The notes under the pieces: model-generated
What the model was told of the DNA's origin: nothing
Seen by the model: the letters and a program-made list of their open reading frames with translations, nothing else
Database searches by the model: none
Assembly (NCBI GenBank): GCA_947381945.1
Contig: CANCXM010000001.1
Location: forward strand, 62,001 to 126,000
Direction: 5' to 3'
Source: an uncultured Muribaculaceae bacterium
Lineage (GTDB): Bacteria > Bacteroidota > Bacteroidia > Bacteroidales > Muribaculaceae
DNA length: 64,000 bases
Part shown: piece after piece, positions 1 through 64,000 of the stretch
How the letters are laid out: every line of letters begins with the position of its first letter
How positions within the stretch are numbered: the stretch's first letter is position 1
Program-made: the position numbers and the translations under genes

Positions 1-330
1 CTCACCGGTGCCGTAAACGAGAATGGCGGCAAAGCTGTTGAATCCACTCCGATGACTGATGAGGAAATCGCCTCCATCGCAGTTCTTCCTTCCTGCGGCC
101 GTCGACCCTTCCGTGAGATAGAAGGGCTCTTCACATGGGACATCCTTGCCGCCATTCCTGTAAGCCTTATGGGGGTTGAATACAAAGAAGGTCCCCTCAC
201 GCTTAACGGCAACTTTTTCAAATGTGCTTCCGGCACTTCCCAGCCCCACTTCCTCAGTTGGTCACCAGTTGTCTCCCCAAAGCCCGACTTCAACCGTCCC
301 GACTCCTTCGGCGATATAATCCTGCAATAA
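1..330 (+). CDS. C-terminal part of a carbohydrate-binding family 9 (CBM9)-like protein
   Basis: The reading frame is open from the first base and ends at a TAA at 328-330, so the gene begins before the window. About 109 residues are visible. The ending, with a phenylalanine-rich strand, then SWSPVVSPKPDFNRPDSFG and a short hydrophobic tail, resembles the C-terminus of the CBM9-like (DOMON-type beta-sandwich) proteins common in Bacteroidales, which are secreted or surface sugar-binding proteins. That match is from memory of the family. The N-terminus, any signal peptide and the ligand cannot be judged from this fragment. A strong terminator follows 30 bases downstream. Confidence 0.6.
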   Translation, partial: LTGAVNENGGKAVESTPMTDEEIASIAVLPSCGRRPFREIEGLFTWDILAAIPVSLMGVEYKEGPLTLNGNFFKCASGTSQPHFLSWSPVVSPKPDFNRPDSFGDIILQ

Positions 331-358
331 TCCATATTGAACAGTTATAATCTTATCA

Positions 359-393
359 AAAGAGCCATGATATTCCGGTCATGGCTCTTTCTG
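359..393 (+). terminator. Rho-independent terminator after the CBM9-like gene
   Basis: Arms of 12 bases (359-370 and 379-390) are perfectly complementary around an 8-base loop. The right arm ends in TTT. It lies 29 bases after the stop codon of the upstream gene. Confidence 0.8.
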
Positions 394-558
394 TACTTAC
401 CATATACCTTATATATAATATGTGGTGAATTTTGCCTGTCCGGGTATGCTGCTTTTTCATATTGCTGTATTTGAGGACGTTTTTATTTGAAAATGTAAGG
501 GTAAAGTTGCGTTGGATAAACGTTTTTATCGAAAAATGCGTAGAAATATAGCAAAAAT

Positions 559-589
559 TTTGTAATTACGGCTAAAAGCTTTAACTTTG
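559..589 (+). promoter_or_regulatory. Bacteroidetes-type promoter of gdhA
   Basis: TTTG at 559-562 and TAACTTTG at 582-589 are separated by 19 bases, an exact match to the Bacteroidetes -33/-7 consensus. Transcription would start near 596, giving a leader of about 94 bases before the gdhA ATG at 690. The rest of the gap 394-558 is A+T-rich and shows no gene. Confidence 0.75.
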
Positions 590-689
590 TAGCGAAAAGT
601 AAGATTTTACTTTCAATATGTTTGTAAAACTAATTACAGAGAAAAAGAATTACAGAGTAAAAAATACATAATTTACAATTTCCAAAGGT

Positions 690-2027
690 ATGAATGCAGT
701 AGCAGTAGTCGACGAACTGAAGCGTCGTTTCCCGAACGAACCTGAGTATATCCAGGCTGTGGAAGAGGTATTAACCTCGATTGAAGATGTCTATAATGAA
801 AATCCAGAATTCGAACGCTATAACCTTATCGAGCGTCTTTGCATACCCGACCGTATTTTTGCATTCCGTGTGTCGTGGGTCGACGACAAGGGTAAGGTCC
901 ACAACAACATGGGCTACCGCGTTCAGCACAACAATGCCATCGGCCCGTACAAAGGTGGCATCCGTTTCCACTCTTCAGTAAACCTCTCAATCCTCAAGTT
1001 CCTCGCTTTCGAGCAGACATTCAAGAATTCCCTCACCACTCTCGCGATGGGCGGTGCCAAAGGCGGCAGCGACTTCTCGCCCCGTGGCAAGAGCGACATG
1101 GAAGTGATGCGCTTCTGCCAGGCATTCATTCAGGAACTCTGGCGTCAGATCGGTCCCGATACCGACGTGCCTGCAGGTGATATAGGCGTAGGTGGCCGCG
1201 AAGTTGGCTACATGTTCGGTGAATACAAGAAGATGGCCCGTGAGTTCACAGGAACATTCACCGGTAAGGGCATCGAGTTCGGCGGCTCTCTTATCCGTCC
1301 CGAGGCAACCGGTTATGGCAACGTCTACTTCCTTCTTGAAATGCTCAAGACACGCGGTCTTGACATCGAGGGCAAGCGTGTAGCCATCTCAGGTTCAGGC
1401 AATGTGGCAACTTATACTGCCGAAAAGCTCCTCAGCCTTGGCGCAAAGGTCGTTTCGATGAGCGACAGCGACGGTTCAATCTATGTTCCCGACGGACTCA
1501 CACGCGAACAGCTCGACTATATCTTCAAGCTCAAGAATATCTATCGTGGCCGTATCCGCGAATTTGCCGAGGAATACGAATGTCAGTACTTCGAAGGCGA
1601 ACGCCCCTGGCATCATGTCGCATGTGATATTGCCATGCCTTCCGCCACACAGAATGAAATTGACGGTGACGACGCCCGCGCCCTCATTGCCAACGGCTGT
1701 ATCGCTGTCAGCGAAGGTGCCAACATGCCCTCTACCCCTGAAGCTATCCGCGAATTCCAGAAAGCCCGCATCCTCTACGCTCCCGGCAAGGCTGCAAATG
1801 CAGGTGGTGTTTCAGTCTCAGGTCTTGAAATGGCTCAGAACTCCCAGAAACTCTCATGGAGCGCTGAGGAAGTCGACAATAAGCTCAAAGGCATCATGGC
1901 CGAAATCCACAAGCAGTGTGTCAAGTATGGCACCGAGGCCGACGGCTATATCAACTATGTCCGTGGCGCCAACGTTGCAGGCTTCATGAAAGTTGCCCGC
2001 GCCATGATGGCACAAGGTATCCTCTAA
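690..2027 (+). CDS. gdhA: NADP-type glutamate dehydrogenase
   Basis: Cytoplasmic enzyme that interconverts 2-oxoglutarate plus ammonia and glutamate, the main ammonia-assimilation step in many gut Bacteroidales. At 445 residues it has the size of the hexameric, usually NADP-dependent, family. Visible signatures are the glutamate-binding stretch PYKGGIRFH (Lys88), a second lysine in GGAKGG (Lys124), the catalytic aspartate in PAGDIGVGGR (Asp164), and the Rossmann motif GSGNVA near 235-240. A consensus promoter lies upstream and a strong terminator downstream, so it is monocistronic. NADP rather than NAD specificity is inferred from family size and type, not from a binding-site analysis. Confidence 0.96.
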   Translation: MNAVAVVDELKRRFPNEPEYIQAVEEVLTSIEDVYNENPEFERYNLIERLCIPDRIFAFRVSWVDDKGKVHNNMGYRVQHNNAIGPYKGGIRFHSSVNLSILKFLAFEQTFKNSLTTLAMGGAKGGSDFSPRGKSDMEVMRFCQAFIQELWRQIGPDTDVPAGDIGVGGREVGYMFGEYKKMAREFTGTFTGKGIEFGGSLIRPEATGYGNVYFLLEMLKTRGLDIEGKRVAISGSGNVATYTAEKLLSLGAKVVSMSDSDGSIYVPDGLTREQLDYIFKLKNIYRGRIREFAEEYECQYFEGERPWHHVACDIAMPSATQNEIDGDDARALIANGCIAVSEGANMPSTPEAIREFQKARILYAPGKAANAGGVSVSGLEMAQNSQKLSWSAEEVDNKLKGIMAEIHKQCVKYGTEADGYINYVRGANVAGFMKVARAMMAQGIL

Positions 2028-2093
2028 GATTACTCTTTTCAGCTATACATTACCATATTAAATTTAACGTTTAACGCTTTGATACACACAATT

Positions 2094-2136
2094 AATCCCC
2101 TGCCTGGCTGTGAAGCCTTGGCAGGGGATTCCTTTG
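2094..2136. terminator. Terminator between gdhA and the convergent creD gene
   Basis: Perfect 11-base arms at 2094-2104 and 2120-2130, 15-base loop, followed by CCTTTG on the plus strand. It separates convergent genes and may work in both directions. Confidence 0.75.
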
Positions 2137-2153
2137 TTGTAGCTGTGGATTTT

Positions 2154-3356
2154 TCAATTGCTATTAATCTTAATAGACGCATACATCATCGCCGCCAACG
2201 AGAAGAACAGCAATAAACTTCCGAGAAGAAGTGCGTAGGTTGACATGTTTAACATTATATAGCAGCAGACATACATCAATGAGAGCAAGCATCCTATTGA
2301 CAATCCAAGTTTTCGTGAATGCAGCATTTTCCACATATATACGGTAATAAGGCTTACAGTCATGGTTGTTGCCAACAGATAGGCGTAGCCGAACGGAATA
2401 AGTTCAACGAATGACAGAAGTAGGGAATAGAATATAATTAAGGCTACACCAATCAGAAAGTAGTTAAGTAACGGTATGGTCTGTCTTTTCATAATTTCTA
2501 CGAACAATACACTTATAAACGTAAGAATTATGATGATGAAGGAATATTTCATTGAACGTTCCACTTTCTGGTATCTATCTACTCCAACAAGAAAATTGGT
2601 TCCGACAAATCCTGAATCATCAGTGTAAGTTATGCCATCGGGTACTGAATTTTCCCAACTTGCAGAAAATCTTCCGTCTCTTGTCGTACGCTCAATCGGA
2701 AGACTGCTTCCTGTGAATGATGGATTTGAAGCATTTCCGTTTATGCTTATCGAGGAAATATCGCCAATCTCTTTTATAAAGATACTCCCGGAGCCGCGTA
2801 CTTCTAATTCGGTTGAAAATTCAATATTATCACCGGGTCCATTGGGATTAATTTTTGCAAATAGGTTCTCAGTTGATGTCTGCCATTGTGTTTCTTCCCC
2901 ACAGATATTTAATGTCCCGAGTTTTACGATCTGGTCGGAAGGTAATTTGAGTTCCAACACTACCGTATCACCTAATTCCAACAACCTGTTTCGATTAAAA
3001 CACCCTGTCATCTTTATATTGGCAGTGAAGACTTGGGCTTCATAGATATTTCTATGCAACAGTTTTGTTTCAACAACTGCATTGCAGTCGAACACCATTG
3101 GATGAATCCTGTTTGCACTGTCAATGTGTTCTTTTGCTATTGGCCCTTGCAGATGGATGCTGTGTCCCCATTGGTTGGCTATGCTCTCTGCTACTTGCCT
3201 GTTATTTGATTCTCTGGAGTATGATACAATCCATACGGCCAAAACACCAAACATCAGGACACCGCTGATTACCCCCATGAGAATAATTTTAGTTCCGTAG
3301 GACATTCTTGTGCGATAGCCGTTTGCAGGTTGGTTGATCTGTTTTTCCTGTGTCAT
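2154..3356 (-). CDS. creD: CreD-family inner-membrane protein
   Basis: Four hundred residues with one N-terminal membrane segment (about 24-46), a large soluble loop expected outside the cytoplasmic membrane, and a C-terminal block of several membrane helices (about 268-396). The helix block, with LNYFLIGVALIIFYSLLLS and the following ELIPFGYAYL, is the CreD (inner membrane protein, 'cell envelope integrity') signature. In E. coli CreD belongs to the CreBC regulon and affects envelope and colicin tolerance. Its biochemical role is unknown. The start overlaps the stop of the upstream CreD-like gene by 4 bases (ATGA), implying translational coupling. The protein is somewhat shorter than the roughly 450-residue E. 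coli protein, and this region looks richer in A+T than its neighbours. Confidence 0.85.
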   Translation of the reverse strand: MTQEKQINQPANGYRTRMSYGTKIILMGVISGVLMFGVLAVWIVSYSRESNNRQVAESIANQWGHSIHLQGPIAKEHIDSANRIHPMVFDCNAVVETKLLHRNIYEAQVFTANIKMTGCFNRNRLLELGDTVVLELKLPSDQIVKLGTLNICGEETQWQTSTENLFAKINPNGPGDNIEFSTELEVRGSGSIFIKEIGDISSISINGNASNPSFTGSSLPIERTTRDGRFSASWENSVPDGITYTDDSGFVGTNFLVGVDRYQKVERSMKYSFIIIILTFISVLFVEIMKRQTIPLLNYFLIGVALIIFYSLLLSFVELIPFGYAYLLATTMTVSLITVYMWKMLHSRKLGLSIGCLLSLMYVCCYIMLNMSTYALLLGSLLLFFSLAAMMYASIKINSN

Positions 3357-3952
3357 TTCAGAATGATTTCTTTGTTTTCAAATTTCAGCTTCAATGTGAA
3401 ATACATAGCAATCGCTATCAGAACGAATAGTAAAAGGCTACCGATTAGCAATGCCAGTGATCCGAGATGGACAAGAAGGAGAATCAGAGCATATTCAGTG
3501 GTCAGGATTAATGTTGAAAGCGCTGTAGCTTTCTTGTGATGGGTAATCCCCATCACGAAGCAATTGATAAGGCCGATTGTCATGACTGACACCACTATAT
3601 ATGCTGTCAAGAAAGGCATTTTTTCTGACATTGCAAGCAATAATAGATTGAACAGACACAAGGCGCAACCAATTAATCCATACTGAATATAGTTAATGCC
3701 TTTCTTGAAAGCTACCTCTATCAACACCAAAGATGTCAGTGTGATGGCAATCACGGCGAAAGAGTATATGATGGTTTGAGATAAATATTCATACCGGTTC
3801 TCCGGGAGAAATCCACTTTCCTGTCTGTTAGTCGCAAATTCATCCAAGCCTCCTGATATGATAGCAAGGACAAACGAAATTCCAAATACAAAAAGTATTT
3901 GCATACCAAGCCAGTGCATGGTGTATTTAGGTTCATTGCTAAGCTTTTCCAT
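3353..3952 (-). CDS. Short CreD-like membrane protein (C-terminal helix block only)
   Basis: A 199-residue membrane protein. It has a helix near residues 14-31, a short polar loop, then about five helices. The stretch from INYIQYGLIGCALCLFNLLL onward is plainly homologous to the C-terminal membrane block of the adjacent creD product, but the large extracytoplasmic domain is missing. It looks like a tandem paralogue that kept only the membrane part, or a diverged partner subunit. It overlaps creD by 4 bases and starts 30 bases after nfeD, so it is probably part of the same transcript. The reading frame is intact with no frameshift, so this is not simply debris of creD. Confidence 0.7.
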   Translation of the reverse strand: MEKLSNEPKYTMHWLGMQILFVFGISFVLAIISGGLDEFATNRQESGFLPENRYEYLSQTIIYSFAVIAITLTSLVLIEVAFKKGINYIQYGLIGCALCLFNLLLLAMSEKMPFLTAYIVVSVMTIGLINCFVMGITHHKKATALSTLILTTEYALILLLVHLGSLALLIGSLLLFVLIAIAMYFTLKLKFENKEIILK

Positions 3953-3982
3953 GTCTTGATTATGAGTTAGAGGTGAGGGTTA

Positions 3983-5371
3983 TCATAGCTCCCGGACGTA
4001 GATTTGGGCGTTCTCGTATTTGATGACGCGGACGCGGGAGGCGGCGTGGATGAAGCCTTGGGCGGCTACGGCGTCGAGAATCTCGCCATTGATTTCCACC
4101 TTTCCGGCAGGGCGCATGTCGGTGACGGCTGAGCCTTCGAGGCCGATGTAGCGTGCGGGCGACATGTCGACTCCGACGTAGCCGTCCTTCACCTGCTGTG
4201 TGAGCAGCAGTTCGGTGTGGCGGCGCACCCATTTCGGTCCGTAGGATGAGGTGAGATACCATATCGCTCCTATCGCGAGAACTACTCCGGCAATGAAGAT
4301 GACCATTGAGCTCCAGACTGCATCAGCGTTGAGATGGGTGAGCGAGAAGGTGTAATGCTCGATTAGACCTAAGATGACTGCGGCGCATACGCATGATATG
4401 CCTGCGATACCTGTTATCCCGAATCCGGGTACCACGAAGATTTCAAGGACAATCAACATGACGCCGAGCACGAAAAGCAGGATTATCCACGAGCTGGCAA
4501 TGCCTGAGATATAGAGCGGGAGGAAGTAGAGCACCGCTGCTATTATCGCGGCTGCCGAGGGGAAGCCCATGCCGGGTGAATGGAGCTCCATGTATATACC
4601 ACCGACTATAATCATGATGAGGATGGCCTGCACGGCGGGATTGGTAAAGAATCCGATGAGGTGGTCGAGCCAGTCCGGTCTGTATTCCTGAATGGAATAT
4701 CCGTTTTCATCATATCCGAGGTGGGCCATGACATCCTTGACAGATTCAGCCTTTGCATCGGCATAATGCCATTTGATTGCTTCATCGGTCGTGAATGTGA
4801 GGACGCGCGTCGAGTCAATGAGTCCGGGGACCTCAACACGGCTGTCGACCATCGCTTCGGCAATGAGCGGGTCACGTCGCCAGTGTTCGACACCTGTCGA
4901 ATCGATGTATTTGCCGTGGCTTTCGGCGGTGGCACGCATCATGGCGCGCATGTATGACTGGTATTTATCCGGCATGGCTTGTCCGTCAGCACCGTTGACA
5001 ACCGTCACAGCGCCCATCGATGCTCCTCCGCGCATATAGACCGAGTCACATGCGAGGGCAATCAGCGCTCCGGCAGAGGCAGCGTTGTTGTCAACGAAGC
5101 CGACGACCGGGCCGGGATAGTTGAGCAGGGCTGTGCGGATGGAATCGGCGTGGACCACTGAGCCTCCGTAGGTGTTGAGGTGTACGAGCAGCAGTGGTGA
5201 ATTCAATCGTTTGGCCTCGTCGATGGCCTGTTGGGTGTAGCGCCATGTGCTCGACCCGATTTCATCGTCGAGACGCAGCATGTAGACACTTGAGACTTCA
5301 TTGGCGTGCATGGAGGTCTGCCCGATGAATATCGTGGCAAGTAACGCGATTATTAGCCTGTGGATTGACAT
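3983..5371 (-). CDS. nfeD: Long-form NfeD membrane serine protease
   Basis: Long NfeD proteins combine an extracytoplasmic ClpP-like serine protease, four to five membrane helices and a C-terminal OB-fold. All three are visible: a protease domain with the nucleophile in NNAASAGAL (about Ser99 from this start) and the candidate base Lys in MPDKYQSYM (about 136), helices at about 240-370, and a soluble tail. The chosen ATG at 5371 begins a clean signal peptide (MSIHRLIIALLATIFIG...). An in-frame ATG at 5440 overlaps the upstream stop by 4 bases and would add 23 polar residues, so it remains possible. Family members act in membrane-protein quality control, often with stomatin-like partners. No stomatin gene is adjacent here. 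Confidence 0.88.
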   Translation of the reverse strand: MSIHRLIIALLATIFIGQTSMHANEVSSVYMLRLDDEIGSSTWRYTQQAIDEAKRLNSPLLLVHLNTYGGSVVHADSIRTALLNYPGPVVGFVDNNAASAGALIALACDSVYMRGGASMGAVTVVNGADGQAMPDKYQSYMRAMMRATAESHGKYIDSTGVEHWRRDPLIAEAMVDSRVEVPGLIDSTRVLTFTTDEAIKWHYADAKAESVKDVMAHLGYDENGYSIQEYRPDWLDHLIGFFTNPAVQAILIMIIVGGIYMELHSPGMGFPSAAAIIAAVLYFLPLYISGIASSWIILLFVLGVMLIVLEIFVVPGFGITGIAGISCVCAAVILGLIEHYTFSLTHLNADAVWSSMVIFIAGVVLAIGAIWYLTSSYGPKWVRRHTELLLTQQVKDGYVGVDMSPARYIGLEGSAVTDMRPAGKVEINGEILDAVAAQGFIHAASRVRVIKYENAQIYVREL

Positions 5372-5436
5372 TGCGGGAATCTGATATTGAAAGGTTAAAG
5401 ATTTTTTATGTGTGGGTATGGGGTTGGACGGTGAGG

Positions 5437-6543
5437 TCATTTGCTCTTATCAGCCGGAGACGAGGTCGCGGCAGCATCTGCGTCGCGTTTCCGCTTGATG
5501 CCTTGCTGGATCCATCCGGGCATTATACATGCACCGATAAGGAGGTAGACGTAGTAGCTGATGATGCGCCAGAAAAGGGCGATGACGAGAGCCATGCCTG
5601 TCGAGTGGATGAGGTCGCCGTAGTAGGTCGTGAACAGCCATTCGCTGATACCGGCACTGCCGGGGGTGGGGCTGACCATGAGGCATACCCATACGATGAA
5701 CTGACGGGCGAAGACTATGAGCTGGTTGGCCATCGGTGCGAAACCGAGGAAAAGGGCGTTGACCACGAGATAGCGCGACGACCATGAGAGGGCTGTGCCT
5801 CCGAAGGTCTCAAGCCACCAGTGGAAGGGGCGTTTGCGGAGGTCACGGCCGGTAGTCTCCATATTGGAGCCGAGGGTATCCACCTGTGGCGCCCATTTTT
5901 TGAGCAGTTTGAAGTGGAAGAGCCAGTTGAGGAAGCGGTGGATGGCGTGAGGACGGACAATGATGCCGAGGAAAAGGATGGTTGTCCACACGAAAATCAC
6001 GGCATACACTCCCCAGAACACAGATTGCAGTCCGACGGTGAAGCCTCCGTGGCCGAAATCGAAAAGTTCTTTATAGGGGACAATGAGCATGATGATTGGC
6101 AGCGAGACCACAAAAAACAGTTCGTCAAGAAAGAGAGTGGTCATCATCAGTGTTGTCGCGCGTCCGAGTTCTATACCCTCGCGGTTGAGGTAGATCATGC
6201 CCAAGGCACTTCCGCCGACAGCCGACGGGGTGACGCATGATGTGAATTCGCAGAGCATGTCGACTTTCCATGCCTTTGCCCATGTGAGCTGTCGGTCAGT
6301 TAGGGCGCGGAATCGCCATGTCAACCCGAAATCACGACCGACCATGAAAAGCCATGCAAGCGCGATACATCCGATGACTTTGGCGTCGAAATGTATGGAT
6401 TCCCAGACGGCAAGGTTGAATTCGCGTTTGAACAGCCACACGACCACGGCGAGGCCTATGGCTATCGGCAGAAATATCTTCCACGCGAGATTCAGGGTCT
6501 GGCGGCGGGCTGATTCAGGTTTTTTAGTGTTTTGTGTGCTCAT
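5437..6543 (-). CDS. Flippase-like / LPG-synthase transmembrane-domain protein (YbhN/UPF0104)
   Basis: A 368-residue multi-pass membrane protein of the lysylphosphatidylglycerol synthase transmembrane-domain family (YbhN, AglD2-like). About eight helices are visible, with the family-typical GRDFGLTWRFRAL after helix 2 and the VSPTPGSAGISEW motif near residue 290. The protein has only the membrane half, without the aminoacyltransferase domain, so it is not an MprF enzyme. Members often sit beside glycosyltransferases and are proposed to handle or flip glycolipids. Here the upstream gene, which overlaps by 20 bases, is a GT4 glycosyltransferase, which supports a glycolipid role by inference. 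It overlaps or abuts nfeD downstream. Confidence 0.85.
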   Translation of the reverse strand: MSTQNTKKPESARRQTLNLAWKIFLPIAIGLAVVVWLFKREFNLAVWESIHFDAKVIGCIALAWLFMVGRDFGLTWRFRALTDRQLTWAKAWKVDMLCEFTSCVTPSAVGGSALGMIYLNREGIELGRATTLMMTTLFLDELFFVVSLPIIMLIVPYKELFDFGHGGFTVGLQSVFWGVYAVIFVWTTILFLGIIVRPHAIHRFLNWLFHFKLLKKWAPQVDTLGSNMETTGRDLRKRPFHWWLETFGGTALSWSSRYLVVNALFLGFAPMANQLIVFARQFIVWVCLMVSPTPGSAGISEWLFTTYYGDLIHSTGMALVIALFWRIISYYVYLLIGACIMPGWIQQGIKRKRDADAAATSSPADKSK

Positions 6544-7708
6544 GTCGGGCTATGATTTCGTCGTAGCGTTGAATAACTTCGTCCATGACATCGTGCCATG
6601 AACGTGCGAGGGTCCGGCTTGCTCCGAGACCCGCTGTGCGTTTCATATCTGGGTCTGATGCGACCTTTCGGATGACTTCTGCATATTGTTCGGGTGTACG
6701 GTCGGTTAGGAATCCGTTTTCGCGGTCGTGGACAAGCTCTGCGGCCGTCGAGCCTTCGAGAAGGACGGCCGGGGTCTGCATCGCAGCCGCTTCGCGGACC
6801 ACGAGTGGGGCATTGTCGTAGAACGACGGAAAGAGAAACAGGTCTGAACCGGCATAGAACCGGCGAAGTCGTTCGCGGTCGTTGATGACACCGTGGAATG
6901 TTACCCGGTCGGTAAGTCCGAGTTCCCTGACAAGCGCTTTCATGTCGTCGAGGGCATAGCCGGTTCCGATGAAGTTCATCTTGAACTTGACGTCGTCGAG
7001 GAGCGGGAGGGTGCGGATGATGATTTCAATACCCTTTTCGAGAATGTGCTGTCCGACAAAGAGAAGACCGATTTCATCATCGTCAAGACCGACGATGCGG
7101 CGTGATTCAATCTTGTAAGCCTCGACATCGTCGATACCTTCGCAAAAATCGTTGCCGTTCTCGACTACCACTACCTTGCCTTTGTAGCCGTATTCACGGA
7201 TGGTTTCCTCGACGGCTGCCTGTGGAATCCACACCTCGGTGGCTGAGTTGTAGAATTCACGCAGACGGTTCATCTGATAGGTGACCATCGGACCGGGGAG
7301 TGAACGCTCAAGGTCGGTGCGGTATTTTGAATGGAAAGTGGCGATGAGTGGAATGTCCTGTCGACGTGCGGCGTAGGCTGCAAGCCGACCGGAGGAGAAG
7401 GGACAGTGGGCGTGGACGAGACGGAAAGGTGTGTTCCGCATTTTCCGCCAGATGAATGGGTCGAAACGCGGATAGCCGTAGCGGTAGGGGTGACGGTTGT
7501 AGATCGGGAGAGAGAAGTAGCGGTAGAGCTTGATGTCTTCTATGCCGGTGAAGCGAGGTGCCCACGGAGTGACGACACAGACATCACGACCCTCCGCGGT
7601 CAGCCATTTGCAGTAGTTCTCGACGGTGAGGGTCACACCGTCAAGGACAGGAGGGAAGCTGTCGTTGAACAATCCGTAATACATCTTGGTGTCAGGGTCC
7701 GATCTCAT
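6524..7708 (-). CDS. GT4-family glycosyltransferase, probably acting on a lipid acceptor
   Basis: A 394-residue GT-B fold enzyme. The N-terminal half begins with YYGLFNDSFPPVLDGV, the glycine-containing acceptor loop typical of retaining GT4 enzymes that act on diacylglycerol or phosphatidylinositol. The C-terminal donor domain carries LLFVGQHILEKG, FIGTGY and an E-x7-E type region around YDNAPLVVREAAAMQTPAV. Pairing with the overlapping flippase-like gene suggests a membrane glycolipid pathway. Donor and acceptor are unknown. An alternative start at Met9 (7684) is possible. It is the first gene of a five-gene minus-strand run that continues through creD. Confidence 0.85.
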   Translation of the reverse strand: MRSDPDTKMYYGLFNDSFPPVLDGVTLTVENYCKWLTAEGRDVCVVTPWAPRFTGIEDIKLYRYFSLPIYNRHPYRYGYPRFDPFIWRKMRNTPFRLVHAHCPFSSGRLAAYAARRQDIPLIATFHSKYRTDLERSLPGPMVTYQMNRLREFYNSATEVWIPQAAVEETIREYGYKGKVVVVENGNDFCEGIDDVEAYKIESRRIVGLDDDEIGLLFVGQHILEKGIEIIIRTLPLLDDVKFKMNFIGTGYALDDMKALVRELGLTDRVTFHGVINDRERLRRFYAGSDLFLFPSFYDNAPLVVREAAAMQTPAVLLEGSTAAELVHDRENGFLTDRTPEQYAEVIRKVASDPDMKRTAGLGASRTLARSWHDVMDEVIQRYDEIIARHEHTKH

Positions 7709-7755
7709 AAATGATGAATTGAAGTGAGGGAAGCCTATTGGCCGGGGTACGAATA

Positions 7756-7763
7756 CAAATATA
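7756..7763 (-). promoter_or_regulatory. Possible -7 box upstream of the glycosyltransferase-to-creD operon
   Basis: TATATTTG on the minus strand matches TAnnTTTG. No clear -33 TTTG lies 19-21 bases upstream. It sits in the 83-base gap after menE and would start transcription about 40 bases before the glycosyltransferase ATG. Confidence 0.35.
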
Positions 7764-7791
7764 ACACTTTAAAGGGGATTGGAGGTTGAAT

Positions 7792-8751
7792 TCAGTCCGA
7801 AATTTTTCTCCTTATGATTTTTTGTGACCGGGTAAGCTCGATTTGCGGGACGGTTATGATTGCTTTCGGAGCGCGTTTTGGTCCGGTCAGTTCCCTCACT
7901 TTGTCGAGCAGGTCGGCCGGAAGCCGGGTAGAGTCTGTAACGATGATGGCTTCCTCACCCCAGCGCTCAGACGGCCGGGAAGTGACGTAGAAGCGTATGG
8001 AGTTGTCAACCAATGGCGTGATGAGCTTTTCGATTTCCTCCGGGAAGATTTTTATTCCTCCGGAGTTGATGACGTTGTCGTAGCGTCCGAGCCATCGGAA
8101 TTTTGTCGGCGAATGAAGCTCGACAATGTCATTGGTGATAAGGCGGTGAAATGAAAGCGTCTCGCTTTTGATAGACAGACAACCGCGTTCGTCAAGTGAA
8201 AAAGTGAATCCCGGAAGAGCGTCAAAGCAGTCATTGCCGAGTCGGCGGAGTGCCACATGGCTGCATGTTTCCGTCATCCCGTATGTAGCGTAAGCCGGAA
8301 TTCCGGCTTTGAGAACTTCCCGTTCAGCTTCGGGCGCAAGCGGTGCGCCGCCGATTATCATTGCTTTGATTGTGGAGCGGAATGGCGATGCGAGGACCGC
8401 ATCGACCTGCGAGGGGACTATTGGCAGGAGCGATATTTCACTGATGGTCGGAGGAAGGGTGAGGGCAGGCCGGTTTGACGGCGATTCAACGATGAGGTTG
8501 CATCCGGCTTCGAGTGCGCGCACAATCTGCATTTTTCCTGCGATGTAGTCAGGTGAAAGCGGGAGATAGAGGGTCGAATTCTCGCGTATACCGAAAAATT
8601 GCAGCGTGGCTTTCGCGGAAGCGCGCATGTCTGATTTCAGCAGCCTGATTTCCTTGGGGGTGCCTGTTGAACCTGAAGTATGGGCCACGACGTATGGACG
8701 TGAATCGCGCCATTCGTCAATGAACTCCTTTGCATCCGGTGTGAGAATCAT
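7792..8751 (-). CDS. menE: o-Succinylbenzoate-CoA ligase (menaquinone synthesis)
   Basis: Acyl-adenylate-forming enzyme that activates o-succinylbenzoate to its CoA ester in menaquinone biosynthesis. The ATP-binding P-loop TSGSTGTPK, the YGMTETCSH motif and the hinge aspartate in LGRYDNVINSGG are all visible, and a terminal lysine lies in the SQKIIRRK tail. At about 320 residues it is shorter than the 450-500 residues common in other phyla, as is usual for Bacteroidales. I chose the ATG at 8751 because it overlaps the menC stop as ATGA. An upstream ATG at 8778 would give a 30-base overlap. Confidence 0.9.
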   Translation of the reverse strand: MILTPDAKEFIDEWRDSRPYVVAHTSGSTGTPKEIRLLKSDMRASAKATLQFFGIRENSTLYLPLSPDYIAGKMQIVRALEAGCNLIVESPSNRPALTLPPTISEISLLPIVPSQVDAVLASPFRSTIKAMIIGGAPLAPEAEREVLKAGIPAYATYGMTETCSHVALRRLGNDCFDALPGFTFSLDERGCLSIKSETLSFHRLITNDIVELHSPTKFRWLGRYDNVINSGGIKIFPEEIEKLITPLVDNSIRFYVTSRPSERWGEEAIIVTDSTRLPADLLDKVRELTGPKRAPKAIITVPQIELTRSQKIIRRKISD

Positions 8752-9794
8752 TTCCATTCCAATTCGGGGATTGTCCATCTGCCGTCCGGTGAATAGCTCA
8801 GTTTTTCACCGTGGAGGGTGAGCGGTGATGGGATATTGTTATGGTAAAGCTGTCCTGTGCCGAGTCCTTGTGGGAGTAACGGGTTCAGTGTGGCTACCCA
8901 TTGGGCAATCGCGTTGAGGCCGATGTTTGATTCGAGTGCTGAGGTGGCCCACCATCCGCAATTCCTCTCTCCGGCCAAGGCAATCCATTCCTCCGATGCT
9001 TCGAAACCGCCTGTCAGTGTCGGTTTGAGTATGATGTAGGCCGGACGGATTGCATCGAGCATCCGGATTTTTCCTTCACGGTCGTTTATCCCTATCAGCT
9101 CTTCATCGAGGGCAATCGGAATCGGTGATTCATGGCACAGCGTGTGCATTGCCTCCCACTGACCGGCGCGTATGGGTTGCTCGATCGAGTGGATGTCGAA
9201 GCGGGCGAGTTGGTTGAGTTTGCCGATTGCTTCATCAGGGTGGAAAGCACCGTTGGCATCAAGGCGTAGCTGGATGTCGGGAGCTTCCTGTCGGATGAAC
9301 TTCAGCAATTCAAGTTCCTCGTCGAAATTTATGCCTCCGATTTTGATTTTCACACAGGAGAAACCATCGGCAAGTTTGAGGGCTATGCGTTCGCGCATAA
9401 GTTCGCGGTCACCCATCCAGACAAGGCCGTTGATGGTCAGGGCACTTTCGCCTGCTGCCCATTTTGAAGGAAAGATGATGCGTCGTCCGCCGTTTTCAAG
9501 GTCGCGCATGGCTGTTTCAAGCCCGAAGCGTATCGAGGGATAGTCCGCGAGAAGAGCCGTATTTGCCGCATAGCGGTTAATGTCGCGACACACCTCAGAC
9601 AGTTTTTCCTCATAGTCGGGACGGTCATCGCAGCTGAGTCCGCGGAAAAGCCCTGCTTCCCCGAGGCCGAAGGTGTCTTCGGCCCCGGAGTTGCAGAGTT
9701 TGATGAAGTATGTGTCTTTCTGCCGCATCCGTTCGCGCGATGTTATGGCCGTGAAGCGGAAGTCGAGCAGATATTTACACCATGTTGCTTTCAA
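8748..9794 (-). CDS. menC: o-Succinylbenzoate synthase
   Basis: Enolase-superfamily dehydratase that converts SHCHC to o-succinylbenzoate. The catalytic set is visible in order: KIK (Lys149/Lys151), metal ligands in RLDAN (Asp179), SIEQP (Glu205) and ALDE (Asp230), and the distal lysine in ILKPTLTGG (Lys257). At 348 residues it is of normal length. It lies between menB (18-base gap) and menE (4-base overlap), so the three genes are co-transcribed in pathway-related order. No other men gene (menF, menD, menH, menA) is in this window. Confidence 0.92.
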   Translation of the reverse strand: MKATWCKYLLDFRFTAITSRERMRQKDTYFIKLCNSGAEDTFGLGEAGLFRGLSCDDRPDYEEKLSEVCRDINRYAANTALLADYPSIRFGLETAMRDLENGGRRIIFPSKWAAGESALTINGLVWMGDRELMRERIALKLADGFSCVKIKIGGINFDEELELLKFIRQEAPDIQLRLDANGAFHPDEAIGKLNQLARFDIHSIEQPIRAGQWEAMHTLCHESPIPIALDEELIGINDREGKIRMLDAIRPAYIILKPTLTGGFEASEEWIALAGERNCGWWATSALESNIGLNAIAQWVATLNPLLPQGLGTGQLYHNNIPSPLTLHGEKLSYSPDGRWTIPELEWK

Positions 9795-9812
9795 TGTTGT
9801 AGTATGGATTTG

Positions 9813-10634
9813 TTAGCCGGGGAATTTGGGGAACTGGTCGAAGTCGGGAGTGCGTTTTTCAAGGAACGCGTTTTTGCCTTCTTGCGCTTCAGCCATGAGA
9901 TAGTACATGAGGGTGGCGTCGCCGGCAAATTCCATCAGACCGCGCTGTCCGTCGAGTTCGGCATTGAGCGCGCGCTTTATCATGCGGATGGCCATCGGTG
10001 AACGGCTGAGGATTGTCTCGCACCATTCGACGGTTTCGTCTTCGAGACGGTCAAAGGGGACAACCTTGTTAATCATGCCCATGCGTTCAGCCTCCTCGGC
10101 GGTGTACTGACGGCAGAGGAACCATATCTCACGCGCTTTCTTCTGACCTACGCAACGGGCAAGGTAGCTTGAACCGAATCCGGCGTCGAAACTGCCGACC
10201 TTAGGACCGGTCTGACCGAAGCGGGCATTGTCGGAGGCAATCGAGAGGTCGCAGACAACGTTGAGGACATTGCCGCCGCCGATTGCATAGCCGTTGACCA
10301 TTGCGATGACGGGTTTGGGGATGGAACGGATTGCTTTGTGGAGGTCGAGGACGTTGAGACGGGGTACACCTTGCTCGTCGATGTAGCCTCCGATGCCTTT
10401 CACATTCTGGTCGCCACCCGAACAGAAAGCTTTGTCACCTGCACCGGTGAGGATGATGACACCGATGTCGGACGCGTCGCGGCAGTAGGCCATCGCGTCG
10501 AGCATTTCCTTGTTGGTCTGCGGACGGAAAGCGTTGTAGACGCGCGGACGGTTTATAGTGATTTTGGCTATACGGCCATATTGCTCGAAGAGTATGTCCT
10601 CATACTTCTTGATAGGTTTCCATTCTCGTTTCAT
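9813..10634 (-). CDS. menB: 1,4-Dihydroxy-2-naphthoyl-CoA synthase
   Basis: Crotonase-fold enzyme that closes the second ring of the naphthoquinone, turning o-succinylbenzoyl-CoA into dihydroxynaphthoyl-CoA. At 273 residues it has the standard MenB length. The oxyanion-hole and CoA-binding regions [11 protein letters not shown] and [10 protein letters not shown], plus the active-site loop [14 protein letters not shown], mark it as MenB rather than a general enoyl-CoA hydratase. It is the first gene of menB-menC-menE. Upstream, where menF and menD often lie in Bacteroidales, there is instead a toxin-antitoxin pair on the same strand. Confidence 0.95.
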
Positions 10635-10709
10635 TGTGAATCGTGATTTAGATTGATTGTTGGATGATTAGAATTCCGGGAAAATTGTACAGTTGTGAAA
10701 CTATCCGTT

Positions 10710-11021
10710 TCAGCAAAGAGAAAGTGATACACCTCCGAATGAGAAAGAGGCGGGAACACCCATGGCTTTGAATGCTCTTACGATAGTTCCGACCGTAAGA
10801 TTATGGCCATTTTCAATTCTCGATACCTGAGCTCTCTGCACACCCATAAGTTCACCGAGCTGTTCTTGCGTAAGGTTTTTCTCTTTTCTCGCTTGCTTGA
10901 TGGCTTCGCCTATGAGATAGGTTTGCAATTCAGCTTCCAAAGCATCGCGACGTGGAGTGCCCTTTTCACCGACAACACGGTTAAGCATTTCCTCGTGGGT
11001 ATAAAGTTTCATTTTAGCCAT
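10710..11021 (-). CDS. higA: XRE-family antitoxin of a HigBA-type pair
   Basis: A 103-residue protein with a Cro/C1 helix-turn-helix at about residues 37-92 (LTQEQLGELMGVQRAQVSRIE), preceded by a charged N-terminal helix. It follows the toxin gene by only 4 bases, and the toxin-first order is characteristic of HigB-HigA modules. The antitoxin would bind and neutralise the toxin and repress the shared promoter. Function is inferred from family and arrangement. Confidence 0.85.
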   Translation of the reverse strand: MAKMKLYTHEEMLNRVVGEKGTPRRDALEAELQTYLIGEAIKQARKEKNLTQEQLGELMGVQRAQVSRIENGHNLTVGTIVRAFKAMGVPASFSFGGVSLSLC

Positions 11022-11025
11022 ATTC

Positions 11026-11367
11026 CTAATTGCTTTTATTCCTATAATATTCTTTCCTTAGATATTCCGCACGGTCAATTTCTTTTTCCGGCGTTTTCTG
11101 GGTTTTCTTGATGAATCCGTGTGTGGCTATCACAAGATTACCCGTTTCATTGTCCCAAAAAGCTAAAAGCCGGTAAGTGGTTCCCTGATATCTGGTCCTG
11201 AACTCCCAAATTTCATCATTAAGTTTTTTGAAGAGTTCATTGTCCATGAAATAGCGGCTTTTGGAAATGTTGTAGGCAATCTTATCCTGAACCTTTTCTG
11301 GTAAAGATTCAAGAAATTCAATTGCCTGTTCCATATAGGTAACTTCAAACCTTGCTTTTAGCTCCAT
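11026..11367 (-). CDS. higB: HigB-like toxin (RelE/ParE superfamily, Gp49/DUF891 type)
   Basis: A 113-residue protein with the phage-derived Gp49-like (DUF891) pattern: an N-terminal helix pair (AIEFLESLPEKVQDKIAYNI), the core strand segment EIWEFRTRYQGTTYRLLAFW, and the ending VIATHGFIKKTQKTPEKEIDRAE. These proteins are RelE-fold toxins, and many cut mRNA on the ribosome. The gene precedes its antitoxin by 4 bases. A possible minus-strand -7 box (TATCTTTG, 11394-11387) lies 20 bases upstream of the start. The module sits between menB and serB and looks more A+T-rich than both, which fits a mobile origin. Confidence 0.85.
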   Translation of the reverse strand: MELKARFEVTYMEQAIEFLESLPEKVQDKIAYNISKSRYFMDNELFKKLNDEIWEFRTRYQGTTYRLLAFWDNETGNLVIATHGFIKKTQKTPEKEIDRAEYLRKEYYRNKSN

Positions 11368-11468
11368 TTTGGGGATATTTTACATGCAAAGATAGTAAGA
11401 ATGTTACATATATAGAAACAATATGGAGTATATTTTGGTTTGTGGATTGCCGTTTCTTCAGAAATCCA

Positions 11469-11476
11469 TATCTTTG
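11469..11476 (+). promoter_or_regulatory. -7 box of serB
   Basis: TATCTTTG matches the Bacteroidetes -7 consensus. The nearest TTTG (11439-11442) is 26 bases upstream, too far for a classical -33. Transcription would start near 11483, about 63 bases before the preferred ATG at 11546. Confidence 0.5.
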
Positions 11477-11545
11477 CATAGATAATAATGCTTATACAAT
11501 TCTCAAACAACGTTGGTCACACCCTCTAAACATTCTTATTGCCTT

Positions 11546-12775
11546 ATGGAAAAAGCCCAGCTCGAACTCATACTCATCAATATCTCTGGTCATGATCATC
11601 CCGGTGTCACCTCGGCATTGTCCGAAATACTTGCGAAGTATCATGCCGGTATCCTCGACATCGGTCAGGCAGACATTCACCATACACTTTCGCTCGGCAT
11701 ACTCATCCGCACCGATTCTTCCGTTTCGGGCAACATCATGAAGGAACTGCTTTTCAAAGCGACGGAGCTGAATGTCAACATCCGTTTCTCGCCCGTAAGT
11801 ATTGAGGAATATGAGAAGTGGGTAGGGATGCAGGGTAAGGACCGATGGATAATCACAATACTTGGCCGTCGGTTGACCGCGCGTCAGATTGCGAACGTCA
11901 CGGCAGAAATCTCCGCGCAGGGGATGAACATTGATTCCATCCAGCGTTTGACCGGCCGAATGCCGCTCGGCGAGGAGGAGCAACCTCTGTCGAAATCATG
12001 TGTGGAGTTCTCGGTCCGCGGAGTTCCGAGGGATGTGTCTGCAATGCAGGAGCGCTTCATGCAGCTTTCGCAGGAGGAGGAATTTGACATTTCCGTTCAG
12101 GAGGACACTCTTTTCCGCCGTTGCCGCCGACTGATATGCTTCGACATGGACTCGACTTTGATTGAAACAGAGGTGATTGATGAACTTGCCATGCGGGCAG
12201 GTGTCGGTGATCAGGTCAAAGCCATCACCGAGCGCGCCATGAGGGGCGAGATTGATTTCTGCGAGAGTTTCAAGGAGCGTGTGGCCTTGCTGAAAGGTCT
12301 TGACGAAAGTGTCATGAAAGAGATTGCCGAGAATCTTCCAATCACTGAAGGTCTCGACAGAATGATGCAGGTGCTCAAGCGTGTGGGCTACAAGACTGCT
12401 ATCCTTTCAGGCGGTTTCACATATTTCGGTAACTATCTGAAACAGAAATACGGGTTTGACTATGTCTATGCCAACGAACTTGAAATCGTCGACGGGAAAC
12501 TCACCGGACGTTATCTCGGTGAGATTGTTGACGGTCGCCGCAAGGCGGAACTGTTGCGCCTAATCGCACAGGTGGAGAATGTGAACATCGCTCAGACCAT
12601 TGCGGTCGGTGATGGAGCTAACGACCTTCCGATGCTATCCACCGCAGGCCTCGGAATCGCTTTCCACGCCAAACCGAAGGTCAAGGCCACGGCTGAACAG
12701 TCAATCTCTACAATCGGTCTCGACGGAGTGCTCTACTTCCTCGGTTTCAAGGACTCGTTCATCTCTGAGAAGTAG
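11546..12775 (+). CDS. serB: Phosphoserine phosphatase with N-terminal ACT domains
   Basis: Last enzyme of serine synthesis, removing phosphate from 3-phosphoserine. The 409-residue protein has two N-terminal ACT-like regulatory domains (about residues 1-180) followed by a HAD phosphatase. The nucleophile motif is DMDSTLIE (about residue 200), the second is ILSGGF, and the metal-binding motif is GDGANDLPML. The start at 11546 begins MEKAQLELILINISGHDHPG, where the first ACT strand starts. An ATG at 11513 would add 11 unlikely residues. ACT domains suggest feedback control by serine, which is inferred from family. A strong terminator follows. Confidence 0.93.
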   Translation: MEKAQLELILINISGHDHPGVTSALSEILAKYHAGILDIGQADIHHTLSLGILIRTDSSVSGNIMKELLFKATELNVNIRFSPVSIEEYEKWVGMQGKDRWIITILGRRLTARQIANVTAEISAQGMNIDSIQRLTGRMPLGEEEQPLSKSCVEFSVRGVPRDVSAMQERFMQLSQEEEFDISVQEDTLFRRCRRLICFDMDSTLIETEVIDELAMRAGVGDQVKAITERAMRGEIDFCESFKERVALLKGLDESVMKEIAENLPITEGLDRMMQVLKRVGYKTAILSGGFTYFGNYLKQKYGFDYVYANELEIVDGKLTGRYLGEIVDGRRKAELLRLIAQVENVNIAQTIAVGDGANDLPMLSTAGLGIAFHAKPKVKATAEQSISTIGLDGVLYFLGFKDSFISEK

Positions 12776-12810
12776 AAAGAATCGTCAGAGCGTATAGGGC
12801 CGTAATCCCA

Positions 12811-12872
12811 TACAGCAAACCCCTTCCGGTCTCAGCCTTTTACATAGCTGATTCTGGAAGGGGTTTGCTGTA
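12811..12872. terminator. Bidirectional terminator between serB and the alpha-2-macroglobulin gene
   Basis: Perfect 17-base arms (12811-12827 and 12856-12872) around a 28-base loop, placed between convergent genes. Confidence 0.8.
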
Positions 12873-12886
12873 TGTCTGCGCCCGGT

Positions 12887-15800
12887 TTATTTGCCTACGG
12901 TCAGTTGCAGGCCGGAAGTGTGGGCGGTGAATTGGGGGGCGTATTGACTCTGGGCTGTCGCTATGCCGGAGGCAAAAGTGCCGGAGTTGTTGACCCACAT
13001 ATCGTAGGTGAGTAAATACGTTCCCTTGGGGAGATGGTCAATGAAGAGGCGGGTGGATGCATCGCGGTTTTCGCGATAGAAATAGATTCCCTCTGCAAAT
13101 ATAGGGGTTGGAAGCTGTTCCACCGGCTCGTAGCAGGCAGGGCGCTCGTCGACGATTGTGACATAGTCCATATCGCGGTCAACACGGAGAGTGAGGGTCA
13201 CTGTCACCTTGTCGCCGACTTTCATCTCGTCGGTGTAGCTGCCGTTGATTGCAAACTGCTTTTCAATTGACAGTTCCGGGCAGGCATGTGCCTTGACTGA
13301 GGTCATGGAGTCGGTGTAGAGATAGAAGAGTGCGCCCCACGAGGGAGAGTTGCTTTCGCGGGTGACTTTCATAGAGCCCTTCGACTTGCTGTCGAGAGCG
13401 AGAGGTGTGCGGAAGTATCCGGTCATTCTCTCCACGTTGTCTGGTTCAACTTTCTTACCGGCAACCGTGATTTTAGCTGTGCGCGCAGGTTCAACCCACT
13501 TTGACGAGGTTGAAAGTATCGCTGCAATAGCTGATGAAGTGGTCACAGACGTACCCCAGTCCTTGGCTTCCTTCTGAAGAATGAGCCATTGACGGATTCT
13601 GTCGATGTCCTGACAGCCGGGGTCGACGGCGGCAAATGTCTCAAGAAGCATTGCTGTCGTTCCGACTTTGCCCATTGACCAAAGGGTCATGTTGTCGAGT
13701 GACGGCCACCACATACCTTTTTCCGGAGTGTATTCCGAATATTGGCGCAGCGATTCAAGAATGGTTCCGGCCACAGCCGCATTGGAGTTGTCGGCGAGAA
13801 TCCGGGCATAGATACCCTTGTCGAATACCGATGCTGATTTCCAATCGGCAATGATGCGCTGGGTGGTGGCGGTTATGATGGCGCTGTTGGTTTTCGGGGC
13901 GCCTTTCATGTCCTTGAAGCGGTCACGGAGGTAGACATAGAGTGTGAAATCGGTCTTCGGATACTTGCGGAAGGTGGTTGCAGCTTCCGAGTCAAGCCAT
14001 CCGAGGGCAGAGCAGATCATTTTTGTCAGGTCGGCAGACTCGGGAAGGTAGCCGAGCGAACGGAGTTGACCAAAGAGGAGAAGCACATTCTCTGTAGCCC
14101 ACTTCGAAGCCTTCGTCCCATACGAATTCCACGCCCATCCGCCATTTCCGCGCACGAGTTTCTTAAGGGTCGCGATGTTGGCCTTGACGGTCGAGTTGAC
14201 GGTCTTCTCGTCGAAGAGGAGCGAGAGACGGCTCATGCGTTCACTGTCGTTTTTCGCATCGAGCATCCAAGGAGTGGATGCAAGAAGCACTTGCTTGAGA
14301 TCCTCGTTGCGTTCGAGCATTGATGTGAGGGTCCGGTCACTCTTATCGCTTGCAGCCCATTCTTTGAACGCTTCGGCGATGACGGGATTATCGCGCAGGA
14401 GACCAGAAGCAATGGCAGCCGAGAAGATTGAGGCTGCGGCTTCATTGGCAGTGGAGGCTTCGATGTCGAGAAGGCCGGGGAGGGCGGTCACGACATACCA
14501 GACCGGATTCTCGCAGAACTGGAGTGTCACGCGGGCATTGGCCGGCACTTTCGGAAGGGCCATACTGAAATCTTTCTCATCAGGAGCGATGTAGAACGGA
14601 TATGTGTCGATGACCGGACTGACAGCCGGGAGGACAGGCAACAAGGTCTGCTCTCCATCGGCAAAATGGTCGGTCGACGACTTGATGCGGTAGCCGATGA
14701 ACGGAGCATCGGTAGGAGCGGTCAGGGCTGTGGTCACGACCGCAGAGGAGCCTGCTGCGATTACGTTGTTCTCAGTATATTCACCGATGGTCTTGCCGTC
14801 GGCAGCATTGAAAATCTCAACGCGGGTCTCGATCGTCTGCTCGCTGTCGCTTCCGTTCATGACCGAGGCGTTGACGGTCACGACATCACCTGCGCGCACG
14901 AAGCGTGGGAGATTCGGCTGAACCATCACCGGCTTGTTAGCCATGACATCGGCTGAGAAAGTGGTCGACATCAGCGAATCAGTATAGGCAAGTGCCTTGA
15001 AACCCCAGGTGGTATTGGCATTGGGAACGGTAAAGGTGAACGAGAGACGACCTTCACTGTCAGTCGTGAGCATCGGTTTGAAAAATGCCAACGGCACCTC
15101 ACGGTCGCGGAAGGTGAATGGAATCTCATTTCCGGTCTCATTTCCGACGCTTCCACTCTCGGATGCAGCATCCTCTTCGGCTTCGGCCTTGGCGGCAGCT
15201 CCGGCTCCTGCATCGTAGCCTGCATTGTCGGAATCAGCCATTACGGACATTGACATGTTGGCTGCGGCGGCTTCATATACCATCACCTCCTCTTTGTGCT
15301 CTCTGACCACATTCAAATCATCAGTGCCTGCCGACATCGTAGCCGCCGATTTGGCAAGCATACGGGAGCCGCGAATGCGGATAGTGGACGGCGAGAGTGA
15401 GAGTCCGTAGGTATTGAAATCCGGTTGCATCAGTTCGACAACCGAGAGATATTTTCCGGGAAGATAGGTGGTGGAGACGCGTCCGCGTGATGTCATGTCG
15501 GACTGGTTCCATGAGTAGTAATACTTGGCCCCCTGCGAGACAGGATTGAATGTCCATGATTGAGAGGCCAGAGCATCGAGAGCCGTATTATACATGTCGA
15601 GGACCACGGCTGCCTTGCGGCCATTCTCCGATTCGTCGACTATGCGGAATGTCCATGTCTCCTCGCTGCCGGGGATGAGCCGGTTGCGGAATGATTCGGT
15701 GATGAAGCGGATGTCTTTACGGGTGACATCGCGGGTGAGAGTGACGTTGGCAGTCGCGTTACGGTAGTTTCCGGTCACTGCAATCTCCATCACGGCCTCG

Positions 15801-18622
15801 TCTGTTCCTTCGGGAAGATTGACGGGCAGATGCGACATCCCCGCAGGAGCGTCAACCCATTCGCGGGAGATGATTTTTGAATCAGTATGGACTGTCACCA
15901 GAAGATTTGTCGGGCAGTCAACGGCGTAGAGCCATTCACCCTTGCCGTCAGCTCCGACAGTGACTTTATCAGTCGGATACCAAAGAAGTGTACCCGGCAC
16001 GGGACTTGTCTTGTCGGTAGGACGGTATAGAATGGCGTTCTGACTGACAGAATCCGCCAGACCTTTATCGGTAAGAGTGAAGCGGAATTCATATTTACCT
16101 GAGGAAAGACCGGAGAGGTCAAGTCGGGCGTTTTCTGACGAAATCACACCATCGAGAACATTCACGGAATCGCGGAGGACGGCGACGTTGACAGGAAGAT
16201 TGACTGTAGAATCCTGATAGTTGACCACCTGCGCCTTCACGGCTGAGGTCGGAGCAGAAATGTCGATGTTGGCCGGAACGGATGCGCGGATGATGTAGCG
16301 CGTACCCATCGAGAACACCGTTGATGCAGTCTGTGTCTCTCCTGCGGGAGAGAGTGCCGACATTGTTGCCGAGAATATGCCGTCGGGGATGGGAGTGATT
16401 GCAAGCACATCTTTGGGAATGGTCATTTCAATCCGTCCCTCCGCATCGGTGGTCCCTTCAAGTGTGTGGAATTCCACACTCGCTCCACGGTTCCACCACC
16501 AGCGTGCGCGGGGTGATACTGACAGATTGAGCGAGAGACGTGCATCGCCGACCGGGAATCCGGCGTAGGTTTCCACTCGTCCGCGCAAGGTCACATCGCC
16601 GGTCGCCGGATAGTCCTTCTCGACAGGATCGAGAATCACCCGGAAGGTCGGGAGTTTGTAGTCCGACACCATGAAGCTGACGGGGTCATACCGGTTGTCG
16701 ATTGAGATGCAGAAGCGCCCCGACAGACAATCCTTGGGGATATTGAAAGTTGCGGCTACACGGCCAAACTCGTCGGTGGTGAGTCGGAGCGTGTCGATGG
16801 CTCTGTAGGAAGCGTCGCGCAGGATTGCAGAAACCTCCTTGGAGATTACCGGTCGATGCTCCTTACCTTTGTATTCATATATTATAGCCATCCAGTCCAC
16901 ACTGTCGCCGGGATGGTAGAGCGGTAGGGAGGCATAGCCCGAAGCGGCTTGATACCATTCCTCATCTTTCTCATTTGTTTGCGATGAATAGACCCACACA
17001 GATGGGGCGAAGCGATCGCCATCTTTTTTCATATACACGTTGCCACGGGCTGATATGTCGAGCGAGCCGTCAGCACCGGTGGTCCCGAGCGCTGTCAACG
17101 TGTTTGAATTGCGGTTTGCATCATTGATGCTGATTTGAGCACCGCTGACCGGAGCACCGGTCATGGCATCAAGTGCCCACACCATGTTTTTCTCGAATCT
17201 TGATGCTCCGAGAGCATAGCGTGTCACGCTGATTTTGTCGTACCACTTGCGGCCTTTGGGTGTCACGCCGTCGATTGTGGCTATAGCGATATAGTTGCCC
17301 GGAGCCGGGAAGGTATAGTTGACGGTCACATCCTCCGAAAATGGAACGGCACTTCCGGACTTGGCCGTCACCGGAATCACGGCCACAGCTTTCATTGAGG
17401 GTAGGCCGGTGCAGTTGTAGGACCGGTCGGTGAGAGGGGAGGAGGACACATTATATATATGTATCTTTCCGCTCTTGACGTTGGTGAGCGAGACATGCAT
17501 TTTGACTGCAACTCCGGGTGCGGCTACATCCGGATAGTCAACAACCATATCTCGCTCTTCAAGACGGAGCTTGACATTCGAGAGACCGTTTTTGCGCAGA
17601 TATGCGGGATAGGTTCTGAGATTATGGTTCACGGCTTCGTAGAGCCATTGACGGTTGTCAGCGTCGGTCGGCATTGCGAGGAGGATGTCGCCGGAATATT
17701 CCGAGGTCTTGTTTTCCTCGTAGAGCGAACGCAGAAGTTCGAACTTCCTTTCAGGAAGCGAACGCATGTCATCGTCAGTGGAGGTATAGACGTGTGATGT
17801 GATGAAATCCAGTCTTTCGATGTCGGCGTTTATGAATGGGGCCGAGCCTGATGGATGGAATTTCAGTAACGAGGCATAGATTTCAAGAATCTTTGCCACT
17901 GTCGGGTCGTATTTCGAAAATGGAAGTGTGACGTAAAGGTCATGACGGGTCAGCAGACCCCACGAGAGCAGCGACCGGACGCGTCCGTTGGACGTGAGCA
18001 GTTCAAGTGCCTGCGAGGCCACGAAATCATAGAGTGTGGGGTAATATATTGCTCCGAGGCGGTTGATGCCCAAAGCTCCTTGATTTTTCCTGCGCTCCGC
18101 ACCGAAGTCAATGACTGATGCGTAGGTCTTGACAGGGGCTGCCTTCAGTGCGTCTTCATAGAGCAGCGCGCTGTTGACGAGCGATGCGATGCGGCTGCGG
18201 AACTGCTCGCCGCTCCACTCGTTGTAGTCAGCCGGGAGTGGTGAGAGTGGGAGGTTGCGGGAGTCATATTTCCAGCGAGAGGATGAATACACGGCTGAAT
18301 ATATGTCGGCCTGCAGGGTCAGGAGCATGGCTTTCAGCAGAGGGTCGGATGATGCGGTGCAGATGCTGTCGATTTTCTCTATGACTTCAACACCGTTTGA
18401 CGCATCAATCTTCGTCTGAGCGAGATAATAGTCGAGCAATGCGCGCGTGATTGCCGGCCCGTCGGAAGCGGCGAGGGCTTTTGTGAGGGCCTTGGATGCA
18501 TCGGCGCTGACAGTCTTTGGATACGCGAAATCAGGGCGTTTGGGTGTGTTTGCGTTCATCTCTTGACCGAGAAGTATGGATATGAACGTAAACAGTAGGA
18601 TGAAAATTCTACCGGTACGCAT
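12887..18622 (-). CDS. Alpha-2-macroglobulin family protein, without a thioester motif
   Basis: A 1,911-residue secreted protein starting with a signal peptide (hydrophobic stretch RIFILLFTFISILLG). It has the layout of bacterial alpha-2-macroglobulins: an N-terminal helical region, several macroglobulin beta-sandwich domains, the A2M domain near residue 1170 (VPLAFFKPMLTTDSEG), and a C-terminal helical toroid. Where thioester-bearing homologues have CxEQ at the start of the toroid, this one reads STANEAAASIF (about residue 1390), so a covalent protease trap is unlikely. There is no lipobox cysteine. Length is usual for Bacteroidales members. It is the last gene behind an ECF sigma/anti-sigma/Spy-like set on the same strand (104-base gap). 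An envelope-protective role is inferred only. Confidence 0.88.
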   Translation of the reverse strand: MRTGRIFILLFTFISILLGQEMNANTPKRPDFAYPKTVSADASKALTKALAASDGPAITRALLDYYLAQTKIDASNGVEVIEKIDSICTASSDPLLKAMLLTLQADIYSAVYSSSRWKYDSRNLPLSPLPADYNEWSGEQFRSRIASLVNSALLYEDALKAAPVKTYASVIDFGAERRKNQGALGINRLGAIYYPTLYDFVASQALELLTSNGRVRSLLSWGLLTRHDLYVTLPFSKYDPTVAKILEIYASLLKFHPSGSAPFINADIERLDFITSHVYTSTDDDMRSLPERKFELLRSLYEENKTSEYSGDILLAMPTDADNRQWLYEAVNHNLRTYPAYLRKNGLSNVKLRLEERDMVVDYPDVAAPGVAVKMHVSLTNVKSGKIHIYNVSSSPLTDRSYNCTGLPSMKAVAVIPVTAKSGSAVPFSEDVTVNYTFPAPGNYIAIATIDGVTPKGRKWYDKISVTRYALGASRFEKNMVWALDAMTGAPVSGAQISINDANRNSNTLTALGTTGADGSLDISARGNVYMKKDGDRFAPSVWVYSSQTNEKDEEWYQAASGYASLPLYHPGDSVDWMAIIYEYKGKEHRPVISKEVSAILRDASYRAIDTLRLTTDEFGRVAATFNIPKDCLSGRFCISIDNRYDPVSFMVSDYKLPTFRVILDPVEKDYPATGDVTLRGRVETYAGFPVGDARLSLNLSVSPRARWWWNRGASVEFHTLEGTTDAEGRIEMTIPKDVLAITPIPDGIFSATMSALSPAGETQTASTVFSMGTRYIIRASVPANIDISAPTSAVKAQVVNYQDSTVNLPVNVAVLRDSVNVLDGVISSENARLDLSGLSSGKYEFRFTLTDKGLADSVSQNAILYRPTDKTSPVPGTLLWYPTDKVTVGADGKGEWLYAVDCPTNLLVTVHTDSKIISREWVDAPAGMSHLPVNLPEGTDEAVMEIAVTGNYRNATANVTLTRDVTRKDIRFITESFRNRLIPGSEETWTFRIVDESENGRKAAVVLDMYNTALDALASQSWTFNPVSQGAKYYYSWNQSDMTSRGRVSTTYLPGKYLSVVELMQPDFNTYGLSLSPSTIRIRGSRMLAKSAATMSAGTDDLNVVREHKEEVMVYEAAAANMSMSVMADSDNAGYDAGAGAAAKAEAEEDAASESGSVGNETGNEIPFTFRDREVPLAFFKPMLTTDSEGRLSFTFTVPNANTTWGFKALAYTDSLMSTTFSADVMANKPVMVQPNLPRFVRAGDVVTVNASVMNGSDSEQTIETRVEIFNAADGKTIGEYTENNVIAAGSSAVVTTALTAPTDAPFIGYRIKSSTDHFADGEQTLLPVLPAVSPVIDTYPFYIAPDEKDFSMALPKVPANARVTLQFCENPVWYVVTALPGLLDIEASTANEAAASIFSAAIASGLLRDNPVIAEAFKEWAASDKSDRTLTSMLERNEDLKQVLLASTPWMLDAKNDSERMSRLSLLFDEKTVNSTVKANIATLKKLVRGNGGWAWNSYGTKASKWATENVLLLFGQLRSLGYLPESADLTKMICSALGWLDSEAATTFRKYPKTDFTLYVYLRDRFKDMKGAPKTNSAIITATTQRIIADWKSASVFDKGIYARILADNSNAAVAGTILESLRQYSEYTPEKGMWWPSLDNMTLWSMGKVGTTAMLLETFAAVDPGCQDIDRIRQWLILQKEAKDWGTSVTTSSAIAAILSTSSKWVEPARTAKITVAGKKVEPDNVERMTGYFRTPLALDSKSKGSMKVTRESNSPSWGALFYLYTDSMTSVKAHACPELSIEKQFAINGSYTDEMKVGDKVTVTLTLRVDRDMDYVTIVDERPACYEPVEQLPTPIFAEGIYFYRENRDASTRLFIDHLPKGTYLLTYDMWVNNSGTFASGIATAQSQYAPQFTAHTSGLQLTVGK

Positions 18623-18726
18623 GGTTTATGTGGAATTTGGAAGATTTGAGAAGCGAAGACGTGAGCTGTAATGAAAACGTCCTTAAAGGGTGTGAGGTTT
18701 GCGGGGGGTACTGATATTTGTCAGGA

Positions 18727-19197
18727 TTATTTCGCTTTCCGTTTTGAACGGTGCTGTTTCATAAGCTGGCGGGTGAAGTCGCGTTCGGCAACTTTCAGTT
18801 GGAAAAGTTGATTCGGCGAAAGAATCTGCTTGTAATCCTTGAAATACTTCATCTCGATTGTGTTTTCCCTGCCTTTGAGTTCATAGACAGCCTCGGCGGC
18901 TTTTTCATACTCAAGGTCAGTGGCCTTTTCTCCTTTTTTCAGTGTCTGACGGTAGAGCTGCTCAGCTTCATTCTGGGCTTTGCGTATCTCTTCGTCCATG
19001 GAGTTGTAGAGCGGGAGGAACTTGGCCTTCTGCTCTTCGGTCAGGTTGAGTTTCTTCGCTATGAAGTCGTTTTTGAATTGCTGCATTTCCTTCATCCACA
19101 CCTCACGCTCACGTCCTGACGGACGCTGAGCCTGCGCGCTGATTGGAAGGATAATGGCGGAGAGAACGAGGATGATGGAAAGTGCGATATGTCTCAT
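18727..19197 (-). CDS. Spy/CpxP-like periplasmic protein
   Basis: A 156-residue protein with a signal peptide (cleavage after about AQA, residue 23) and a highly charged, all-helical mature part. Two segments resemble the LTxxQ repeat of Spy/CpxP/CnrX proteins: LNLTEEQKAKFLPLY and ILSPNQLFQLKVAERDF. Such proteins act as periplasmic chaperones or stress sensors. It follows the sigma/anti-sigma genes and precedes the alpha-2-macroglobulin, consistent with an envelope-stress regulon. Direct assignment to spy or cpxP is not justified. Confidence 0.75.
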   Translation of the reverse strand: MRHIALSIILVLSAIILPISAQAQRPSGREREVWMKEMQQFKNDFIAKKLNLTEEQKAKFLPLYNSMDEEIRKAQNEAEQLYRQTLKKGEKATDLEYEKAAEAVYELKGRENTIEMKYFKDYKQILSPNQLFQLKVAERDFTRQLMKQHRSKRKAK

Positions 19198-19268
19198 TGA
19201 TTGTTCCGTAATTTGTCAGTGGACGTAAAAGATACGATTGTAGTCTGTGTGGGTGTTGGAGTGGGAAA

Positions 19269-19739
19269 TCAGATTTCTGTAAGGGGAAATTCCGGTGAGT
19301 CGGGAATGGATGCCGCCGTATCGGAACTGTCCTCGTTCAGCATCTCGTCATATTCGGTCGGGTCGAAACCGGTCTGATAGAGGTCTTCCATGAGCTGGAA
19401 GTCATTGACATCGCCTTCATTGATGAAATAGTCGTTGATGAAGTGGTCGTTTTCGATTGCTGCTGTCAGGACGGGGTTGTTTTCGATTGAAAGACCGTAA
19501 GAGTCGGTGCGCATCAAATCGAACATCTTCATCATGCACCATACACCCATGAACATGGCCGCAAGATAGACGTAGGGACGCATCCGCTGCCAGATGGAGC
19601 GCGGAAGCACCTTCGGCTCCGGTTTCTCCCATTCCTGCTGCGGAAGTGAGGCGGCCATCCGTTTGGCGAAATCTTCGAAATAACCGTCCGGGACAGTCAT
19701 TCCGTCGTTTCTGTTGACCTTGGTGAGTATATCTTTCAT
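19269..19739 (-). CDS. Putative membrane-bound anti-sigma factor
   Basis: A 156-residue protein with a cytoplasmic N-terminal part that includes VPDGYFEDFAKRM, a pattern common in proteins encoded next to Bacteroidetes ECF sigma factors. It has one membrane helix at about 55-73 and an acidic C-terminal part outside. It lies 100 bases after the sigma factor gene on the same strand. I find no zinc-binding anti-sigma (ZAS) motif. The anti-sigma role is inferred from topology and position. Confidence 0.6.
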   Translation of the reverse strand: MKDILTKVNRNDGMTVPDGYFEDFAKRMAASLPQQEWEKPEPKVLPRSIWQRMRPYVYLAAMFMGVWCMMKMFDLMRTDSYGLSIENNPVLTAAIENDHFINDYFINEGDVNDFQLMEDLYQTGFDPTEYDEMLNEDSSDTAASIPDSPEFPLTEI

Positions 19740-19839
19740 TTGGGGTTGATTTTAATTTGATAAATTTTCAATCCTGCCGGACGGTTGCGCCGGAGAGGGT
19801 TGCTGTTTTATCCATTAGACTTGCGCGCGTGACGGAAGT

Positions 19840-20400
19840 TTAATCGCTGTTCTCGAAAAATTGCTCTATTTTTTTCACAGCGAGATGATAGGACGCTTTC
19901 AGAGCGCCCACCGATGTGCCCATGATTTCCGACATCTGTTCATACTTCATGTCGTCATAATACCTCATGTTGAAGACAAGCCGTTGTTTTTCAGGTAGAG
20001 TGGCGATGGCTTCGCGAAGCTTGAGTGCCAGTTTGTCGCCATCAATATTGGTGTCGGCATGAATGAGGGCGATTGCATTTGATTCCTCGTCGTCAAGCGA
20101 GATGCCACGGCGTTTCTTCTCTTTTTCAAGGAAGGTCAGGCTTTCGTTTATGGCAATCTTGTAGAGCCATGTCGACAGTTTTGCGTCGCCACGGAAATTC
20201 TCTATGTTCTGCCATGCCTTGAGGAAGGTGTTTTGCAGGATGTCATCGGTATCCTCATGAGACTGCACTGTCCGTCGGATCTGGCGGTAAAGAGGCTCCG
20301 AATAGAGCTTTATCAGCTCGCCGAAAGCCTCACGGCACGTCGAGGGGGCCCTCAGGCGTTCCACAAGTTTCTCGTCGTCAAGATTGGCCTCTTTGCTCAT
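19840..20400 (-). CDS. RpoE-like ECF sigma factor
   Basis: A 186-residue sigma-70 family extracytoplasmic-function factor. Region 2 carries DDILQNTFLKAWQNIENFRGDAKLS in overlapping motifs (core binding and -10 recognition), and region 4 carries LPEKQRLVFNMRYYDDMKYEQMSEIMG followed by the helix-turn-helix SVGALKASYHLAVKKI. It is the first gene of the run sigma, presumed anti-sigma, Spy-like, alpha-2-macroglobulin. A minus-strand -7-like box (TAATTTTG, 20466-20459) lies 59 bases upstream of the ATG, without a clear -33. Target genes cannot be read from the sequence, but autoregulation of this operon is the usual pattern. Confidence 0.9.
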   Translation of the reverse strand: MSKEANLDDEKLVERLRAPSTCREAFGELIKLYSEPLYRQIRRTVQSHEDTDDILQNTFLKAWQNIENFRGDAKLSTWLYKIAINESLTFLEKEKKRRGISLDDEESNAIALIHADTNIDGDKLALKLREAIATLPEKQRLVFNMRYYDDMKYEQMSEIMGTSVGALKASYHLAVKKIEQFFENSD

Positions 20401-20546
20401 AGGAAATGTGGTGGTTTAAGTGTTAACGGTTTTCGCTGTCGTTTCGACACCGGTTTCACAAAATTATTGAAAATTTGTTGCTGTGCCTAATAAAAACGCC
20501 TAATAGTTGTTAAATGGCTGACTGCTCTGATAAAATCGACTGATTA

Positions 20547-21329
20547 TCAGAATACATAGCTGAATCCCGCGTTGAGATAGATGGGATACATGTGGAATGT
20601 CACTGTCTTGAACGATTTGTTGAAGATGTCGTTCAGTCCCCATGTGAGGTTAGCGTTGACCGAGAGGCGGTTGAACACACGCCATGTCCCGCCGGCCTGA
20701 ACACCCCACTGGAATTTTCTCAGTTCGTCGCCGAAATCGTAGGTGGCGCGGGCATCGCCTTCAAACGAGACCTTGTTGCCTGTGGGGTCTCCCTCGCGCA
20801 GATAGCCATCATAGACATGTCCGTCAAATTCATTGCTGAAAGCGTAGGCGAGATAGGGACCGAAATTCACTTTCCACCGGTTGTTGATGCGGTAGACGGC
20901 GGTGATGGGGATGGTGAGCTGCTGCGTGTGGTATTTGGTGCGCACACGGCCTGTCCATTTTCCGCTCATTTCCTTTCCATCCTGGATGATGGTCATGCCG
21001 TAGTTCTTCACCGTGGCATCAGTCTCCATGCCTTTGGTCTCGAAACGGAATCCGCTTGCGACTCCCCAATTCCCCCCATTTTCGTCAAACCATTTGGTGA
21101 CGGTGGTTCCTATGGAGAGGTTGAGGTGCGGGCTGTAGGAGTTGATTTCGCGGATTTCAGCCGGAAGCGGGAGGGGTGAGGCTCCGCCAATGTTGATTCC
21201 TGCGTTGATTTCATATTCAAGTCCGAGGATGATGGACTTTGCGATGTCGCCCGGACGGTCGCTCTGTGCTGCGGCCAACAGGCTGCTGAGTGTGAGAATG
21301 GCTGCTGATATGAGGTTCCTGATATTCAT
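20547..21329 (-). CDS. PorT-family outer-membrane beta-barrel protein
   Basis: A 260-residue protein with a signal peptide (cleavage near AAAQ, residue 22) and an antiparallel beta pattern throughout, ending in a C-terminal aromatic strand (YLNAGFSYVF), as outer-membrane barrels do. Features such as SIGTTVTKWF and QLTIPITAVYRINNRWKVNFGPYLAY fit the PorT/outer-membrane beta-barrel family of Bacteroidetes. It follows the PCMD lipoprotein gene by 30 bases and is probably co-transcribed with it. The family name does not by itself show a role in type IX secretion. Confidence 0.75.
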   Translation of the reverse strand: MNIRNLISAAILTLSSLLAAAQSDRPGDIAKSIILGLEYEINAGINIGGASPLPLPAEIREINSYSPHLNLSIGTTVTKWFDENGGNWGVASGFRFETKGMETDATVKNYGMTIIQDGKEMSGKWTGRVRTKYHTQQLTIPITAVYRINNRWKVNFGPYLAYAFSNEFDGHVYDGYLREGDPTGNKVSFEGDARATYDFGDELRKFQWGVQAGGTWRVFNRLSVNANLTWGLNDIFNKSFKTVTFHMYPIYLNAGFSYVF

Positions 21330-21359
21330 TGGTGGTGATGGCTTTGTGGTGTGAGTGGC

Positions 21360-22502
21360 TTAGAGGCAGATGATTTCAAGTTCGTCAACGAAAAGTATGC
21401 TGCCGATGGCGCCGGAGAAGTAGTCGCCGTCGATGCTTGAAGTCATGACGACAGCGATGCTGTAGCGTCCGTCCTCAAATTTGTCGGCATCGATGGTCGC
21501 ACCTTCGCGGAACACGAATGGGACATGGAAATATGTCCAGTCGCTCGCCCCCTTGCGCATCTCTTCCGAAATGCGTGCGACGGCTATGATGTTGGGATTG
21601 TCGTCAGACAGCACGTTGGCGCCGTTGAGATATTCCATGTCGGCGGTCGACTCGAAGTAGACGGCATAGATGTTGCATTCATCTTTCTTTCCGGGGATGG
21701 CCTCAAGTTTGCCGGGGGCGTCGGGGTTGAACTGCTGGTAGATTTCTCCGGGAGTGTATTTGAAATAGCCGCTGAAGTAGCGCGGGACGTTGAAGAAGGG
21801 AGTGCCGAACTTGGTGGCTTCAAGAGGCTTGGCAATAGCGTTGTTAAGGTCGAACTTACCGATGAAAAGGTTGCCTGCGGCAATAGGCTTGTTGACCATC
21901 GCACCCCACACGCCGGTGGTGCGGGTGATAAGGCAGGCACATTTGCCGATATGTCCTCCGTCAGTCTGGAAAGTCGGGTAGGTGTCGGGCGCACCCTTGC
22001 CGTTGGTCATGGCAAAACCGGAGTTGCCGCTTGCCCAGAACATGGTATCGCGCTGATGGGTGGTCTCATTGATGTTCACGTCGAAAAACACGTCGTAGCC
22101 GCCACCTTGAGCACTCTTGGTCACCTTGACATCCTCGAATCCGTATTTGAGGTTGATGGCATTGTTGCGCTGGACGGATATGGTGTAAGCCTTGGTCCAT
22201 TCTCCGTCCTCGGAGGTGACAACGTAGGTCTGCGGTTCGGTGAAATCGCGCTTTGTTCCGCTCGGCGGGGCTATGGTAGCGCCGGGCGTAAGCTCGAATT
22301 CCGGGGCGAGGTCTGTGATGTTGACATGGTTTTTGACTATGAGGGTCACTCTATCGTTTTCGATAATTGGAGTGCGGTTAAGAAGGTCACCGGGGAGGGC
22401 AACGGCTACTATGTCACATTCGGCATTCAGCGGCTCTTTCTTGATACAGGAAGTCACCGCGAGAACCATTGCGAATGTCATTAACCAGTTGATTGCTTTC
22501 AT
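21360..22502 (-). CDS. PCMD-domain lipoprotein
   Basis: A 380-residue surface or periplasmic lipoprotein. The signal ends in a lipobox with the cysteine at 19 (AVTSC). An Ig-like beta-sandwich spans about 30-110, and a C-terminal jelly-roll 'putative carbohydrate metabolism domain' spans about 115-380, ending in the characteristic GSILFVDELEI. PCMD proteins are frequent in Bacteroidales glycan or surface loci, and their ligands are mostly unknown. It is transcribed with the downstream barrel gene. A minus-strand -7-like box (TAATTTTG, 22585-22578) sits upstream. A divergent secreted protein with a similar N-terminal domain begins at 22868. Confidence 0.75.
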   Translation of the reverse strand: MKAINWLMTFAMVLAVTSCIKKEPLNAECDIVAVALPGDLLNRTPIIENDRVTLIVKNHVNITDLAPEFELTPGATIAPPSGTKRDFTEPQTYVVTSEDGEWTKAYTISVQRNNAINLKYGFEDVKVTKSAQGGGYDVFFDVNINETTHQRDTMFWASGNSGFAMTNGKGAPDTYPTFQTDGGHIGKCACLITRTTGVWGAMVNKPIAAGNLFIGKFDLNNAIAKPLEATKFGTPFFNVPRYFSGYFKYTPGEIYQQFNPDAPGKLEAIPGKKDECNIYAVYFESTADMEYLNGANVLSDDNPNIIAVARISEEMRKGASDWTYFHVPFVFREGATIDADKFEDGRYSIAVVMTSSIDGDYFSGAIGSILFVDELEIICL

Positions 22503-22700
22503 AAAAAGACTTGATTTCTGTTCTGTGAATTGATTGGCATTGCGTCAAATAAAAATTGTTGAGCGCAAATCAGGGGACAAAATTACGAAAAAATGCGCTT
22601 TATTATGACTTTTATGCTATCTTTTGACTATAAATTGGGCTTTTTAGCTACAAAATTATTAAAATTCTGCTAATTTTAGGTGAGATTCCAAATAATCACT

Positions 22701-22737
22701 TAACTTTGCATCGAAAAATCTGTCTATATAGACAGAT
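22701..22737 (+). promoter_or_regulatory. -7 promoter box followed by a 20-base perfect palindrome
   Basis: TAACTTTG at 22701-22708 matches the -7 consensus. A weaker TTTA lies 21 bases upstream. A perfect 20-base palindrome (22718-22737, half-site ATCTGTCTAT) begins nine bases later, at the expected transcription start. It could be an operator for a dimeric regulator or a 5'-end hairpin in the mRNA. The leader to the ATG at 22868 is about 150 bases. Confidence 0.55.
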
Positions 22738-22867
22738 ACTCACGTTAAGAACAATGTCTGATGTCTACGCGGGTTAAGGTCCGGAACAATCCAATGCCCA
22801 GGAACATAAGCTCTGCAACAACACCATAGTAATTTTTCTATCAACCAATCATTATAATCATTTATTT

Positions 22868-24304
22868 ATGAAATCTCTTTACACAACATTAATTGGCTCA
22901 ATGCTGATTAGTCCTCTGTGTTTCAATGCATTCGCACAGCAACAGCTCCCTAACGCCGATTTTGAGGGCGAGTGGGTTGATTGTATGCCCTGGACTTTCT
23001 ATCAGGATGCGGATTCTCTTGGAAAAGTAAGCAAATTTATTATCGGTAAAAATCCTGCCGGATGGAATGTTTCAAATGTTGGCGGTATGGTGTCATTTTT
23101 TAATGGTGTCCCCAACGGAATGGGTGCGACTCAGGTCGGTGATTCTGTCGGCGGATTCAATTCCAATGCTGCTATACAGCTGGTGAATACACCTAATCCT
23201 TTTTTGCCGGTTCAGATTGTGCCCGGCTATATTTCATTAGGTACTACTTGGTCTACTGCTAATCCTACTTTTGGTGGCCCCACTGGTATTACGGTGACAA
23301 AGAGTGACGGTGGTTCCTGGGGTGGTATGAATTTTACAGAGCGTCCTGCCGGTCTGGAATTCATGTACAAACGTAGCCGTGGTGAAGACAAACCGAATGA
23401 AAAGTCTACTGTAGTCGCTTATCTCTGGAAGGGACATTGGACTCAGAAGGATGTCCCTGCTATCGTCTATATGGTAGGTTCTCCTGTTTCGGTTGACATG
23501 GTTGACCGCGACCGTTGTGTGCTCGGTATGGAGATGACCGGCTGTCAGGGTGGCGAAGTGTCCAAGACTGATGATGCCGAACTTATCGCAGTCCTCAAAG
23601 CTGAGATTACTGAGAATACTGATGAATGGACCAAGTTCTCCGGTAAATTCGAATATTATTCTGATGCCACTCCCGAGATGATTAACGTTATCATCGCTGC
23701 CGGTGACTATTTCGGAGGTGCAGATGTCGTGGGAAAGGACAATTCACTTGTGGTTGATGACGTGAAGCTCATCTATGCAGGCGATTCACAGTCTCAGAAC
23801 TATCCCGGTTATCTCAATGTTGAGATGATGGGTACCCAGATTGCTGACAACCAGCCTTCGACAATCGTTATCACTCCGACCGGTGATGGCAAGTGCACCT
23901 TCCTTCTTCCTGACCTCACTTTGAACCTTGGCGGTTCAGAAATGGCTCTCGGCGACATAAAGGTTGAGGATGTGACAATGACAGAAGCCGGCGGCATCAC
24001 TACTTATGCCGGTGAAGTGAAGGGCTTGACTCTTGCCGGTGGCATTATCGCGGATGTGAACCTTAACGGTACCATTACCGCTGCAGGTGAAGTTAATATG
24101 AAGATTGATGTGATGTGGAATACTGTTCCTATCAATGTCACCTTCACTTCCTTTACCTCAGCAATCGGATCAATCGAAGCTGACGGCAACGGAGCTGCTG
24201 AATATTTCAACCTTCAGGGCATCCGTGTCAACGGCGACAGCATGACTCCCGGCGTTTATGTGAAGCGTCAGGGCGGTAAGGTAAGCAAGATTATCGTTCG
24301 ATAA
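22868..24304 (+). CDS. Secreted protein with PCMD-like and calycin-like domains and a C-terminal sorting-type tail
   Basis: A 478-residue protein with a signal peptide (cleavage after about FAQ, residue 24). The N-terminal half (about 28-305) starts at PNADFEGEW and ends with VVDDVKLIY, the pattern of PCMD-type jelly rolls. The next part (about 312-440, with GKCTFLLPDLTLNLG and a repeated hydrophobic-glycine pattern) resembles the lipocalin-like Calycin_like domain. The last 35 residues (YFNLQGIRV...GVYVKRQGGKVSKIIVR, gapped) look like the C-terminal sorting tails recognised by type IX secretion. No secretion machinery is in this window. It is flanked by its own promoter and a strong terminator, so it is monocistronic. 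Ligand unknown. Confidence 0.65.
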   Translation: MKSLYTTLIGSMLISPLCFNAFAQQQLPNADFEGEWVDCMPWTFYQDADSLGKVSKFIIGKNPAGWNVSNVGGMVSFFNGVPNGMGATQVGDSVGGFNSNAAIQLVNTPNPFLPVQIVPGYISLGTTWSTANPTFGGPTGITVTKSDGGSWGGMNFTERPAGLEFMYKRSRGEDKPNEKSTVVAYLWKGHWTQKDVPAIVYMVGSPVSVDMVDRDRCVLGMEMTGCQGGEVSKTDDAELIAVLKAEITENTDEWTKFSGKFEYYSDATPEMINVIIAAGDYFGGADVVGKDNSLVVDDVKLIYAGDSQSQNYPGYLNVEMMGTQIADNQPSTIVITPTGDGKCTFLLPDLTLNLGGSEMALGDIKVEDVTMTEAGGITTYAGEVKGLTLAGGIIADVNLNGTITAAGEVNMKIDVMWNTVPINVTFTSFTSAIGSIEADGNGAAEYFNLQGIRVNGDSMTPGVYVKRQGGKVSKIIVR

Positions 24305-24314
24305 CTATACGAAA

Positions 24315-24374
24315 CATAGATACAAAGAAAGGGTCAGAAGCACCGGTGCTTCTGACCCTTTCTTTGTATCTATG
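24315..24374. terminator. Sixty-base perfect palindrome acting as a bidirectional terminator
   Basis: Thirty-base arms are perfectly complementary with the centre between 24344 and 24345. Right arms end in a CTTTCTTTG stretch in both directions. It lies 10 bases after the stop of the calycin-like gene and 35 bases beyond the convergent gene ending at 24410. Confidence 0.8.
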
Positions 24375-24409
24375 GAATTCTTATCCATGTCCACAGGGGT
24401 TGGCCTCAT

Positions 24410-24646
24410 TTATTGGTTGGCGTAGGCGAGGACTGTCGGGCTTTCGACATCAACGCCATATTCCTGTGCGCGTTGGAGGATCGCTTTGGCCAGTTTAGGC
24501 TTCAGGTCTTCGGGACAATAGCGGAAATATGCTTCCGCAGCGCGGACATGTGCGGCATCCGGCATCGGATATTCGCGGCGTTCGGGGAGTCCGTAGACGC
24601 TGTCGGGAAGTTCCTTGCGCTCCTCGTATGAAATTCTGTCGCTCAT
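24410..24646 (-). CDS. Small conserved-type hypothetical protein (78 residues)
   Basis: A short, charged, soluble protein. The central motif ERREYPMPDAAHVRAAEAYF, followed by a helical part, resembles small Bacteroidales proteins of the DUF6582 kind, some of them phage-associated. That match is from memory and uncertain. There is no signal peptide or membrane segment. It is flanked by a bidirectional terminator on its 3' side and by a repeat-rich gap upstream. Function unknown. Confidence 0.6.
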   Translation of the reverse strand: MSDRISYEERKELPDSVYGLPERREYPMPDAAHVRAAEAYFRYCPEDLKPKLAKAILQRAQEYGVDVESPTVLAYANQ

Positions 24647-24674
24647 AGTAATTTATGTGTGTTCGTATAGGTTT

Positions 24675-24845
24675 TGTAGGGACGCGCTGTAGCGCGTATG
24701 CCAAAATGAATAGTTAATTCGTTGGTGATATTGCAGCCAAAATTCGTGCAGGATATTATGGGATTTTCCAGATAGGATTTTATGGATGTTTCCCGGTAGG
24801 ATTTTGCAATCACATTCGGCATACGCGCTACAGCGCGTCCCTACA
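24675..24845. repeat. MITE-like element with 28-base terminal inverted repeats
   Basis: The 28 bases at 24675-24702 recur as their exact reverse complement at 24818-24845, separated by 115 bases. Each arm is itself nearly self-complementary (GACGCGCTGTAGCGCGT core). The interior has no convincing gene. A 70-codon open frame across it is a by-product of the arms. Size and structure suit a non-autonomous mobile repeat or a large hairpin. Confidence 0.65.
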
Positions 24846-24897
24846 ATATCCTGCAGTGTCAACAATATCCTGCAATGTCAGCAATATCTGCAATGTC
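24846..24897. repeat. Three short direct repeats beside the inverted-repeat element
   Basis: Three near-copies of a 17-19 base unit (AATATCCTGCAxTGTCA) follow in tandem. The third copy lacks one C. They abut the right arm of the inverted repeat. Confidence 0.6.
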
Positions 24898-24925
24898 AGG
24901 CTATATGCTGACAGTCAGCTCCGAA

Positions 24926-25444
24926 TCAGAGGTTGAAGCGGGCGCCGACCTGGAGGAGACCCTGAGCGCCGAAACCGAGCTCACCGAAGATGCTTGTCAC
25001 GCGTGTGATGCTGACCTCAGCTCCGAGGGGTGAAGCCTGGAATGCGAAGTATGCCTTATTCTTCGACCAGTCGCCTGCTGCCATGTGGGTGATGTCGACA
25101 CCGATACCGAGATGACCGTAGAGGGTGACAACGCGGTTGCGGTAATAGTCATAGCGTCCGTTGAGCATGATGACATGGTAATATGCGTTGGCATCGTCGG
25201 AGTGCTTGTAGCTTGCGCTTGAGAAGGTGTAGCTTGCGCCGAAGTAGAAGCTTGGAGCCACCTTGAAGTTCACGCCTGCGGTGAGTGCGCCCCATGCGTT
25301 GTTGACAGGACCATAGTCATGCATGTCGGTTGCATCCATCTGCGTGTAGCCACCGTAACCGATCTGAAGTTGTGCCTTCTGAGCCTGTGCACCAAAAGCC
25401 ATCCCGAGGACAGCAAACATAATAAGAATAAATTTTTTCATCAC
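24926..25444 (-). CDS. Small outer-membrane beta-barrel protein
   Basis: A 172-residue protein with a signal peptide (cleavage after AQA, residue 22) and alternating beta strands. Examples are YFGASYTFSSASY, VVTLYGHLGIGVDI and the terminal strand LLQVGARFNL. An aromatic/hydrophobic C-terminus fits a small eight-stranded outer-membrane barrel. I cannot name a specific family. It stands alone between the repeat element and lptD. Confidence 0.65.
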   Translation of the reverse strand: MMKKFILIMFAVLGMAFGAQAQKAQLQIGYGGYTQMDATDMHDYGPVNNAWGALTAGVNFKVAPSFYFGASYTFSSASYKHSDDANAYYHVIMLNGRYDYYRNRVVTLYGHLGIGVDITHMAAGDWSKNKAYFAFQASPLGAEVSITRVTSIFGELGFGAQGLLQVGARFNL

Positions 25445-25582
25445 TAATTGTAGTTAAATTAAGTAATAGTTGAATTGTCTGAAAAAAAGTTTGTGGCCTC
25501 GCAGATGGAGGTGCTGAAAAAAAACAGTGTGGCGGTAGGGATGTACCGTCACACTATTTAACAATTATGATGTAAAAAAAGT

Positions 25583-28558
25583 TTAATACCACTTGACTCC
25601 GTTGGAGAAGGAAGAGCGTTTGTCGTACTTGAGGTCCGAAAGCAGCGACGATTTCACGGAGATGTGGAAATTGTAGCTCTTATATGGCCCGACGGGGACA
25701 AAACTTGCGCGCATCGTGAAGCAGTGCATCTCGCGGGAGATATTGCAGTTCATGTAGGCGAGTTTCTTGGTGTCGAAATTGTAGCTCGCCGAGAAGCCTA
25801 AATTCCAGTTGGCTGTCGGTCGGATATTGCCTGAGAACGAGAGGTTCTGGGTGATTTTTCCTTTGTACTCAAGTTTCTTGTAGTCGAACTCGCCGTAGCC
25901 GTAGTTGATGGAGTAGTTGAACGTCAGGTTCCACGGGACGGACCATGCCATATAGCCGTCGTCGTCAAACTCCATGCTTGAATTCTTCTTATTGCTCTTT
26001 TTGTTTGGACTCTGGTAGTCCGACGTCGAATCGGCGAAGTCCTGGTCCATGGATGTGTTGTTGGAGTCTTTGCCTTTCTTGTCACCTTTCTTGTCGTCCT
26101 TGTCCTTGTCTTTTCCGAAAAGTTTTTTGAACGTGTCGTTGTTGAAGGTGTAGCTGAACGATGTTCCTGTGCTCGAAAGCTTACCCCAGCCCTTGCCTTC
26201 GGTCAGACGGAGCTTGTTGACGCGGACCGGATTGCCTGCAGCGTTGAGGGCGTAGGTGTAGACGTCCCATGTCGCCGAAAGGTTGAGGTTGAAGTTCTTG
26301 ACCAGACGCAGCATGATTGAGGTGTTGAGGTTCGACCATCGCATGGAGTCGGCGGCGAAGTTGTAGCTCTGCGAGAGGGTGAGATTCTCGATGAGCGACA
26401 CCTTCTTTTCTCCGATGGAATCGTTGTCCGACTTGACCTTCATCTCAAGGTTGTTGGCAAGCGAGATGCTCAGCGCTCCCGTTTTTCCCTGTCCGGGGAC
26501 ACCGAACAGCGAGTTGGGGAAGTAGGAATATGTGCGTGTCTGCATCTCCCCGTTGGCGTCGGGATACTGATAGTTGCCGTAGTAGCCGAAGAATGACGAG
26601 CCGAAGTCAGGCGCGCCCGAGAAAGAGATTGTCGGGGTGAGGACGTGGCGTATCATCTTGACCTTGTCGCCAAGGAAGGGGAGGGGCTGGAAGAAACCGT
26701 AGATTTTGGTGTCGAGCGCGACGGATGCGTTGAAGTCCCAGACGTTGTAGAAGCTGTAGGTCGTGTCGAGGACTTCGGCCGATGCGTTGGGATCCCACTG
26801 GCGGCGTACTTTGCTCGTGTACATTCGGTCCGTTATGCTGACCGACGGTGTGAGGTTGAGATATTTGAAAATGTTGAAGGTGGCACTGATGGGGATGCTG
26901 TGGCGCATACCGTTTCGCCAGTCTTTGATGAGGCTTTTCTTGAAGAATTCATCCTGCTTGGCCGTCAGCGAGTTGTTGAACTGACCGGAATAGGAGAGTT
27001 TGATTTTCTCATACCATTTCTCTTCACCGACTGCGCGTTTGCGCTTGAAGGGGTAGACCTGCGACATGGTCAGGGTGAAGTTGGGGAACGACACGGCAAG
27101 GGTTGAGTCCTGCGAACGCTGCGAGACGTTGGCTGTCGTTGACAGTGACCACTTGGAGTTGGGGAAGCGGTAGGTCATGTTGACCGTACTACTCTTGGTG
27201 TTCTGTGTGAAATCACTGCCGTAGTATGAGTTGAGGTCGTTTCGGGTGTAGCCGCTGGTCGTGAAGTTGACGCTTGCCGACAGGCTCATGTTGGGATTTG
27301 CTTTCGCATCCTGACTGTGGCTCCAGACAATCTGGAAGTTGGTCGACTTGGCATAGTCGGGCATTCCTTTGTCGCCGGTCACGGTCTGGAGATACGAGAG
27401 GTTGAAGTTGCCGGAATACTTATAGCGTTTGACGTAGCCCGACTGTGCGCGCAGACCCCACGAACCGAGTGTGTAGATTTCGCCCGTGAGGGCAAGGTCG
27501 ATATTCGGGCTGATGGCGAAATAGTAGCCACCGTTGCTGAGATAGTATCCACGGTTGTAGTCATCGCCGAAACTCGGGAAGATGATACCGGATGAGTATT
27601 TTTCGGAGAAGGGGAAGTAGCCGAAGGGGACGGCGAGGGGGAGGGGCAGACCTGCAAGCACCATGTAGGCCGGACCGCTGATCACATCTTTTCCGGGTCG
27701 TATTTTACCTTTTGTGACCTGCATGTAGAAGTGGGGGTCGTCATGGTTGTCGCAGGTGGTGTAACGGCCATTCTGGATATAGAAGGTCTCGTCGTCGATT
27801 TTCTTAGTCTGTCCACCTGTGAGGTAGCCTTCACCCTGCTGGGTTACAACATCGGTGATGAAGCCCTGCTCGGTCTTGAAGTTGTAGCGCATGGTCTTGG
27901 CTTCGTAGGTCGAGCCGTTGTCCTCGAACACGGGTGTGCCGAAAGCGTCGCCGACCGAGTCCACACCGCCCACGGCATAGACATCGGAGTTGGTGAGGTC
28001 CATCTGAATCTCCTGTGCGTCGAGCTTGAGAGTGCCGTATTCGATTTTGGAGCTGCCATACATGTATGCATTGCTGCGGCCGACAACCACCATTGAATCC
28101 TGGGCAGAGAAATCGACCGGATTGTCAAGGTCGACTTTCGCGCGGACAATCTTTGATTTTTTTTCAGGAGCCGTGATGCGGTTGCGGCTAAGTCTGTTCC
28201 GACGCATGGTGTCGGCGACATAGCTGTGACGGCTGATTGGCGAAACGATGCTGTCGGGAGCTGCGGCGTTCATGTCGGTTGTGTCGGCTATTGCTGTTTC
28301 CGGCATTTCCTCGACAGAGGCAGCTTCCAATGGCATACTGACAAGCGAATCCGGACTTAAAGCAAGCGGAGTGGCCGGACGGAGAGAGTCGGGCAATCTG
28401 CGCTGCAAGCGCGCGTCAAGTTTCGCCGAGTCGTGTGCCGGAGGAGTCGGGTCGACCGGGGCAGCTATGGAATCGGGATTTGCCTGGCGTGGGAAAGCAC
28501 CCATCGAGAGGGCGCAGAGCAGCACTGTAATAATTATGTATAAGTGAGAATATCTCAA
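25583..28558 (-). CDS. LptD-like LPS-assembly outer-membrane protein
   Basis: A protein of about 991 residues with an N-terminal beta-jellyroll (OstA-like) domain at about 130-300, including YMYGSSKIEYGTLKLDAQEI, and a C-terminal barrel of many amphipathic strands. LptD inserts lipopolysaccharide into the outer leaflet. An ATG at 28657 gives a longer frame, but it lies upstream of the consensus promoter at 28635-28604. The TTG at 28558 begins a clean signal sequence (RYSHLYIIITVLLCALSMG) and has AAAGG seven bases before it, so I prefer that start. A low-complexity Lys/Asp-rich insert (KDKDKDDKKGDKKGK) lies in the C-terminal third, probably a loop. Confidence 0.85.
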   Translation of the reverse strand: MRYSHLYIIITVLLCALSMGAFPRQANPDSIAAPVDPTPPAHDSAKLDARLQRRLPDSLRPATPLALSPDSLVSMPLEAASVEEMPETAIADTTDMNAAAPDSIVSPISRHSYVADTMRRNRLSRNRITAPEKKSKIVRAKVDLDNPVDFSAQDSMVVVGRSNAYMYGSSKIEYGTLKLDAQEIQMDLTNSDVYAVGGVDSVGDAFGTPVFEDNGSTYEAKTMRYNFKTEQGFITDVVTQQGEGYLTGGQTKKIDDETFYIQNGRYTTCDNHDDPHFYMQVTKGKIRPGKDVISGPAYMVLAGLPLPLAVPFGYFPFSEKYSSGIIFPSFGDDYNRGYYLSNGGYYFAISPNIDLALTGEIYTLGSWGLRAQSGYVKRYKYSGNFNLSYLQTVTGDKGMPDYAKSTNFQIVWSHSQDAKANPNMSLSASVNFTTSGYTRNDLNSYYGSDFTQNTKSSTVNMTYRFPNSKWSLSTTANVSQRSQDSTLAVSFPNFTLTMSQVYPFKRKRAVGEEKWYEKIKLSYSGQFNNSLTAKQDEFFKKSLIKDWRNGMRHSIPISATFNIFKYLNLTPSVSITDRMYTSKVRRQWDPNASAEVLDTTYSFYNVWDFNASVALDTKIYGFFQPLPFLGDKVKMIRHVLTPTISFSGAPDFGSSFFGYYGNYQYPDANGEMQTRTYSYFPNSLFGVPGQGKTGALSISLANNLEMKVKSDNDSIGEKKVSLIENLTLSQSYNFAADSMRWSNLNTSIMLRLVKNFNLNLSATWDVYTYALNAAGNPVRVNKLRLTEGKGWGKLSSTGTSFSYTFNNDTFKKLFGKDKDKDDKKGDKKGKDSNNTSMDQDFADSTSDYQSPNKKSNKKNSSMEFDDDGYMAWSVPWNLTFNYSINYGYGEFDYKKLEYKGKITQNLSFSGNIRPTANWNLGFSASYNFDTKKLAYMNCNISREMHCFTMRASFVPVGPYKSYNFHISVKSSLLSDLKYDKRSSFSNGVKWY

Positions 28559-28603
28559 ACTTGCACCTTTAATAATGTTGGTTAGGGTTATGAAAAATCT
28601 TTG

Positions 28604-28635
28604 CAAAGATACATCATTCTTGCAATATAGGCAAA
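28604..28635 (-). promoter_or_regulatory. Consensus promoter of the lptD-like gene
   Basis: On the minus strand TTTG (28635-28632), a 20-base spacer and TATCTTTG (28611-28604) match the consensus fully. The expected transcription start is near 28597, downstream of the longest-frame ATG. Confidence 0.75.
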
Positions 28636-28734
28636 GAGACCGTGGGGTTTGTGACATTTAATTAATGTGAAATGTCGGTGAGGCAGTCAGATAGACGGTC
28701 GGCGGGTTTAAAAAGTGTAATTTAATGCGAATAT

Positions 28735-28768
28735 TTGGCCACAGATTGTGATTTTTTACGTACTTTTG
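28735..28768 (+). promoter_or_regulatory. Promoter of the lrp-mtaB-glycosyltransferase operon
   Basis: TTTG at 28735-28738, a 22-base spacer (slightly long) and TACTTTTG at 28761-28768. It lies 65 bases before the lrp start. Confidence 0.6.
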
Positions 28769-28832
28769 CACTATAAAAGTAACATTTGGATAATTCAACG
28801 ATCACATTTCTATCAATCCCTCAACAGTAAAG

Positions 28833-29303
28833 ATGTCACGACAAAACTTCGATACACTTGATTTCAAGATTCTTGAGATGCTCTCAAACAATGCGCGCAA
28901 ACCGTTTCTTGAGATAGCGCGTGAAACCAACGTTTCGGGTGCAGCAATCCATCAGCGCATCCAGAAACTGACGGCCTCGGGTGTCATCCGTGGGTTTGAG
29001 ACCATCATCGATCCTCCTTCGGTGGGCTATGAGACCTGTGCCTACATCGGTTTCATACTCAATGACCCCACTAAGTTTGACGAGGTGGTCGAACGTCTGA
29101 AGGCTATTCCCGAAGTTGTGGACTGCCATTTCACCACCGGTAGCTACGATGTCTTTGCAAAGATTTTCGCACACAACAATGCCCATCTTCTTGAGGTGAT
29201 ACACAAGAAGCTCCGTCTTGGATTCGGACGCACCGAGACCCTCATCTCTTTCAAGGAGGTGTTCAAGCGCCCGATTCCCATTCTCCCCGAGAATCTTGAA
29301 TGA
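28833..29303 (+). CDS. Lrp/AsnC-family transcriptional regulator
   Basis: A 156-residue protein. The N-terminal winged helix (about 8-55) contains DFKILEMLSNNARKPFLEIA and VSGAAIHQRIQKL. The C-terminal RAM/AsnC ligand-binding domain (about 70-145) contains YETCAYIGFIL and VDCHFTTGSYDVFAKI. Members bind amino acids and act locally or globally. Its ligand and targets are unknown. The stop overlaps the mtaB start by 4 bases (ATGA), so the two are translationally coupled. Promoter 28735-28768 precedes it. Confidence 0.92.
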   Translation: MSRQNFDTLDFKILEMLSNNARKPFLEIARETNVSGAAIHQRIQKLTASGVIRGFETIIDPPSVGYETCAYIGFILNDPTKFDEVVERLKAIPEVVDCHFTTGSYDVFAKIFAHNNAHLLEVIHKKLRLGFGRTETLISFKEVFKRPIPILPENLE

Positions 29304-30670
29304 TAACGGCGCGGGCAAAATATATTAAATCTGCTCAAAGAGTGATAGATAAGAATACATTCGGCAGCCGGACAGCATTGTTTCATACGTTCGGCTGCAA
29401 ACTCAATTTTGCCGAGACCTCCACGGTGGCGCGTATCTTCGCATCGCGCGGCATTCAGCGTGTCCATGAAGGGGATACGCCGGACTACATTGTCATAAAC
29501 AGTTGCAGCGTCACTGAAGTGGCCGACAAGAAATGCCGTCAGGCTGTCCGCTCGTTTGCCCGGCGCTATCCCGACGCGCGTATCATTGTCACCGGCTGCT
29601 ATGCGCAGCTCAAGCCCGACGAGGTGAAGACCCTTCCGGGGGTGGTTGTCGTGGCCGGTACGGATCGCAAGCTTGAACTGGCCGACTATCTTGACCGCGT
29701 CCTCGCCGAGGGTGAGGAGGACGGAGCATCCACCTTTGTCACTCCGACCAAGGAGATACGCAAGTTCTCCCCGTCGTGTTCGCGTGGCGACCGCACCCGC
29801 TATTTCCTGAAGGTTCAAGACGGCTGCGATTATTTCTGTTCATACTGCACCATTCCCTTTGCCCGTGGCCGCAGCCGTTCGGGGTCGATTGCCGAAATCG
29901 TGGCCCAGGCGCGCGGTGTGGCAGCCGAGGGGGGCAAGGAAATTGTCATAACCGGTGTCAACACCGGAGATTTTGGAAAAGGGACTGACGAGACTTTCCT
30001 TGACCTTTGCCGCGAACTCGACAAGGTCGATGGTATCGAACGCTACCGCATATCTTCCATAGAACCCAACCTGCTGACCGATGAGCTGATTGATTTCGTG
30101 GCTTCTTCGCGCAGATTCATGCCTCATTTCCATATTCCTCTCCAGAGCGGCAGCGACGATGTGCTGAAACTGATGCGTCGCCGCTACGACACGGCTCTAT
30201 TCCGTGAGAAAATCGAATATGTGCGCCGTGTGATGCCGGATGCTTTCATCGGTGTCGATCTGATTGTCGGCGCGAGGGGTGAGACCATCGAGCGTTTTGA
30301 GGAGTCGAGGGCCTTTGTGGATTCACTGCCGATTTCGCGTCTTCATGTTTTCACCTACAGCGAACGCCCCGGCACCCGTGCGCTTGAAATCGAGCATGAG
30401 GTGGGCCAGGAGGAGAAGCACCGCCGCACGCGCATCATGCTTGCCATTTCCGAGAGGAAACTTCGCGAGTTCACGGAGCGGTTTGTCGGTACTGTGCGCC
30501 CGATGCTTGCCGAGCATCCCCGCCACGATGGCTCGATGGCCGGGTTCACCGACAATTATCTGCGCATAAACATTGCCCCGCAGCCGGAGCTGTCCAACAC
30601 TATATGCCCCGTGCGCATCACCTCCATGCATCCCGAGGGTGAAGAGTCGGAAGGGGAGGTGGTCGGATGA
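29300..30670 (+). CDS. mtaB: tRNA t6A37 methylthiotransferase
   Basis: Radical-SAM enzyme that converts t6A to ms2t6A at position 37 of tRNAs reading ANN codons. The N-terminal cluster domain supplies three cysteines (TFGCKLN, INSCSVTE, VTGCYAQL). The radical-SAM motif is CDYFCSYCTIP (about 178-188), followed by RGRSRS. A C-terminal TRAM-like end completes the 456 residues. The length and TFGCKLN motif fit MtaB rather than MiaB or RimO. It overlaps the genes on both sides by 4 bases, so lrp, mtaB and the glycosyltransferase form one transcription unit. Confidence 0.93.
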   Translation: MITARAKYIKSAQRVIDKNTFGSRTALFHTFGCKLNFAETSTVARIFASRGIQRVHEGDTPDYIVINSCSVTEVADKKCRQAVRSFARRYPDARIIVTGCYAQLKPDEVKTLPGVVVVAGTDRKLELADYLDRVLAEGEEDGASTFVTPTKEIRKFSPSCSRGDRTRYFLKVQDGCDYFCSYCTIPFARGRSRSGSIAEIVAQARGVAAEGGKEIVITGVNTGDFGKGTDETFLDLCRELDKVDGIERYRISSIEPNLLTDELIDFVASSRRFMPHFHIPLQSGSDDVLKLMRRRYDTALFREKIEYVRRVMPDAFIGVDLIVGARGETIERFEESRAFVDSLPISRLHVFTYSERPGTRALEIEHEVGQEEKHRRTRIMLAISERKLREFTERFVGTVRPMLAEHPRHDGSMAGFTDNYLRINIAPQPELSNTICPVRITSMHPEGEESEGEVVG

Positions 30671-31707
30671 GCGCCTCTGCCAAGGATGGCCGCGACCGCG
30701 TGGCCGTCGTCATACTCAATTGGAACGGTGTGCGCTTTCTTCGCGAGTATCTGCCTTCCGTGGTCGAGCATACTCCTCGGGAGATTGCGGATGTGATTGT
30801 GGCCGACAATGGTTCGACGGATGAATCGCTCGAAGTTCTGCGCGAGGAGTTCCCGGATGTCAGAAGGCTGGAGTTTGATGTCAATCACGGTTTTGCCGAG
30901 GGTTACAATATTGCCATCAGGGAGCTTGCCGATTCCTACAAATATGCCGTGCTGCTCAATTCGGATGTCAAGGTCGATGACGACTGGCTGACTGAACTTT
31001 ACCGGTTCATGAAGACACACCCTGAAGTCGGAGCGCTCCAACCCAAATTGCTTTCACTTGCCAATCCCTCGGAGTTTGAATATGCCGGGGCGATGGGCGG
31101 TTTCCTCGACAGGAACGGCTATCCCTATTGCCGAGGCCGTATATTCGACACCGTTGAATCTGACAACGGACAGTATGACACACCGATGGAAGTCGAGTGG
31201 GCTTCAGGTGCGGCATTGATGGTCGACACACGGCTATATGTGGAATTGGGTGGGCTTGACAAGAAATTTTTTGCCCACATGGAGGAGATTGACCTCTGCT
31301 GGCGCATCCGTCTGGCCGGAAGACAGGTGTGGGCTATCCCGACGGCGCATGTCTATCATCTTGGCGGAGGAAGTCTTCCTGCCTCCAATCCTAAGAAGAC
31401 CTATCTGAATTTCCGCAACAATCTGCTGATGCTCTACAAGAACCTTCCGCGCAAGGGTAGGGGGGCGAAGCTTTTCTACAGGCGTTTGCTCGACACGCTG
31501 GCGTGGATTAAATTTGTAGTGACCGCTGATTTCAAAAATGCTTCCGCAATCGTCGGTGCGCACCGCGATTTCGCGAAGATGCGCAGCCTTTATGGAAATC
31601 CCGATGCGCGCGAGAATCTGATTGCCGGAAATCCCAATATACTGATTGAGTATTTCGCTAAATCCCACAAGCGTTTTTCAGAAATCGGAAATCACGCAAG
31701 AAAATGA
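30667..31707 (+). CDS. GT2-family glycosyltransferase (WbbL/rhamnosyltransferase-like)
   Basis: A 346-residue GT-A fold transferase. The nucleotide-sugar binding start VAVVILNWNG, the ADNGSTDES loop, LLNSDVKVD with its metal-binding aspartate, and the acceptor-side motif KKFFAHMEEIDLCWRIRLAG are all present. These are typical of inverting GT2 enzymes that extend O-antigen, cell-wall or exopolysaccharide chains. Donor and acceptor are unknown. It overlaps mtaB by 4 bases and ends before a bidirectional terminator. Confidence 0.9.
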   Translation: MSASAKDGRDRVAVVILNWNGVRFLREYLPSVVEHTPREIADVIVADNGSTDESLEVLREEFPDVRRLEFDVNHGFAEGYNIAIRELADSYKYAVLLNSDVKVDDDWLTELYRFMKTHPEVGALQPKLLSLANPSEFEYAGAMGGFLDRNGYPYCRGRIFDTVESDNGQYDTPMEVEWASGAALMVDTRLYVELGGLDKKFFAHMEEIDLCWRIRLAGRQVWAIPTAHVYHLGGGSLPASNPKKTYLNFRNNLLMLYKNLPRKGRGAKLFYRRLLDTLAWIKFVVTADFKNASAIVGAHRDFAKMRSLYGNPDARENLIAGNPNILIEYFAKSHKRFSEIGNHARK

Positions 31708-31749
31708 TTTGTTTTAGTTAAAAATGAATATGTTGTTTTAGTTAAAAAG

Positions 31750-31792
31750 AATATGGGTTAAAGGTTGCATTCAGGCACCTTTAACCCATATT
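31750..31792. terminator. Bidirectional terminator between the GT2 gene and surE
   Basis: Sixteen-base complementary arms (31750-31765, 31777-31792), 11-base loop, A-rich on the left and T-rich on the right. Confidence 0.75.
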
Positions 31793-31812
31793 TAATACGT
31801 TTTATAGATTCG

Positions 31813-32586
31813 TCATTTATCTGAAATCAGATTGCTGATGGCGGTGATTTGATCGGCAGCGGTCTGGTCGGGACGTATCGGGACTATTGTGGCATATTGC
31901 TGAGCGAGCCAGTATTCGTCGGTTGAAGGGTCGTCGGGTTGCTCATTGTAGAGCTTGCCGGTCAGCCAGTAGAATGATTTTCCGTGAGGTGTGGCGTATG
32001 TAGCGTATTCTTCCGTCCAATGGCTCTTTGCCGCGCGGACTACCTTTATACCTTTCGGGGTGCAGCGGGCGGGGAAGTTAACGTTGAGGCATATTCCTTC
32101 GGGGAGGCCTTGGCTGATGACCCGAGATGTGATTTCGGTCACGAACGGGGTCACCGGGTCAAAATCCGCTGCCGGTGAGTGGCTGAGCAATGAATAGCCT
32201 ATCGAGGGGATGCCGAGAGTGCATCCTTCCATTGTGGCTCCCATTGTGCCGGAGTAGATATTGTTGACCGCGGCATTTGACCCGTGGTTGATTCCTGAAA
32301 GAAGCAGGTCGGGCTTGCGGTCAAGCACTCCGAAAAGAGCAAGCTTCACGCAGTCCACCGGGGTTCCGCTCGTGGTGAACACCTTTGCTCCATCGATGGG
32401 TTCATGTTCGTTTATATATAAAGGTGTATTGACAGAGATTGCCGATGATTTTCCTGATTGCGGTGCATCCGGAGCCACGACCACAACCTCTCCTAAATTT
32501 ACAGCTATGCGGACAAGGTGTTCAAGTCCTCTTGCGCCAAGTCCGTCATCGTTAGTTATCAGTATCAGGGGGCGTTTCTGTTCCAT
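31813..32586 (-). CDS. surE: 5'/3'-nucleotidase SurE
   Basis: Metal-dependent phosphatase that removes phosphate from nucleoside 5'- and 3'-monophosphates. The N-terminal LILITNDDGLGARGL holds the two metal-binding aspartates. VVVAPDAPQSGKSSAIS and LLLSGINHGSNAA provide the conserved Ser and Asn. At 257 residues it is of standard length. A minus-strand -7-like box (TAAATTTG, 32631-32624) lies 38 bases upstream. It is transcribed alone, as a convergent gene lies downstream. Confidence 0.95.
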   Translation of the reverse strand: MEQKRPLILITNDDGLGARGLEHLVRIAVNLGEVVVVAPDAPQSGKSSAISVNTPLYINEHEPIDGAKVFTTSGTPVDCVKLALFGVLDRKPDLLLSGINHGSNAAVNNIYSGTMGATMEGCTLGIPSIGYSLLSHSPAADFDPVTPFVTEITSRVISQGLPEGICLNVNFPARCTPKGIKVVRAAKSHWTEEYATYATPHGKSFYWLTGKLYNEQPDDPSTDEYWLAQQYATIVPIRPDQTAADQITAISNLISDK

Positions 32587-32676
32587 AGATATATCGTTGG
32601 GGATTATGATGGTTATTTTCTCACAAATTTACTACAAATTGCCAACTAATTGTGTGGACAATTGTTAAATTTTTAG

Positions 32677-32684
32677 TACTTTTG
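32677..32684 (+). promoter_or_regulatory. -7 box upstream of the DUF4293 gene
   Basis: TACTTTTG matches TAnnTTTG. The closest TTG lies 24 bases upstream, so the -33 element is weak. It is 63 bases before the ATG. Confidence 0.45.
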
Positions 32685-32747
32685 GCAAAAATAAACCGTT
32701 TCAGGTGCTTAAAAAAGTGATTAATCAATTCTAAAATTTAATAAGTT

Positions 32748-33182
32748 ATGCAAATCCAACGCATCCAGACTGTCTACATTTTCCTCGCCATGGTGGCGAT
32801 GGCAATTTTTATGATTGTGCCTTACGGTGAGGTCATCAATGTCGGTTCCGAGCCTGTAGTGGGTGAGAAACTCTACACAATGTATGAATACGGCTTGCTG
32901 ATTCCGGCCGCAGCCACAGTGATTCTCCTCATAGTCGACATTTTTCTCTACCGCAACATGTCGCTTCAGAAAAGCGTGCTGACGATTTCGCTGCTCTTGA
33001 CCCTTTGCTGCATCGCCGTAGTCTGTTTCACGCTCTTCAAACAGGCAGGCGCGGAGGGAGTCGATGCCACTTTCTCGGTATGGGATATTCTTCTGCCGAT
33101 TGCCGTGATTCTTGAAATCCTCGGCCTCGCGGCAATCAAGCGCGATATAAAGCTGCTCAATTCGTATAACCGTCTCCGCTGA
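32748..33182 (+). CDS. DUF4293 membrane protein
   Basis: A 144-residue integral membrane protein beginning MQIQRIQTVYIFLAMV, the typical start of the Bacteroidetes DUF4293 family. Four hydrophobic helices are visible (about 7-25, 46-65, 74-95, 108-125). The tail after the last helix is basic and cytoplasmic (AIKRDIKLLNSYNRLR). The family has no known function. It has its own promoter-like box and a terminator, so it is probably monocistronic. Confidence 0.85.
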   Translation: MQIQRIQTVYIFLAMVAMAIFMIVPYGEVINVGSEPVVGEKLYTMYEYGLLIPAAATVILLIVDIFLYRNMSLQKSVLTISLLLTLCCIAVVCFTLFKQAGAEGVDATFSVWDILLPIAVILEILGLAAIKRDIKLLNSYNRLR

Positions 33183-33245
33183 TTTATCTGCATCGGGAAA
33201 AAATATACAGACTGTCCCCAATGAGGCTACAGTCGTTGAATTTTT

Positions 33246-33274
33246 CGTCCTTGCCGTTGGCAGGGACGTTTTTT
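33246..33274 (+). terminator. Terminator of the DUF4293 gene
   Basis: Ten-base arms (33246-33255, 33259-33268, one G-U pair), a 3-base loop and a six-T run. Confidence 0.85.
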
Positions 33275-33438
33275 AATGCTAAATTTGTATAGTAATTTGC
33301 CTCGAACCTCACATTCTTCTCTGTTCTCACTTCTTTTTTTCACAATTAGTAACCCACACAATCCGGGACATATCCTAATTGCTTTCGATTGATTTTTTAG
33401 GAAATTGACCGGCTTAATAGTAACATCTCTACATTCCG

Positions 33439-35010
33439 ATGAAAAATTTTATCTTCGGTTTATTTGCCTTATTATTCCTATATTATCCCCCTGTTGTCCA
33501 TTCGGCAGCAGCTCCGTCGACTAATGACGATTATCTGGAGCAGCTTGATAAGGAATTAACACATAGGAGGGAGTATATAGCTGTGCGTCAGCATAAGGTC
33601 GATTCGGTAAAAAAGGTTTTAGATGCCGATTCGGTTATTTCATTCAAGGACTATTTGACGCTTGGAGATTTGATTGGCCCGCTTAATGCCGATTCGGCTA
33701 TTGTTGCCTTCTCGCTCGGATATGATGCAGCGATCGCTGCCAATGACAGTGTAGGTGCGCAGCGCTGTATGATTTCACGCATCACTGAACTGCGCAAACT
33801 CAATTCCACTCCCGAAGCCGTGCGCGATATGATGGCGATTTCGCGTTTGGGCATCTATGATGAAAATAAAGAGATGTATTACAGGGCTTCGCGTGACATG
33901 TACTATACCATTGCCGAGATTTTCGAGGGTACGGCTATACATGACAACTATATTCGTCCCGGTCTGGAATTTGCGCGCAAGTATCAGGCATGTCTGGATC
34001 CGGAGTCGTATGCCGCCAAGCTTAATGTCGCCATGGTCTACTATGCACAGGGCAACGATGTGATGTTTCTTGCTTCCCTGATGGAAATGGCCAACGAGAT
34101 TCCGGAGGAACATCCTCTATATTCGATGATAATGACAGCTCTCGGCGGCCGATATGTGATACTTGGTAAACCGGAAGAAGGGGTGCCATATCTTGCAAAA
34201 GCTGCCATCAAGGAGGTGCGCACAGGCGACCGTCAGGGCACAGCTCTCATCCGTCTCGGCACGGCGCTCTATGAACTGAATGATCTCGTCAGGGCTCACA
34301 ACTACCTTGCGATAGCCCTCGAACAGGCAGTTGCAGGTGGCGCGAAGACCAACAGTATGATGATTTCAAGCGCATTCATGCCTGTTTCTAATGAATTGCG
34401 CGGGCAGGAGCAGACCCGCCTGCTGCTCCTGATTGGACTTGTGATAAGCCTTGGAATCGGCATAGTGCTGCTGTGGCGTCTCTACAGCGGGAAAAACCGC
34501 CGTGCGCTCGAACTTGAGAGGGTCAAACAGCAGTTGGCCGTGGCAAATATGTCGAAGGAAGCCTATATAGCTGATTTTATGAATCTTTCGTCGAGCTTCA
34601 TGGAGGGACTTGAAGAGTTCAACCGTATATGTAAGCGGAAAATAACTGCCGGACAGATTGACGATCTGCTCAACATGATAAAAAGCGGAAAGTTCATCGA
34701 GGAACAGCGCGGTAAGTTCGATGATATTTTTGACGACTCTTTCCTTGCGCTTTATCCTACTTTCATCGAGGATGTCAACAAACTGCTCCTTCCTGACAAA
34801 CGGATTGTCACTCCCGCGAAGAATGTTTTGTCGACGGAGCTCCGTGTGCTTGCGTTCACTCGGCTTGGCGTCGATGATACGGCCCGCGTGGCCCGTTTCC
34901 TCGGGGTGACATTGAACACCATCTACACATATCGCAACAAACTCCGCAACAAGGCCATTTCACGCGAAACCTTTGATGCGGATGTGATGAAAATCGGCTT
35001 GATTGACTGA
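33439..35010 (+). CDS. DUF6377 membrane-anchored regulator with TPR-like sensor and HTH
   Basis: A 523-residue protein with three parts. After an N-terminal signal (cleavage near residue 22) comes an all-helical TPR-like region (about 30-320) expected in the periplasm. Then a single membrane helix (about 331-350, LLLLIGLVISLGIGIVLLW). Finally a cytoplasmic coiled coil and a C-terminal helix-turn-helix (about 455-515, including RLGVDDTARVARFLGVTLNTIY). This is the layout of Bacteroidales DUF6377 proteins, thought to be one-component membrane regulators. The signal sensed and the target genes are unknown, and no glycan-utilisation genes adjoin it. Confidence 0.8.
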   Translation: MKNFIFGLFALLFLYYPPVVHSAAAPSTNDDYLEQLDKELTHRREYIAVRQHKVDSVKKVLDADSVISFKDYLTLGDLIGPLNADSAIVAFSLGYDAAIAANDSVGAQRCMISRITELRKLNSTPEAVRDMMAISRLGIYDENKEMYYRASRDMYYTIAEIFEGTAIHDNYIRPGLEFARKYQACLDPESYAAKLNVAMVYYAQGNDVMFLASLMEMANEIPEEHPLYSMIMTALGGRYVILGKPEEGVPYLAKAAIKEVRTGDRQGTALIRLGTALYELNDLVRAHNYLAIALEQAVAGGAKTNSMMISSAFMPVSNELRGQEQTRLLLLIGLVISLGIGIVLLWRLYSGKNRRALELERVKQQLAVANMSKEAYIADFMNLSSSFMEGLEEFNRICKRKITAGQIDDLLNMIKSGKFIEEQRGKFDDIFDDSFLALYPTFIEDVNKLLLPDKRIVTPAKNVLSTELRVLAFTRLGVDDTARVARFLGVTLNTIYTYRNKLRNKAISRETFDADVMKIGLID

Positions 35011-35030
35011 TGGCCGAATGGTCATTTTTT
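35010..35030 (+). terminator. Short terminator at the end of the DUF6377 gene
   Basis: Six-base arms (35010-35015, 35020-35025, one G-U pair), 4-base loop, six T residues. It overlaps the last base of the stop codon. Confidence 0.5.
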
Positions 35031-35195
35031 GCTGCCGACAGATGCGTAGGTGTGAACAATCGATTGGATTGAACTTATATTACATGTATGATATATTGTG
35101 TGCAATATTATGAAAATCAGATTGTTGCATGAATAAGCCTTTTTTAGCGCCTTATATTGGAAAAATACCCTATTGCATTGACATGAAAAAGCCTA

Positions 35196-35378
35196 TATCT
35201 TTGCGTTATAATAATAAACGACCAAAGTATTTTCTGATAATAGAGATTATAGAATATAGGTAAGATTTAGATGTAATAGGTATAAAAGATTTGTTTTTCG
35301 TTAGATTTAGAAGAACTATTAAAACTACGTTAGATTCTGTTGAGAGCAGTCCTCGTGAGGAAGACCGCTCTTTTTTTG
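35196..35378 (+). ncRNA. Candidate small RNA 1
   Basis: TATCTTTG at 35196-35203, with ATTG at 35172-35175 (20-base spacer), forms a credible promoter in a gene-free stretch. About 165 bases downstream, complementary arms 35343-35351 and 35363-35371 (one mismatch) precede a run of T residues to 35377, a Rho-independent terminator. No convincing reading frame lies between. The transcript (about 35210-35378) is A+T-rich. The terminator loop reads CCTCGTGAGGAAG, nearly the same as in candidate 2. It does not resemble 6S RNA, tmRNA or another RNA I recognise. Confidence 0.4.
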
Positions 35379-35748
35379 TGCGTATATTTGCTCTTTGCCA
35401 TTCAGAAGGCCGGTTTTGGCCCTGGCTGTCACCTGTTGGTTCCGCTTATTATATGGAACCTGTTGGCACGGTCTGGGGCATGTCGCTTTGTGTCGGTCGT
35501 TAGGCGTTGTGAAATCCTTTTGTCTGACTCCCCGGATGAAGCCATTGTTGAGCTGAGAATGTGATTTATGGGTATAAAATGTTATATAAATGTAGGATTT
35601 ACACCATTTGCAGCATTATATTGCTGTTTAGATCAATTGTTTCGGTCGTTAAAAATAAGTGCGTGATAATAAGACTGATACTAATTTAAAAATTGAGATT
35701 TTATTTAGAATATACGATAAAGTGCCCTCGGCAGGCTTGCGAATGAAC
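35379..35748. other. Gene-free stretch between the two candidate small RNAs
   Basis: Two overlapping short open frames (35291-35503 and 35340-35564) run through the first terminator and have no recognisable protein features, so I treat them as chance. From about 35570 the sequence is A+T-rich with no further signal. Confidence 0.4.
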
Positions 35749-35895
35749 TACCTTTGCGATGTGTAAAATTTTAATCAGTTTTTGGATTGTGATAATCACG
35801 CATTTTAAGTGAAGATTATTCGTTAATTATGCTAAGTGTTTAAACAACGTTTTTTAATCAAGGCCACCTCGTGAGAAGTGGCCTTGATTGTTTTG
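35749..35895 (+). ncRNA. Candidate small RNA 2
   Basis: TACCTTTG at 35749-35756 could be a -7 box, although I see no good -33. A strong terminator follows: perfect 12-base arms 35856-35867 and 35878-35889 and a T-rich tail (TGTTTTG). Its loop (CTCGTGAGAA, closed by AC/GT) almost repeats that of candidate 1. The predicted RNA is about 130 bases and has no reading frame. The hairpin also lies just beyond the 3' end of the convergent transporter gene (35936) and may terminate that transcript. Confidence 0.35.
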
Positions 35896-35935
35896 TTTCG
35901 GATGTCTGCATGACGTGTCTGCCTCGGCAGCTATG

Positions 35936-36850
35936 TCATTTGTTCTCTTCTTTTACGGGGGCGGCCTTGCTTATGGTCACAAGGTAGACGCCGGAGAAGA
36001 TGAGCGCGACAGCCATGACCTTTACAGGGGTGAAGCGGTCAAGTCCGAGATAGACTCCGATGAGTGAAGCCACGATAGGTTGCACATAGTTATACATGCC
36101 CACGAGCGTAGGGCGGAGATTTTTCTGGCCTATCATAGTAAGAATGTATGCAAGGAAGGTTGCTATCACGACAACATAACCGACACCGGCGATTTCCGTC
36201 CTGGAGATTGCACTCCAGTCGGTCGACAGCCATTCATTTATAGATATTGGAAGTGCCACCATTGCTGCGAAGGTGAACATCCACTTCATCAGTGTGAACA
36301 CTGAGTATTTCTTTATGAAGTTCTTGTAGAAGGTCAGATATAGGGCGTAGCTAAGCTGGGCGGTCAATACCAGGAGGTCGCCGAGCATGGGGTTGTCACC
36401 TTTCATGGCTGACTTTGCTCCGCCAAACACGAGCAGCAAGGCGCCTGCCGCACCGAGGGCGATGCCTCCGGCTTTCTTCCATGTGATGGGTTCTTTCAGA
36501 ATCACGGCGGCAAGAAGCATCACCCATATCGGCATTGTGGTTGTGATGATGGATGCCTCGCCCGGCGAAGTGAAACCTATGCCTGAGATGTAGCTTCCCT
36601 GATTGAATACGATTCCGAGCATACCTGCTCCGGCCATCTTCATCAGATCGCGGGCAGGGACATGCTCGCGTTTAGTGAATATCGACGCGATCCAGAAGAG
36701 TATGGCTGCGCCGAGGATGCGGAAGTTGGTGAGGAGTATGGGTGAGATAACCCCTGCTGTAAGCACAATTTTTGCTATCGGAGCCATCATCCCCCAGGTT
36801 GTATTTGCTCCGAGCATTGCAAGGTGGCCCTTAAGTTTGAAATCTTTCAT
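35936..36850 (-). CDS. EamA/DMT-superfamily transporter
   Basis: A 304-residue drug/metabolite transporter with ten predicted helices in two EamA repeats (about 8-145 and 155-295). Recognisable parts are GANTTWGMMAPIAK near the start and YNYVQPIVASLIGVYLGLD in the second repeat. Substrate unknown, with metabolite or amino-acid export common in the family. An in-frame ATG at 36994 would add 48 residues, but the consensus promoter at 36944-36914 places the transcription start downstream of it. I therefore take the ATG at 36850 (MKDFKLKGHLAMLG). Confidence 0.88.
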   Translation of the reverse strand: MKDFKLKGHLAMLGANTTWGMMAPIAKIVLTAGVISPILLTNFRILGAAILFWIASIFTKREHVPARDLMKMAGAGMLGIVFNQGSYISGIGFTSPGEASIITTTMPIWVMLLAAVILKEPITWKKAGGIALGAAGALLLVFGGAKSAMKGDNPMLGDLLVLTAQLSYALYLTFYKNFIKKYSVFTLMKWMFTFAAMVALPISINEWLSTDWSAISRTEIAGVGYVVVIATFLAYILTMIGQKNLRPTLVGMYNYVQPIVASLIGVYLGLDRFTPVKVMAVALIFSGVYLVTISKAAPVKEENK

Positions 36851-36913
36851 CTTTTTTGAGCGGTTTATCCGTGAATTGGAGTTATATTTGCGTGAGTTTT
36901 GAAAAATTAGGCG

Positions 36914-36944
36914 CAAAAGTATAACAAAAGCTACATATAGCAAA
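36914..36944 (-). promoter_or_regulatory. Consensus promoter of the DMT transporter gene
   Basis: On the minus strand TTTG (36944-36941), a 19-base spacer and TACTTTTG (36921-36914) match both elements. Transcription would begin near 36907. Confidence 0.7.
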
Positions 36945-36968
36945 ATCCAGACAGCAAAAACTGTATCT

Positions 36969-37778
36969 ATGGTATCCCCGCAAAGCAATTGCAATTTTCC
37001 TGAATGGCTTGAAGTGATAGCCGACGAGCCTTCATATATCGTCGCATGTACGACAAGAGGAATCCTCGATGGCGCTCCATCGCCCTACAGCACCTTTAAT
37101 ATATGTCATTACACCGGCGACGATATGGCCGATGTCCGGAAGTGCAGAAGCCTCTTTGCTGACTGGCTTGGCGTATCCCCGGATCGTTTGATTGTCCCGA
37201 GGCAGACGCATTCGGTCGATGTGGCCGTGGTCGATGAACTTCCGGTAAAGCCGGAGGTTGTCGAGGGTGTGGATGGCGTGGCCACTATATTAAAAGATGT
37301 GGTGGTCGGGGTCTCGACTGCCGATTGCGTCCCGGTGATACTCGTGGATCCGCAAGCCGGTGTCGCGGCGGCCATACATGCCGGATGGCGCGGAGCTGTC
37401 GGAGGCGTGGTGCAAAATGGAATCCGGCGCATCAAGGAGCTTGGCGCGGACATGGCGCGGACACTTGCCTTCATCGGGCCGTCGATATGCGTCGACTGTT
37501 TTGAAGTAGGGGAGGAGGTTGCTGCCCGCTTTCCCGAAGAATGTGTGGTGCGCTATGCTGATGGCCGTCGGCCGCATGTGGATTTGCCGGGCTATGTCAG
37601 GACTGTGCTCTGCGGGGCAGGCTTGCGCGAGGCAAACGTGCGTCCGTTTGATAAAGCTTGCTGCACCCGCTGCCATCCCGACCGCTATTTCTCCGCGCGG
37701 AGCATAGGGGTGGACTCCGGGAGGAATTTCACATTTGTCATGCTGAAATCGCAGGTCGTGACGGAGCGACCCGGTTGA
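36969..37778 (+). CDS. pgeF: Peptidoglycan editing factor PgeF (YfiH / multicopper polyphenol oxidase family)
   Basis: A 269-residue cytoplasmic protein of the YfiH/laccase-domain family. The histidine-cysteine site is seen in VPRQTHSVDV, STADCVPVIL, AIHAGWRGAVGGV and the C-terminal CCTRCHPDRYFSARS. In E. coli PgeF hydrolyses misincorporated L-Ser from UDP-MurNAc-dipeptide. Other members show purine nucleoside phosphorylase activity. It is divergent from the DMT transporter, and the starts of the two genes are 118 bases apart. No clear promoter was found on this strand. Confidence 0.9.
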   Translation: MVSPQSNCNFPEWLEVIADEPSYIVACTTRGILDGAPSPYSTFNICHYTGDDMADVRKCRSLFADWLGVSPDRLIVPRQTHSVDVAVVDELPVKPEVVEGVDGVATILKDVVVGVSTADCVPVILVDPQAGVAAAIHAGWRGAVGGVVQNGIRRIKELGADMARTLAFIGPSICVDCFEVGEEVAARFPEECVVRYADGRRPHVDLPGYVRTVLCGAGLREANVRPFDKACCTRCHPDRYFSARSIGVDSGRNFTFVMLKSQVVTERPG

Positions 37779-38198
37779 ATGCTTATTTAGAATGATTATA
37801 AATAGTAGTGCTGTGCCCTGATGGTGGACAGATTGATTCATGATGCCGATTTTCAAGGGGATTAGCACTTGGATATGGCATCGAAACTAATTAATGAAAT
37901 ACTTGCGAAATTCAATTAAACAAGCCTATAACAAAGAGATTGGGAATTTAAGTTAAAGCGTTACTTTAAGTATTGTAATATTCTTTTTGTAATAGTCTGA
38001 AACTCAAAGGCGTGTGAATTGTTTATAACTTCCAAATAAAAAAGAGTTTGGTTTTGAAAAATGTTTTTTGGAAATTTGCAGTACCGAAACACAGTGTAGA
38101 AATACAATTACAGGCGGCATTTCAAGAACCCTTTTCGTGAAAATAGGTACGCGGACCGTCTAACTCTTGCTTAATTGAAGATTAGCTCCAACTGACCG
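37779..38198. other. A+T-rich region upstream of dnaA, with a possible dnaA promoter at 38047-38078
   Basis: No gene is visible in these 420 bases. TTTG (38047-38050), a 20-base spacer and GAAATTTG (38071-38078, first base off consensus) could be the dnaA promoter, giving a leader of about 115 bases. Only one weak DnaA-box-like sequence (38020-38028, TGTTTATAA) was seen, so there is no good evidence for an origin here. Confidence 0.4.
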
Positions 38199-39587
38199 AT
38201 GCAGAACGAATATTCTCAAAAATGGGATAAATGTCTGGAGATCATCCGTGACATTGTCCCTTCCGAACAATTTGAATCGTGGTTTAGCCCGTTGACATTC
38301 CGACGGGTCGAAAACGACGTATTGACTATTGATTGCCCTACTGAATTTTTTGCCGAGCAACTTGAGGAACGTTATATCAATGTGCTTGGCAAGACCTTGA
38401 AGCGCGTGTTCGGTGCGAATATCCGTCTTGTCTACAAGTTCCCGCTCGTAGCCAACGATCCCGGAACCCAGGTGGCTGTCGGCAGTGCTCATCCGAGTCA
38501 GGCTGTCAAGCCCCTCCCCGGCGCCACATCCAATCCATTCAAGGAGCAGATTGTCGAGGACATCGACTCTCAGCTCAATCCGGCCTACACGTTTGAGAAC
38601 TTCTGCATCAGCCACAGCAACAAGGTTGCGCAGTCGATCGGTGAGGCCATCGCCAATGATCCCAAGCTCAAGACCTTCAACCCTCTCTTCGTGTTCGGTC
38701 CGTGTGGAGTGGGCAAGACCCATCTTATCCAGGCAATCGGCATCCGCATCAAGGAGCGCAATCCCCGTGCGCGCGTACTTTATCTTACCGCGCGTCTCTT
38801 CGAGAGCCAGTACACCGCTGCGGTCCAGAGAGCCAAGGTCAATGAGTTCATCAACTTCTATCAGAGTATCGACACTCTGATTATGGACGATATTCAGGAT
38901 CTCATCGGCAAGGAAAAGACCCAGAAGACATTCTATCATATCTTCAACCACCTCAAGCAGAACAACCGTCAGCTCATCATGTCGAGCGACTGTTGCCCTT
39001 CGCAGATGGAAGGTATGCAGGACCGCCTCCTCTCACGTTTCAAATCCGGCATGACCGCCCAGCTCGAACGTCCGGACATTGAGCTTCGCCGTGATGTCCT
39101 TTCGCAAAAGTCGCTACGCGACGGCATCCAGCTTCCCAAGGATGTCATGGACTTCATTGTCTCCAACGTCACCCAAAGCATCCGAGAGATCGAGGGTGTT
39201 GTCGTTTCGCTCATGGCCCACGCCACTTGCCTCGGCGAGGAGATTACGGTTGACCTCGCACGTCGTGTGCTCTCGAACTCCGTGAAGCTCAACAAACGTG
39301 TGGTCAATTTCGAATCAATTGCCCGCACCGTGAGCGAGTTCTATAACATCGACGTTGACCAGATTTTCACCAAGTCGCGTAAGCGCGAGGTGTCGGATGC
39401 ACGCCAGATGGTGATGTATCTTGCGAAGAAGCACACTAAGATGCCCCTCAAAGCAATCGGCACACGCCTCGGCCGCACCCACGCCACTGTGCTTTACGCC
39501 TGCCGCCTGATTGACGAGCGCATCCCTCTCGAAAAGAAGCTCTACGACGACATTTCCAAGCTCGAAACAGAGCTGATGGCCGTTTGA
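38199..39587 (+). CDS. dnaA: Chromosomal replication initiator DnaA
   Basis: AAA+ ATPase that binds DnaA boxes and melts the origin. The 462-residue protein has the N-terminal DnaB/DiaA-interacting domain I (about 1-75), a short linker, AAA+ domain III with Walker A FGPCGVGKTHL (about 168-178) and Walker B LIMDDIQ, and a C-terminal DNA-binding domain with the signature RQMVMYLAKKHT followed by LGRTHATVLYA. The family-standard length and start (MQNEYSQKWDKCLEIIRD) fit. The usual dnaN/recF neighbours are absent, as is common in Bacteroidetes. Confidence 0.97.
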   Translation: MQNEYSQKWDKCLEIIRDIVPSEQFESWFSPLTFRRVENDVLTIDCPTEFFAEQLEERYINVLGKTLKRVFGANIRLVYKFPLVANDPGTQVAVGSAHPSQAVKPLPGATSNPFKEQIVEDIDSQLNPAYTFENFCISHSNKVAQSIGEAIANDPKLKTFNPLFVFGPCGVGKTHLIQAIGIRIKERNPRARVLYLTARLFESQYTAAVQRAKVNEFINFYQSIDTLIMDDIQDLIGKEKTQKTFYHIFNHLKQNNRQLIMSSDCCPSQMEGMQDRLLSRFKSGMTAQLERPDIELRRDVLSQKSLRDGIQLPKDVMDFIVSNVTQSIREIEGVVVSLMAHATCLGEEITVDLARRVLSNSVKLNKRVVNFESIARTVSEFYNIDVDQIFTKSRKREVSDARQMVMYLAKKHTKMPLKAIGTRLGRTHATVLYACRLIDERIPLEKKLYDDISKLETELMAV

Positions 39588-39624
39588 TAGGTTCAACAGA
39601 CAGTAATTAGGGTAATTACAATAC

Positions 39625-39681
39625 AACAAAGGAAGCCTCATTGTCACTATCTTGCGATAGTCGGATGAGGCTTCCTTTGTT
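39625..39681. terminator. Bidirectional terminator between dnaA and the HsdR-N protein gene
   Basis: Perfect 17-base arms (39625-39641, 39665-39681), with a smaller inner hairpin (39646-39651 / 39656-39661). It lies between convergent genes. Confidence 0.85.
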
Positions 39682-39690
39682 AGTTTCTTT

Positions 39691-40170
39691 TTAAAGCTCG
39701 TCATATCGGGGGATTTCCCTAAGGAACGTGTAGCGCCGGTTGGCGGCGTCGAGACGGCAACAATAATGGTGTAGACCGTTGCTCATGGTGAGATACCTGA
39801 CATTGAGCGCGAGGCTGTAGCGGGCAATCTGATCGAACACCTCCTGAGTCAGTGTGATGGACGGCGCTTTATACTCGACGATCATCAGCGGCCTGCCCGC
39901 ACGGTCGTAGACCACGGTGTCGCAGCGCTTCAGTGTCCCGTTTAGCTTTATGCCTATCTCGTTGCCCATCAGTGAGGACGGGTAGGAGAGGTGGGTCTGC
40001 AGAAACGATGTGAAATGCTGACGCACCCATTCTTCCGGTGTCAGAAGCAGCCATTTGCGACGCAACGGGTCGTAGACTTCATCGCCGCGCTGCGAATGGC
40101 GCAAACGGAGTTGTCCGGGCGGGAGATTCAGAGGGCAGATGGCATTGGTGCTGTCAGTTGTAGATGGCAT
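39691..40170 (-). CDS. Orphan HsdR N-terminal-domain (PD-(D/E)xK nuclease-fold) protein
   Basis: A 159-residue protein matching the stand-alone type I restriction enzyme R-subunit N-terminal domain (HSDR_N_2). The nuclease core is visible as CDTVVYDRAGRPLMIVEYKAP, read in two parts: an acidic residue in CDTVVYD, then the E-x-K of IVEYKAP. The helicase and other HsdR domains are absent, and no HsdM/HsdS genes are nearby. Such genes sit beside holA in many Bacteroidales, so it is probably a conserved core protein of unknown role, not a restriction remnant. I chose the ATG at 40170. One at 40209 lies upstream of the -7-like box TAACTTTG (40195-40188, minus strand). Confidence 0.8.
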   Translation of the reverse strand: MPSTTDSTNAICPLNLPPGQLRLRHSQRGDEVYDPLRRKWLLLTPEEWVRQHFTSFLQTHLSYPSSLMGNEIGIKLNGTLKRCDTVVYDRAGRPLMIVEYKAPSITLTQEVFDQIARYSLALNVRYLTMSNGLHHYCCRLDAANRRYTFLREIPRYDEL

Positions 40171-40267
40171 GGCTTTTGAATTTCCGACAAAGTTAGCAAA
40201 ATCCGGCAAAATTGCGTAAATTTACGCTCTGAAACACCTATAATAATCCATCATGTAATAATCCATC

Positions 40268-41302
40268 ATGGCTTCGTCAACACCGACATATTCCGAACTC
40301 AAGCGGCAACTTGCCGCACGGACCTCACTTGCTCCAGTCTATCTGCTCCACGGCGAGGAGGGCTACTATATCGACGAACTTGTCAAGGATTTTGAGGCTC
40401 TCGTCCCCGAAGAGGAGAGGGATTTCAATCTCTACACCCTCTATGCTCCTGAATCGGGAGTGGAGACGGTGATGGATGTCTGCCACCGCTATCCCATGAT
40501 GGCCGAGCGTCAGGTGGTCATCGTGAAAGAGGCGCAGGCCATACGCGCTGACCAACTCAACAAGCTCCACAGCTACGTCGAGCGTCCGAACCCGACGACG
40601 GTGTTGGTGATTTCCTGTCGCGGAGCACAAGCCAAAGGGAAGGAGCTGCTTGCCGCGCTGAAGAAAAACGGTGCAATCTTTGAGTCGAAACGCCTTAACG
40701 AGCGCAATATCGTCCCTGTCATCAATGACCTTATCAAAGAGAAAGGGCTGAATGTCGACCCCAAGGCTCTCGCCATGCTCCGCGACTATATCGGTGCCGA
40801 CCTGTCGAGGCTCTATAATGAGATTGGCAAGCTTGCTCTTATACTCGGCAAGGGAGCGATGGTCACCCCCGAAGCCATTGAGCGCAACATCGGTATCTCA
40901 AAGGACTACAACAATTTCGAGCTTGTCGATGCTATTGTCGGCCGTAATGCAGCCAAGGCGTTCGCCATTGTCGAATATTTCCGCAATAACCCGAAGAACA
41001 ACCCGACGGTGATGACAGTATCCTCGCTCTTCAACCAGTTCTCCAACCTGCTTATCTATCACTACACGCGCGACAAGACGCAGGCAGGCTACATGGATGC
41101 TCTCGGTCTGAGGAATGCGTGGGGTTTGCGCGTCTATGAAGCCGCCTCCCGTGCCTATAATGTGCGCCAGACAATAGAAATCATCTCCGCTATCCGCGAA
41201 TTTGACACCCGCAGCAAGGGTATCGGCTCGCGTCAGAATGAATACGACCTTCTCAAAGACCTGATATTCCATATCCTCACAGCCCGAGGCATCATCGGCT
41301 GA
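40268..41302 (+). CDS. holA: DNA polymerase III subunit delta
   Basis: Clamp-loader subunit that opens the sliding clamp. The 344-residue protein has the AAA+-like fold without Walker ATPase motifs, as expected for delta. It starts with PVYLLHGEEGYYIDEL, followed by YPMMAERQVVIVKEAQ and the C-terminal collar domain (about 215-340). It lies divergently from the HsdR-N gene, a typical Bacteroidales arrangement. No promoter of good quality was found. Confidence 0.92.
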   Translation: MASSTPTYSELKRQLAARTSLAPVYLLHGEEGYYIDELVKDFEALVPEEERDFNLYTLYAPESGVETVMDVCHRYPMMAERQVVIVKEAQAIRADQLNKLHSYVERPNPTTVLVISCRGAQAKGKELLAALKKNGAIFESKRLNERNIVPVINDLIKEKGLNVDPKALAMLRDYIGADLSRLYNEIGKLALILGKGAMVTPEAIERNIGISKDYNNFELVDAIVGRNAAKAFAIVEYFRNNPKNNPTVMTVSSLFNQFSNLLIYHYTRDKTQAGYMDALGLRNAWGLRVYEAASRAYNVRQTIEIISAIREFDTRSKGIGSRQNEYDLLKDLIFHILTARGIIG

Positions 41303-41368
41303 TGTAAATGCCCTCGCGGGGGCCGTTCCCGTATTTGACGGTATGGAGGTATATTTTTTAATAAAAAG

Positions 41369-41399
41369 TTTGCTATTAAAAATAATAACATTATCTTTG
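41369..41399 (+). promoter_or_regulatory. Consensus promoter of the hicAB-like pair
   Basis: TTTG (41369-41372), a 19-base spacer and TATCTTTG (41392-41399). Transcription would start near 41406, 19 bases before the hicA ATG. Confidence 0.75.
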
Positions 41400-41424
41400 C
41401 GGAGGTAAATCAGACAAGAGAACG

Positions 41425-41616
41425 ATGAAATATTCAGAAATTCACCGCAAACTGAAAAAGGCCGGCTGTTACCCGCTTGGTAGGGATATAGCCGGGGATC
41501 CTGCCTGGTACAGCCCCATAACCAATACGGTTTTCCCGACGAGCCATCACGAAAGCGAAGAGGCTAAACGGGGAACCAAGCATTCAATTGAAAAGCAGTC
41601 TGGAGTAAAACTTTGA
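41425..41616 (+). CDS. HicA-like toxin, apparently without the catalytic histidine
   Basis: A 63-residue protein with the HicA layout: an N-terminal helix (YSEIHRKLKKAGCY), a short strand pair ending WYSPITNTVFP, and a final helix (KRGTKHSIEKQSGV). Bacteroidales HicA proteins usually have a histidine three residues before WYSP. Here the stretch is GDPAWYSP, with no histidine. If my recollection of the family is right, ribonuclease activity may be lost. It is followed after 75 bases by a HicB-like gene on the same strand and has a consensus promoter. Confidence 0.7.
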   Translation: MKYSEIHRKLKKAGCYPLGRDIAGDPAWYSPITNTVFPTSHHESEEAKRGTKHSIEKQSGVKL

Positions 41617-41691
41617 AAAGCAGGGTGACAAAGTCTCTTGCTTGTAACAAAATCAGTCGGCAATTGTTATTAGAATAAATAGCATATTAAG

Positions 41692-42099
41692 ATGAAAAAT
41701 ATAAAAGTATATCTCTATCATGAGAAAGATGGCAGCTATAGCTGCTATATGGACAATGATGCTGAATTAGGCTACGGTCTTATCGGTGAGGGAAACACTG
41801 TACAGGAAGCTATTGATGACTGGAATGCGCACTATGAAGGTATGCGCGAGTTCTTTAAAGATGAAGGGCGTACCTTCGTGGAAGCTAATTTTACTTTTGC
41901 CTACGATTTGGTATCGCTTCTGCATTTCTACGCCGGACGTTTCACATTTTCCGGACTTGCTAAGATAACCGGTGTTTCTGCTGCGCAGCTCTCGCAGTAT
42001 GCGAATGGCTACCGCAATCCGTCGCCCAAGACCACTGCTAAGATTGAGACAGCTTTACATGCATTCGGAAAAGAATTGTGTCAAGTAACTCTCGTTTGA
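41692..42099 (+). CDS. HicB-like antitoxin with C-terminal helix-turn-helix
   Basis: A 135-residue protein. The N-terminal half (about 1-60) is the partly degraded RNase-H-like HicB fold, with GYGLIGEGNTVQEAIDDW as its signature. The C-terminal half (about 75-130) is a DNA-binding helix-turn-helix (FSGLAKITGVSAAQLSQYANG). HicB would bind HicA and repress the operon. The 75-base gap from hicA is longer than the overlaps seen in many such pairs. Both genes look A+T-rich relative to holA, which suggests acquisition. Confidence 0.82.
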   Translation: MKNIKVYLYHEKDGSYSCYMDNDAELGYGLIGEGNTVQEAIDDWNAHYEGMREFFKDEGRTFVEANFTFAYDLVSLLHFYAGRFTFSGLAKITGVSAAQLSQYANGYRNPSPKTTAKIETALHAFGKELCQVTLV

Positions 42100-42131
42100 T
42101 TTGCATTCCTGAATAGACTTTCTCGACTTTT

Positions 42132-42160
42132 GCCTCCGTTTTTATTAAGCGGGGGCTTTT
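42132..42160 (+). terminator. Terminator of the hicAB-like operon
   Basis: Seven-base arms (42132-42138, 42150-42156, one G-U pair) followed by TTTT. Confidence 0.6.
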
Positions 42161-42313
42161 ATATTGGTGTGAAAGTTTGAGAGTGTGATTGCAGTGCTTT
42201 TGAGCGGGATTTCATCAATCCATTAGATTTCATTACCATGTTTGCAATGGTCCCTGCCAAATTTACTTTGAGGAAAATTTGGATATTATGCCGTTGAGTT
42301 GTAATTTTGTCAA

Positions 42314-42778
42314 TTGATGAATGATGAAAAGCGAAAAAGCGACGCGGAAGGCCGTCTGCTCCACTATCTCACTCAGCATCATCTGCGTCGGACACCCGAG
42401 CGCCTGACGATTCTTGACAGTGTGGTGGAGTTGCGCGGGAGTTTCACTCCTGCCGATTTGCTTCAGTCGCTCACCGGGAGCGGTTTCCGGCTGAGTCAGG
42501 CCACGGTCTACAATACCCTCAAGCTTTTCGAAGCTGCCGGGATTGTGCGACGTCGCAGAACAGAGGACGGTGTCGAGATTTACGAGTGTGCCTCTCGTGC
42601 CGACGAGCATCTGACTCTTGTTTGTTCGCGTTGCGGACGTTCAACCGAATTCCGTGATACCGAGCTTGCAAAACTTTTGAAACTGCGCCGCTATAGCTCA
42701 TTCGTCATGACCGGTTTTGACCTCTATATCCACGGGCTTTGTTCACGTTGCCGTGGTGGTGGACGAGTCAGAAAATAG
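42314..42778 (+). CDS. Fur-family transcriptional regulator
   Basis: A 154-residue metal-dependent repressor. The N-terminal winged helix (about 15-85) includes RRTPERLTILDSVVE and the recognition helix region LSQATVYNTLKLFEAAGIV. The C-terminal dimerisation domain has two Cys-x2-Cys pairs (CSRCG and CSRC) for structural zinc and a His-rich HLTLVC segment. Whether it is a Fur, Zur or PerR type cannot be settled from sequence alone. The following gene is purA (55-base gap), probably independent in function. Confidence 0.9.
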   Translation: MMNDEKRKSDAEGRLLHYLTQHHLRRTPERLTILDSVVELRGSFTPADLLQSLTGSGFRLSQATVYNTLKLFEAAGIVRRRRTEDGVEIYECASRADEHLTLVCSRCGRSTEFRDTELAKLLKLRRYSSFVMTGFDLYIHGLCSRCRGGGRVRK

Positions 42779-42833
42779 ACACAGTGAAACAAAGAAACAT
42801 TACACAATAATAAACTATAGAATCTCACGAAAC

Positions 42834-44108
42834 ATGAAAGTTGATGTGCTTCTCGGCCTCCAGTGGGGAGACGAAGGAAAAGGTAAGGTAGTTGACGTCC
42901 TGACACCGCGCTACGATGCAGTAGCCCGTTTTCAGGGTGGCCCAAATGCCGGTCACACTCTTGAGTTCGAGGGCAAGAAATATGTGCTCCGCTCCATCCC
43001 CTCAGGCATTTTCCAGCATGGTCAGATCAATATCATCGGCAACGGTGTCGTGCTTGACCCGGTGCTCTTCAAGCAGGAAGCCGAAGAGCTTGAGAAGAGC
43101 GGTGTCGATCTCCGTTCAATCCTGAAGATTTCAAAGAAAGTCCATCTCATCACCCCGACCCACCGTCTGCTCGATGCCGCCAATGAAAAGGCTAAGGGCG
43201 GAAAGAAAATCGGTACTACCGGCAAGGGTATCGGTCCCACATACACCGACAAGATTTCCCGCAACGGTCTGCGTCTGGGCGATGTGTTCCATAATTTCAA
43301 GGAAAAATATTCAGCGCTCCGTCAGCGCCACCTCGATCAGCTCAACGCTCTCGGTGCAACTCCCGAGAATCTTGACGAACTTGAGGAGAAATGGATGGAT
43401 GCAATCGTCTATCTCAAAGGCTTCGGTATCGTTGATTCCGAATTCCTCATCAACAGCCTTCTCGCCGAAGGCAAGAGTGTGCTTTGCGAAGGTGCGCAGG
43501 GCACTCTGCTCGACATCGACTTCGGTTCATATCCCTTCGTGACCTCGTCCAACACCATCAGCGCCGGTGCATGTTCCGGCCTCGGCGTGGCCCCCAACAA
43601 GATTGGTGAGGTGTTCGGCATCTTCAAGGCATACTGCACCCGTGTCGGCAGCGGTCCCTTCCCGACCGAGCTTTTCGATGCTACCGGCAAGCGCATCCGT
43701 GACCTCGGTCATGAATACGGTGCTGTGACAGGCCGTGAGCGTCGTTGCGGTTGGATTGACCTCGTGGCTCTCCGCTATGCAATCATGCTCAACGGTGTCA
43801 CTCAGCTCATCATGATGAAGAGCGACGTCCTCGATGACTTTGACGAAATCAAGGCTTGTGTGGCTTACAAGATAAAGGGAGTCGAGACCACCCAGTTCCC
43901 CTTCTCGATTGAGGAGGACATCGAGCCTGTCTATGTCACTATGCCCGGCTGGAAGACCGACATGACCAAGATGCAGAGCGAGGATGAGTTCCCGGAGAAT
44001 TTCAAGAACTATATCGCATTCCTTGAAAAAGAGCTCGCCACACCAATCACCATCGTCTCTATCGGTCCTGACCGTAAGCAGACCATCATCCGCGAGAAGA
44101 AGGCTTAA
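42834..44108 (+). CDS. purA: Adenylosuccinate synthase
   Basis: GTP-dependent enzyme joining IMP and aspartate in AMP synthesis. The start at 42834 gives MKVDVLLGLQWGDEGKGK, the canonical N-terminal P-loop-like motif, and 424 residues, the family norm. A longer open frame from 42717 overlaps fur and would add 39 unrelated residues. Other signatures are GPNAGHT, the STGKGIGPTYTDK type segment (here TTGKGIGPTYTDK), and GVTQLIMMKSDVLDDF. It is preceded by fur and followed by a DUF1015 gene. Confidence 0.97.
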   Translation: MKVDVLLGLQWGDEGKGKVVDVLTPRYDAVARFQGGPNAGHTLEFEGKKYVLRSIPSGIFQHGQINIIGNGVVLDPVLFKQEAEELEKSGVDLRSILKISKKVHLITPTHRLLDAANEKAKGGKKIGTTGKGIGPTYTDKISRNGLRLGDVFHNFKEKYSALRQRHLDQLNALGATPENLDELEEKWMDAIVYLKGFGIVDSEFLINSLLAEGKSVLCEGAQGTLLDIDFGSYPFVTSSNTISAGACSGLGVAPNKIGEVFGIFKAYCTRVGSGPFPTELFDATGKRIRDLGHEYGAVTGRERRCGWIDLVALRYAIMLNGVTQLIMMKSDVLDDFDEIKACVAYKIKGVETTQFPFSIEEDIEPVYVTMPGWKTDMTKMQSEDEFPENFKNYIAFLEKELATPITIVSIGPDRKQTIIREKKA

Positions 44109-44249
44109 GCGTAACAGCGTATATTCATAAAAACGGCGAAGCCGTCGCGGACGAACCCCTATCGCCTGCGATGTGCCTTCGCCTTTTCTTATCCATAACA
44201 CAATACCTTAAACTATTTTTTTCATTCAAACACGTTAACCTCTGAAACC

Positions 44250-45494
44250 ATGGCTAAAGTAAAACCGTTCAAGGGCATCCGCCCCCCGCGCGAGATGGTC
44301 ACCGAAGTGGCTTCCCGCCCCTACGATGTGCTTAATTCCGAAGAGGCCCGCAAAGAGGCCGAGGGAAATCCCCGTTCGCTTTACCACATCATCAAACCTG
44401 AGATTGATTTCGCTCCCGGCACCGACGAACACGCACCCGAAGTCTACGACAAGGCTGTCGAGAATTTCAGCGCATTCTGCAACAACGGTTGGCTTGTCCA
44501 GGATGACAAGGAGCATTACTATATCTATGCCCAGACCATGAACGGCCGCACGCAGTATGGCATAGTTGTCGCAGCCAACGTGGCTGACTACATGGAGGGT
44601 CGCATCAAGAAGCATGAGCTTACCCGTCGCGACAAGGAAGAGGACCGCATGAAGCATGTCCGCATCAACAATGCCAACATCGAGCCGGTGTTCTTCGCTT
44701 TCCCTGACAATGCTCCTCTTCAGAAGGTGATTGACACCGTGACTGCCGGTGAGCCTGAATATGACTTCACTGCTCCAGACGGCTTCGGCCATCATTTCTG
44801 GGTCGTTGAGGATCCTGCGATGATTCAGACAATCACCGAAGAATTTGCCAAGATTCCTTATCTTTACATTGCCGACGGCCATCACCGTTCTGCCGCTGCC
44901 GCACTTGTCGGTCATGAAAAGGCTCAGAACAATCCGGCCCACACCGGCGATGAGGAGTATAATTACTTCCTTGCCGTTGCTTTCCCCGCATCGCATCTCA
45001 ACATCATTGACTACAACCGTGTGGTCAAGGATCTCAATGGCCTCACTCCCGAGGAATTCCTCGCACGCATCGCTGAGAATTTCGACATCGAGGAGAAGGG
45101 TGCCGACGAGTATCGCCCCGCAGCGCTACACAATTTTGCGCTCTATCTCGATGGAAAGTGGTATTCGCTCACGGCTAAGTCCGGCACATACAATGACAAT
45201 GATCCCATCGGCGTGCTCGACGTGACCATCTCCAGTAACCTCATCCTCCGTGACATACTCGGCATCACAGACCTCCGCAGCGACAAGCGCATCGACTTCG
45301 TCGGTGGCATCCGCGGTCTCGGCGAGCTCAAGAACCGTGTGGATTCCGGCGAGATGGCAATGGCCCTCGCGCTTTTCCCCGTGTCGATGAAGCAGCTCAT
45401 GGATATTGCTGATTCAGGCAATATCATGCCCCCGAAGACGACCTGGTTTGAACCCAAGCTTCGTTCGGGCCTGATCATCCATCGTCTTGACTAA
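44250..45494 (+). CDS. DUF1015-family protein
   Basis: A 414-residue soluble protein of the DUF1015 (UPF, 'SerC-adjacent') family. It begins with the typical VKPFKGIRPPREMVTEVASRPYDVLN and contains YIADGHHRSAAA, the conserved histidine-rich motif, and FLAVAFPASHLNIIDYNRVV. The family is widespread in Bacteroidetes and Firmicutes, often near serine-synthesis genes, which is not the case here. Its activity is unknown. A G+C-rich complementary pair in the 141-base gap before it (about 44135-44187) may be a terminator of purA. Confidence 0.88.
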   Translation: MAKVKPFKGIRPPREMVTEVASRPYDVLNSEEARKEAEGNPRSLYHIIKPEIDFAPGTDEHAPEVYDKAVENFSAFCNNGWLVQDDKEHYYIYAQTMNGRTQYGIVVAANVADYMEGRIKKHELTRRDKEEDRMKHVRINNANIEPVFFAFPDNAPLQKVIDTVTAGEPEYDFTAPDGFGHHFWVVEDPAMIQTITEEFAKIPYLYIADGHHRSAAAALVGHEKAQNNPAHTGDEEYNYFLAVAFPASHLNIIDYNRVVKDLNGLTPEEFLARIAENFDIEEKGADEYRPAALHNFALYLDGKWYSLTAKSGTYNDNDPIGVLDVTISSNLILRDILGITDLRSDKRIDFVGGIRGLGELKNRVDSGEMAMALALFPVSMKQLMDIADSGNIMPPKTTWFEPKLRSGLIIHRLD

Positions 45495-45558
45495 GGTGGT
45501 ATAGTCGCCATGTCCGGATGTATCTCTGATACCGGATATTTGAATTATTCCCTTCATC

Positions 45559-46920
45559 ATGTCTCTCTCCCATCCCTTGCAGCTCGGTTTGCTTAAATCA
45601 TTTAGAAGCAAGTTGCTGTCTGTAATCATCACATTCGCGTTTGTTTCCTCCATCCTTCCGATGGAGGGACAGACGCGTTGTTTTGTTGTGGCTGATTCGC
45701 TTTCGCGCGCCGGTTTGCCTAATGCGTCTGTGTTCGACAGTCGGGGCAGGTTGGTCGGTACCTGTGATGCGAATGGTCGGATACCATACGTTGCAGAGGC
45801 GGATTTTCCTGTCACTGTCAGGCATCTTGGTTTTAAGGAGAGAACAGTCCGTGCAGCAGTTCAGGACACAGTGTTCCTTCAGGAAAGTTTTATGGAGCTG
45901 CCGGAAGTCGTTTTTGAATCGCGTCAACACAGGGTGTTGCATCTGTTGGCATACGTTCGCGAGTATTCGACATTGACAACCTACGCCGACACCGTGACAC
46001 TCTTCCGCGAGAAGATGGTTGACTACATGCTTCCTCAGGATGGGAGCCGATTTAAGGGATGGTCAATGCCGAGGGTCTTGAAGACGAGGTCATACTACAG
46101 GTTCACTGATTCCAATGGATTGGATAGTGTCAGTGACAGGAGCGGCCATCACTTCTCTTGGTCGGATTGGGTAGGGGTCGTCCCGAAGATTCATCTCCCT
46201 TTGGGCTTGAAAGGGAAGGAGTGTGGCAATGACACAGTCCGTGGTAAATATGGCCCGGCTGAAATCTGGACGAAAAACAACGACCGTCTGGCTGTCGATA
46301 TTGATGTCTTGGCTGATACGCTGAGCCGGAAATGGGTGCCTGGGCTTGCGGGTTTCTTCCGGGAGAACCTTGATTTCGAAAATTTCAAACTCCGCTTCAG
46401 ATATGGCGACGTCGTTTCCGCTTCGCTTTCGCCTCAGGATCTGACGGGCTATTCGTTTAATGTTGAATCGAAAGGGCGAGGACGAGAGATGATAAGGTTT
46501 CATCGTGCTGATGAGGCGTTTTTCGTGAGCACATACGCGGAGGTGTATGTCATTGACAAGGAATACATCACTGTGAAAGAGGCTCGTAAATGGGCGAACT
46601 GGAAGTTCGATTCGGATGAGATTGATTTATACATATCACCGGAGGCTCCTGAACTCGACCCATCGGTGAAAAGTCTGATTGCCCGTGTTGAAAATGTAGA
46701 GGCTGATGAGGTGCGTCTTGCGCTTGTTCCTGACCATCGGCTTGGAAACGGCGGCCCTGTGAATCGCCATTTCGGTTATCGTGCCCTGCAACTTCTGAAA
46801 ACTGTGACCGGAATCGGTCAGGTCATGGCCAAAAGGAAGTGGAACCGGCAATGGAAAGAATTCAAGCGGCAGCAGATTCGTGGGACGGCAAGCCGGGATG
46901 AAAACGAAGAGAAAAAATAA
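45559..46920 (+). CDS. Secreted protein with carboxypeptidase-like regulatory domain
   Basis: A 453-residue protein with a long N-region and membrane-spanning signal (about 17-38). A CarboxypepD_reg-like beta-sandwich follows (about 40-108): VADSLSRAGLPNASVFDSRG, then DANGRIPY and FPVTVRHLGFKERTV. The rest (about 120-450), with repeated aromatic and acidic beta segments, has no domain I can name. Similar proteins occur singly in Bacteroidales genomes and are of unknown function. The terminal region is strongly basic then acidic (KRKWNRQWKEFKRQQ ... DENEEKK). It follows DUF1015 by 64 bases and ends at a terminator. Confidence 0.7.
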   Translation: MSLSHPLQLGLLKSFRSKLLSVIITFAFVSSILPMEGQTRCFVVADSLSRAGLPNASVFDSRGRLVGTCDANGRIPYVAEADFPVTVRHLGFKERTVRAAVQDTVFLQESFMELPEVVFESRQHRVLHLLAYVREYSTLTTYADTVTLFREKMVDYMLPQDGSRFKGWSMPRVLKTRSYYRFTDSNGLDSVSDRSGHHFSWSDWVGVVPKIHLPLGLKGKECGNDTVRGKYGPAEIWTKNNDRLAVDIDVLADTLSRKWVPGLAGFFRENLDFENFKLRFRYGDVVSASLSPQDLTGYSFNVESKGRGREMIRFHRADEAFFVSTYAEVYVIDKEYITVKEARKWANWKFDSDEIDLYISPEAPELDPSVKSLIARVENVEADEVRLALVPDHRLGNGGPVNRHFGYRALQLLKTVTGIGQVMAKRKWNRQWKEFKRQQIRGTASRDENEEKK

Positions 46921-46955
46921 ACTCACGATACCGTCGCGGTGTCGTGAGTTTTTCT
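46919..46955. terminator. Terminator between the carboxypeptidase-regulatory protein and the NlpC/P60 gene
   Basis: Twelve-base arms (46921-46932, 46938-46949, one G-U pair), 5-base loop, followed by TTTTCTTT. Confidence 0.8.
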
Positions 46956-47039
46956 TTCTATCTATGTCTGATGTCTGAAAATTTTTCTGTCTTTTGTAGC
47001 TGTATGGGATGTTTCTTATGATATTGTATTCTTGTATTG

Positions 47040-47669
47040 TCAAGCTTTGGGGTCGGCGGGGATGATTCGCTTCGCGCCGATGTAGCGTTTGGAATAGTAG
47101 CCTCCATCGGGGAATTTCTGATAGACAACACCTTGCGATGTTGATGCGTGGATGAAGGTACATGAGCCGTCGGGGTTGACATCGACAACCATTGCGACGT
47201 GACCTACTCGGCTGCGGTTGCCCGAACGTCCGGAGAAGAACATGAGATCGCCGGGACGGAGGTCGTTTTTCTCAACTTTCTCACCCTCCTTATATTGTGA
47301 GGCGGAAGAGCGGCTGAGGTTGAACCCGAAATTCTTGAACACGAATCCTACAAAGCCTGAGCAATCGAATCCTTTCGGGCTGGCGCTTCCGCGACGGTAG
47401 CGGGTGCCGAGATATTTAGATGCGAATTCAGTGAGCTGGTTGATGAGCTCGCCGTTTGAGTCGGTGGCGTCCTCGATGGAGCTTTCGGCAAACGGAGTGA
47501 AAGCACGTACAGTCTCGAAGCTGTTTTCCATCATTGATGCGCTTGCTTCAACGGCTGCGTTGTGGGCCGATGGGAGCTTATATGGAGTTGGGTTGTCGGC
47601 CTTTGCGCTTACCGATGCAAAGATTCCGGCAATGAATATCGAGATGACCGATATGATGAGTTTATTCAT
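47040..47669 (-). CDS. NlpC/P60 (C40) peptidoglycan peptidase
   Basis: A 209-residue secreted endopeptidase expected to cut the gamma-D-Glu to diamino-acid bond in cell-wall peptides. A signal peptide (MNKLIISVISIFIAGIF..., cleavage near AKA) begins at the ATG 47669. A longer frame starts at 47738, but the promoter at 47766-47736 places the transcription start inside that extension. The catalytic domain (about 80-205) has the cysteine in GFDCSGFVGFVF, the histidine in VGHVAMVV and a polar third residue in TFIHAS. It has no neighbouring wall-binding or lysis genes. Role in cell-wall remodelling inferred from family. Confidence 0.9.
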   Translation of the reverse strand: MNKLIISVISIFIAGIFASVSAKADNPTPYKLPSAHNAAVEASASMMENSFETVRAFTPFAESSIEDATDSNGELINQLTEFASKYLGTRYRRGSASPKGFDCSGFVGFVFKNFGFNLSRSSASQYKEGEKVEKNDLRPGDLMFFSGRSGNRSRVGHVAMVVDVNPDGSCTFIHASTSQGVVYQKFPDGGYYSKRYIGAKRIIPADPKA

Positions 47670-47735
47670 TTCGTTGTTGATGATTCTTAATTTCTTTTTA
47701 TGATTGGAATGACGATTGGTTTCATTTCCACACTG

Positions 47736-47766
47736 CAAAATTACTCAAAAGATGGCGCTTTTCAAA
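47736..47766 (-). promoter_or_regulatory. Consensus promoter of the NlpC/P60 gene
   Basis: On the minus strand TTTG (47766-47763), a 19-base spacer and TAATTTTG (47743-47736). The expected start is near 47729, about 60 bases before the ATG at 47669. Confidence 0.7.
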
Positions 47767-48249
47767 ATGGCAATGGGCTGAGAAGGGGGTAGTTGTGCGT
47801 TTTAAAAGATTTTGAAAGGGAATGTAACAGAAATTAGCACATAAATGCCGAATGTTAAATTTTTCGTCGGTTTTGGTGCTGTTGAATACAAATTTTAATA
47901 TATGTTAACCATATTGTATTCACATCCTTGGACAATGTGTGCAATTATAAAGGCAATTCATTGGCGAAAATAATTTAAATGTTAAAATTGGGTGCTCTTT
48001 GCGATGAATTAATAGTCTGTTATATAATTAATTGCGCATGAATGATAATAATGTGTAATTTACAATATTTTGCATATTTTAACCCGATATGCACCTATAT
48101 GCCATATTGACAAATTTTGGCGTTCCTTATCTCTTGATTTTTTGCGAAATAATTGCGAACTTTGCGAATGTTATGGCATTAGATATGTCATTGTGATAAA
48201 TGTCTCCTCATATTATATAGAATTTGATAATAATCCTAATAACTTACAG
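47767..48249. other. A+T-rich gap upstream of the PPi-phosphofructokinase gene
   Basis: No gene is seen. An open frame from 48070 merely extends the phosphofructokinase frame upstream. GAACTTTG at 48157-48164 with TTTG 22 bases upstream (48131-48134) may be a weak promoter for that gene. Confidence 0.4.
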
Positions 48250-49905
48250 ATGAAAAAAAGTGCTTTGCAGCAAGCCCGCGCGGCTTACAAGCCCCAACTT
48301 CCAATCGTGCTTACCGGTGGAGTTAAAGTAGTAGAAGGCCAGCCCACTCAGTCGGCCGACAATCAGGAAGACATTCAGAAGCTTTTCCCCAACACTTACG
48401 GTCTCCCCGAGCTCCGTTTCGAAAAGGTTCCTGCCGGCGAGTCAGCCGAGCCTATCAATGTAGGTGTCATCCTCTCCGGTGGTCAGGCCCCCGGTGGACA
48501 CAATGTCATCAGCGGTCTTTTCGACGGTATCAAGAACATCAACCGCAAGAGCCGTCTCTATGGCTTCCTCATGGGCCCCGGCGGTCTTGTCGACCACAAA
48601 TATAAGGAGCTTACAGCCGACATTATTGACGAATACCGCAACACAGGCGGTTTCGACATCATCGGTTCCGGCCGTACAAAACTCGAAACCAAGGAGCAGT
48701 TCGACAAGGGTCTTGAAATCCTCCGCGAGCTCAACATCAAGGCACTCGTGATTATCGGTGGCGACGACTCCAACACCAACGCCGCTATCCTCGCCGAATA
48801 CTATAAGGCTATCGACGCCGGCGTTCAGGTTATCGGTGTTCCCAAGACAATCGACGGTGACCTCAAGAACAATGTCATCGAGACTTCATTCGGTTTCGAC
48901 ACTGCAACTAAGGTTTACTCTGAGGTTATCGGCAACATCCAGCGCGACTGCAACTCTGCAAAGAAATACTGGCACTTCATCAAGCTCATGGGTCGTTCCG
49001 CATCCCACATCGCTCTTGAATGCGCCCTCCAGTGCCAGCCCAATGTCTGCATCATCTCTGAAGAGGTCGAGGCCAAGAACCTCACTCTCGACCAGGTTGT
49101 CGACGACATCGCTGAGGCTGTGGTAGCCCGTGCCAAGGACGGCAACAACTATGGTGTGGTCCTCATCCCCGAAGGTCTCATCGAATTCATCCCCGCAGTT
49201 AAGGCTCTCATCGCCGAGCTCAATGACCTTCTCGCTGCCAAGGCTGAGGAATTTGCTGCCGTTGATCCCGAGAAGCAGCGCGAATGGGTAATCGGTCAGC
49301 TCAGCGAGGCTAACGCCAAGACCTATCAGTCGCTCCCCGCAGGCGTTGCCCGTCAGCTCACACTCGACCGCGACCCCCACGGCAACGTACAGGTATCGCT
49401 TATCGAGACCGAGAAACTTCTCTCTGAAATGGTCGGCAAGCGTCTTGAGCAGCTTGCTGCCGAAGGAAAGTACAACGGCAAGTATGCAACAATGCACCAC
49501 TTCTTCGGCTACGAAGGCCGTTGCGCTGACCCCTCGAACTTCGATGCCAACTATTGCTACGCTCTCGGTTACACCGCAGCATGTCTTATCGCTGCAGGCA
49601 AGACCGGTTACATGTCGAGCCTCCGCAACCTCACTTTCGCTCCCGTCAACTGGATTGCCGGTGGTATCCCCATCACCATGATGATGAACATGGAGCGTCG
49701 TCACGGCGAGATGAAGCCCGTGATCCGCAAGGCTCTCGTGGAGCTCGATGGTGCCCCCTTCCTTAAGTTTGCCAAGGAGCGCGACGAGTGGAAACGCAAC
49801 ACATGCTACGTTTACCCCGGTCCCATCCAGTACTTTGGCCCGGTTGAGGTTTGCGATCAGCCCTCACTCACCCTCGTTTACGAGCAGAAGCGCCGCAAAT
49901 ACTAA
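48250..49905 (+). CDS. pfp: Pyrophosphate-dependent 6-phosphofructokinase (long form)
   Basis: Uses pyrophosphate instead of ATP to phosphorylate fructose 6-phosphate, reversibly. The ATG at 48250 gives 551 residues beginning [18 protein letters not shown], the usual length of the plant-type/long PPi-PFK. The diagnostic substitutions for PPi use are present: GGDDSNTNA in place of GGDGS, and [10 protein letters not shown] with a lysine in place of [23 protein letters not shown] forms the N-terminal phosphate-binding loop. Bacteroidales commonly carry both this and ATP-dependent enzymes. A 20-base-stem terminator follows. Confidence 0.93.
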
Positions 49906-50008
49906 TCCGATAGAAGAGGCATACCTCTATACATAGAGGGGAGGAATAGCTTTATGACAAAGAATAGGCATTCCTTTTTGCCTCTTCGCTTCAATATCAA
50001 AAAAAAAC

Positions 50009-50058
50009 TCCGTGCCGGAAATATGGCTGAATACACAAAGCCATATTTCCGGCACGGA
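50009..50058 (+). terminator. Strong terminator after the PPi-phosphofructokinase gene
   Basis: Perfect 20-base arms (50009-50028, 50039-50058) around a 10-base loop. The left side is preceded by nine A residues, so it may also work on the minus strand. Confidence 0.8.
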
Positions 50059-50492
50059 TTGCTTTAAGCTATAAAGTTGCTTAGACAGCAGTTGGTGCCG
50101 TATGGCGGCCGGGTACCTCCCGTAGGGTGCTTCGGCTGTAGAGGCGACGAAAAGAAGCGGGCGCAGTCCGGATATGGACTGCGTCCGCTTTATGAGAAAC
50201 CACGCCGGAGGAAGATGATGAAACTCCGAATGACAGGATTTGAGTGCTCGCCGACCTTTGTAATCCTCCGGGCAATTACGCCTCCCCCGAAGGGGCTGAG
50301 GCCCGCCATTGGGCGACTAAGCTTGTCTCGGTATTTCAAAAATAATTGATGAGTTTCCCAATCGTGCTCCGGCGCGGGAAATTTTTTGTCTCTTCAATTT
50401 TACAACACAAAATTAGTGTATTTCGTTTGATTTTCCAAATAGGAATATCAAAAATTTTTATCGGATGGATGGGGCAGTGGGATGTAAAAGAA
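50059..50492. other. Gene-free stretch with a strong hairpin at 50155-50190
   Basis: Fifteen-base arms (50155-50169, 50176-50190, one G-U pair) form a hairpin that would have a T-rich tail when read on the minus strand. Two overlapping short open frames here (50077-50349 plus, 50081-50275 minus) have no protein-like features. The rest shows no signal I can interpret. Confidence 0.45.
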
Positions 50493-50523
50493 AAAGCGAC
50501 TTCAATGAGATTGAAGTCGCTTT
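50493..50523 (-). terminator. Terminator of the tRNA-Glu gene
   Basis: Perfect 14-base arms (50493-50506, 50510-50523), 3-base loop, with a T-rich run on the minus strand just after the stem. It begins six bases past the 3' end of the tRNA. Confidence 0.85.
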
Positions 50524-50529
50524 CTTTTG

Positions 50530-50601
50530 TAGCCCATAGCAGAATCGAACTGCTATTTCAAGTGTGAGAAACTTGCGTCCTAACCGTTAGACGAATGGGC
50601 C
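50530..50601 (-). tRNA. tRNA-Glu (anticodon CTC)
   Basis: The minus strand folds into a complete cloverleaf. The acceptor stem is GGCCCAT/ATGGGCT with a G-U first pair. The anticodon stem is CAAGT/ACTTG enclosing loop TTCTCAC, anticodon CTC. The T arm is AGCAG-TTCGATT-CTGCT and the discriminator is A. CCA is not encoded. It reads GAG codons. Confidence 0.92.
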
Positions 50602-50848
50602 ATTTGGCGATGATGTCGTTGTTTCATTTCGACGGTGCAAAGGTAGGCACTTTTGTGTTATCCTCCAAATTTTCCGGCTATGTTTAACATATTTTTGCAT
50701 TAATAGGGCCTTTCAAGGCCATTTTCTGCTATCTCTGTCCACGCTTTGTCGGCAAACCAAACGGCTGAACCGATTGTTAAGAAAGTGAGTTATGACACGA
50801 TTTAACTCAAATGGATATGCTTACTGATGGTAATTCAAGGAAAATGAT

Positions 50849-50856
50849 TACCTTTG
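50849..50856 (+). promoter_or_regulatory. -7 box of the rsfS-ftsH operon
   Basis: TACCTTTG matches TAnnTTTG. No clear -33 TTTG is at the right distance. It lies 69 bases before the rsfS ATG. The stretch 50602-50848 contains nothing else I can identify. Confidence 0.45.
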
Positions 50857-50925
50857 TGTCAGATTTATCACATATTTTATATTTATATTCATCAAGAGTA
50901 TCAACTCCTACCGTAAGAATAATTC

Positions 50926-51288
50926 ATGACAGAAAAAACAACAGACATACTGCCTTACATCATTGAAGGCATCCGCGATCGAAAAGGGCGCAAGATAACC
51001 ACAGTCGACATGAGCGACATCGACACTGCTGCAGCCCGCCGTTTTGTAATCTGTGAAGGAACCTCAACCCAACACGTTGCAGCTGTGGCCGACAGTATCC
51101 GTGAATATCTCCTTGAAAATATAAAAGTCAAACCATACAACTATGACGGTTACGGCAATTCGCAATGGATTGTGATTGACTATGGCGACACTCTCGTCCA
51201 TGTCTTTCTTCCGGAAACACGCCATCTCTACGATCTTGAAGAACTCTGGAGCGATGCAAAAATCACCGACTATCCTGATGAGGACTGA
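50926..51288 (+). CDS. rsfS: Ribosomal silencing factor RsfS
   Basis: A 120-residue RsfS/Iojap-family protein that binds ribosomal protein L14 and blocks subunit joining when nutrients are scarce. The family motifs ICEGTSTQHVAAVADSI and GNSQWIVIDYGDTLVHVF, followed by RHLYDLEELW, are intact. It precedes ftsH by 47 bases, a pairing seen in other Bacteroidales. A -7 box lies upstream at 50849-50856. Confidence 0.94.
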   Translation: MTEKTTDILPYIIEGIRDRKGRKITTVDMSDIDTAAARRFVICEGTSTQHVAAVADSIREYLLENIKVKPYNYDGYGNSQWIVIDYGDTLVHVFLPETRHLYDLEELWSDAKITDYPDED

Positions 51289-51335
51289 TCGCTTTCCGGA
51301 AATTTACACACATTACAATTGCAAGCATTGATAAA

Positions 51336-53510
51336 ATGAGTTCATCCACTCCTCCAAAGAATCCCCAGCCCAAGAAGATGGGGGGCATAAAGTTCAGCAT
51401 GTACTGGGCCTACGCCATCATAATCGTATTTTTGCTCGGTATGCTTTATATCGACGACAATTCCATCACGAAGGAGGTCAGCTTTACGAAGTTCGAGCAA
51501 TATGTGGCCGACGGCGGTGTAGGAGACATGACTGTCTTCACCAACACCAACCGTGCGGAAGCTGTGCTGTCCGATTCCCTTGCAAGCGAGATTTTCCCCA
51601 AGACCCAGTATGAGGCCGGAAAGGGTACGATTGCAAAGATTGTCACCGACATCCCTTCGGCCGACAGATTCCAGGACAAGATTGACCTCTGGAAACAGGA
51701 AGGTGTCTATGCCGGAAACGTCAAGTATGAAAAGGCTTCAGACTATTCAGCACTTATCTGGACATTCGGTCCGATTGTGCTCCTCGTCGCATTCTGGTTC
51801 ATAATGATGCGCCGCATGTCGGGCGGAGCCAGTGGCGGAGGTCCCGGCGGTGTCTTCAATGTCGGAAAGTCCAAGCCCAAAGTGTTCGACAAGGGTGAGG
51901 GAACCAACGTCACTTTTAAGGATGTTGCCGGTCTGACTGAGGCAAAGACTGAAATCCGCGAAATTGTGGAGTTTCTCCGCAATCCGCAGCGCTATACCGA
52001 CCTCGGAGCTAAAATCCCCAAGGGTGCGCTCCTCGTAGGCCCTCCCGGAACCGGTAAGACCCTTCTTGCCAAGGCTGTTGCGGGTGAGGCAAACGTCCCC
52101 TTCTTCTCTATGTCAGGTTCTGACTTCGTCGAGATGTTTGTCGGCGTGGGTGCGTCGCGAGTGCGCGACCTTTTCCGTCAGGCAAAGGAAAAGGCACCTT
52201 GCATAGTGTTCATCGACGAAATTGACGCCGTCGGCCGTGCCCGTGGCAAGAATCCAAACATGGGTGCCAACGACGAACGCGAAAATACTCTCAACCAGCT
52301 TCTTACCGAGATGGACGGTTTCGGGACAAACAGCGGTGTGATTATCCTTGCCGCAACCAACCGTGCCGACATCCTCGACAAGGCGCTTCTGCGTGCCGGA
52401 CGTTTCGACCGTCAGATAAACGTCGACCTCCCCGAGCTTAAGGACCGCATCGAGGTGTTCAAAGTGCATCTGCGCAACATCAAGACCGATGATTCTGTAG
52501 ATGTCGACCTCATGGCGCGCCAGACAGCCGGTTTCTGTGGCGCTGACATCGCCAATGTCTGCAACGAGGCAGCCCTTATCGCAGCCCGAAGCAACAAGAA
52601 AGCCGTGGACCGCGACAGTTTCATGGCAGCTATCGACCGCATTATCGGAGGTCTGGAACACAGCTCGAAAATCATCTCCGCAGAGGAGAAGAAGGCTATC
52701 GCCATCCATGAGGCAGGTCATGCAACCGTATCGTGGTTCCTTGAATACTCAAACGAGATGGTCAAGGTGTCAATCGTTCCGCGCGGAATGGCTCTCGGTG
52801 CCGCATGGTATATGCCAGAGGAGCGTCAGATCACTCCTCTCCAGGCACTTCTCGACCAGATGTGTATGACTCTCGCAGGCCGTGCTGCCGAGGAGCTTAC
52901 TCTCGGTGAGGTTTCTACGGGTGCGCTCAACGACCTTGAGAAAGTTACGAAAATGGCCTACGCTATAGTGGTTTACTATGGCATGAGCGATAAGATACCC
53001 AATGTCTGCTACTACGATTCGACCGGTCAGGCCTACGGTTTCTCCAAGCCTTACGGCGGCGAACGTGCCAAGCAGATTGACGATGAGGTGTCGCGCATCA
53101 TCCGGGAGCAGTACGAACGTGCAAAACAGATTCTCCGCGACCATAAGGAGGGACACGCAAAACTCGCCGAGACACTGCTGACAAAGGAGGTGATGTATGC
53201 CGAGGACCTCGTGAATATCTTCGGAAAGCGTCAATGGAAGTCGCGCACCGAGGAAATCATGAAGCTTCAGGCCGAACGCGATGCCAAGCGCGCGCTTGAG
53301 GAGGGTTCGAAGAAGGACGAAACAGCTTCTGCCGACGATTCTAACTCGGCTGATAATGAGGGAACTGATTCCTCTGCTGTTGATGTTGTGGATGTCAAGG
53401 CCGAGGTTGTCGAAGGGACTGCCACAGAGCTTCCTGTATCTGAAAATGAGTCGGCGAAGAGCGGGACGGGCAACAATGAGCCTACGCCTCCTCCCTTTAA
53501 AAAAGATTGA
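51336..53510 (+). CDS. ftsH: ATP-dependent zinc metalloprotease FtsH
   Basis: Membrane-anchored hexameric AAA+ protease that degrades misassembled membrane proteins and regulators. The 724-residue protein has two membrane helices (about 20-38 and 146-166) flanking a periplasmic domain. The AAA+ domain has Walker A GPPGTGKT (about 231-238), Walker [13 protein letters not shown] and the second region of homology. The zinc site is HEAGH (about 456-460) with the third ligand in [14 protein letters not shown]. The acidic, low-complexity tail of about 80 residues (Asp/Ser/Glu-rich) is longer than in E. coli. The phosphatidate cytidylyltransferase gene often found next in Bacteroidales is absent here. 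Confidence 0.97.
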
Positions 53511-53548
53511 AAAAATTCCACTGAATTTGCATTATCGCACCTTTTAAG

Positions 53549-53593
53549 GGTTTGCATTGACTACCTTTGCAGTAGCAATGCAAACCTTTTTTT
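53549..53593 (+). terminator. Terminator of the rsfS-ftsH operon
   Basis: Arms 53549-53565 and 53572-53586 pair with one bulged A, followed by seven T residues. The TACCTTTG in its loop is a look-alike -7 box, not a promoter. Confidence 0.85.
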
Positions 53594-54352
53594 GTATAGC
53601 TACCGACATTTGAAAAGTATCTTTTATTGGATTCTCCCCCTTCCCCCTCCGCTCCCTTTCCCCGATATTGATTCCCGAAAAATGTCCCCTCCCCACAGTT
53701 GTTATCAATCTTATTTCTAACCGTTTAATTATCTCATACCATTTACGAAACAGATATTTCAGACCTTAATTATGATTTGAATTATGCAACCATGCCATAA
53801 TCACATTACAGGATAAGCTGCGAGGCAATGATGTGAAATCACCTTGCCGGATGTCAGCCTGTAAGCCTATTTTTCCGGATGGCAAGCGGAAAGTCGCAAG
53901 ATACTGCCGCTTTATGACTTATCGGTTGCCATCGGGTAATGTAACTTTAGAGCGAAATTCTTTTGTAGCTTATGCTCCTTTGTCGCTATCATACAACAAA
54001 TTTGTTATATTGCTTCAAGCTAATATTGTACGCATTATAGGGTCTTCTGTATCACTTGTATCTTTGTCAATATCCAATGAAAAGAGGGAGAAGAGTTACG
54101 GCAACACTTCTCCCTCGGCTTCAAAATCAACGTCAAAACTATTGTTATATAGCGCCGTAGGTTTTGCTGTCAATCCGGAGCTTGACCGGTGAAATTCCGG
54201 TCATGAAAATAATCTTTTTGGCCTCATGCCTCACTTGGCGGCCAGATGGCGCTTGCATGGAATTGACAGTTCAAGCATCGTAAACACTATTTAATACAAT
54301 TCCATACTATTTATATAATGCCATTGGTACCGAATTGTTCAGTGTGGGGCTT
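53594..54352. other. Gene-free stretch downstream of ftsH and nifJ
   Basis: A pyrimidine-rich tract covers about 53632-53698. A 119-codon open frame (53833-54192) has no convincing protein features. Perfect 10-base arms at 54084-54093 and 54107-54116 form a hairpin with a CTTTT tail on the minus strand, a likely terminator for nifJ. A smaller hairpin lies at 54183-54201. TATCTTTG at 54059-54066 is a possible plus-strand -7 box without an obvious gene to serve. Confidence 0.45.
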
Positions 54353-57300
54353 TCATTTGTCTCCCGCAAGGCGTCGGAGGGCTTCAAGATTGCGGTTGCA
54401 GTCCTGTTGCAGTTCGGGGCCGAGGATTCCCGCCTCTTTCGGATCTGTCATCTTAAGGTCGGCATACCGGTCCTCATTGACAGTATATTCGGCAACGGTC
54501 TTTACCGGCTCCGTGTTCGGATAGCGTGGCGATGCTGTCAGGGGCGAAGAGCCGTTAGTCCCGCTGTTGTCAGCCCCGGGGACTGGAGAGTCGATTGTCA
54601 ACGCAGTCTCCCCCTTGGCGTATGCCTCGGGATTGAAGCGGTAGAGAGGCCAGTAGCCGGATTCGACCGCGCGCCGCTGCTCAACGATCGAGTGTCCGAG
54701 TCCCGGTCGGATTCCGTGGTTCAGGCAGGGACAGTAGGCAATCACGATGGCAGGGCCGGGATAGCGTTCGGCCTCCGAGAGCGCGTCGATGGTCTGCTGG
54801 TAATTTGCTCCGAGCGAAACGGAGGCGACATAGACCGAACCGTAGGTCATCATCATGCGTCCGAGTTCCTTTTTGGCCACACGTTTTCCATCGGGTGAAT
54901 ATTTCGCCACAGCGCTTCGTGGTGTTGCCTTGGAGGTCTGTCCTCCGGTGTTGGAGTAACATTCGGTGTCCATCACCAGTATCTTTATCGGTTCGCCCGA
55001 TGCAAGCACATGGTCAAGCCCGGCAAACCCGATGTCGTAGGCCCAACCGTCGCCACCGATGGCCCAAACGCTCTTCTTGCCGAACATGTCGGAGGCTTCG
55101 AGCAGTTCCGAATAGGCAGGATTCACGTCCTTTACCGGTTCGAGCATGGCCTTGAGCTGTTCGCCGGTCGACTGTGAAAGTTCCGGGTCATCCTTTCCCG
55201 AATACCATGCTTCGAGTGCCGATTTCAGATAGGGGAGGGTGTCGGGTGAGTCAATCAACGCCTTCACCTTCTGAGCCACTCTTTGGCGGCGCTGTTCGAA
55301 AGCGACAAGCATTCCGTAGCCATACTCACCGTTATCCTCGAAAAGCGAATTGCCCCACGCCGGACCCTTCCCGCGTGGATTTGTGCAATATGCGTTGGAG
55401 GGGAAATTGGCTCCCCAGATGGAACTGCAACCGGTGGCGTTGGCAATCACGAGGCGTTCGCCGAAAAGCTGGGTGAGGAGTTTGACGTAGGGCGTCTCTC
55501 CGCATCCCGCACATGCTCCCGAGAATTCCAGACAAGGCTGCTGGAGCTGCGAACCGTTGATGCTCTCGCGTGGCAGGAGATTGTCTTTCAGGCTCACGTT
55601 TTCCTGCGCCCATTCGAGCAACGGCACTTCGCGCCCAATCACCTCCTCGAGCGGTGTCATCGTCAGGGCATGTCCCGGACAGATGATGGAGCATGACGAG
55701 CAACCGAGGCAGTCTTCGGGATAATTCTGGATATGGAATTTGTAGCCTTCGATCTGTGGCGCTCCTGTCGCCTCCTTCATGGCAAAGCCTTCGGGAGCTT
55801 TTGCAGCTTCTTCAGGCGAGAGAATAAAAGGACGGATGGCTGCGTGGGGACAGACGAGCGAACATTCCGTACACTCGACGCATTTGTCGGCATCCCATAC
55901 GGGGACCCGTGTGGCTATGCGGCGATGTTCGTAGGCTGTGGTTCCTGGAGGAAGTATGCCTGCAGGATCCAGTGCAGATACCGGGATGAGGTCGCCATGG
56001 CCTTTTATGCATGGTGTGTGGATATTCTTGATGAACGATTCAAGAGTCTTGGTCGCAAAGCGGGGTTCGCGCCGTTTGAGCGTTTCGGGAGTGCTTGTCC
56101 ACCCTTCAGTATTGTCATAGTCAATGGCGACGAGCGCGTCGACGGCCATTGAAATGGCTTTAAGGTTTCTCTCGACCACTTCTCCGCCTTCGTGGATATA
56201 TGTCTTCCGGATTTGCTCTTTAAGCGCACCGAAGCTCTCGTCAAACGGGATAAGTTTGCTGAGATAGAGGAACACTGTCTCCATCGGCATGTTTATCCTC
56301 TCTCCGAGACCGCAGCTCGCGGCGATTCTGTCGGCATCGATATTGTAGAAGCGGAGTTTCTTTTCGGCTATGGTTCTGCGCATCTCAAGAGGAAGTTTTT
56401 CGCACATCTGTCCGGCTGTCCAAGGTGAGTTCAGCACGAAGATTCCACCGGGCTTGATTTTGTCGAGCATGGTGAAACGGTTGACGTAGGAAGTCTTGTG
56501 ACACCCGATGTAGTCCGCACCGTCGATTCCGTAGGCCGATGTGACCGGTGCTTTTCCGATTCGCAGTTGCGAGATGGTGTAGCCGCCCGACTTTTTGGCC
56601 GAGTAGCTGAAATAGGCCTGGGCATAAAATCCTGGAGTGTTGCCGATGATGTCGGCCACTTGCTTTGTGCCTCCGACAGTGCCGTCGTTTCCGATTGCGT
56701 AGAGGATAATCTGGTAGGTATCGGCGGCTACGTTTGTCTCGACCTTTTCAGTCACGTCAATCGAGAGGTGGGTCACATCGTCGTTGATGCCCACGGTGAA
56801 CGGATTCTTTGGCGCAGTCTTTGCCATCTCGTCGAAAATGGCCTTGACCATCGAAGGATCGAATTCCTTGCTCGAAAGACCGTAGCGTCCGCCTATGATG
56901 CGGATATTCTCTTTCCCTGCGGCTCCTGACAGAGCTGTGATTACATCCTGACAGAGCGGTTCATGTTGCGCCCCCGGTTCCTTCGTGCGGTCGAGGACAG
57001 CGATTGTCCTGACACTTTCCGGAAGAGCGGCGCGCAAGGCTTCGACAGGGAAGGGACGGTAAAGGCGGACTTTGACAACGCCTGTCTTGTAGCCCTTTTC
57101 GCGGTTGAGGTAATCGACCGTCTCGCCGACCACATCGGCTGCTGAGCCGATGACAACTATCACGCGGTCTGCATCGGGCGCACCGCTGTAGTCCACGAGA
57201 TGGTATTGCCTTCCGGTCTGTTCCCCGACCTTGTCCATCGCATTCTGCACGATTGTCGGGAAGGCATCGTAGAAACGGTTGGAAGCCTCGCGGTTCTGGA

Positions 57301-57970
57301 AATAGACGTCGGGATTCTGGGCGGAGCCGCGTTGGTCGGGGTGCTCGGGATTCATCGACTTGCGGCGGAATTCATTCACCTTGTCCCAATCGACAAGCGG
57401 ACGCATGTCCTCATAGTCAATCACGTCGATTGTGTCCATTTCCGACGATGTGCGCCATCCGTCGAAGAAATGCAACACAGGGAGCGACCCCTCAATTGCG
57501 GCAAGGTGGGCCACGAGGCCGAGATCCATCGTCTCTTGTACGGATGAGGAAGCAAGCATGGTGAAACCCGTGGCACGGCAGGCCATCACGTCCTGGTGGT
57601 CACCGAAGATGGACAGCGCATGGGTTGCAAGCGAGCGGCAACCGACGTGGAACACCACCGGTAGCAATTCGCCGGAAATCTTATACATGTTCGGAATCAT
57701 GAGCATCAGACCCTGGGATGCGGTGAAGGTTGTGGCGAGTGCTCCTGCTGCGGCTGCGCCGTGGACAGCTCCTGCCGCACCAAGCTCGCTCTCCATCTCG
57801 CGGATTTCAAGCGCCTGTCCCATGAGGTTGCGCCGTCCTTCAAGTCCCCACTTCTGGGCGGTGTCCCCCATTGATGCTATAGGTGTTATCGGGTAGATAG
57901 TGGCCACATCGCTCAGTGCGAAGGCGACATGAGCGGCTGCCGTACATCCGTCAAGAATCAGTTTTTTCAT
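54353..57970 (-). CDS. nifJ: Pyruvate:ferredoxin (flavodoxin) oxidoreductase, single chain
   Basis: Oxidises pyruvate to acetyl-CoA and CO2 with ferredoxin or flavodoxin as acceptor, central to anaerobic metabolism. All domains lie on one 1,205-residue chain: the pyrimidine-binding half (YPITPIASMGDTAQKWG near residue 25), the gamma domain, two [4Fe-4S] sites (CVECTECSLVCPHA and CLGCSSCSIICPGHA, about 690-760), a further cysteine pair (CAGCGETPY) and the thiamine-diphosphate domain (GDGWAYDIGFAGLDH ... TECYSNTGGQ). These features fit true PFOR rather than an oxalate oxidoreductase, which is multi-subunit. It lies 138 bases downstream of the AEC transporter on the same strand. Confidence 0.95.
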   Translation of the reverse strand: MKKLILDGCTAAAHVAFALSDVATIYPITPIASMGDTAQKWGLEGRRNLMGQALEIREMESELGAAGAVHGAAAAGALATTFTASQGLMLMIPNMYKISGELLPVVFHVGCRSLATHALSIFGDHQDVMACRATGFTMLASSSVQETMDLGLVAHLAAIEGSLPVLHFFDGWRTSSEMDTIDVIDYEDMRPLVDWDKVNEFRRKSMNPEHPDQRGSAQNPDVYFQNREASNRFYDAFPTIVQNAMDKVGEQTGRQYHLVDYSGAPDADRVIVVIGSAADVVGETVDYLNREKGYKTGVVKVRLYRPFPVEALRAALPESVRTIAVLDRTKEPGAQHEPLCQDVITALSGAAGKENIRIIGGRYGLSSKEFDPSMVKAIFDEMAKTAPKNPFTVGINDDVTHLSIDVTEKVETNVAADTYQIILYAIGNDGTVGGTKQVADIIGNTPGFYAQAYFSYSAKKSGGYTISQLRIGKAPVTSAYGIDGADYIGCHKTSYVNRFTMLDKIKPGGIFVLNSPWTAGQMCEKLPLEMRRTIAEKKLRFYNIDADRIAASCGLGERINMPMETVFLYLSKLIPFDESFGALKEQIRKTYIHEGGEVVERNLKAISMAVDALVAIDYDNTEGWTSTPETLKRREPRFATKTLESFIKNIHTPCIKGHGDLIPVSALDPAGILPPGTTAYEHRRIATRVPVWDADKCVECTECSLVCPHAAIRPFILSPEEAAKAPEGFAMKEATGAPQIEGYKFHIQNYPEDCLGCSSCSIICPGHALTMTPLEEVIGREVPLLEWAQENVSLKDNLLPRESINGSQLQQPCLEFSGACAGCGETPYVKLLTQLFGERLVIANATGCSSIWGANFPSNAYCTNPRGKGPAWGNSLFEDNGEYGYGMLVAFEQRRQRVAQKVKALIDSPDTLPYLKSALEAWYSGKDDPELSQSTGEQLKAMLEPVKDVNPAYSELLEASDMFGKKSVWAIGGDGWAYDIGFAGLDHVLASGEPIKILVMDTECYSNTGGQTSKATPRSAVAKYSPDGKRVAKKELGRMMMTYGSVYVASVSLGANYQQTIDALSEAERYPGPAIVIAYCPCLNHGIRPGLGHSIVEQRRAVESGYWPLYRFNPEAYAKGETALTIDSPVPGADNSGTNGSSPLTASPRYPNTEPVKTVAEYTVNEDRYADLKMTDPKEAGILGPELQQDCNRNLEALRRLAGDK

Positions 57971-58108
57971 TTCCGTCAGGTTTGAAAAGGGATGGTGTTA
58001 CGGGTAGTATAAATAGTGGACATAAGGGAGAGTCAGTCCCTTATGCCCCTGAGATTGTTACGGTTCAGATGGAGTCAATCCCATTTGACCATTGTTTCAT
58101 ATTGTGCC

Positions 58109-59080
58109 TTAGAGAGCTGCGGAGTGGACACAGAGGTCGGTAATCCACAACCAGAGAGGACAGAAACCGATGAATAGTATCACTGAAAGTGTGAGTGACG
58201 AGGTTCCTTCAGCAACATAAGTGTCGTATTCGTCCGCGATGATGATACCGGAGAATGCAGGAGGAAGGGCACCGGCCACAACAAGCATCTTGAGGTTGAG
58301 CGGATCCATGTGGAAGATGAGGCCGAGGATAAGAAGCACGGCAGGCATCATGACCATCTTCAGGATTGCACCGAGAATGACCTGCCAGTCAATGGAAATC
58401 TTGATGGCCGAGAGGGTGATACCGGCTGAGAATACGGCCATTGATGCGTTGGCACCTTTGATAAGGTCGAACGACGGGCTTGCCCATTCAGGCCAGGGTA
58501 TACCGACGACTACCCAGATGACAGCGAGGATAGGGGCCCATGCGACAGGCTGTTCGAGAGCGTGAATCACAGGAGCCCATGCACTTTTGTTTTTTGATGA
58601 ACCGGGATTCTGTTTTTCCAGTGATGCGTTGAGCAGGGAAAGGCCGACCGGGATACCGACGGCATTCACGACAATGCCCACGATGGCAACCACGAGAGCT
58701 ACGGATGGAGTTGTGCCGAAGATAGGTTCAAGCACCGCGAAACCGAGGAATCCGATTGTCGGCGAACCGCTGATAAGAGCTGAGATCGCAGCATCGGCTC
58801 CGGTGTTTTTCTTAAACATCAGGAAGACAAAGTAGACTATCATGAAGCAGGCCATGATGCCGACAAGCGATATAAGTGACAGTTTTATATCTCTTGCAAG
58901 CATTTCGCGGCTCGCTTGGACGATGGACACGAAAAGGGCAGCCGGCAAGGCGTAGTCAAGCACGACCTTATTGAACTTCTTGGCGTCTTCGCCAGAGAAG
59001 ATACCCTTTTTTCCCGAAATATAACCGGCCAGCATCACGACGATGATCGGGACGATGGCGAAAAGGATAATATGTTCCAT
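58109..59080 (-). CDS. AEC-family transporter, probably for oxalate or a related dicarboxylate
   Basis: A 323-residue auxin-efflux-carrier superfamily permease with about ten helices in two inverted halves. Typical AEC segments are SGKKGIFSGEDAKKFNKVVLDYALPAALF near the N-terminus (read in parts) and GALPPAFSGIIIADEYDT in the second half. Related proteins carry malonate, malate or similar acids. Its place immediately after oxc suggests oxalate or formate transport, which is inferred from context. The MFS antiporter OxlT known from Oxalobacter is absent. A hairpin (59120-59152) lies in the 101-base gap after oxc. Confidence 0.8.
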   Translation of the reverse strand: MEHIILFAIVPIIVVMLAGYISGKKGIFSGEDAKKFNKVVLDYALPAALFVSIVQASREMLARDIKLSLISLVGIMACFMIVYFVFLMFKKNTGADAAISALISGSPTIGFLGFAVLEPIFGTTPSVALVVAIVGIVVNAVGIPVGLSLLNASLEKQNPGSSKNKSAWAPVIHALEQPVAWAPILAVIWVVVGIPWPEWASPSFDLIKGANASMAVFSAGITLSAIKISIDWQVILGAILKMVMMPAVLLILGLIFHMDPLNLKMLVVAGALPPAFSGIIIADEYDTYVAEGTSSLTLSVILFIGFCPLWLWITDLCVHSAAL

Positions 59081-59119
59081 AAATTAGTTGATTGAGATTT
59101 GACTTGGAAGTTGAAAGAT

Positions 59120-59152
59120 GGGCGCGGAAGTGTGGTGACGCTTCTCGCGCCC
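59120..59152 (-). other. Hairpin between oxc and the AEC transporter gene
   Basis: G+C-rich arms 59120-59130 and 59141-59152 pair over 11 bases with one bulge and a 10-base loop. The run that follows on the minus strand (ATCTTTC) is only weakly T-rich, so it may be a partial terminator or a processing or stabilising element. Confidence 0.5.
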
Positions 59153-59181
59153 GTGTGAGTTTCGGATTTCGGGAAATTGCC

Positions 59182-60939
59182 TTATACGGTGATGTCCTGA
59201 AGCGGTGCGGGGTTGAGGTAGCCGATGTGGCCTGATTCCTTGCCCGAGTCGGCTGCAAGCTGGACATCAATCAGACATGGTTTCTTGCTTGCGATGCTCT
59301 CGGTGAGGGCTTTGGCGAGTTCGTCGGGTGTCTGGACGTAGTAGGTCTGTGCGCCGAATGCGTCGCCGAGTTTGTCGTAGCGCGCGTGGATGTCGAGAGT
59401 GGTAGGAGCTGGATCGGTAGTCTTGTCGAGAGGCACACCGACACCGTTGTAGATACCGCCGTTGTTGAAGATGACCACGGTCACAGGGAGGTTGAAACGG
59501 CAGATAGTCGAGAAATCCATTCCTGAGAAGCCGAAGGCAGAGTCACCCTCGATTGCAACGACCTGCTTGCCTGTGGCGACGGCTGCACCGATTGTCGAAC
59601 CCATGCCCATGCCCATGATGGCCCATGTCGCACAGTCGACACGATGACGCGGGAGCGACATGTTGACGGCATCACGGGTGTCGTCGAGCGTATTGGCTCC
59701 TTCGTTGATGAGGATGATGTCGGGGTTTGATTCGATGATGGGTTTGATGACACCGAGTGCGGTCCAGTGGTGCATCGGCATCAGGCTCTTGGTCTCTTCA
59801 AGACGGGCTGCGAATTTCGCATTCTTTGTCTTTGCTTCGGCCTGCAGACCGGAAACCCATGCCGGGTCCGCGCTCATCTTCTTGCCTTCCATCTTTGCGA
59901 GGATGGCATCGAGCGAGAGGCCCATGTCGCCAACCACAGGAGCTGCGATCGGGACATTTACGTCCATTTCATCAGGAGCAACGTCGAGCTGGATGAATTT
60001 CATGTCTGGATTCCATTTTCCGCGTCCGAAGCTGAGCATCCAGTTGAGACGGGCACCGATGACCATGACGACATCGGCCTTCTCCATGATGGTCGAGCGG
60101 CATGAGAGCGCGCTGAGAGGGCCGGCATCGGGCATCAGACCCTTGGCCATTGACATGGGGAGATAGGGGATGTTGTATTTTTCAATGAGAGTCTTAATCT
60201 TGTCATCAACCTGGGCGTAGGCCGCACCCTTTCCGAGAAGGATTGCCGGACGCTTGGCCGAGGTGAGGATTTCGACGGCGCGGTCGACGGAAGCCTCGTT
60301 AGGAGCGACGGGTGAGTAGACGTCAACGGGCTGATAGAGGAGCTTTTCGGCCTCCTCGCGGTCCATGATTTCACCGAGTGCAGGGGTTGTCATGTCGATA
60401 TAGACACCGCCCGGGCGGCCTGAGACTGCCACACGGTAGGCGCGTGCGACTGCCGCAGGAATGTCCTTGGCATGGCTGCAGCGGAAAGCGGCTTTGACGA
60501 GAGGTTTGGCTGTGTTGAACTGGTCAAGCTGCTCGTAGGTGCCGACGTTCATGTCGACCATCGTCGGGTCGCTTGCGCCGGAAATCTGAATCATAGGATA
60601 GCAGTTGACGGTGGCGTTGGCGGTCGCTGTCAGTCCGTTCATGAATCCGAGCGAGGAAACGGTCATCAGCACACCGGGTTTCTTCGTGAGGAAGCCTTCG
60701 GTTGCTGCTGCCATGCCTGCCTGCTGTTCGTGGCGGAAGCCGACGAAACGTATGCCCTGACCCTGTATAAGATAGCCGGCTTCGGTGATAGGAATACCGA
60801 CAAGGCCATAGACATTTTCAATACCCATGTTTTTAAGCGCTCTGGCGAGGATATACATACCCGTCACCTGCTCCGGAAAATGGGGCGCCTGTTTCTGAGG
60901 ACATGCACTCTGGGGAGCTGTATTGTTTGTTGTTGCCAT
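59182..60939 (-). CDS. oxc: Oxalyl-CoA decarboxylase
   Basis: Thiamine-diphosphate enzyme that turns oxalyl-CoA into formyl-CoA and CO2. The start at 60939 gives 585 residues beginning MATTNNTAPQ. A longer frame from 61005 would run through the upstream hairpin. The ThDP-activating glutamate lies in VGIPITEAGYLIQ, and the ThDP/metal motif runs from GDSAFGFSGMDFS to NNGGIYNG, the oxalyl-CoA-decarboxylase version. GRPGGVYIDMTTPALGEI also fits. It acts with Frc (frc is 192 bases upstream) in coupled oxalate breakdown. The terminator-like hairpin 36 bases before its ATG may control expression. Confidence 0.95.
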   Translation of the reverse strand: MATTNNTAPQSACPQKQAPHFPEQVTGMYILARALKNMGIENVYGLVGIPITEAGYLIQGQGIRFVGFRHEQQAGMAAATEGFLTKKPGVLMTVSSLGFMNGLTATANATVNCYPMIQISGASDPTMVDMNVGTYEQLDQFNTAKPLVKAAFRCSHAKDIPAAVARAYRVAVSGRPGGVYIDMTTPALGEIMDREEAEKLLYQPVDVYSPVAPNEASVDRAVEILTSAKRPAILLGKGAAYAQVDDKIKTLIEKYNIPYLPMSMAKGLMPDAGPLSALSCRSTIMEKADVVMVIGARLNWMLSFGRGKWNPDMKFIQLDVAPDEMDVNVPIAAPVVGDMGLSLDAILAKMEGKKMSADPAWVSGLQAEAKTKNAKFAARLEETKSLMPMHHWTALGVIKPIIESNPDIILINEGANTLDDTRDAVNMSLPRHRVDCATWAIMGMGMGSTIGAAVATGKQVVAIEGDSAFGFSGMDFSTICRFNLPVTVVIFNNGGIYNGVGVPLDKTTDPAPTTLDIHARYDKLGDAFGAQTYYVQTPDELAKALTESIASKKPCLIDVQLAADSGKESGHIGYLNPAPLQDITV

Positions 60940-60974
60940 AACTGATTTCGAATTGATGATTTCTGTAATAGAAA

Positions 60975-61028
60975 AGAGGGGACAATCAGCAGCTTTGCCT
61001 AACAAGACAATTCCCGATTGTCCCCTCT
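60975..61028 (-). promoter_or_regulatory. Terminator-like hairpin in the frc-oxc gap, possible attenuator
   Basis: Perfect 13-base arms (61028-61016 and 60987-60975 in reading direction) are followed by TTTCTATT on the minus strand, 36 bases before the oxc ATG. Within the 28-base loop, 61011-61006 can pair instead with part of the 5' arm (61022-61017), a six-base alternative stem that would break the terminator. This may be a simple terminator of frc or a leader attenuator of oxc. Confidence 0.55.
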
Positions 61029-61040
61029 GTAAAATTTATC

Positions 61041-61084
61041 TGATGAAAAGATACATTTCAGATGATGAAAAGATGCATTTCAGA
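61041..61084. repeat. Tandem 22-base repeat upstream of oxc
   Basis: Two adjacent copies (61041-61062, 61063-61084) differ at a single base. On the minus strand each contains an xATCTTTTC segment. The copy nearer oxc includes TATCTTTT (61053-61046), close to a -7 box. Two copies in tandem could be regulator binding sites or promoter duplication. Confidence 0.6.
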
Positions 61085-61131
61085 GATTGAATCCGTGAGA
61101 TTTGTATAGTCTATAAGTTCGTTATACAAAC

Positions 61132-62442
61132 TTATTTACCCGGCTCTGCGAGAGGTGCAGTTGTGCCGTTCTTGGCGAACGATGCAATCTGGTCGTCGGT
61201 GTAACCGAGATCTTTGAGGACTGAGCTTGTGTCGCCGCCGAGTGAAGGACAAGGACCGTAGGTCGGCTGATAGTTGCTCATTGTGAACGGGCAACCTACA
61301 GTGACGAACTCACCGATTTCTCCGCCCTGGTTGATTTTGACGAGGGTATTGCCATCGTAGAGTGACTCGTCTGACATCATTTCCTTGGTTGAAAGTACCG
61401 GACCTACGGGCACGCCGTACTTGGAAAGAATTTCAACGACCTCAAATTTGGTCTTGTCGGCAGTCCATTCCCCGATACGCTTGATGATTTCATCCTTATG
61501 CTTGTCGCGGGCATCAGCCGTAGCGAAATCAGGATTGGTAATCCAGTCTTCGAAACCGAGACCCTGACATGCGAGCTTGAACTCCTTCTCTCCGCGCTGG
61601 AGGATAATGTAGACATAGTTGTTGGCATCGACCTCTGAATCCATTCCACCTGCAGGCTTACATTTATATGTCCATCCAAGGACACCACTGCCTTCGGTGT
61701 TGCCTGAACGGGGCACACAATCGCCGAACTTGCCGTTGGGGTACTGCGGGAACTGGGTCAGATAACCGATTCTGTCGAGTGTGAGCTGGTCACGGGTCTT
61801 GATTCGGCAGAGGTTAAGACATGCGTTGTGCATCGACTGGTAGACGAAACATCCTTCGCCGGTGCGCTCACGCTGCTGAAGTGCTGCGAGAAGACCGATG
61901 AGGAGGTGCATACCGGTGTTAGAGTCACCGAGGGCTGCACCGCTCTGGGTAGGAATGTTGTATTCGCCGTCATACCATCCGGTTGTTGATGCGGCGGCGG
62001 CTGTTACCTGTGCGATAGGTTCGTATGCCTTGAGATCCTTATATTTAGAAGAAACAGGGAAACCCTTGATGGTACCATAGATACAGCGAGGGTTGAGTGC
62101 ATGTACTGCTTCCCAGCCGAATCCGAGCTTGTCCATTGCTCCGGGGTGAAGGTTCTCGACGAAAATATCGGCTTCTTTGATAAGTTTGGTGAGAATCTCT
62201 TTTCCGTCTGGGGTCTTTGCATCGAGTGCGAGAGACTTCTTGTCGGAGTTGAGCTGGAGGAAATAATAACTTGGAAGATTGGGGTTGAACTGAAGTTCTT
62301 TACGGGTTGCATCGCCAACGCCGGGACGTTCGATCTTGATGACATCGGCGCCAAGCCATGCAAGCATTTGGGTACATGAAGGACCCGACTGGACTTCTGT
62401 AAAGTCAACTACCTTGATTCCTTGTAAGGGTGCTGTATTCAT
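61132..62442 (-). CDS. frc: Formyl-CoA:oxalate CoA-transferase
   Basis: Family III CoA-transferase (CaiB/BaiF) that passes CoA from formyl-CoA to oxalate, making oxalyl-CoA for Oxc. The 436-residue protein has the N-terminal DFTEVQSGPSCTQML (conserved Gln), IKIERPGVGDATRK, and the catalytic aspartate in LGDSNTGMHLLIGLLAAL. The glycine-rich loop normally written GGGGQP reads EGSGVL here (61695-61678), and an insert follows (PAGGMDSEVDANN), so substrate handling may differ. It is upstream of oxc on the same strand, with a terminator-like hairpin between. No consensus promoter was found before it. Confidence 0.92.
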   Translation of the reverse strand: MNTAPLQGIKVVDFTEVQSGPSCTQMLAWLGADVIKIERPGVGDATRKELQFNPNLPSYYFLQLNSDKKSLALDAKTPDGKEILTKLIKEADIFVENLHPGAMDKLGFGWEAVHALNPRCIYGTIKGFPVSSKYKDLKAYEPIAQVTAAAASTTGWYDGEYNIPTQSGAALGDSNTGMHLLIGLLAALQQRERTGEGCFVYQSMHNACLNLCRIKTRDQLTLDRIGYLTQFPQYPNGKFGDCVPRSGNTEGSGVLGWTYKCKPAGGMDSEVDANNYVYIILQRGEKEFKLACQGLGFEDWITNPDFATADARDKHKDEIIKRIGEWTADKTKFEVVEILSKYGVPVGPVLSTKEMMSDESLYDGNTLVKINQGGEIGEFVTVGCPFTMSNYQPTYGPCPSLGGDTSSVLKDLGYTDDQIASFAKNGTTAPLAEPGK

Positions 62443-62630
62443 AATATTTATAAGTTTGTTTTGATGATTATGTCAGTTTGTCTGTTTGAATGAGTTTTTT
62501 TACGGTGTGTCGTTTTTCATAAGACGTGGTGATTTCGGGATGAAGCCCGTAAAATACCTTTGCGTTTCATCATTAAAACAAGCGGGATGCTGAAAAGTTG
62601 AATTTATACAATTGTTAAGTTAGAATTTTG

Positions 62631-62638
62631 TAATTTTG
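62631..62638 (+). promoter_or_regulatory. -7 box upstream of the split chromate transporter
   Basis: TAATTTTG matches the consensus. A TTG lies only 16 bases upstream, so the -33 is doubtful. It is 67 bases before the ATG at 62706. A second such box (TACCTTTG, 62555-62562) lies further upstream. Confidence 0.4.
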
Positions 62639-62705
62639 CAGAATGAAATTAAAGTTCCCGACAGTGGAAATGAGTTTCTGAAAAATAGTAGAATACATAA
62701 TCAAT

Positions 62706-63308
62706 ATGAATAGAATCTGTTTGCAATTGTTTCTGTCATTTTTCAAGATAGGAGCCTTTACATTCGGCGGAGGTTGGGCAATGCTTTCCATCATAGAGAA
62801 AGAGATTGTCGATAAGTTTCATTGGATAGAGCGTGATGAATTCCTTGATTTGCTTGCCGTGGCGCAATCGCTTCCGGGAATCCTTGCTGTAAATGTCGCT
62901 GTGGCTGTCGGCGATAAGCTCCGCGGGCTTCGCGGTTCCATAGCTGCTGCCATCGGGTGTATCCTGCCGTCGTTTCTGATTATCCTCTGCATAGCGATTT
63001 TCCTGACCCCTGACCTGATAAAGAACAATCCGACCTTGTCGGCAATTTTCATGGGAGTGCGTCCGGCCGTCGTCGCCCTGATTGTCGCTCCGGTCATATC
63101 ATCGGCGAAATCGGCGAAAATCGGCTGGAAGACAATGGCTATTCCCATAGGTGTCGCCCTGCTGATATATTCGCGATGGCCGATTGTGTCAAATCCTATA
63201 TTGTATATAGTCTGTGGCGGTTTCTTCGGATGGTTGTGGTTCTCACACCATGTAAGATCGCTGCAGAAGGTTGAAGAGGAAGTGAGAAAGGAGGATGAGA
63301 AGCTATGA
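62706..63308 (+). CDS. Chromate transporter, first half-size subunit
   Basis: A 200-residue membrane protein of the chromate ion transporter (CHR) family, short-chain type. It starts with FFKIGAFTFGGGWAMLSIIEKEIVD, the CHR signature, followed by FLDLLAVAQSLPGILAVNVA and about six helices. Short CHR proteins work as pairs of antiparallel halves. The true substrate in gut bacteria is unknown, and chromate efflux is shown only for some members. It overlaps its partner gene by 4 bases. Confidence 0.88.
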   Translation: MNRICLQLFLSFFKIGAFTFGGGWAMLSIIEKEIVDKFHWIERDEFLDLLAVAQSLPGILAVNVAVAVGDKLRGLRGSIAAAIGCILPSFLIILCIAIFLTPDLIKNNPTLSAIFMGVRPAVVALIVAPVISSAKSAKIGWKTMAIPIGVALLIYSRWPIVSNPILYIVCGGFFGWLWFSHHVRSLQKVEEEVRKEDEKL

Positions 63309-63874
63309 TTTATCTCAGATTGATATGGGCCTATCTTAAAATCGGCCTTTTCGGTTTCGGCGGCGGCTATGCGATGCTTGCCCTCATCGAGCGCGAGATT
63401 GTCGGGCCGGGATGGATTACCGAACAGATGTTTACCGACATTGTAGCGATTTCGCAGATGACACCCGGACCTATCGGTATCAATTCCGCCACATATATAG
63501 GCTATGTCGCTCCTGCGGAGTATTCCGCAGCTTTCGCTTCGCCGATATACGGGATACTCGGTTCGTTGCTCTGCACGTTCGTGGTGTCGTTCCCGTCTTT
63601 CATACTTGTCACCTATACCAGTCATCTCATACGCCGGCACAGGGATAGTGTTGTGGTGAAAGGTATTTTTGCCGGTCTGCGGCCGGTTGTGGTCGGTCTC
63701 ATCGCGTCAGCTGCACTTCTGCTCATGAATGCTGCGAATTTCGGGGAGACTTCATCGCAGGTGCTCACGAGCATTGCCATCTGTGTCGGTGCTTTCATCC
63801 TTGTCTATTGGGTGAAGTGGCATCCGATTCTGATTATCTGCCTCGCAGGGCTTGCAGGATGGATAATTTATTAA
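63305..63874 (+). CDS. Chromate transporter, second half-size subunit
   Basis: A 189-residue paralogue of the preceding gene, translated from an overlapping ATG. It has the same signature, YLKIGLFGFGGGYAMLALIEREIV, then AISQMTPGPIGINSATYIGY, and about six membrane helices. Together the two halves equal one full-length ChrA-type protein. Coupled translation implies a heterodimer. It is followed by short A+T-rich repeats and another gene start. Confidence 0.88.
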   Translation: MIYLRLIWAYLKIGLFGFGGGYAMLALIEREIVGPGWITEQMFTDIVAISQMTPGPIGINSATYIGYVAPAEYSAAFASPIYGILGSLLCTFVVSFPSFILVTYTSHLIRRHRDSVVVKGIFAGLRPVVVGLIASAALLLMNAANFGETSSQVLTSIAICVGAFILVYWVKWHPILIICLAGLAGWIIY

Positions 63875-63946
63875 GTATAAAGGATTAAGTATTAAGTACA
63901 TATTTAAGTGTTAAGGATTAAGTATGTATTTAAGTACAAAGTATAT
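63871..63946. repeat. Short A+T-rich direct repeats after the chromate transporter
   Basis: AAGGATTAAGTA and TATTTAAGT words recur two to four times, each built on a TAAGTAT core. They fill the gap between the transporter stop and the next gene. They may be decayed microsatellite or replication-slippage sequence. Confidence 0.5.
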
Positions 63947-63977
63947 AAGATAAGAAAGGTGTAAGGAGGTTTTTGCT

Positions 63978-64000
63978 ATGACTTATCAGGCAGCTATTGA
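63978..64000 (+). CDS. Start of a further gene, possibly folC
   Basis: An ATG at 63978 follows AAGGAGG at 63963-63969 (8-base spacing), an unusually good Shine-Dalgarno sequence for this genome. Only MTYQAAI is visible. Folylpolyglutamate synthase starts of Bacteroidales often look similar, but seven residues are too few for any real identification. Confidence 0.3.

What the first reader, a model, noticed from the sequence alone, without database searches (positions are those of the whole stretch)
35172..35895. Two tandem small-RNA candidates with near-identical terminator loops
The 0.9-kb gap after the DUF6377 regulator contains two promoter-to-terminator units without reading frames. Their terminator stems differ in sequence, yet the loops read CCTCGTGAGGAAG and CCTCGTGAGAAG. 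Stems that diverge while the loop is kept suggest a functional seed, for base-pairing with mRNA or binding a protein. I do not recognise either RNA.
Basis: partly seen in the sequence, partly recalled or inferred. Interest (0 to 1): 0.55.

Follow-up and report, generated by a model that had tools for sequence, protein, structure and literature searches.

The report
Regulator-linked small RNAs with capped terminators

Summary
The 925-bp gap after the DUF6377 gene holds two promoter-to-terminator units whose hairpin tips read CCTCGTGAGGAAG and CCTCGTGAGAAG. Both units are conserved in part of the genus (Duncaniella), unit 2 also in other Muribaculaceae. They are very probably small RNA (sRNA) genes, though no transcript was seen.

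The tip is not a base-pairing seed: in orthologs its second base is any of the four (GTGA, GCGA, GGGA, GAGA), so it is a GNRA-type cap on a UC/GA stem. It is rare among other terminators sampled from this genome, but it caps the known sRNA family FopS in 26 of 26 loci parsed.

Beyond the finding: DUF6377 genes are often followed by capped terminators (27 of 80 loci, 19 of 72 without loci already known; control loop 0). Promoters beside them carry TTATATT boxes locked at -44 and -121 from the -7 box. Unit 1 has both exactly; unit 2 has weaker versions; FopS promoters have neither.

Best reading: a probably membrane-anchored regulator switches on the sRNAs beside it, which act on mRNAs through conserved unpaired segments and share a structural 3' cap. 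Regulation, targets and the cap's partner are inferred. My paper searches showed no such module.

The parts
33439..35010 (+). DUF6377 (PF19904) regulator gene: TPR superhelix, long helix, helical C-terminus with a helix-turn-helix-like pattern
   Evidence: Pfam PF19904 E 9e-55; AlphaFold model pLDDT 81 with TPR matches in PDB; membrane span and DNA binding inferred from the sequence, not shown
35075..35081 (+). TTATATT box at -121 from the unit 1 -7 box (putative regulator site)
   Evidence: offset locked across DUF6377 loci
35152..35158 (+). TTATATT box at -44 from the unit 1 -7 box (putative regulator site)
   Evidence: offset locked across DUF6377 loci
35196..35204 (+). unit 1 -7 promoter box TATCTTTGC
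   Evidence: invariant or nearly so in 11 sequences
35209..35377 (+). sRNA unit 1 (start approximate, about 170 nt)
   Evidence: aligned in 11 genus members, each time downstream of DUF6377
35342..35377 (+). unit 1 intrinsic terminator with GUGAG pentaloop cap and T run
35628..35634 (+). TTAGATC, degenerate box at -121 from the unit 2 -7 box
   Evidence: read by eye; weak
35705..35711 (+). TTAGAAT, degenerate box at -44 from the unit 2 -7 box (TTATAAT in G017, G020, G025 by eye), next to TACGATA at -36 in 6 of 13 genus members
   Evidence: weak
35749..35757 (+). unit 2 -7 promoter box TACCTTTGC
35759..35897 (+). sRNA unit 2 (start approximate, about 140 nt)
   Evidence: 13 genus members aligned; other genera L112, L113, L201, L204, L213
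35761..35780 (+). near-invariant 5' segment GTGTAAAATTTTAATCAGTT of unit 2: best candidate for a pairing seed
   Evidence: pairing itself not shown
35855..35897 (+). unit 2 intrinsic terminator with GUGA tetraloop cap
   Evidence: (11 pairs with two-sided changes)

Best explanation
The gap holds two intergenic sRNA genes that belong with the neighbouring DUF6377 gene. Inferred: the DUF6377 protein, a TPR-containing and probably membrane-anchored regulator with a helix-turn-helix-like C-terminus, binds phased TTTATATT boxes about 44 and 121 bp upstream of the -7 box and turns on unit 1, and probably unit 2 through degenerate versions of the same boxes. Each RNA runs about 140-170 nt to an intrinsic terminator whose hairpin is closed by a UC/GA stem and a GNGA or GNGA+N loop. 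Shown by comparison: the stem changes with compensation, while the cap keeps its GNRA-type form and not its exact letters. The RNAs most likely act on mRNAs by pairing through conserved unpaired segments (5' end of unit 2, internal segments of unit 1), while the cap gives a compact 3' end, possibly recognised by a shared protein. Targets, regulation and the cap's partner are inferred, not shown.
For: Units conserved: unit 1 aligned in 11 and unit 2 in 13 genus members, 10 carrying both; unit 1 follows DUF6377 in 11 of 11, unit 2 in 10 of 13, while the next gene changes. Unit 2 stem covariation and loop variation. Cap scarce elsewhere in the genome. DUF6377 link found three ways: the covariance model of unit 2 or the 11-mer led to loci of which 16 of 27 distinct ones tested hold DUF6377; 9 of 30 DUF6377 genes of relatives have a capped terminator downstream, 4 of 25 if the five loci already known are left out; in 80 named DUF6377 loci 27 have one downstream on the same strand, against 1 on the opposite strand, 1 upstream +, 6 upstream -, 0 in the gene and 0 for control loops AGNG. 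Without the 8 loci used to define the units it is 19 of 72. Caps are on 19 of 26 orphan terminators with a promoter box but on 2 of 34 at CDS ends (Fisher 4.7e-8); without the 8 loci 16 of 22 against 2 of 21 (3.5e-5). TTATATT: 44 sites in 24 of 26 upstream regions of capped loci against a shuffle mean of 6.5 (max 12), reverse complement at chance; 6 of 104 background promoters. Offsets -44 (23) and -121 (22), no other above 4, among 412 boxes on the + strand; 21 and 18 among 356 boxes without the 8 loci. Unit 1 of the window has both exactly.
Against: No transcript data. Only part of the genus has the units: of 27 genus members searched (several incomplete) 11 gave unit 1 and 13 unit 2. Exact boxes are not universal in unit 1 orthologs: -44 in 4 of 11, -121 in 5 of 11, both in 2, none in G009. 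Own-genome classes do not separate caps: 1 of 20 CDS-end, 1 of 5 orphan, 3 of 13 other, and unit 1 itself falls below that scan's stem score. 53 of 80 DUF6377 loci show no downstream capped terminator by my scan, although 14 of these carry a box at -44 or -121. TTATATT is also enriched after uncapped DUF6377 genes (26 sites in 16 of 52, shuffle 5.1), so it marks the DUF6377 neighbourhood more than the cap. G013, G015 and G026 keep unit 2 without DUF6377 beside it, and the capped RNA at C35 and the loci L113, L206, L209, L212, L213 lack it too. Unit 2 of the window lacks exact boxes. The unit 1 terminator is only moderately stable (z -1.3). Related loci are not independent.
Confidence: 0.7

Rival explanations
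1. The cap is only a stable GNRA tetraloop that helps the terminator hairpin fold, kept by descent and by terminator strength, with no partner of its own.
For: GNRA loops are stable (recalled); the loop's second base is free and length varies 4/5, as stability alone allows.
Against: Terminators at CDS ends in the same loci rarely use it (2 of 34 against 19 of 26 orphans). The third base is G in all 11 unit 1 and 13 unit 2 sequences aligned and in the 26 FopS loops parsed, although the GNRA class also allows A there.
Confidence: 0.4
2. The loop CCTCGTGAG is itself a seed that base-pairs with mRNA or kisses another loop.
For: The two tips in this window are nearly identical while stems differ.
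Against: In orthologs the loop reads GTGA, GCGA, GGGA or GAGA, unlike an antisense seed; the closing UC/GA pairs occupy most of the motif.
Confidence: 0.06
3. The DUF6377 link is only inherited gene order; the protein does not control the RNAs, and the TTATATT boxes serve another factor.
For: Some loci have the RNA without DUF6377, and many DUF6377 genes have no detectable capped RNA.
Against: The link spans loci with 31-41% identity of the DUF6377 protein while the RNAs themselves differ; the boxes are locked in position in DUF6377 loci and absent at those offsets from 30 FopS promoters.
Confidence: 0.2
4. One of the units is a small-protein gene or a leader of a neighbouring gene.
For: Unit 2 of the window can be read from the ATG at 35759 as a 17-aa ORF.
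Against: The frame is cut in G025, G011, G019, G015, G026 and the ATG is lost in G014; the next gene in the window is convergent and differs between relatives.
Confidence: 0.03

Closest known systems
FopS sRNA family (Rfam RF04319; PMC11697453, passages read)
   Same: Bacteroidales sRNAs with an unpaired 5' part and an intrinsic terminator; in Muribaculaceae the terminator is capped by UC-GNGA(N)-GA in 26 of 26 loci parsed of 30. Unit 1 has a weak resemblance to the FopS 5' region (p about 0.02).
   Different: Neither unit reaches the model; unit 2 has no 5' similarity; 30 FopS promoters have no TTATATT at -44 or -121.
BTnc231 (Rfam RF04180), northern-validated B. thetaiotaomicron sRNA (PMC7366714, passages read)
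   Same: Terminator cap CUUC-GUGA-GAAG; weak match to unit 2 (26.4 bits).
   Different: Far below the gathering score of 80.4; the middle of the RNA does not align.
GibS (Rfam RF04182; PMC7366714, passages read)
   Same: Conserved unpaired 5' seed plus terminator, as proposed for unit 2.
   Different: No match of either unit up to E 5; its GlcNAc response and targets were not tested here.
Regulator-sRNA neighbour pairs such as SgrR-SgrS or OxyR-OxyS of enterobacteria (recalled)
   Same: A transcription regulator gene beside the sRNA gene it may control.
   Different: Different regulator family (DUF6377), tandem here, two RNAs, different phylum; control not shown.

Membership tests
FopS (RF04319) | covariance model score at or above 56 bits | tested here: not met
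   window scan at gathering thresholds found only 6S and tRNA; no FopS match up to E 5 on the gap
FopS (RF04319) | R1 5' sequence (GGUAUUAGAUUUAAGGUUA region) | tested here: inconclusive
   local alignment: unit 1 p 0.017, unit 2 p 0.997, one test each of 34 sequences tried
FopS (RF04319) | binding by RbpB | not testable with these tools
   needs CLIP or EMSA
BTnc231 (RF04180) | covariance model score at or above 80.4 bits | tested here: not met
   26.4 bits for unit 2
intergenic bacterial sRNA | own promoter | tested here: met
   conserved -7 boxes at 35196 and 35749; activity not measured
intergenic bacterial sRNA | own intrinsic terminator | tested here: met
   unit 1 only moderately stable
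intergenic bacterial sRNA | no conserved reading frame | tested here: met
   frame-breaking length changes in the only suggestive ORF
intergenic bacterial sRNA | detected transcript and mRNA target | not testable with these tools
   no expression data; one candidate target site at chance level
GNRA tetraloop cap | G-N-R-A loop closed by C-G, free second base | tested here: met
   unit 2: GNGA in 11 of 13 sequences, GUGAU in 2; unit 1: GNGA+N pentaloop in 11 of 11, so unit 1 is GNRA-like and not a strict tetraloop

The most novel reading that the evidence does not exclude
A large class of Bacteroidales sRNAs (FopS, BTnc231, DUF6377-linked RNAs and others) carries a common 3' handle, the UC-GNGA(N)-GA capped terminator, recognised by a dedicated RNA-binding protein that does for this phylum what Hfq does at sRNA 3' ends elsewhere; one branch of the class is a regulon of sRNAs each switched on by an adjacent DUF6377 regulator through position-locked TTTATATT boxes.
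Probability: 0.2. Interest if true: 0.85.

Novelty: new variant of a known kind. Interest (0 to 1): 0.62.

Why it matters
Muribaculaceae are dominant gut bacteria of mice (recalled), yet the one search made for sRNAs of Duncaniella listed no paper on them by title or abstract start. If right, the work gives a gene-neighbourhood rule, an operator motif with fixed spacing and a terminator signature that together predict sRNA genes and their regulators across the family. It also makes a direct question testable: whether a shared 3' cap replaces Hfq-type recognition in a phylum thought to lack Hfq (recalled).

Tried and rejected
Rfam membership of either unit: rejected. Small ORF in unit 2: rejected. 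Loop as a seed: rejected on loop variation. Loop as a generic terminator loop of the genome or order: rejected. Unit 1 as a FopS member: weak similarity only. Target search with the complement of the unit 2 5' end: 7 matches including the gene itself, control 3. One lies just before the start codon of a gene that reads as a hybrid sensor kinase (L373; name from the sequence, no domain search), but 16 of 468 sampled start regions pair as well or better, so it is a lead only. A second hairpin after unit 2 (about 35909-35938) was not followed. L156 (own contig C20) repeats the unit 2 5' segment with two mismatches but reads as the start of an ORF, and was left unresolved. L211 among the model hits is GC-rich and judged spurious. 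Three of 30 CTTCGTGAGAAG loci met the terminator rule, one (L172) inside an ORF, so two are counted as convincing. L262, L263, L267 and L284 were left out of the FopS loop count because the motif was not found. L008 and L104 (G008) was a weak unit 2 hit that read as an unrelated promoter and was dropped from the alignments, as was L212 (G004), a weak unit 2-like hit.

Full report
What is there. The window very probably lies in a Duncaniella genome (Muribaculaceae): one genome placed in its genus, G011, has a contig of the same length as one of Duncaniella muris DSM 103720, carrying the same locus (L294). Between the DUF6377 gene (ends 35010) and a convergent EamA gene (ends at 35936) lie two units with -7 boxes at 35196 and 35749 and terminators at 35342-35377 and 35855-35897.

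Conservation. DNA searches of 61 relatives, 27 of them of the same genus and several incomplete, gave unit 1 in 11 genus members (A1) and unit 2 in 13 (A2), 10 carrying both. Matches listed in other genera by these two DNA searches are short and weak. Unit 1 follows DUF6377 in 11 of 11, unit 2 in 10 of 13; G009 has unit 1 only; G013, G015 and G026 have unit 2 without DUF6377 beside it. The gene after the units differs between relatives. In unit 2 the 5' segment GTGTAAAATTT(T)AATCAGTT is almost invariant, and a change of TTTT to TTT in five genomes rules out a conserved reading frame. In unit 1 the conserved stretches are internal.

The tip. In unit 2 the terminator stem has 11 pairs with changes on both sides, while U-A and C-G next to the loop never change in 13 sequences. 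The loop reads GTGA (7), GAGA (2), GCGA (1), GGGA (1) or GTGAT (2); unit 1 has GTGAG, GTGAT, GTGAA, GGGAA or GAGAT. So the kept feature is a GNRA-type cap (third base G in all 24) on a UC/GA stem. An antisense seed would not vary freely in its second base.

Is the tip generic? In the own genome CTCGTGAGAAG occurs once and CTCGTGAG 36 times (reversed control 48); 3 of 30 sites read are terminators, the third at C35 6538-6676 in a further non-coding gap. In 464 kb (window plus one 400-kb sample) 2 of 48 terminator-like hairpins were first parsed with GNRA(N) loops. A cap-specific scan finds 7 in the same DNA: these two, three near-identical units in L138, one GCAA hairpin in L135 and one doubtful window hairpin. 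In 149 family genomes CTCGTGAGAAG occurs in 72 (99 matches; reversed control about 68 by hand count); of 30 loci read 6 are terminators by eye, one being the window's own. In the order CTTCGTGAGAAG is in 47 of 198 genomes (57 matches, control about 40 by hand count); 3 of 30 loci read met the terminator rule, one of them inside an ORF. So the cap is not a general terminator feature.

Known RNAs with the cap. Rfam BTnc231 carries CUUC-GUGA-GAAG. Of 11 weak BTnc231 hits in other Bacteroidales families, 8 turned out to be FopS members over the gathering score; the FopS consensus loop is GUGAA. FopS was found in 119 of 119 Muribaculaceae genomes (113 over the cut-off), and in the 26 of 30 loci where I could parse it the cap was UC-GNGA(N)-GA every time. 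The RbpB/FopS paper (passages read) describes the seed and a terminator; a search of its main text for loop and tetraloop gave no hit.

The DUF6377 link. A covariance model of unit 2 matched 42 of 247 family genomes in 12 of 30 genera. Some hits are unit 2 orthologs (L201, L204, L213), others are different RNAs sharing mainly the cap. Of 29 entries from these searches tested with DUF6377 proteins (27 distinct loci; one, L200, from a genome used for the model) 16 hold a DUF6377 gene, L202 only weakly. Pfam confirms two. Reverse test: 9 of 30 DUF6377 loci of relatives have a capped terminator within 1.3 kb downstream, none elsewhere in those loci on that strand; five of the nine were already known, leaving 4 of 25. 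In 80 named loci, the best 80 of 270 found, 27 do, against 1 downstream on the other strand, 1 upstream on the same strand, 6 upstream on the other strand, 0 in the gene and 0 for the control loop AGNG; 32 loci have a hairpin of the same rule with any 4-5-nt loop. Eight of the 27 come from genomes that defined the units; without them it is 19 of 72. Caps sit on 19 of 26 orphan terminators with a promoter box, on 2 of 34 at CDS ends and on 0 of 13 others (Fisher 4.7e-8); without the eight loci 16 of 22 against 2 of 21 (3.5e-5). In the own-genome sample the same classes give 1 of 5, 1 of 20 and 3 of 13, which does not separate them, and unit 1 is below that scan's stem score.

The promoter code. 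Upstream of the capped RNAs TTATATT occurs 44 times in 24 of 26 loci (shuffles: mean 6.5, max 12), with the opposite strand at chance; it is also enriched after uncapped DUF6377 genes (26 sites in 16 of 52 loci, shuffle 5.1). Of 104 other promoters of the own genome 6 have it. Its position is locked: among 412 -7 boxes on the + strand of the 80 loci it stands at -44 in 23 and at -121 in 22, no other offset above 4; on the - strand (243 boxes) no offset exceeds 3. Without the eight loci it is 21 and 18 among 356 boxes, 11 boxes having both. Fourteen of the 53 loci without a detected cap have such a box, two of them (L325, L367) upstream of the DUF6377 gene, and in three (L317, L328, L332) a GTGA hairpin that my stem rule missed can be seen. 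Cap or locked promoter is present in 41 of 80 loci (33 of 72). Unit 1 of the window has TTATATT at exactly -44 (35152) and -121 (35075), the only box of 316 in the own sample with both. In the 11 unit 1 promoters the exact box is at -44 in 4, at -121 in 5, at both in 2; G011, G019 and G012 have it at other offsets and G009 not at all. Unit 2 of the window has TTAGAAT and TTAGATC at those places. None of 30 FopS promoters has the motif at either place.

Reading. The simplest account is a module: the DUF6377 protein (TPR superhelix, long helix, helical C-terminus; membrane span and helix-turn-helix inferred) recognises the phased boxes and controls the sRNA beside it. The RNAs then act by pairing through their unpaired conserved parts and share a structural 3' cap with FopS-type sRNAs. 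Regulation, targets and any cap-binding protein are not shown. Searches for DUF6377 (0 papers), for Bacteroides sRNA with GNRA tetraloop, for the BTnc names, for Bacteroides RNA families and for Duncaniella small RNA showed no description of such a module in the listings seen. The library is not complete, and most of the listed papers were not opened.

Noticed in passing
L138 (own contig C3) about 7911-8075, 8502-8666, 13302-13466: Three near-identical sRNA-like units (GCGTTATAATGG...GGCTGTC-GGGAT or GAGAT-GACAGCC) with the same type of cap, no Rfam match over gathering.
   Followed up: partly
own contig C35 6538-6676 (locus L029 about 1389-1527): A third capped sRNA candidate in the own genome, upstream of an ORF that reads like a sigma factor (from sequence, no domain search); no DUF6377 in the 3-kb locus.
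   Followed up: partly
119 Muribaculaceae genomes: FopS has a match in every genome examined (113 over the cut-off), several matches in most; the paper passages read describe it in Bacteroidaceae.
   Followed up: yes
L373 (own contig C15 53162-53179): A site complementary to the unit 2 5' end lies just before the start codon of a putative hybrid sensor kinase; match quality is at chance level.
   Followed up: partly
L156 (own contig C20 526-543): GCGTAAAATTTTTATCAGTCCAAGGATTG, close to the unit 2 5' end and its relatives in other genera, at the start of a short ORF.
   Followed up: no
window 50192-50374 (-): 6S RNA (Bacteroidales-1) next to tRNA-Glu; the terminator-like hairpin beside it has no such cap.
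   Followed up: no
upstream of the unit 2 promoter in 11 of 13 genus members: TGTTATAT recurs 135-169 bp upstream of the unit 2 -7 box, also in G015 and G026 where DUF6377 is absent; G013 and G014 lack it.
   Followed up: no
6 of 80 DUF6377 loci: A capped terminator lies upstream of the DUF6377 gene on the opposite strand, suggesting divergent regulator-sRNA pairs in some genera.
   Followed up: no

Follow-up and report, generated by a model that had tools for sequence, protein, structure and literature searches.

Most kidney stones consist mainly of oxalate, a pyruvate analogue. The pathway for its breakdown has so far been described as a carrier with two enzymes: formyl-CoA:oxalate CoA-transferase (Frc) transfers the CoA of formyl-CoA to oxalate, which yields oxalyl-CoA and formate, and oxalyl-CoA decarboxylase (Oxc) converts oxalyl-CoA to formyl-CoA and CO2. 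In E. coli, yfdW, yfdU and yfdV lie together and are followed by yfdE (PMC3720670). For the Muribaculaceae (S24-7), Ormerod (2016; PMC4936053) reports frc and oxc in 19 out of 30 genomes, with an adjoining permease gene in all 19 of these and in none of the genomes that lack the frc/oxc pair; Lagkouvardos (2019; PMC6381624) places Oxc, Frc, K07088 and a formate transporter among the family-specific functions.

The window analyzed here is a 64,000-nt stretch of DNA from an uncultured Muribaculaceae bacterium. At positions 54353-62442, on the minus strand, a first-pass annotation had recognized a succession of frc, oxc, the gene of an AEC-family permease and the gene of a single-chain pyruvate:ferredoxin oxidoreductase (PFOR, nifJ). 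This order was confirmed, and all four reading frames are intact (Table 1; the oxc ORF opens at 61005, with an ATG at 60939). The flanking genes are not common to different loci and the conserved unit is the four genes. Judged from sequence, the locus can be read as a four-gene oxalate cassette with a dedicated PFOR isozyme (PFOR2) that most likely still oxidizes pyruvate, a reading to which we give a probability of about 55%.

Table 1. Features of the oxalate cassette, with their positions in the window.
Feature	Position	Strand	Basis
frc, formyl-CoA:oxalate CoA-transferase, YfdW type	61132..62442	-	TIGR03253 and catalytic Asp
oxc, thiamine-dependent oxalyl-CoA decarboxylase	59182..60939	-	TIGR03254, NF006721 and active-site residues
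AEC-family permease, YfdV-like	58109..59080	-	PF03547; nearest NCBIfam model is YfdV
PFOR2, oxalate-module pyruvate:ferredoxin oxidoreductase paralogue	54353..57970	-	TIGR02176, separate clade, linkage and residues
12-bp GC-rich stem-loop in the AEC/PFOR2 gap	58018..58048	-	terminator-like scan

The stem-loop listed in Table 1 may be a terminator, a processing hairpin or a stability hairpin. Many relatives also have hairpins in the AEC/PFOR2 gap, with other sequence, and the frc-oxc and oxc-AEC gaps of the window and its relatives carry strong GC-rich hairpins of unrelated sequence. Since similar hairpins occur in all three gaps of the cassette, the idea of a special terminator between AEC and PFOR2 was dropped as not specific. 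Divergent from frc are two half-size genes of the chromate-transporter family (ChrA/ChrB-like; 62706-63874) whose scores fall below the model cut-offs; two close relatives (loci L186 and L187) have a comparable pair of small genes next to their cassettes.

The Frc protein scored 561.7 bits with TIGR03253 (cut-off 504.2), and its best solved relatives are YfdW (1pqy/1pt5) and the Frc of Oxalobacter formigenes. In the alignment with these two enzymes the catalytic Asp (Asp169 of O. formigenes) is kept within LGDSN. The glycine-rich loop is a variant, EGSGVLGW versus GGGGQPGW of O. formigenes, and does not contain the GNxH of YfdE-type enzymes; the genome encodes a single class III CoA-transferase, so it has no YfdE-type enzyme. 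A Glu occupies the position of Trp48 of O. formigenes, which is Gln in YfdW. Oxc scored 754 bits with TIGR03254 (cut-off 739.4) and 792 bits with NF006721 (cut-off 557). When aligned to 2c31 and 2q27 it keeps Glu56, Tyr120, Glu121, Tyr483 and Ser553, and the position of Arg555 is His, like E. coli YfdU. With curated cut-offs passed and catalytic residues kept in both proteins, the oxalate module proposed in the first-pass annotation is well supported. In another genome (G108:C41:7-1263) an Frc-like frame contains four in-frame TAG codons in an otherwise full-length match, for which a pseudogene, contamination or recoding may be considered.

The permease is an AEC protein by Pfam PF03547 (174 bits, cut-off 25.7), and its nearest NCBIfam model is that of YfdV (NF007384), to which it scored 317.7 bits, below the cut-off of 404. 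Only AEC/Mem_trans models matched the protein, with no sign in these matches of an OxlT-type MFS antiporter. Among 198 family genomes sampled, AEC is present in 119 out of 119 frc-positive genomes, and in 109 of the 119 it lies within 4 kb of frc on the same strand, with room for oxc between the two genes. The AEC permease is the presumed carrier of oxalate, perhaps also of formate, and the co-occurrence (119/119) supports a part in oxalate transport. Its place at the position of OxlT had been put forward as a distinctive feature of the locus. We rejected this as a novelty: it is the ordinary arrangement of E. coli yfdWUV and was already reported for the family (Ormerod, 2016, PMC4936053; PMC6381624). 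In three otherwise intact cassettes the AEC gene has one internal stop or a two-piece match (G196:C29:104349-105326, G086:C22:14925-15869 and G026:C1:129167-130219).

The frc-oxc-AEC part of the locus is thus confirmed and already known, and the PFOR is, as far as the open-access literature goes, a new and widely conserved extra member; nothing relevant was found there on PFOR or nifJ together with oxalate genes. PFOR2 scored 1556.5 bits with TIGR02176, the model of single-chain PFOR (cut-off 911.35). The possibility that it is the ordinary PFOR of the cell was rejected for the window's genome, where a second PFOR, 48% identical to PFOR2, lies on another contig and is cut by the contig edge. 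In the 198 family genomes the PFORs form two sets. One consists of housekeeping enzymes that look universal and share about 47% identity with the window's PFOR2; the other, the oxalate-type set, is 56-100% identical to it and was found in at least 64 of the 198. Frc and/or AEC is present in 62 of the 64 PFOR2 carriers listed, versus oxalate genes in 60 of the 134 genomes without PFOR2 (Fisher p ~1.6e-14, not corrected for relatedness and with PFOR2 taken from the matches listed). Among the same matches, 0 out of 55 genomes from 12 frc-less genera carry a member of the PFOR2 clade, and about half of the frc-positive family genomes have frc-oxc-AEC without PFOR2. The comparison of neighborhoods across Muribaculaceae that had been proposed places the PFOR2 clade next to AEC in 40 of at least 64 carrier genomes, on the same strand and at most 335 bp away among the carriers listed; in about a third of these 64, PFOR2 is elsewhere, mostly on other contigs. 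Two genomes have an oxalate-type PFOR with frc and AEC not found (L176, G157:C2:106874-110218, genome 76% complete; L177, G189:C1:21546-24176, genome 97% complete), and losses or assembly gaps are possible explanations.

The linkage of PFOR2 to oxalate genes is also found outside the family. A true Frc occurs in only two out of 243 genomes sampled from the remaining Bacteroidales families. In both, oxc and AEC separate frc from a PFOR2-type gene about 2.9 kb away, in the same order as here, although their AEC shows only 45-48% identity. A PFOR2-type gene is near frc in 27 out of 80 named frc loci; among these 27 are loci of Bacteroidaceae MAGs, Turicimonas (Sutterellaceae), Anaerotardibacter, Adlercreutzia, Enterorhabdus and Kribbibacterium. 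In longer stretches, Oxc, AEC and PFOR stand in a row in Adlercreutzia, Enterorhabdus, Kribbibacterium and a relative of Turicimonas. The linkage spans three phyla, Bacteroidota, Pseudomonadota and Actinomycetota. The suspected tie between nifJ and the oxalate genes has therefore become the new and well-supported part of the analysis, with a PFOR of the same clade both co-occurring with and adjoining the oxalate genes in three phyla; the four genes are not rarely adjacent in relatives, and further families and phyla show the linkage as well. The adjacency is not accidental. Cassettes of frc-oxc-AEC without PFOR2 exist in Phocaeicola barnesiae, ruminant Bacteroidaceae and bifidobacteria, so oxalate breakdown in itself does not require PFOR2. 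This three-gene form outside Muribaculaceae (loci L202-L223, Bacteroidaceae MAGs, many of them ruminant; L197, P. barnesiae) is not discussed in the available parts of the S24-7 papers (PMC4936053; PMC6381624).

In the PFOR tree, a branch with 100% SH-aLRT separates the oxalate-linked PFORs of all three phyla from the characterized PFORs of Moorella and Desulfovibrio africanus and from the second (housekeeping) PFORs that the Adlercreutzia and Kribbibacterium genomes carry besides the oxalate-linked ones. The tree is unrooted, other phyla are thinly sampled in it, and four betaproteobacterial rows with very long branches, probably wrong-frame ORFs, were excluded. The Oxc tree contains three groups that match the PFOR lineages, and the PFOR gene is missing at several places in it. 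The grouping of Oxc from Sutterellaceae, Eggerthellaceae and bifidobacteria suggests that the module has passed from one phylum to another. PFOR2 is inherited with the oxalate genes and is distinct from the housekeeping PFOR.

Next, the active site was examined in 60 oxalate-type PFOR sequences, using D. africanus numbering and the pyruvate-contact residues of the D. africanus PFOR (PMC5020499). T31, E64, R114, L121, A219, I843 and N996 are kept in nearly all 60 (the exceptions are Ser for T31 in 10 sequences and Val for I843 in three), and so are all 12 FeS cluster cysteines. Beside the catalytic residues, Ser33 and Val993, which vary little or not at all among housekeeping PFORs, have given way to I/A/V and C/G, respectively, in 60 out of 60 sequences, and most sequences also have other residues in place of Ala65 and Ala113. 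In the numbering of the window's own protein, I31, L63, C111 and C1004 are the residues of interest. An extra Cys two residues ahead of a cluster ligand is found in 58 of the 60. The changes at S33, A65, A113 and V993 are candidates for altered or oxalate-tolerant catalysis. As proof of a new specificity the second-shell substitutions were rejected: of 401 positions invariant in other PFORs the PFOR2 clade has lost 33, and four of the lost positions are near catalytic residues where 2.7 are expected (P = 0.16-0.28), which is not significant beyond general divergence.

This lack of excess change around the catalytic residues, together with substrate and cluster residues that match those of ordinary PFORs and the case of Turicimonas, in which no other PFOR was found, would agree with PFOR2 being an ordinary PFOR with no special oxalate property, carried by the cassette to supply acetyl-CoA, CO2 or reduced ferredoxin or simply hitch-hiking. 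We regard this as rather unlikely, for PFOR2 is co-inherited in three phyla while the flanking genes vary, Bacteroidales and Eggerthellaceae retain it in addition to a universal housekeeping PFOR, and such long persistence is unexpected for a hitch-hiking gene. It is very unlikely that PFOR2 is a single-chain oxalate oxidoreductase (OOR) converting oxalate to two CO2 with reduction of ferredoxin. The OOR motif YPIRP (Arg31) is absent, with YPI(T/S)P in its place in 60 out of 60 PFOR2-type sequences, the OOR alpha model gives only 87 bits against a cut-off of 500, and the activity would make Frc and Oxc redundant. PFOR2 does share a superfamily with the Moorella OOR and is located among oxalate genes, and its sites 33, 65, 113 and 993 depart from housekeeping PFORs as they do in OOR, but the four-subunit pyruvate PFORs likewise differ at these four sites.

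A further alternative is that PFOR2 acts on glyoxylate, forming formyl-CoA, CO2 and reduced ferredoxin from glyoxylate and CoA and thereby priming the oxalate cycle. Frc requires formyl-CoA as its CoA donor, and the reaction would also draw off an oxalate-related metabolite. The linkage with Oxc and AEC across phyla is consistent with such a role; the narrow pocket, with its residues kept, would admit glyoxylate; and with one class III CoA-transferase the genome has no YfdE-type primer. Acetyl-CoA is reportedly not used by Frc-type enzymes (PMC3720670), a report that also led us to disfavor direct priming of Frc by PFOR-derived acetyl-CoA. Nevertheless, we consider action on glyoxylate unlikely, given that all known pyruvate-contact residues are kept and none is glyoxylate-specific, that Frc/Oxc cassettes without PFOR2 must have other priming, and that no such activity was found in the literature searched. 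The broader proposal that the cassette PFOR uses glyoxylate (or oxalate) in place of pyruvate, yielding formyl-CoA and/or low-potential reduced ferredoxin, is doubtful. If true, it would mean that gut anaerobes couple the degradation of oxalate to ferredoxin and that the Frc/Oxc cycle has a new entry reaction in three phyla.

For a four-gene cassette with a pyruvate-oxidizing PFOR2, which is the reading we prefer, the following scheme can be proposed. Oxalate probably enters through the AEC permease, and Frc and Oxc, acting in succession by the established functions of their families, convert it to formate and CO2. Formate is probably exported, through AEC or a formate-transporter family protein, because the genome encodes such a transporter and no molybdopterin oxidoreductase domain (PF00384) was found in the 99.4%-complete assembly; for the molybdopterin family, the absence of a formate dehydrogenase, first noted for the window, holds genome-wide. 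PFOR2 would convert pyruvate to acetyl-CoA, CO2 and reduced ferredoxin. While the genomes show the linkage itself, the substrate of PFOR2 and the reason for the linkage are what we infer here, and we tentatively suggest, as the likeliest reason, that PFOR2 keeps pyruvate oxidation running, or is separately regulated, when cytosolic oxalate is high. No report of PFOR inhibition by oxalate was found in the literature searched. As a counterpoint, no PFOR other than the oxalate-type one was found in Turicimonas or in the genome of locus L218, and a general pyruvate enzyme would account for this as well.

These results suggest a partner enzyme of oxalate breakdown that has not been described before. 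A fourth enzyme, co-inherited with the pathway in Bacteroidota, Pseudomonadota and Actinomycetota but lacking in E. coli yfdWUV and in bifidobacteria, would alter the view of how oxalate use connects to anaerobic energy metabolism, as well as the genome-based prediction of oxalate degraders. Why an oxalate degrader would need its own PFOR becomes a directly testable question.

Compared with the described oxalate genes of Muribaculaceae (S24-7), the window adds one more member with frc, oxc and an adjoining permease. The PFOR neighbor is not mentioned, and the word "ferredoxin" does not occur, in the available text of Ormerod (2016; PMC4936053). The cassette resembles E. coli yfdXWUVE in its Frc-Oxc-AEC order, in having YfdW and YfdU as the nearest relatives of Frc and Oxc among solved structures, and in the YfdV model being nearest to its AEC protein. 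Unlike the E. coli genes it has no YfdX and no YfdE (acetyl-CoA:oxalate CoA-transferase), and the PFOR comes next instead. With Oxalobacter formigenes it shares the Frc and Oxc chemistry, whereas the carrier there is the MFS antiporter OxlT and here it is an AEC protein, with a PFOR attached. The Moorella oxalate oxidoreductase (5c4i) belongs to the same OFOR superfamily and has an oxalate context as well, but it is multi-subunit and has the YPIRP that PFOR2 does not have. The single-chain PFORs of D. africanus and Moorella thermoacetica (1b0p, 6cin) are about 57-59% identical to PFOR2 over the compared columns and have identical substrate and cluster residues; PFOR2 differs from them in belonging to a separate, oxalate-tied clade in which S33, A65, A113 and V993 are replaced.
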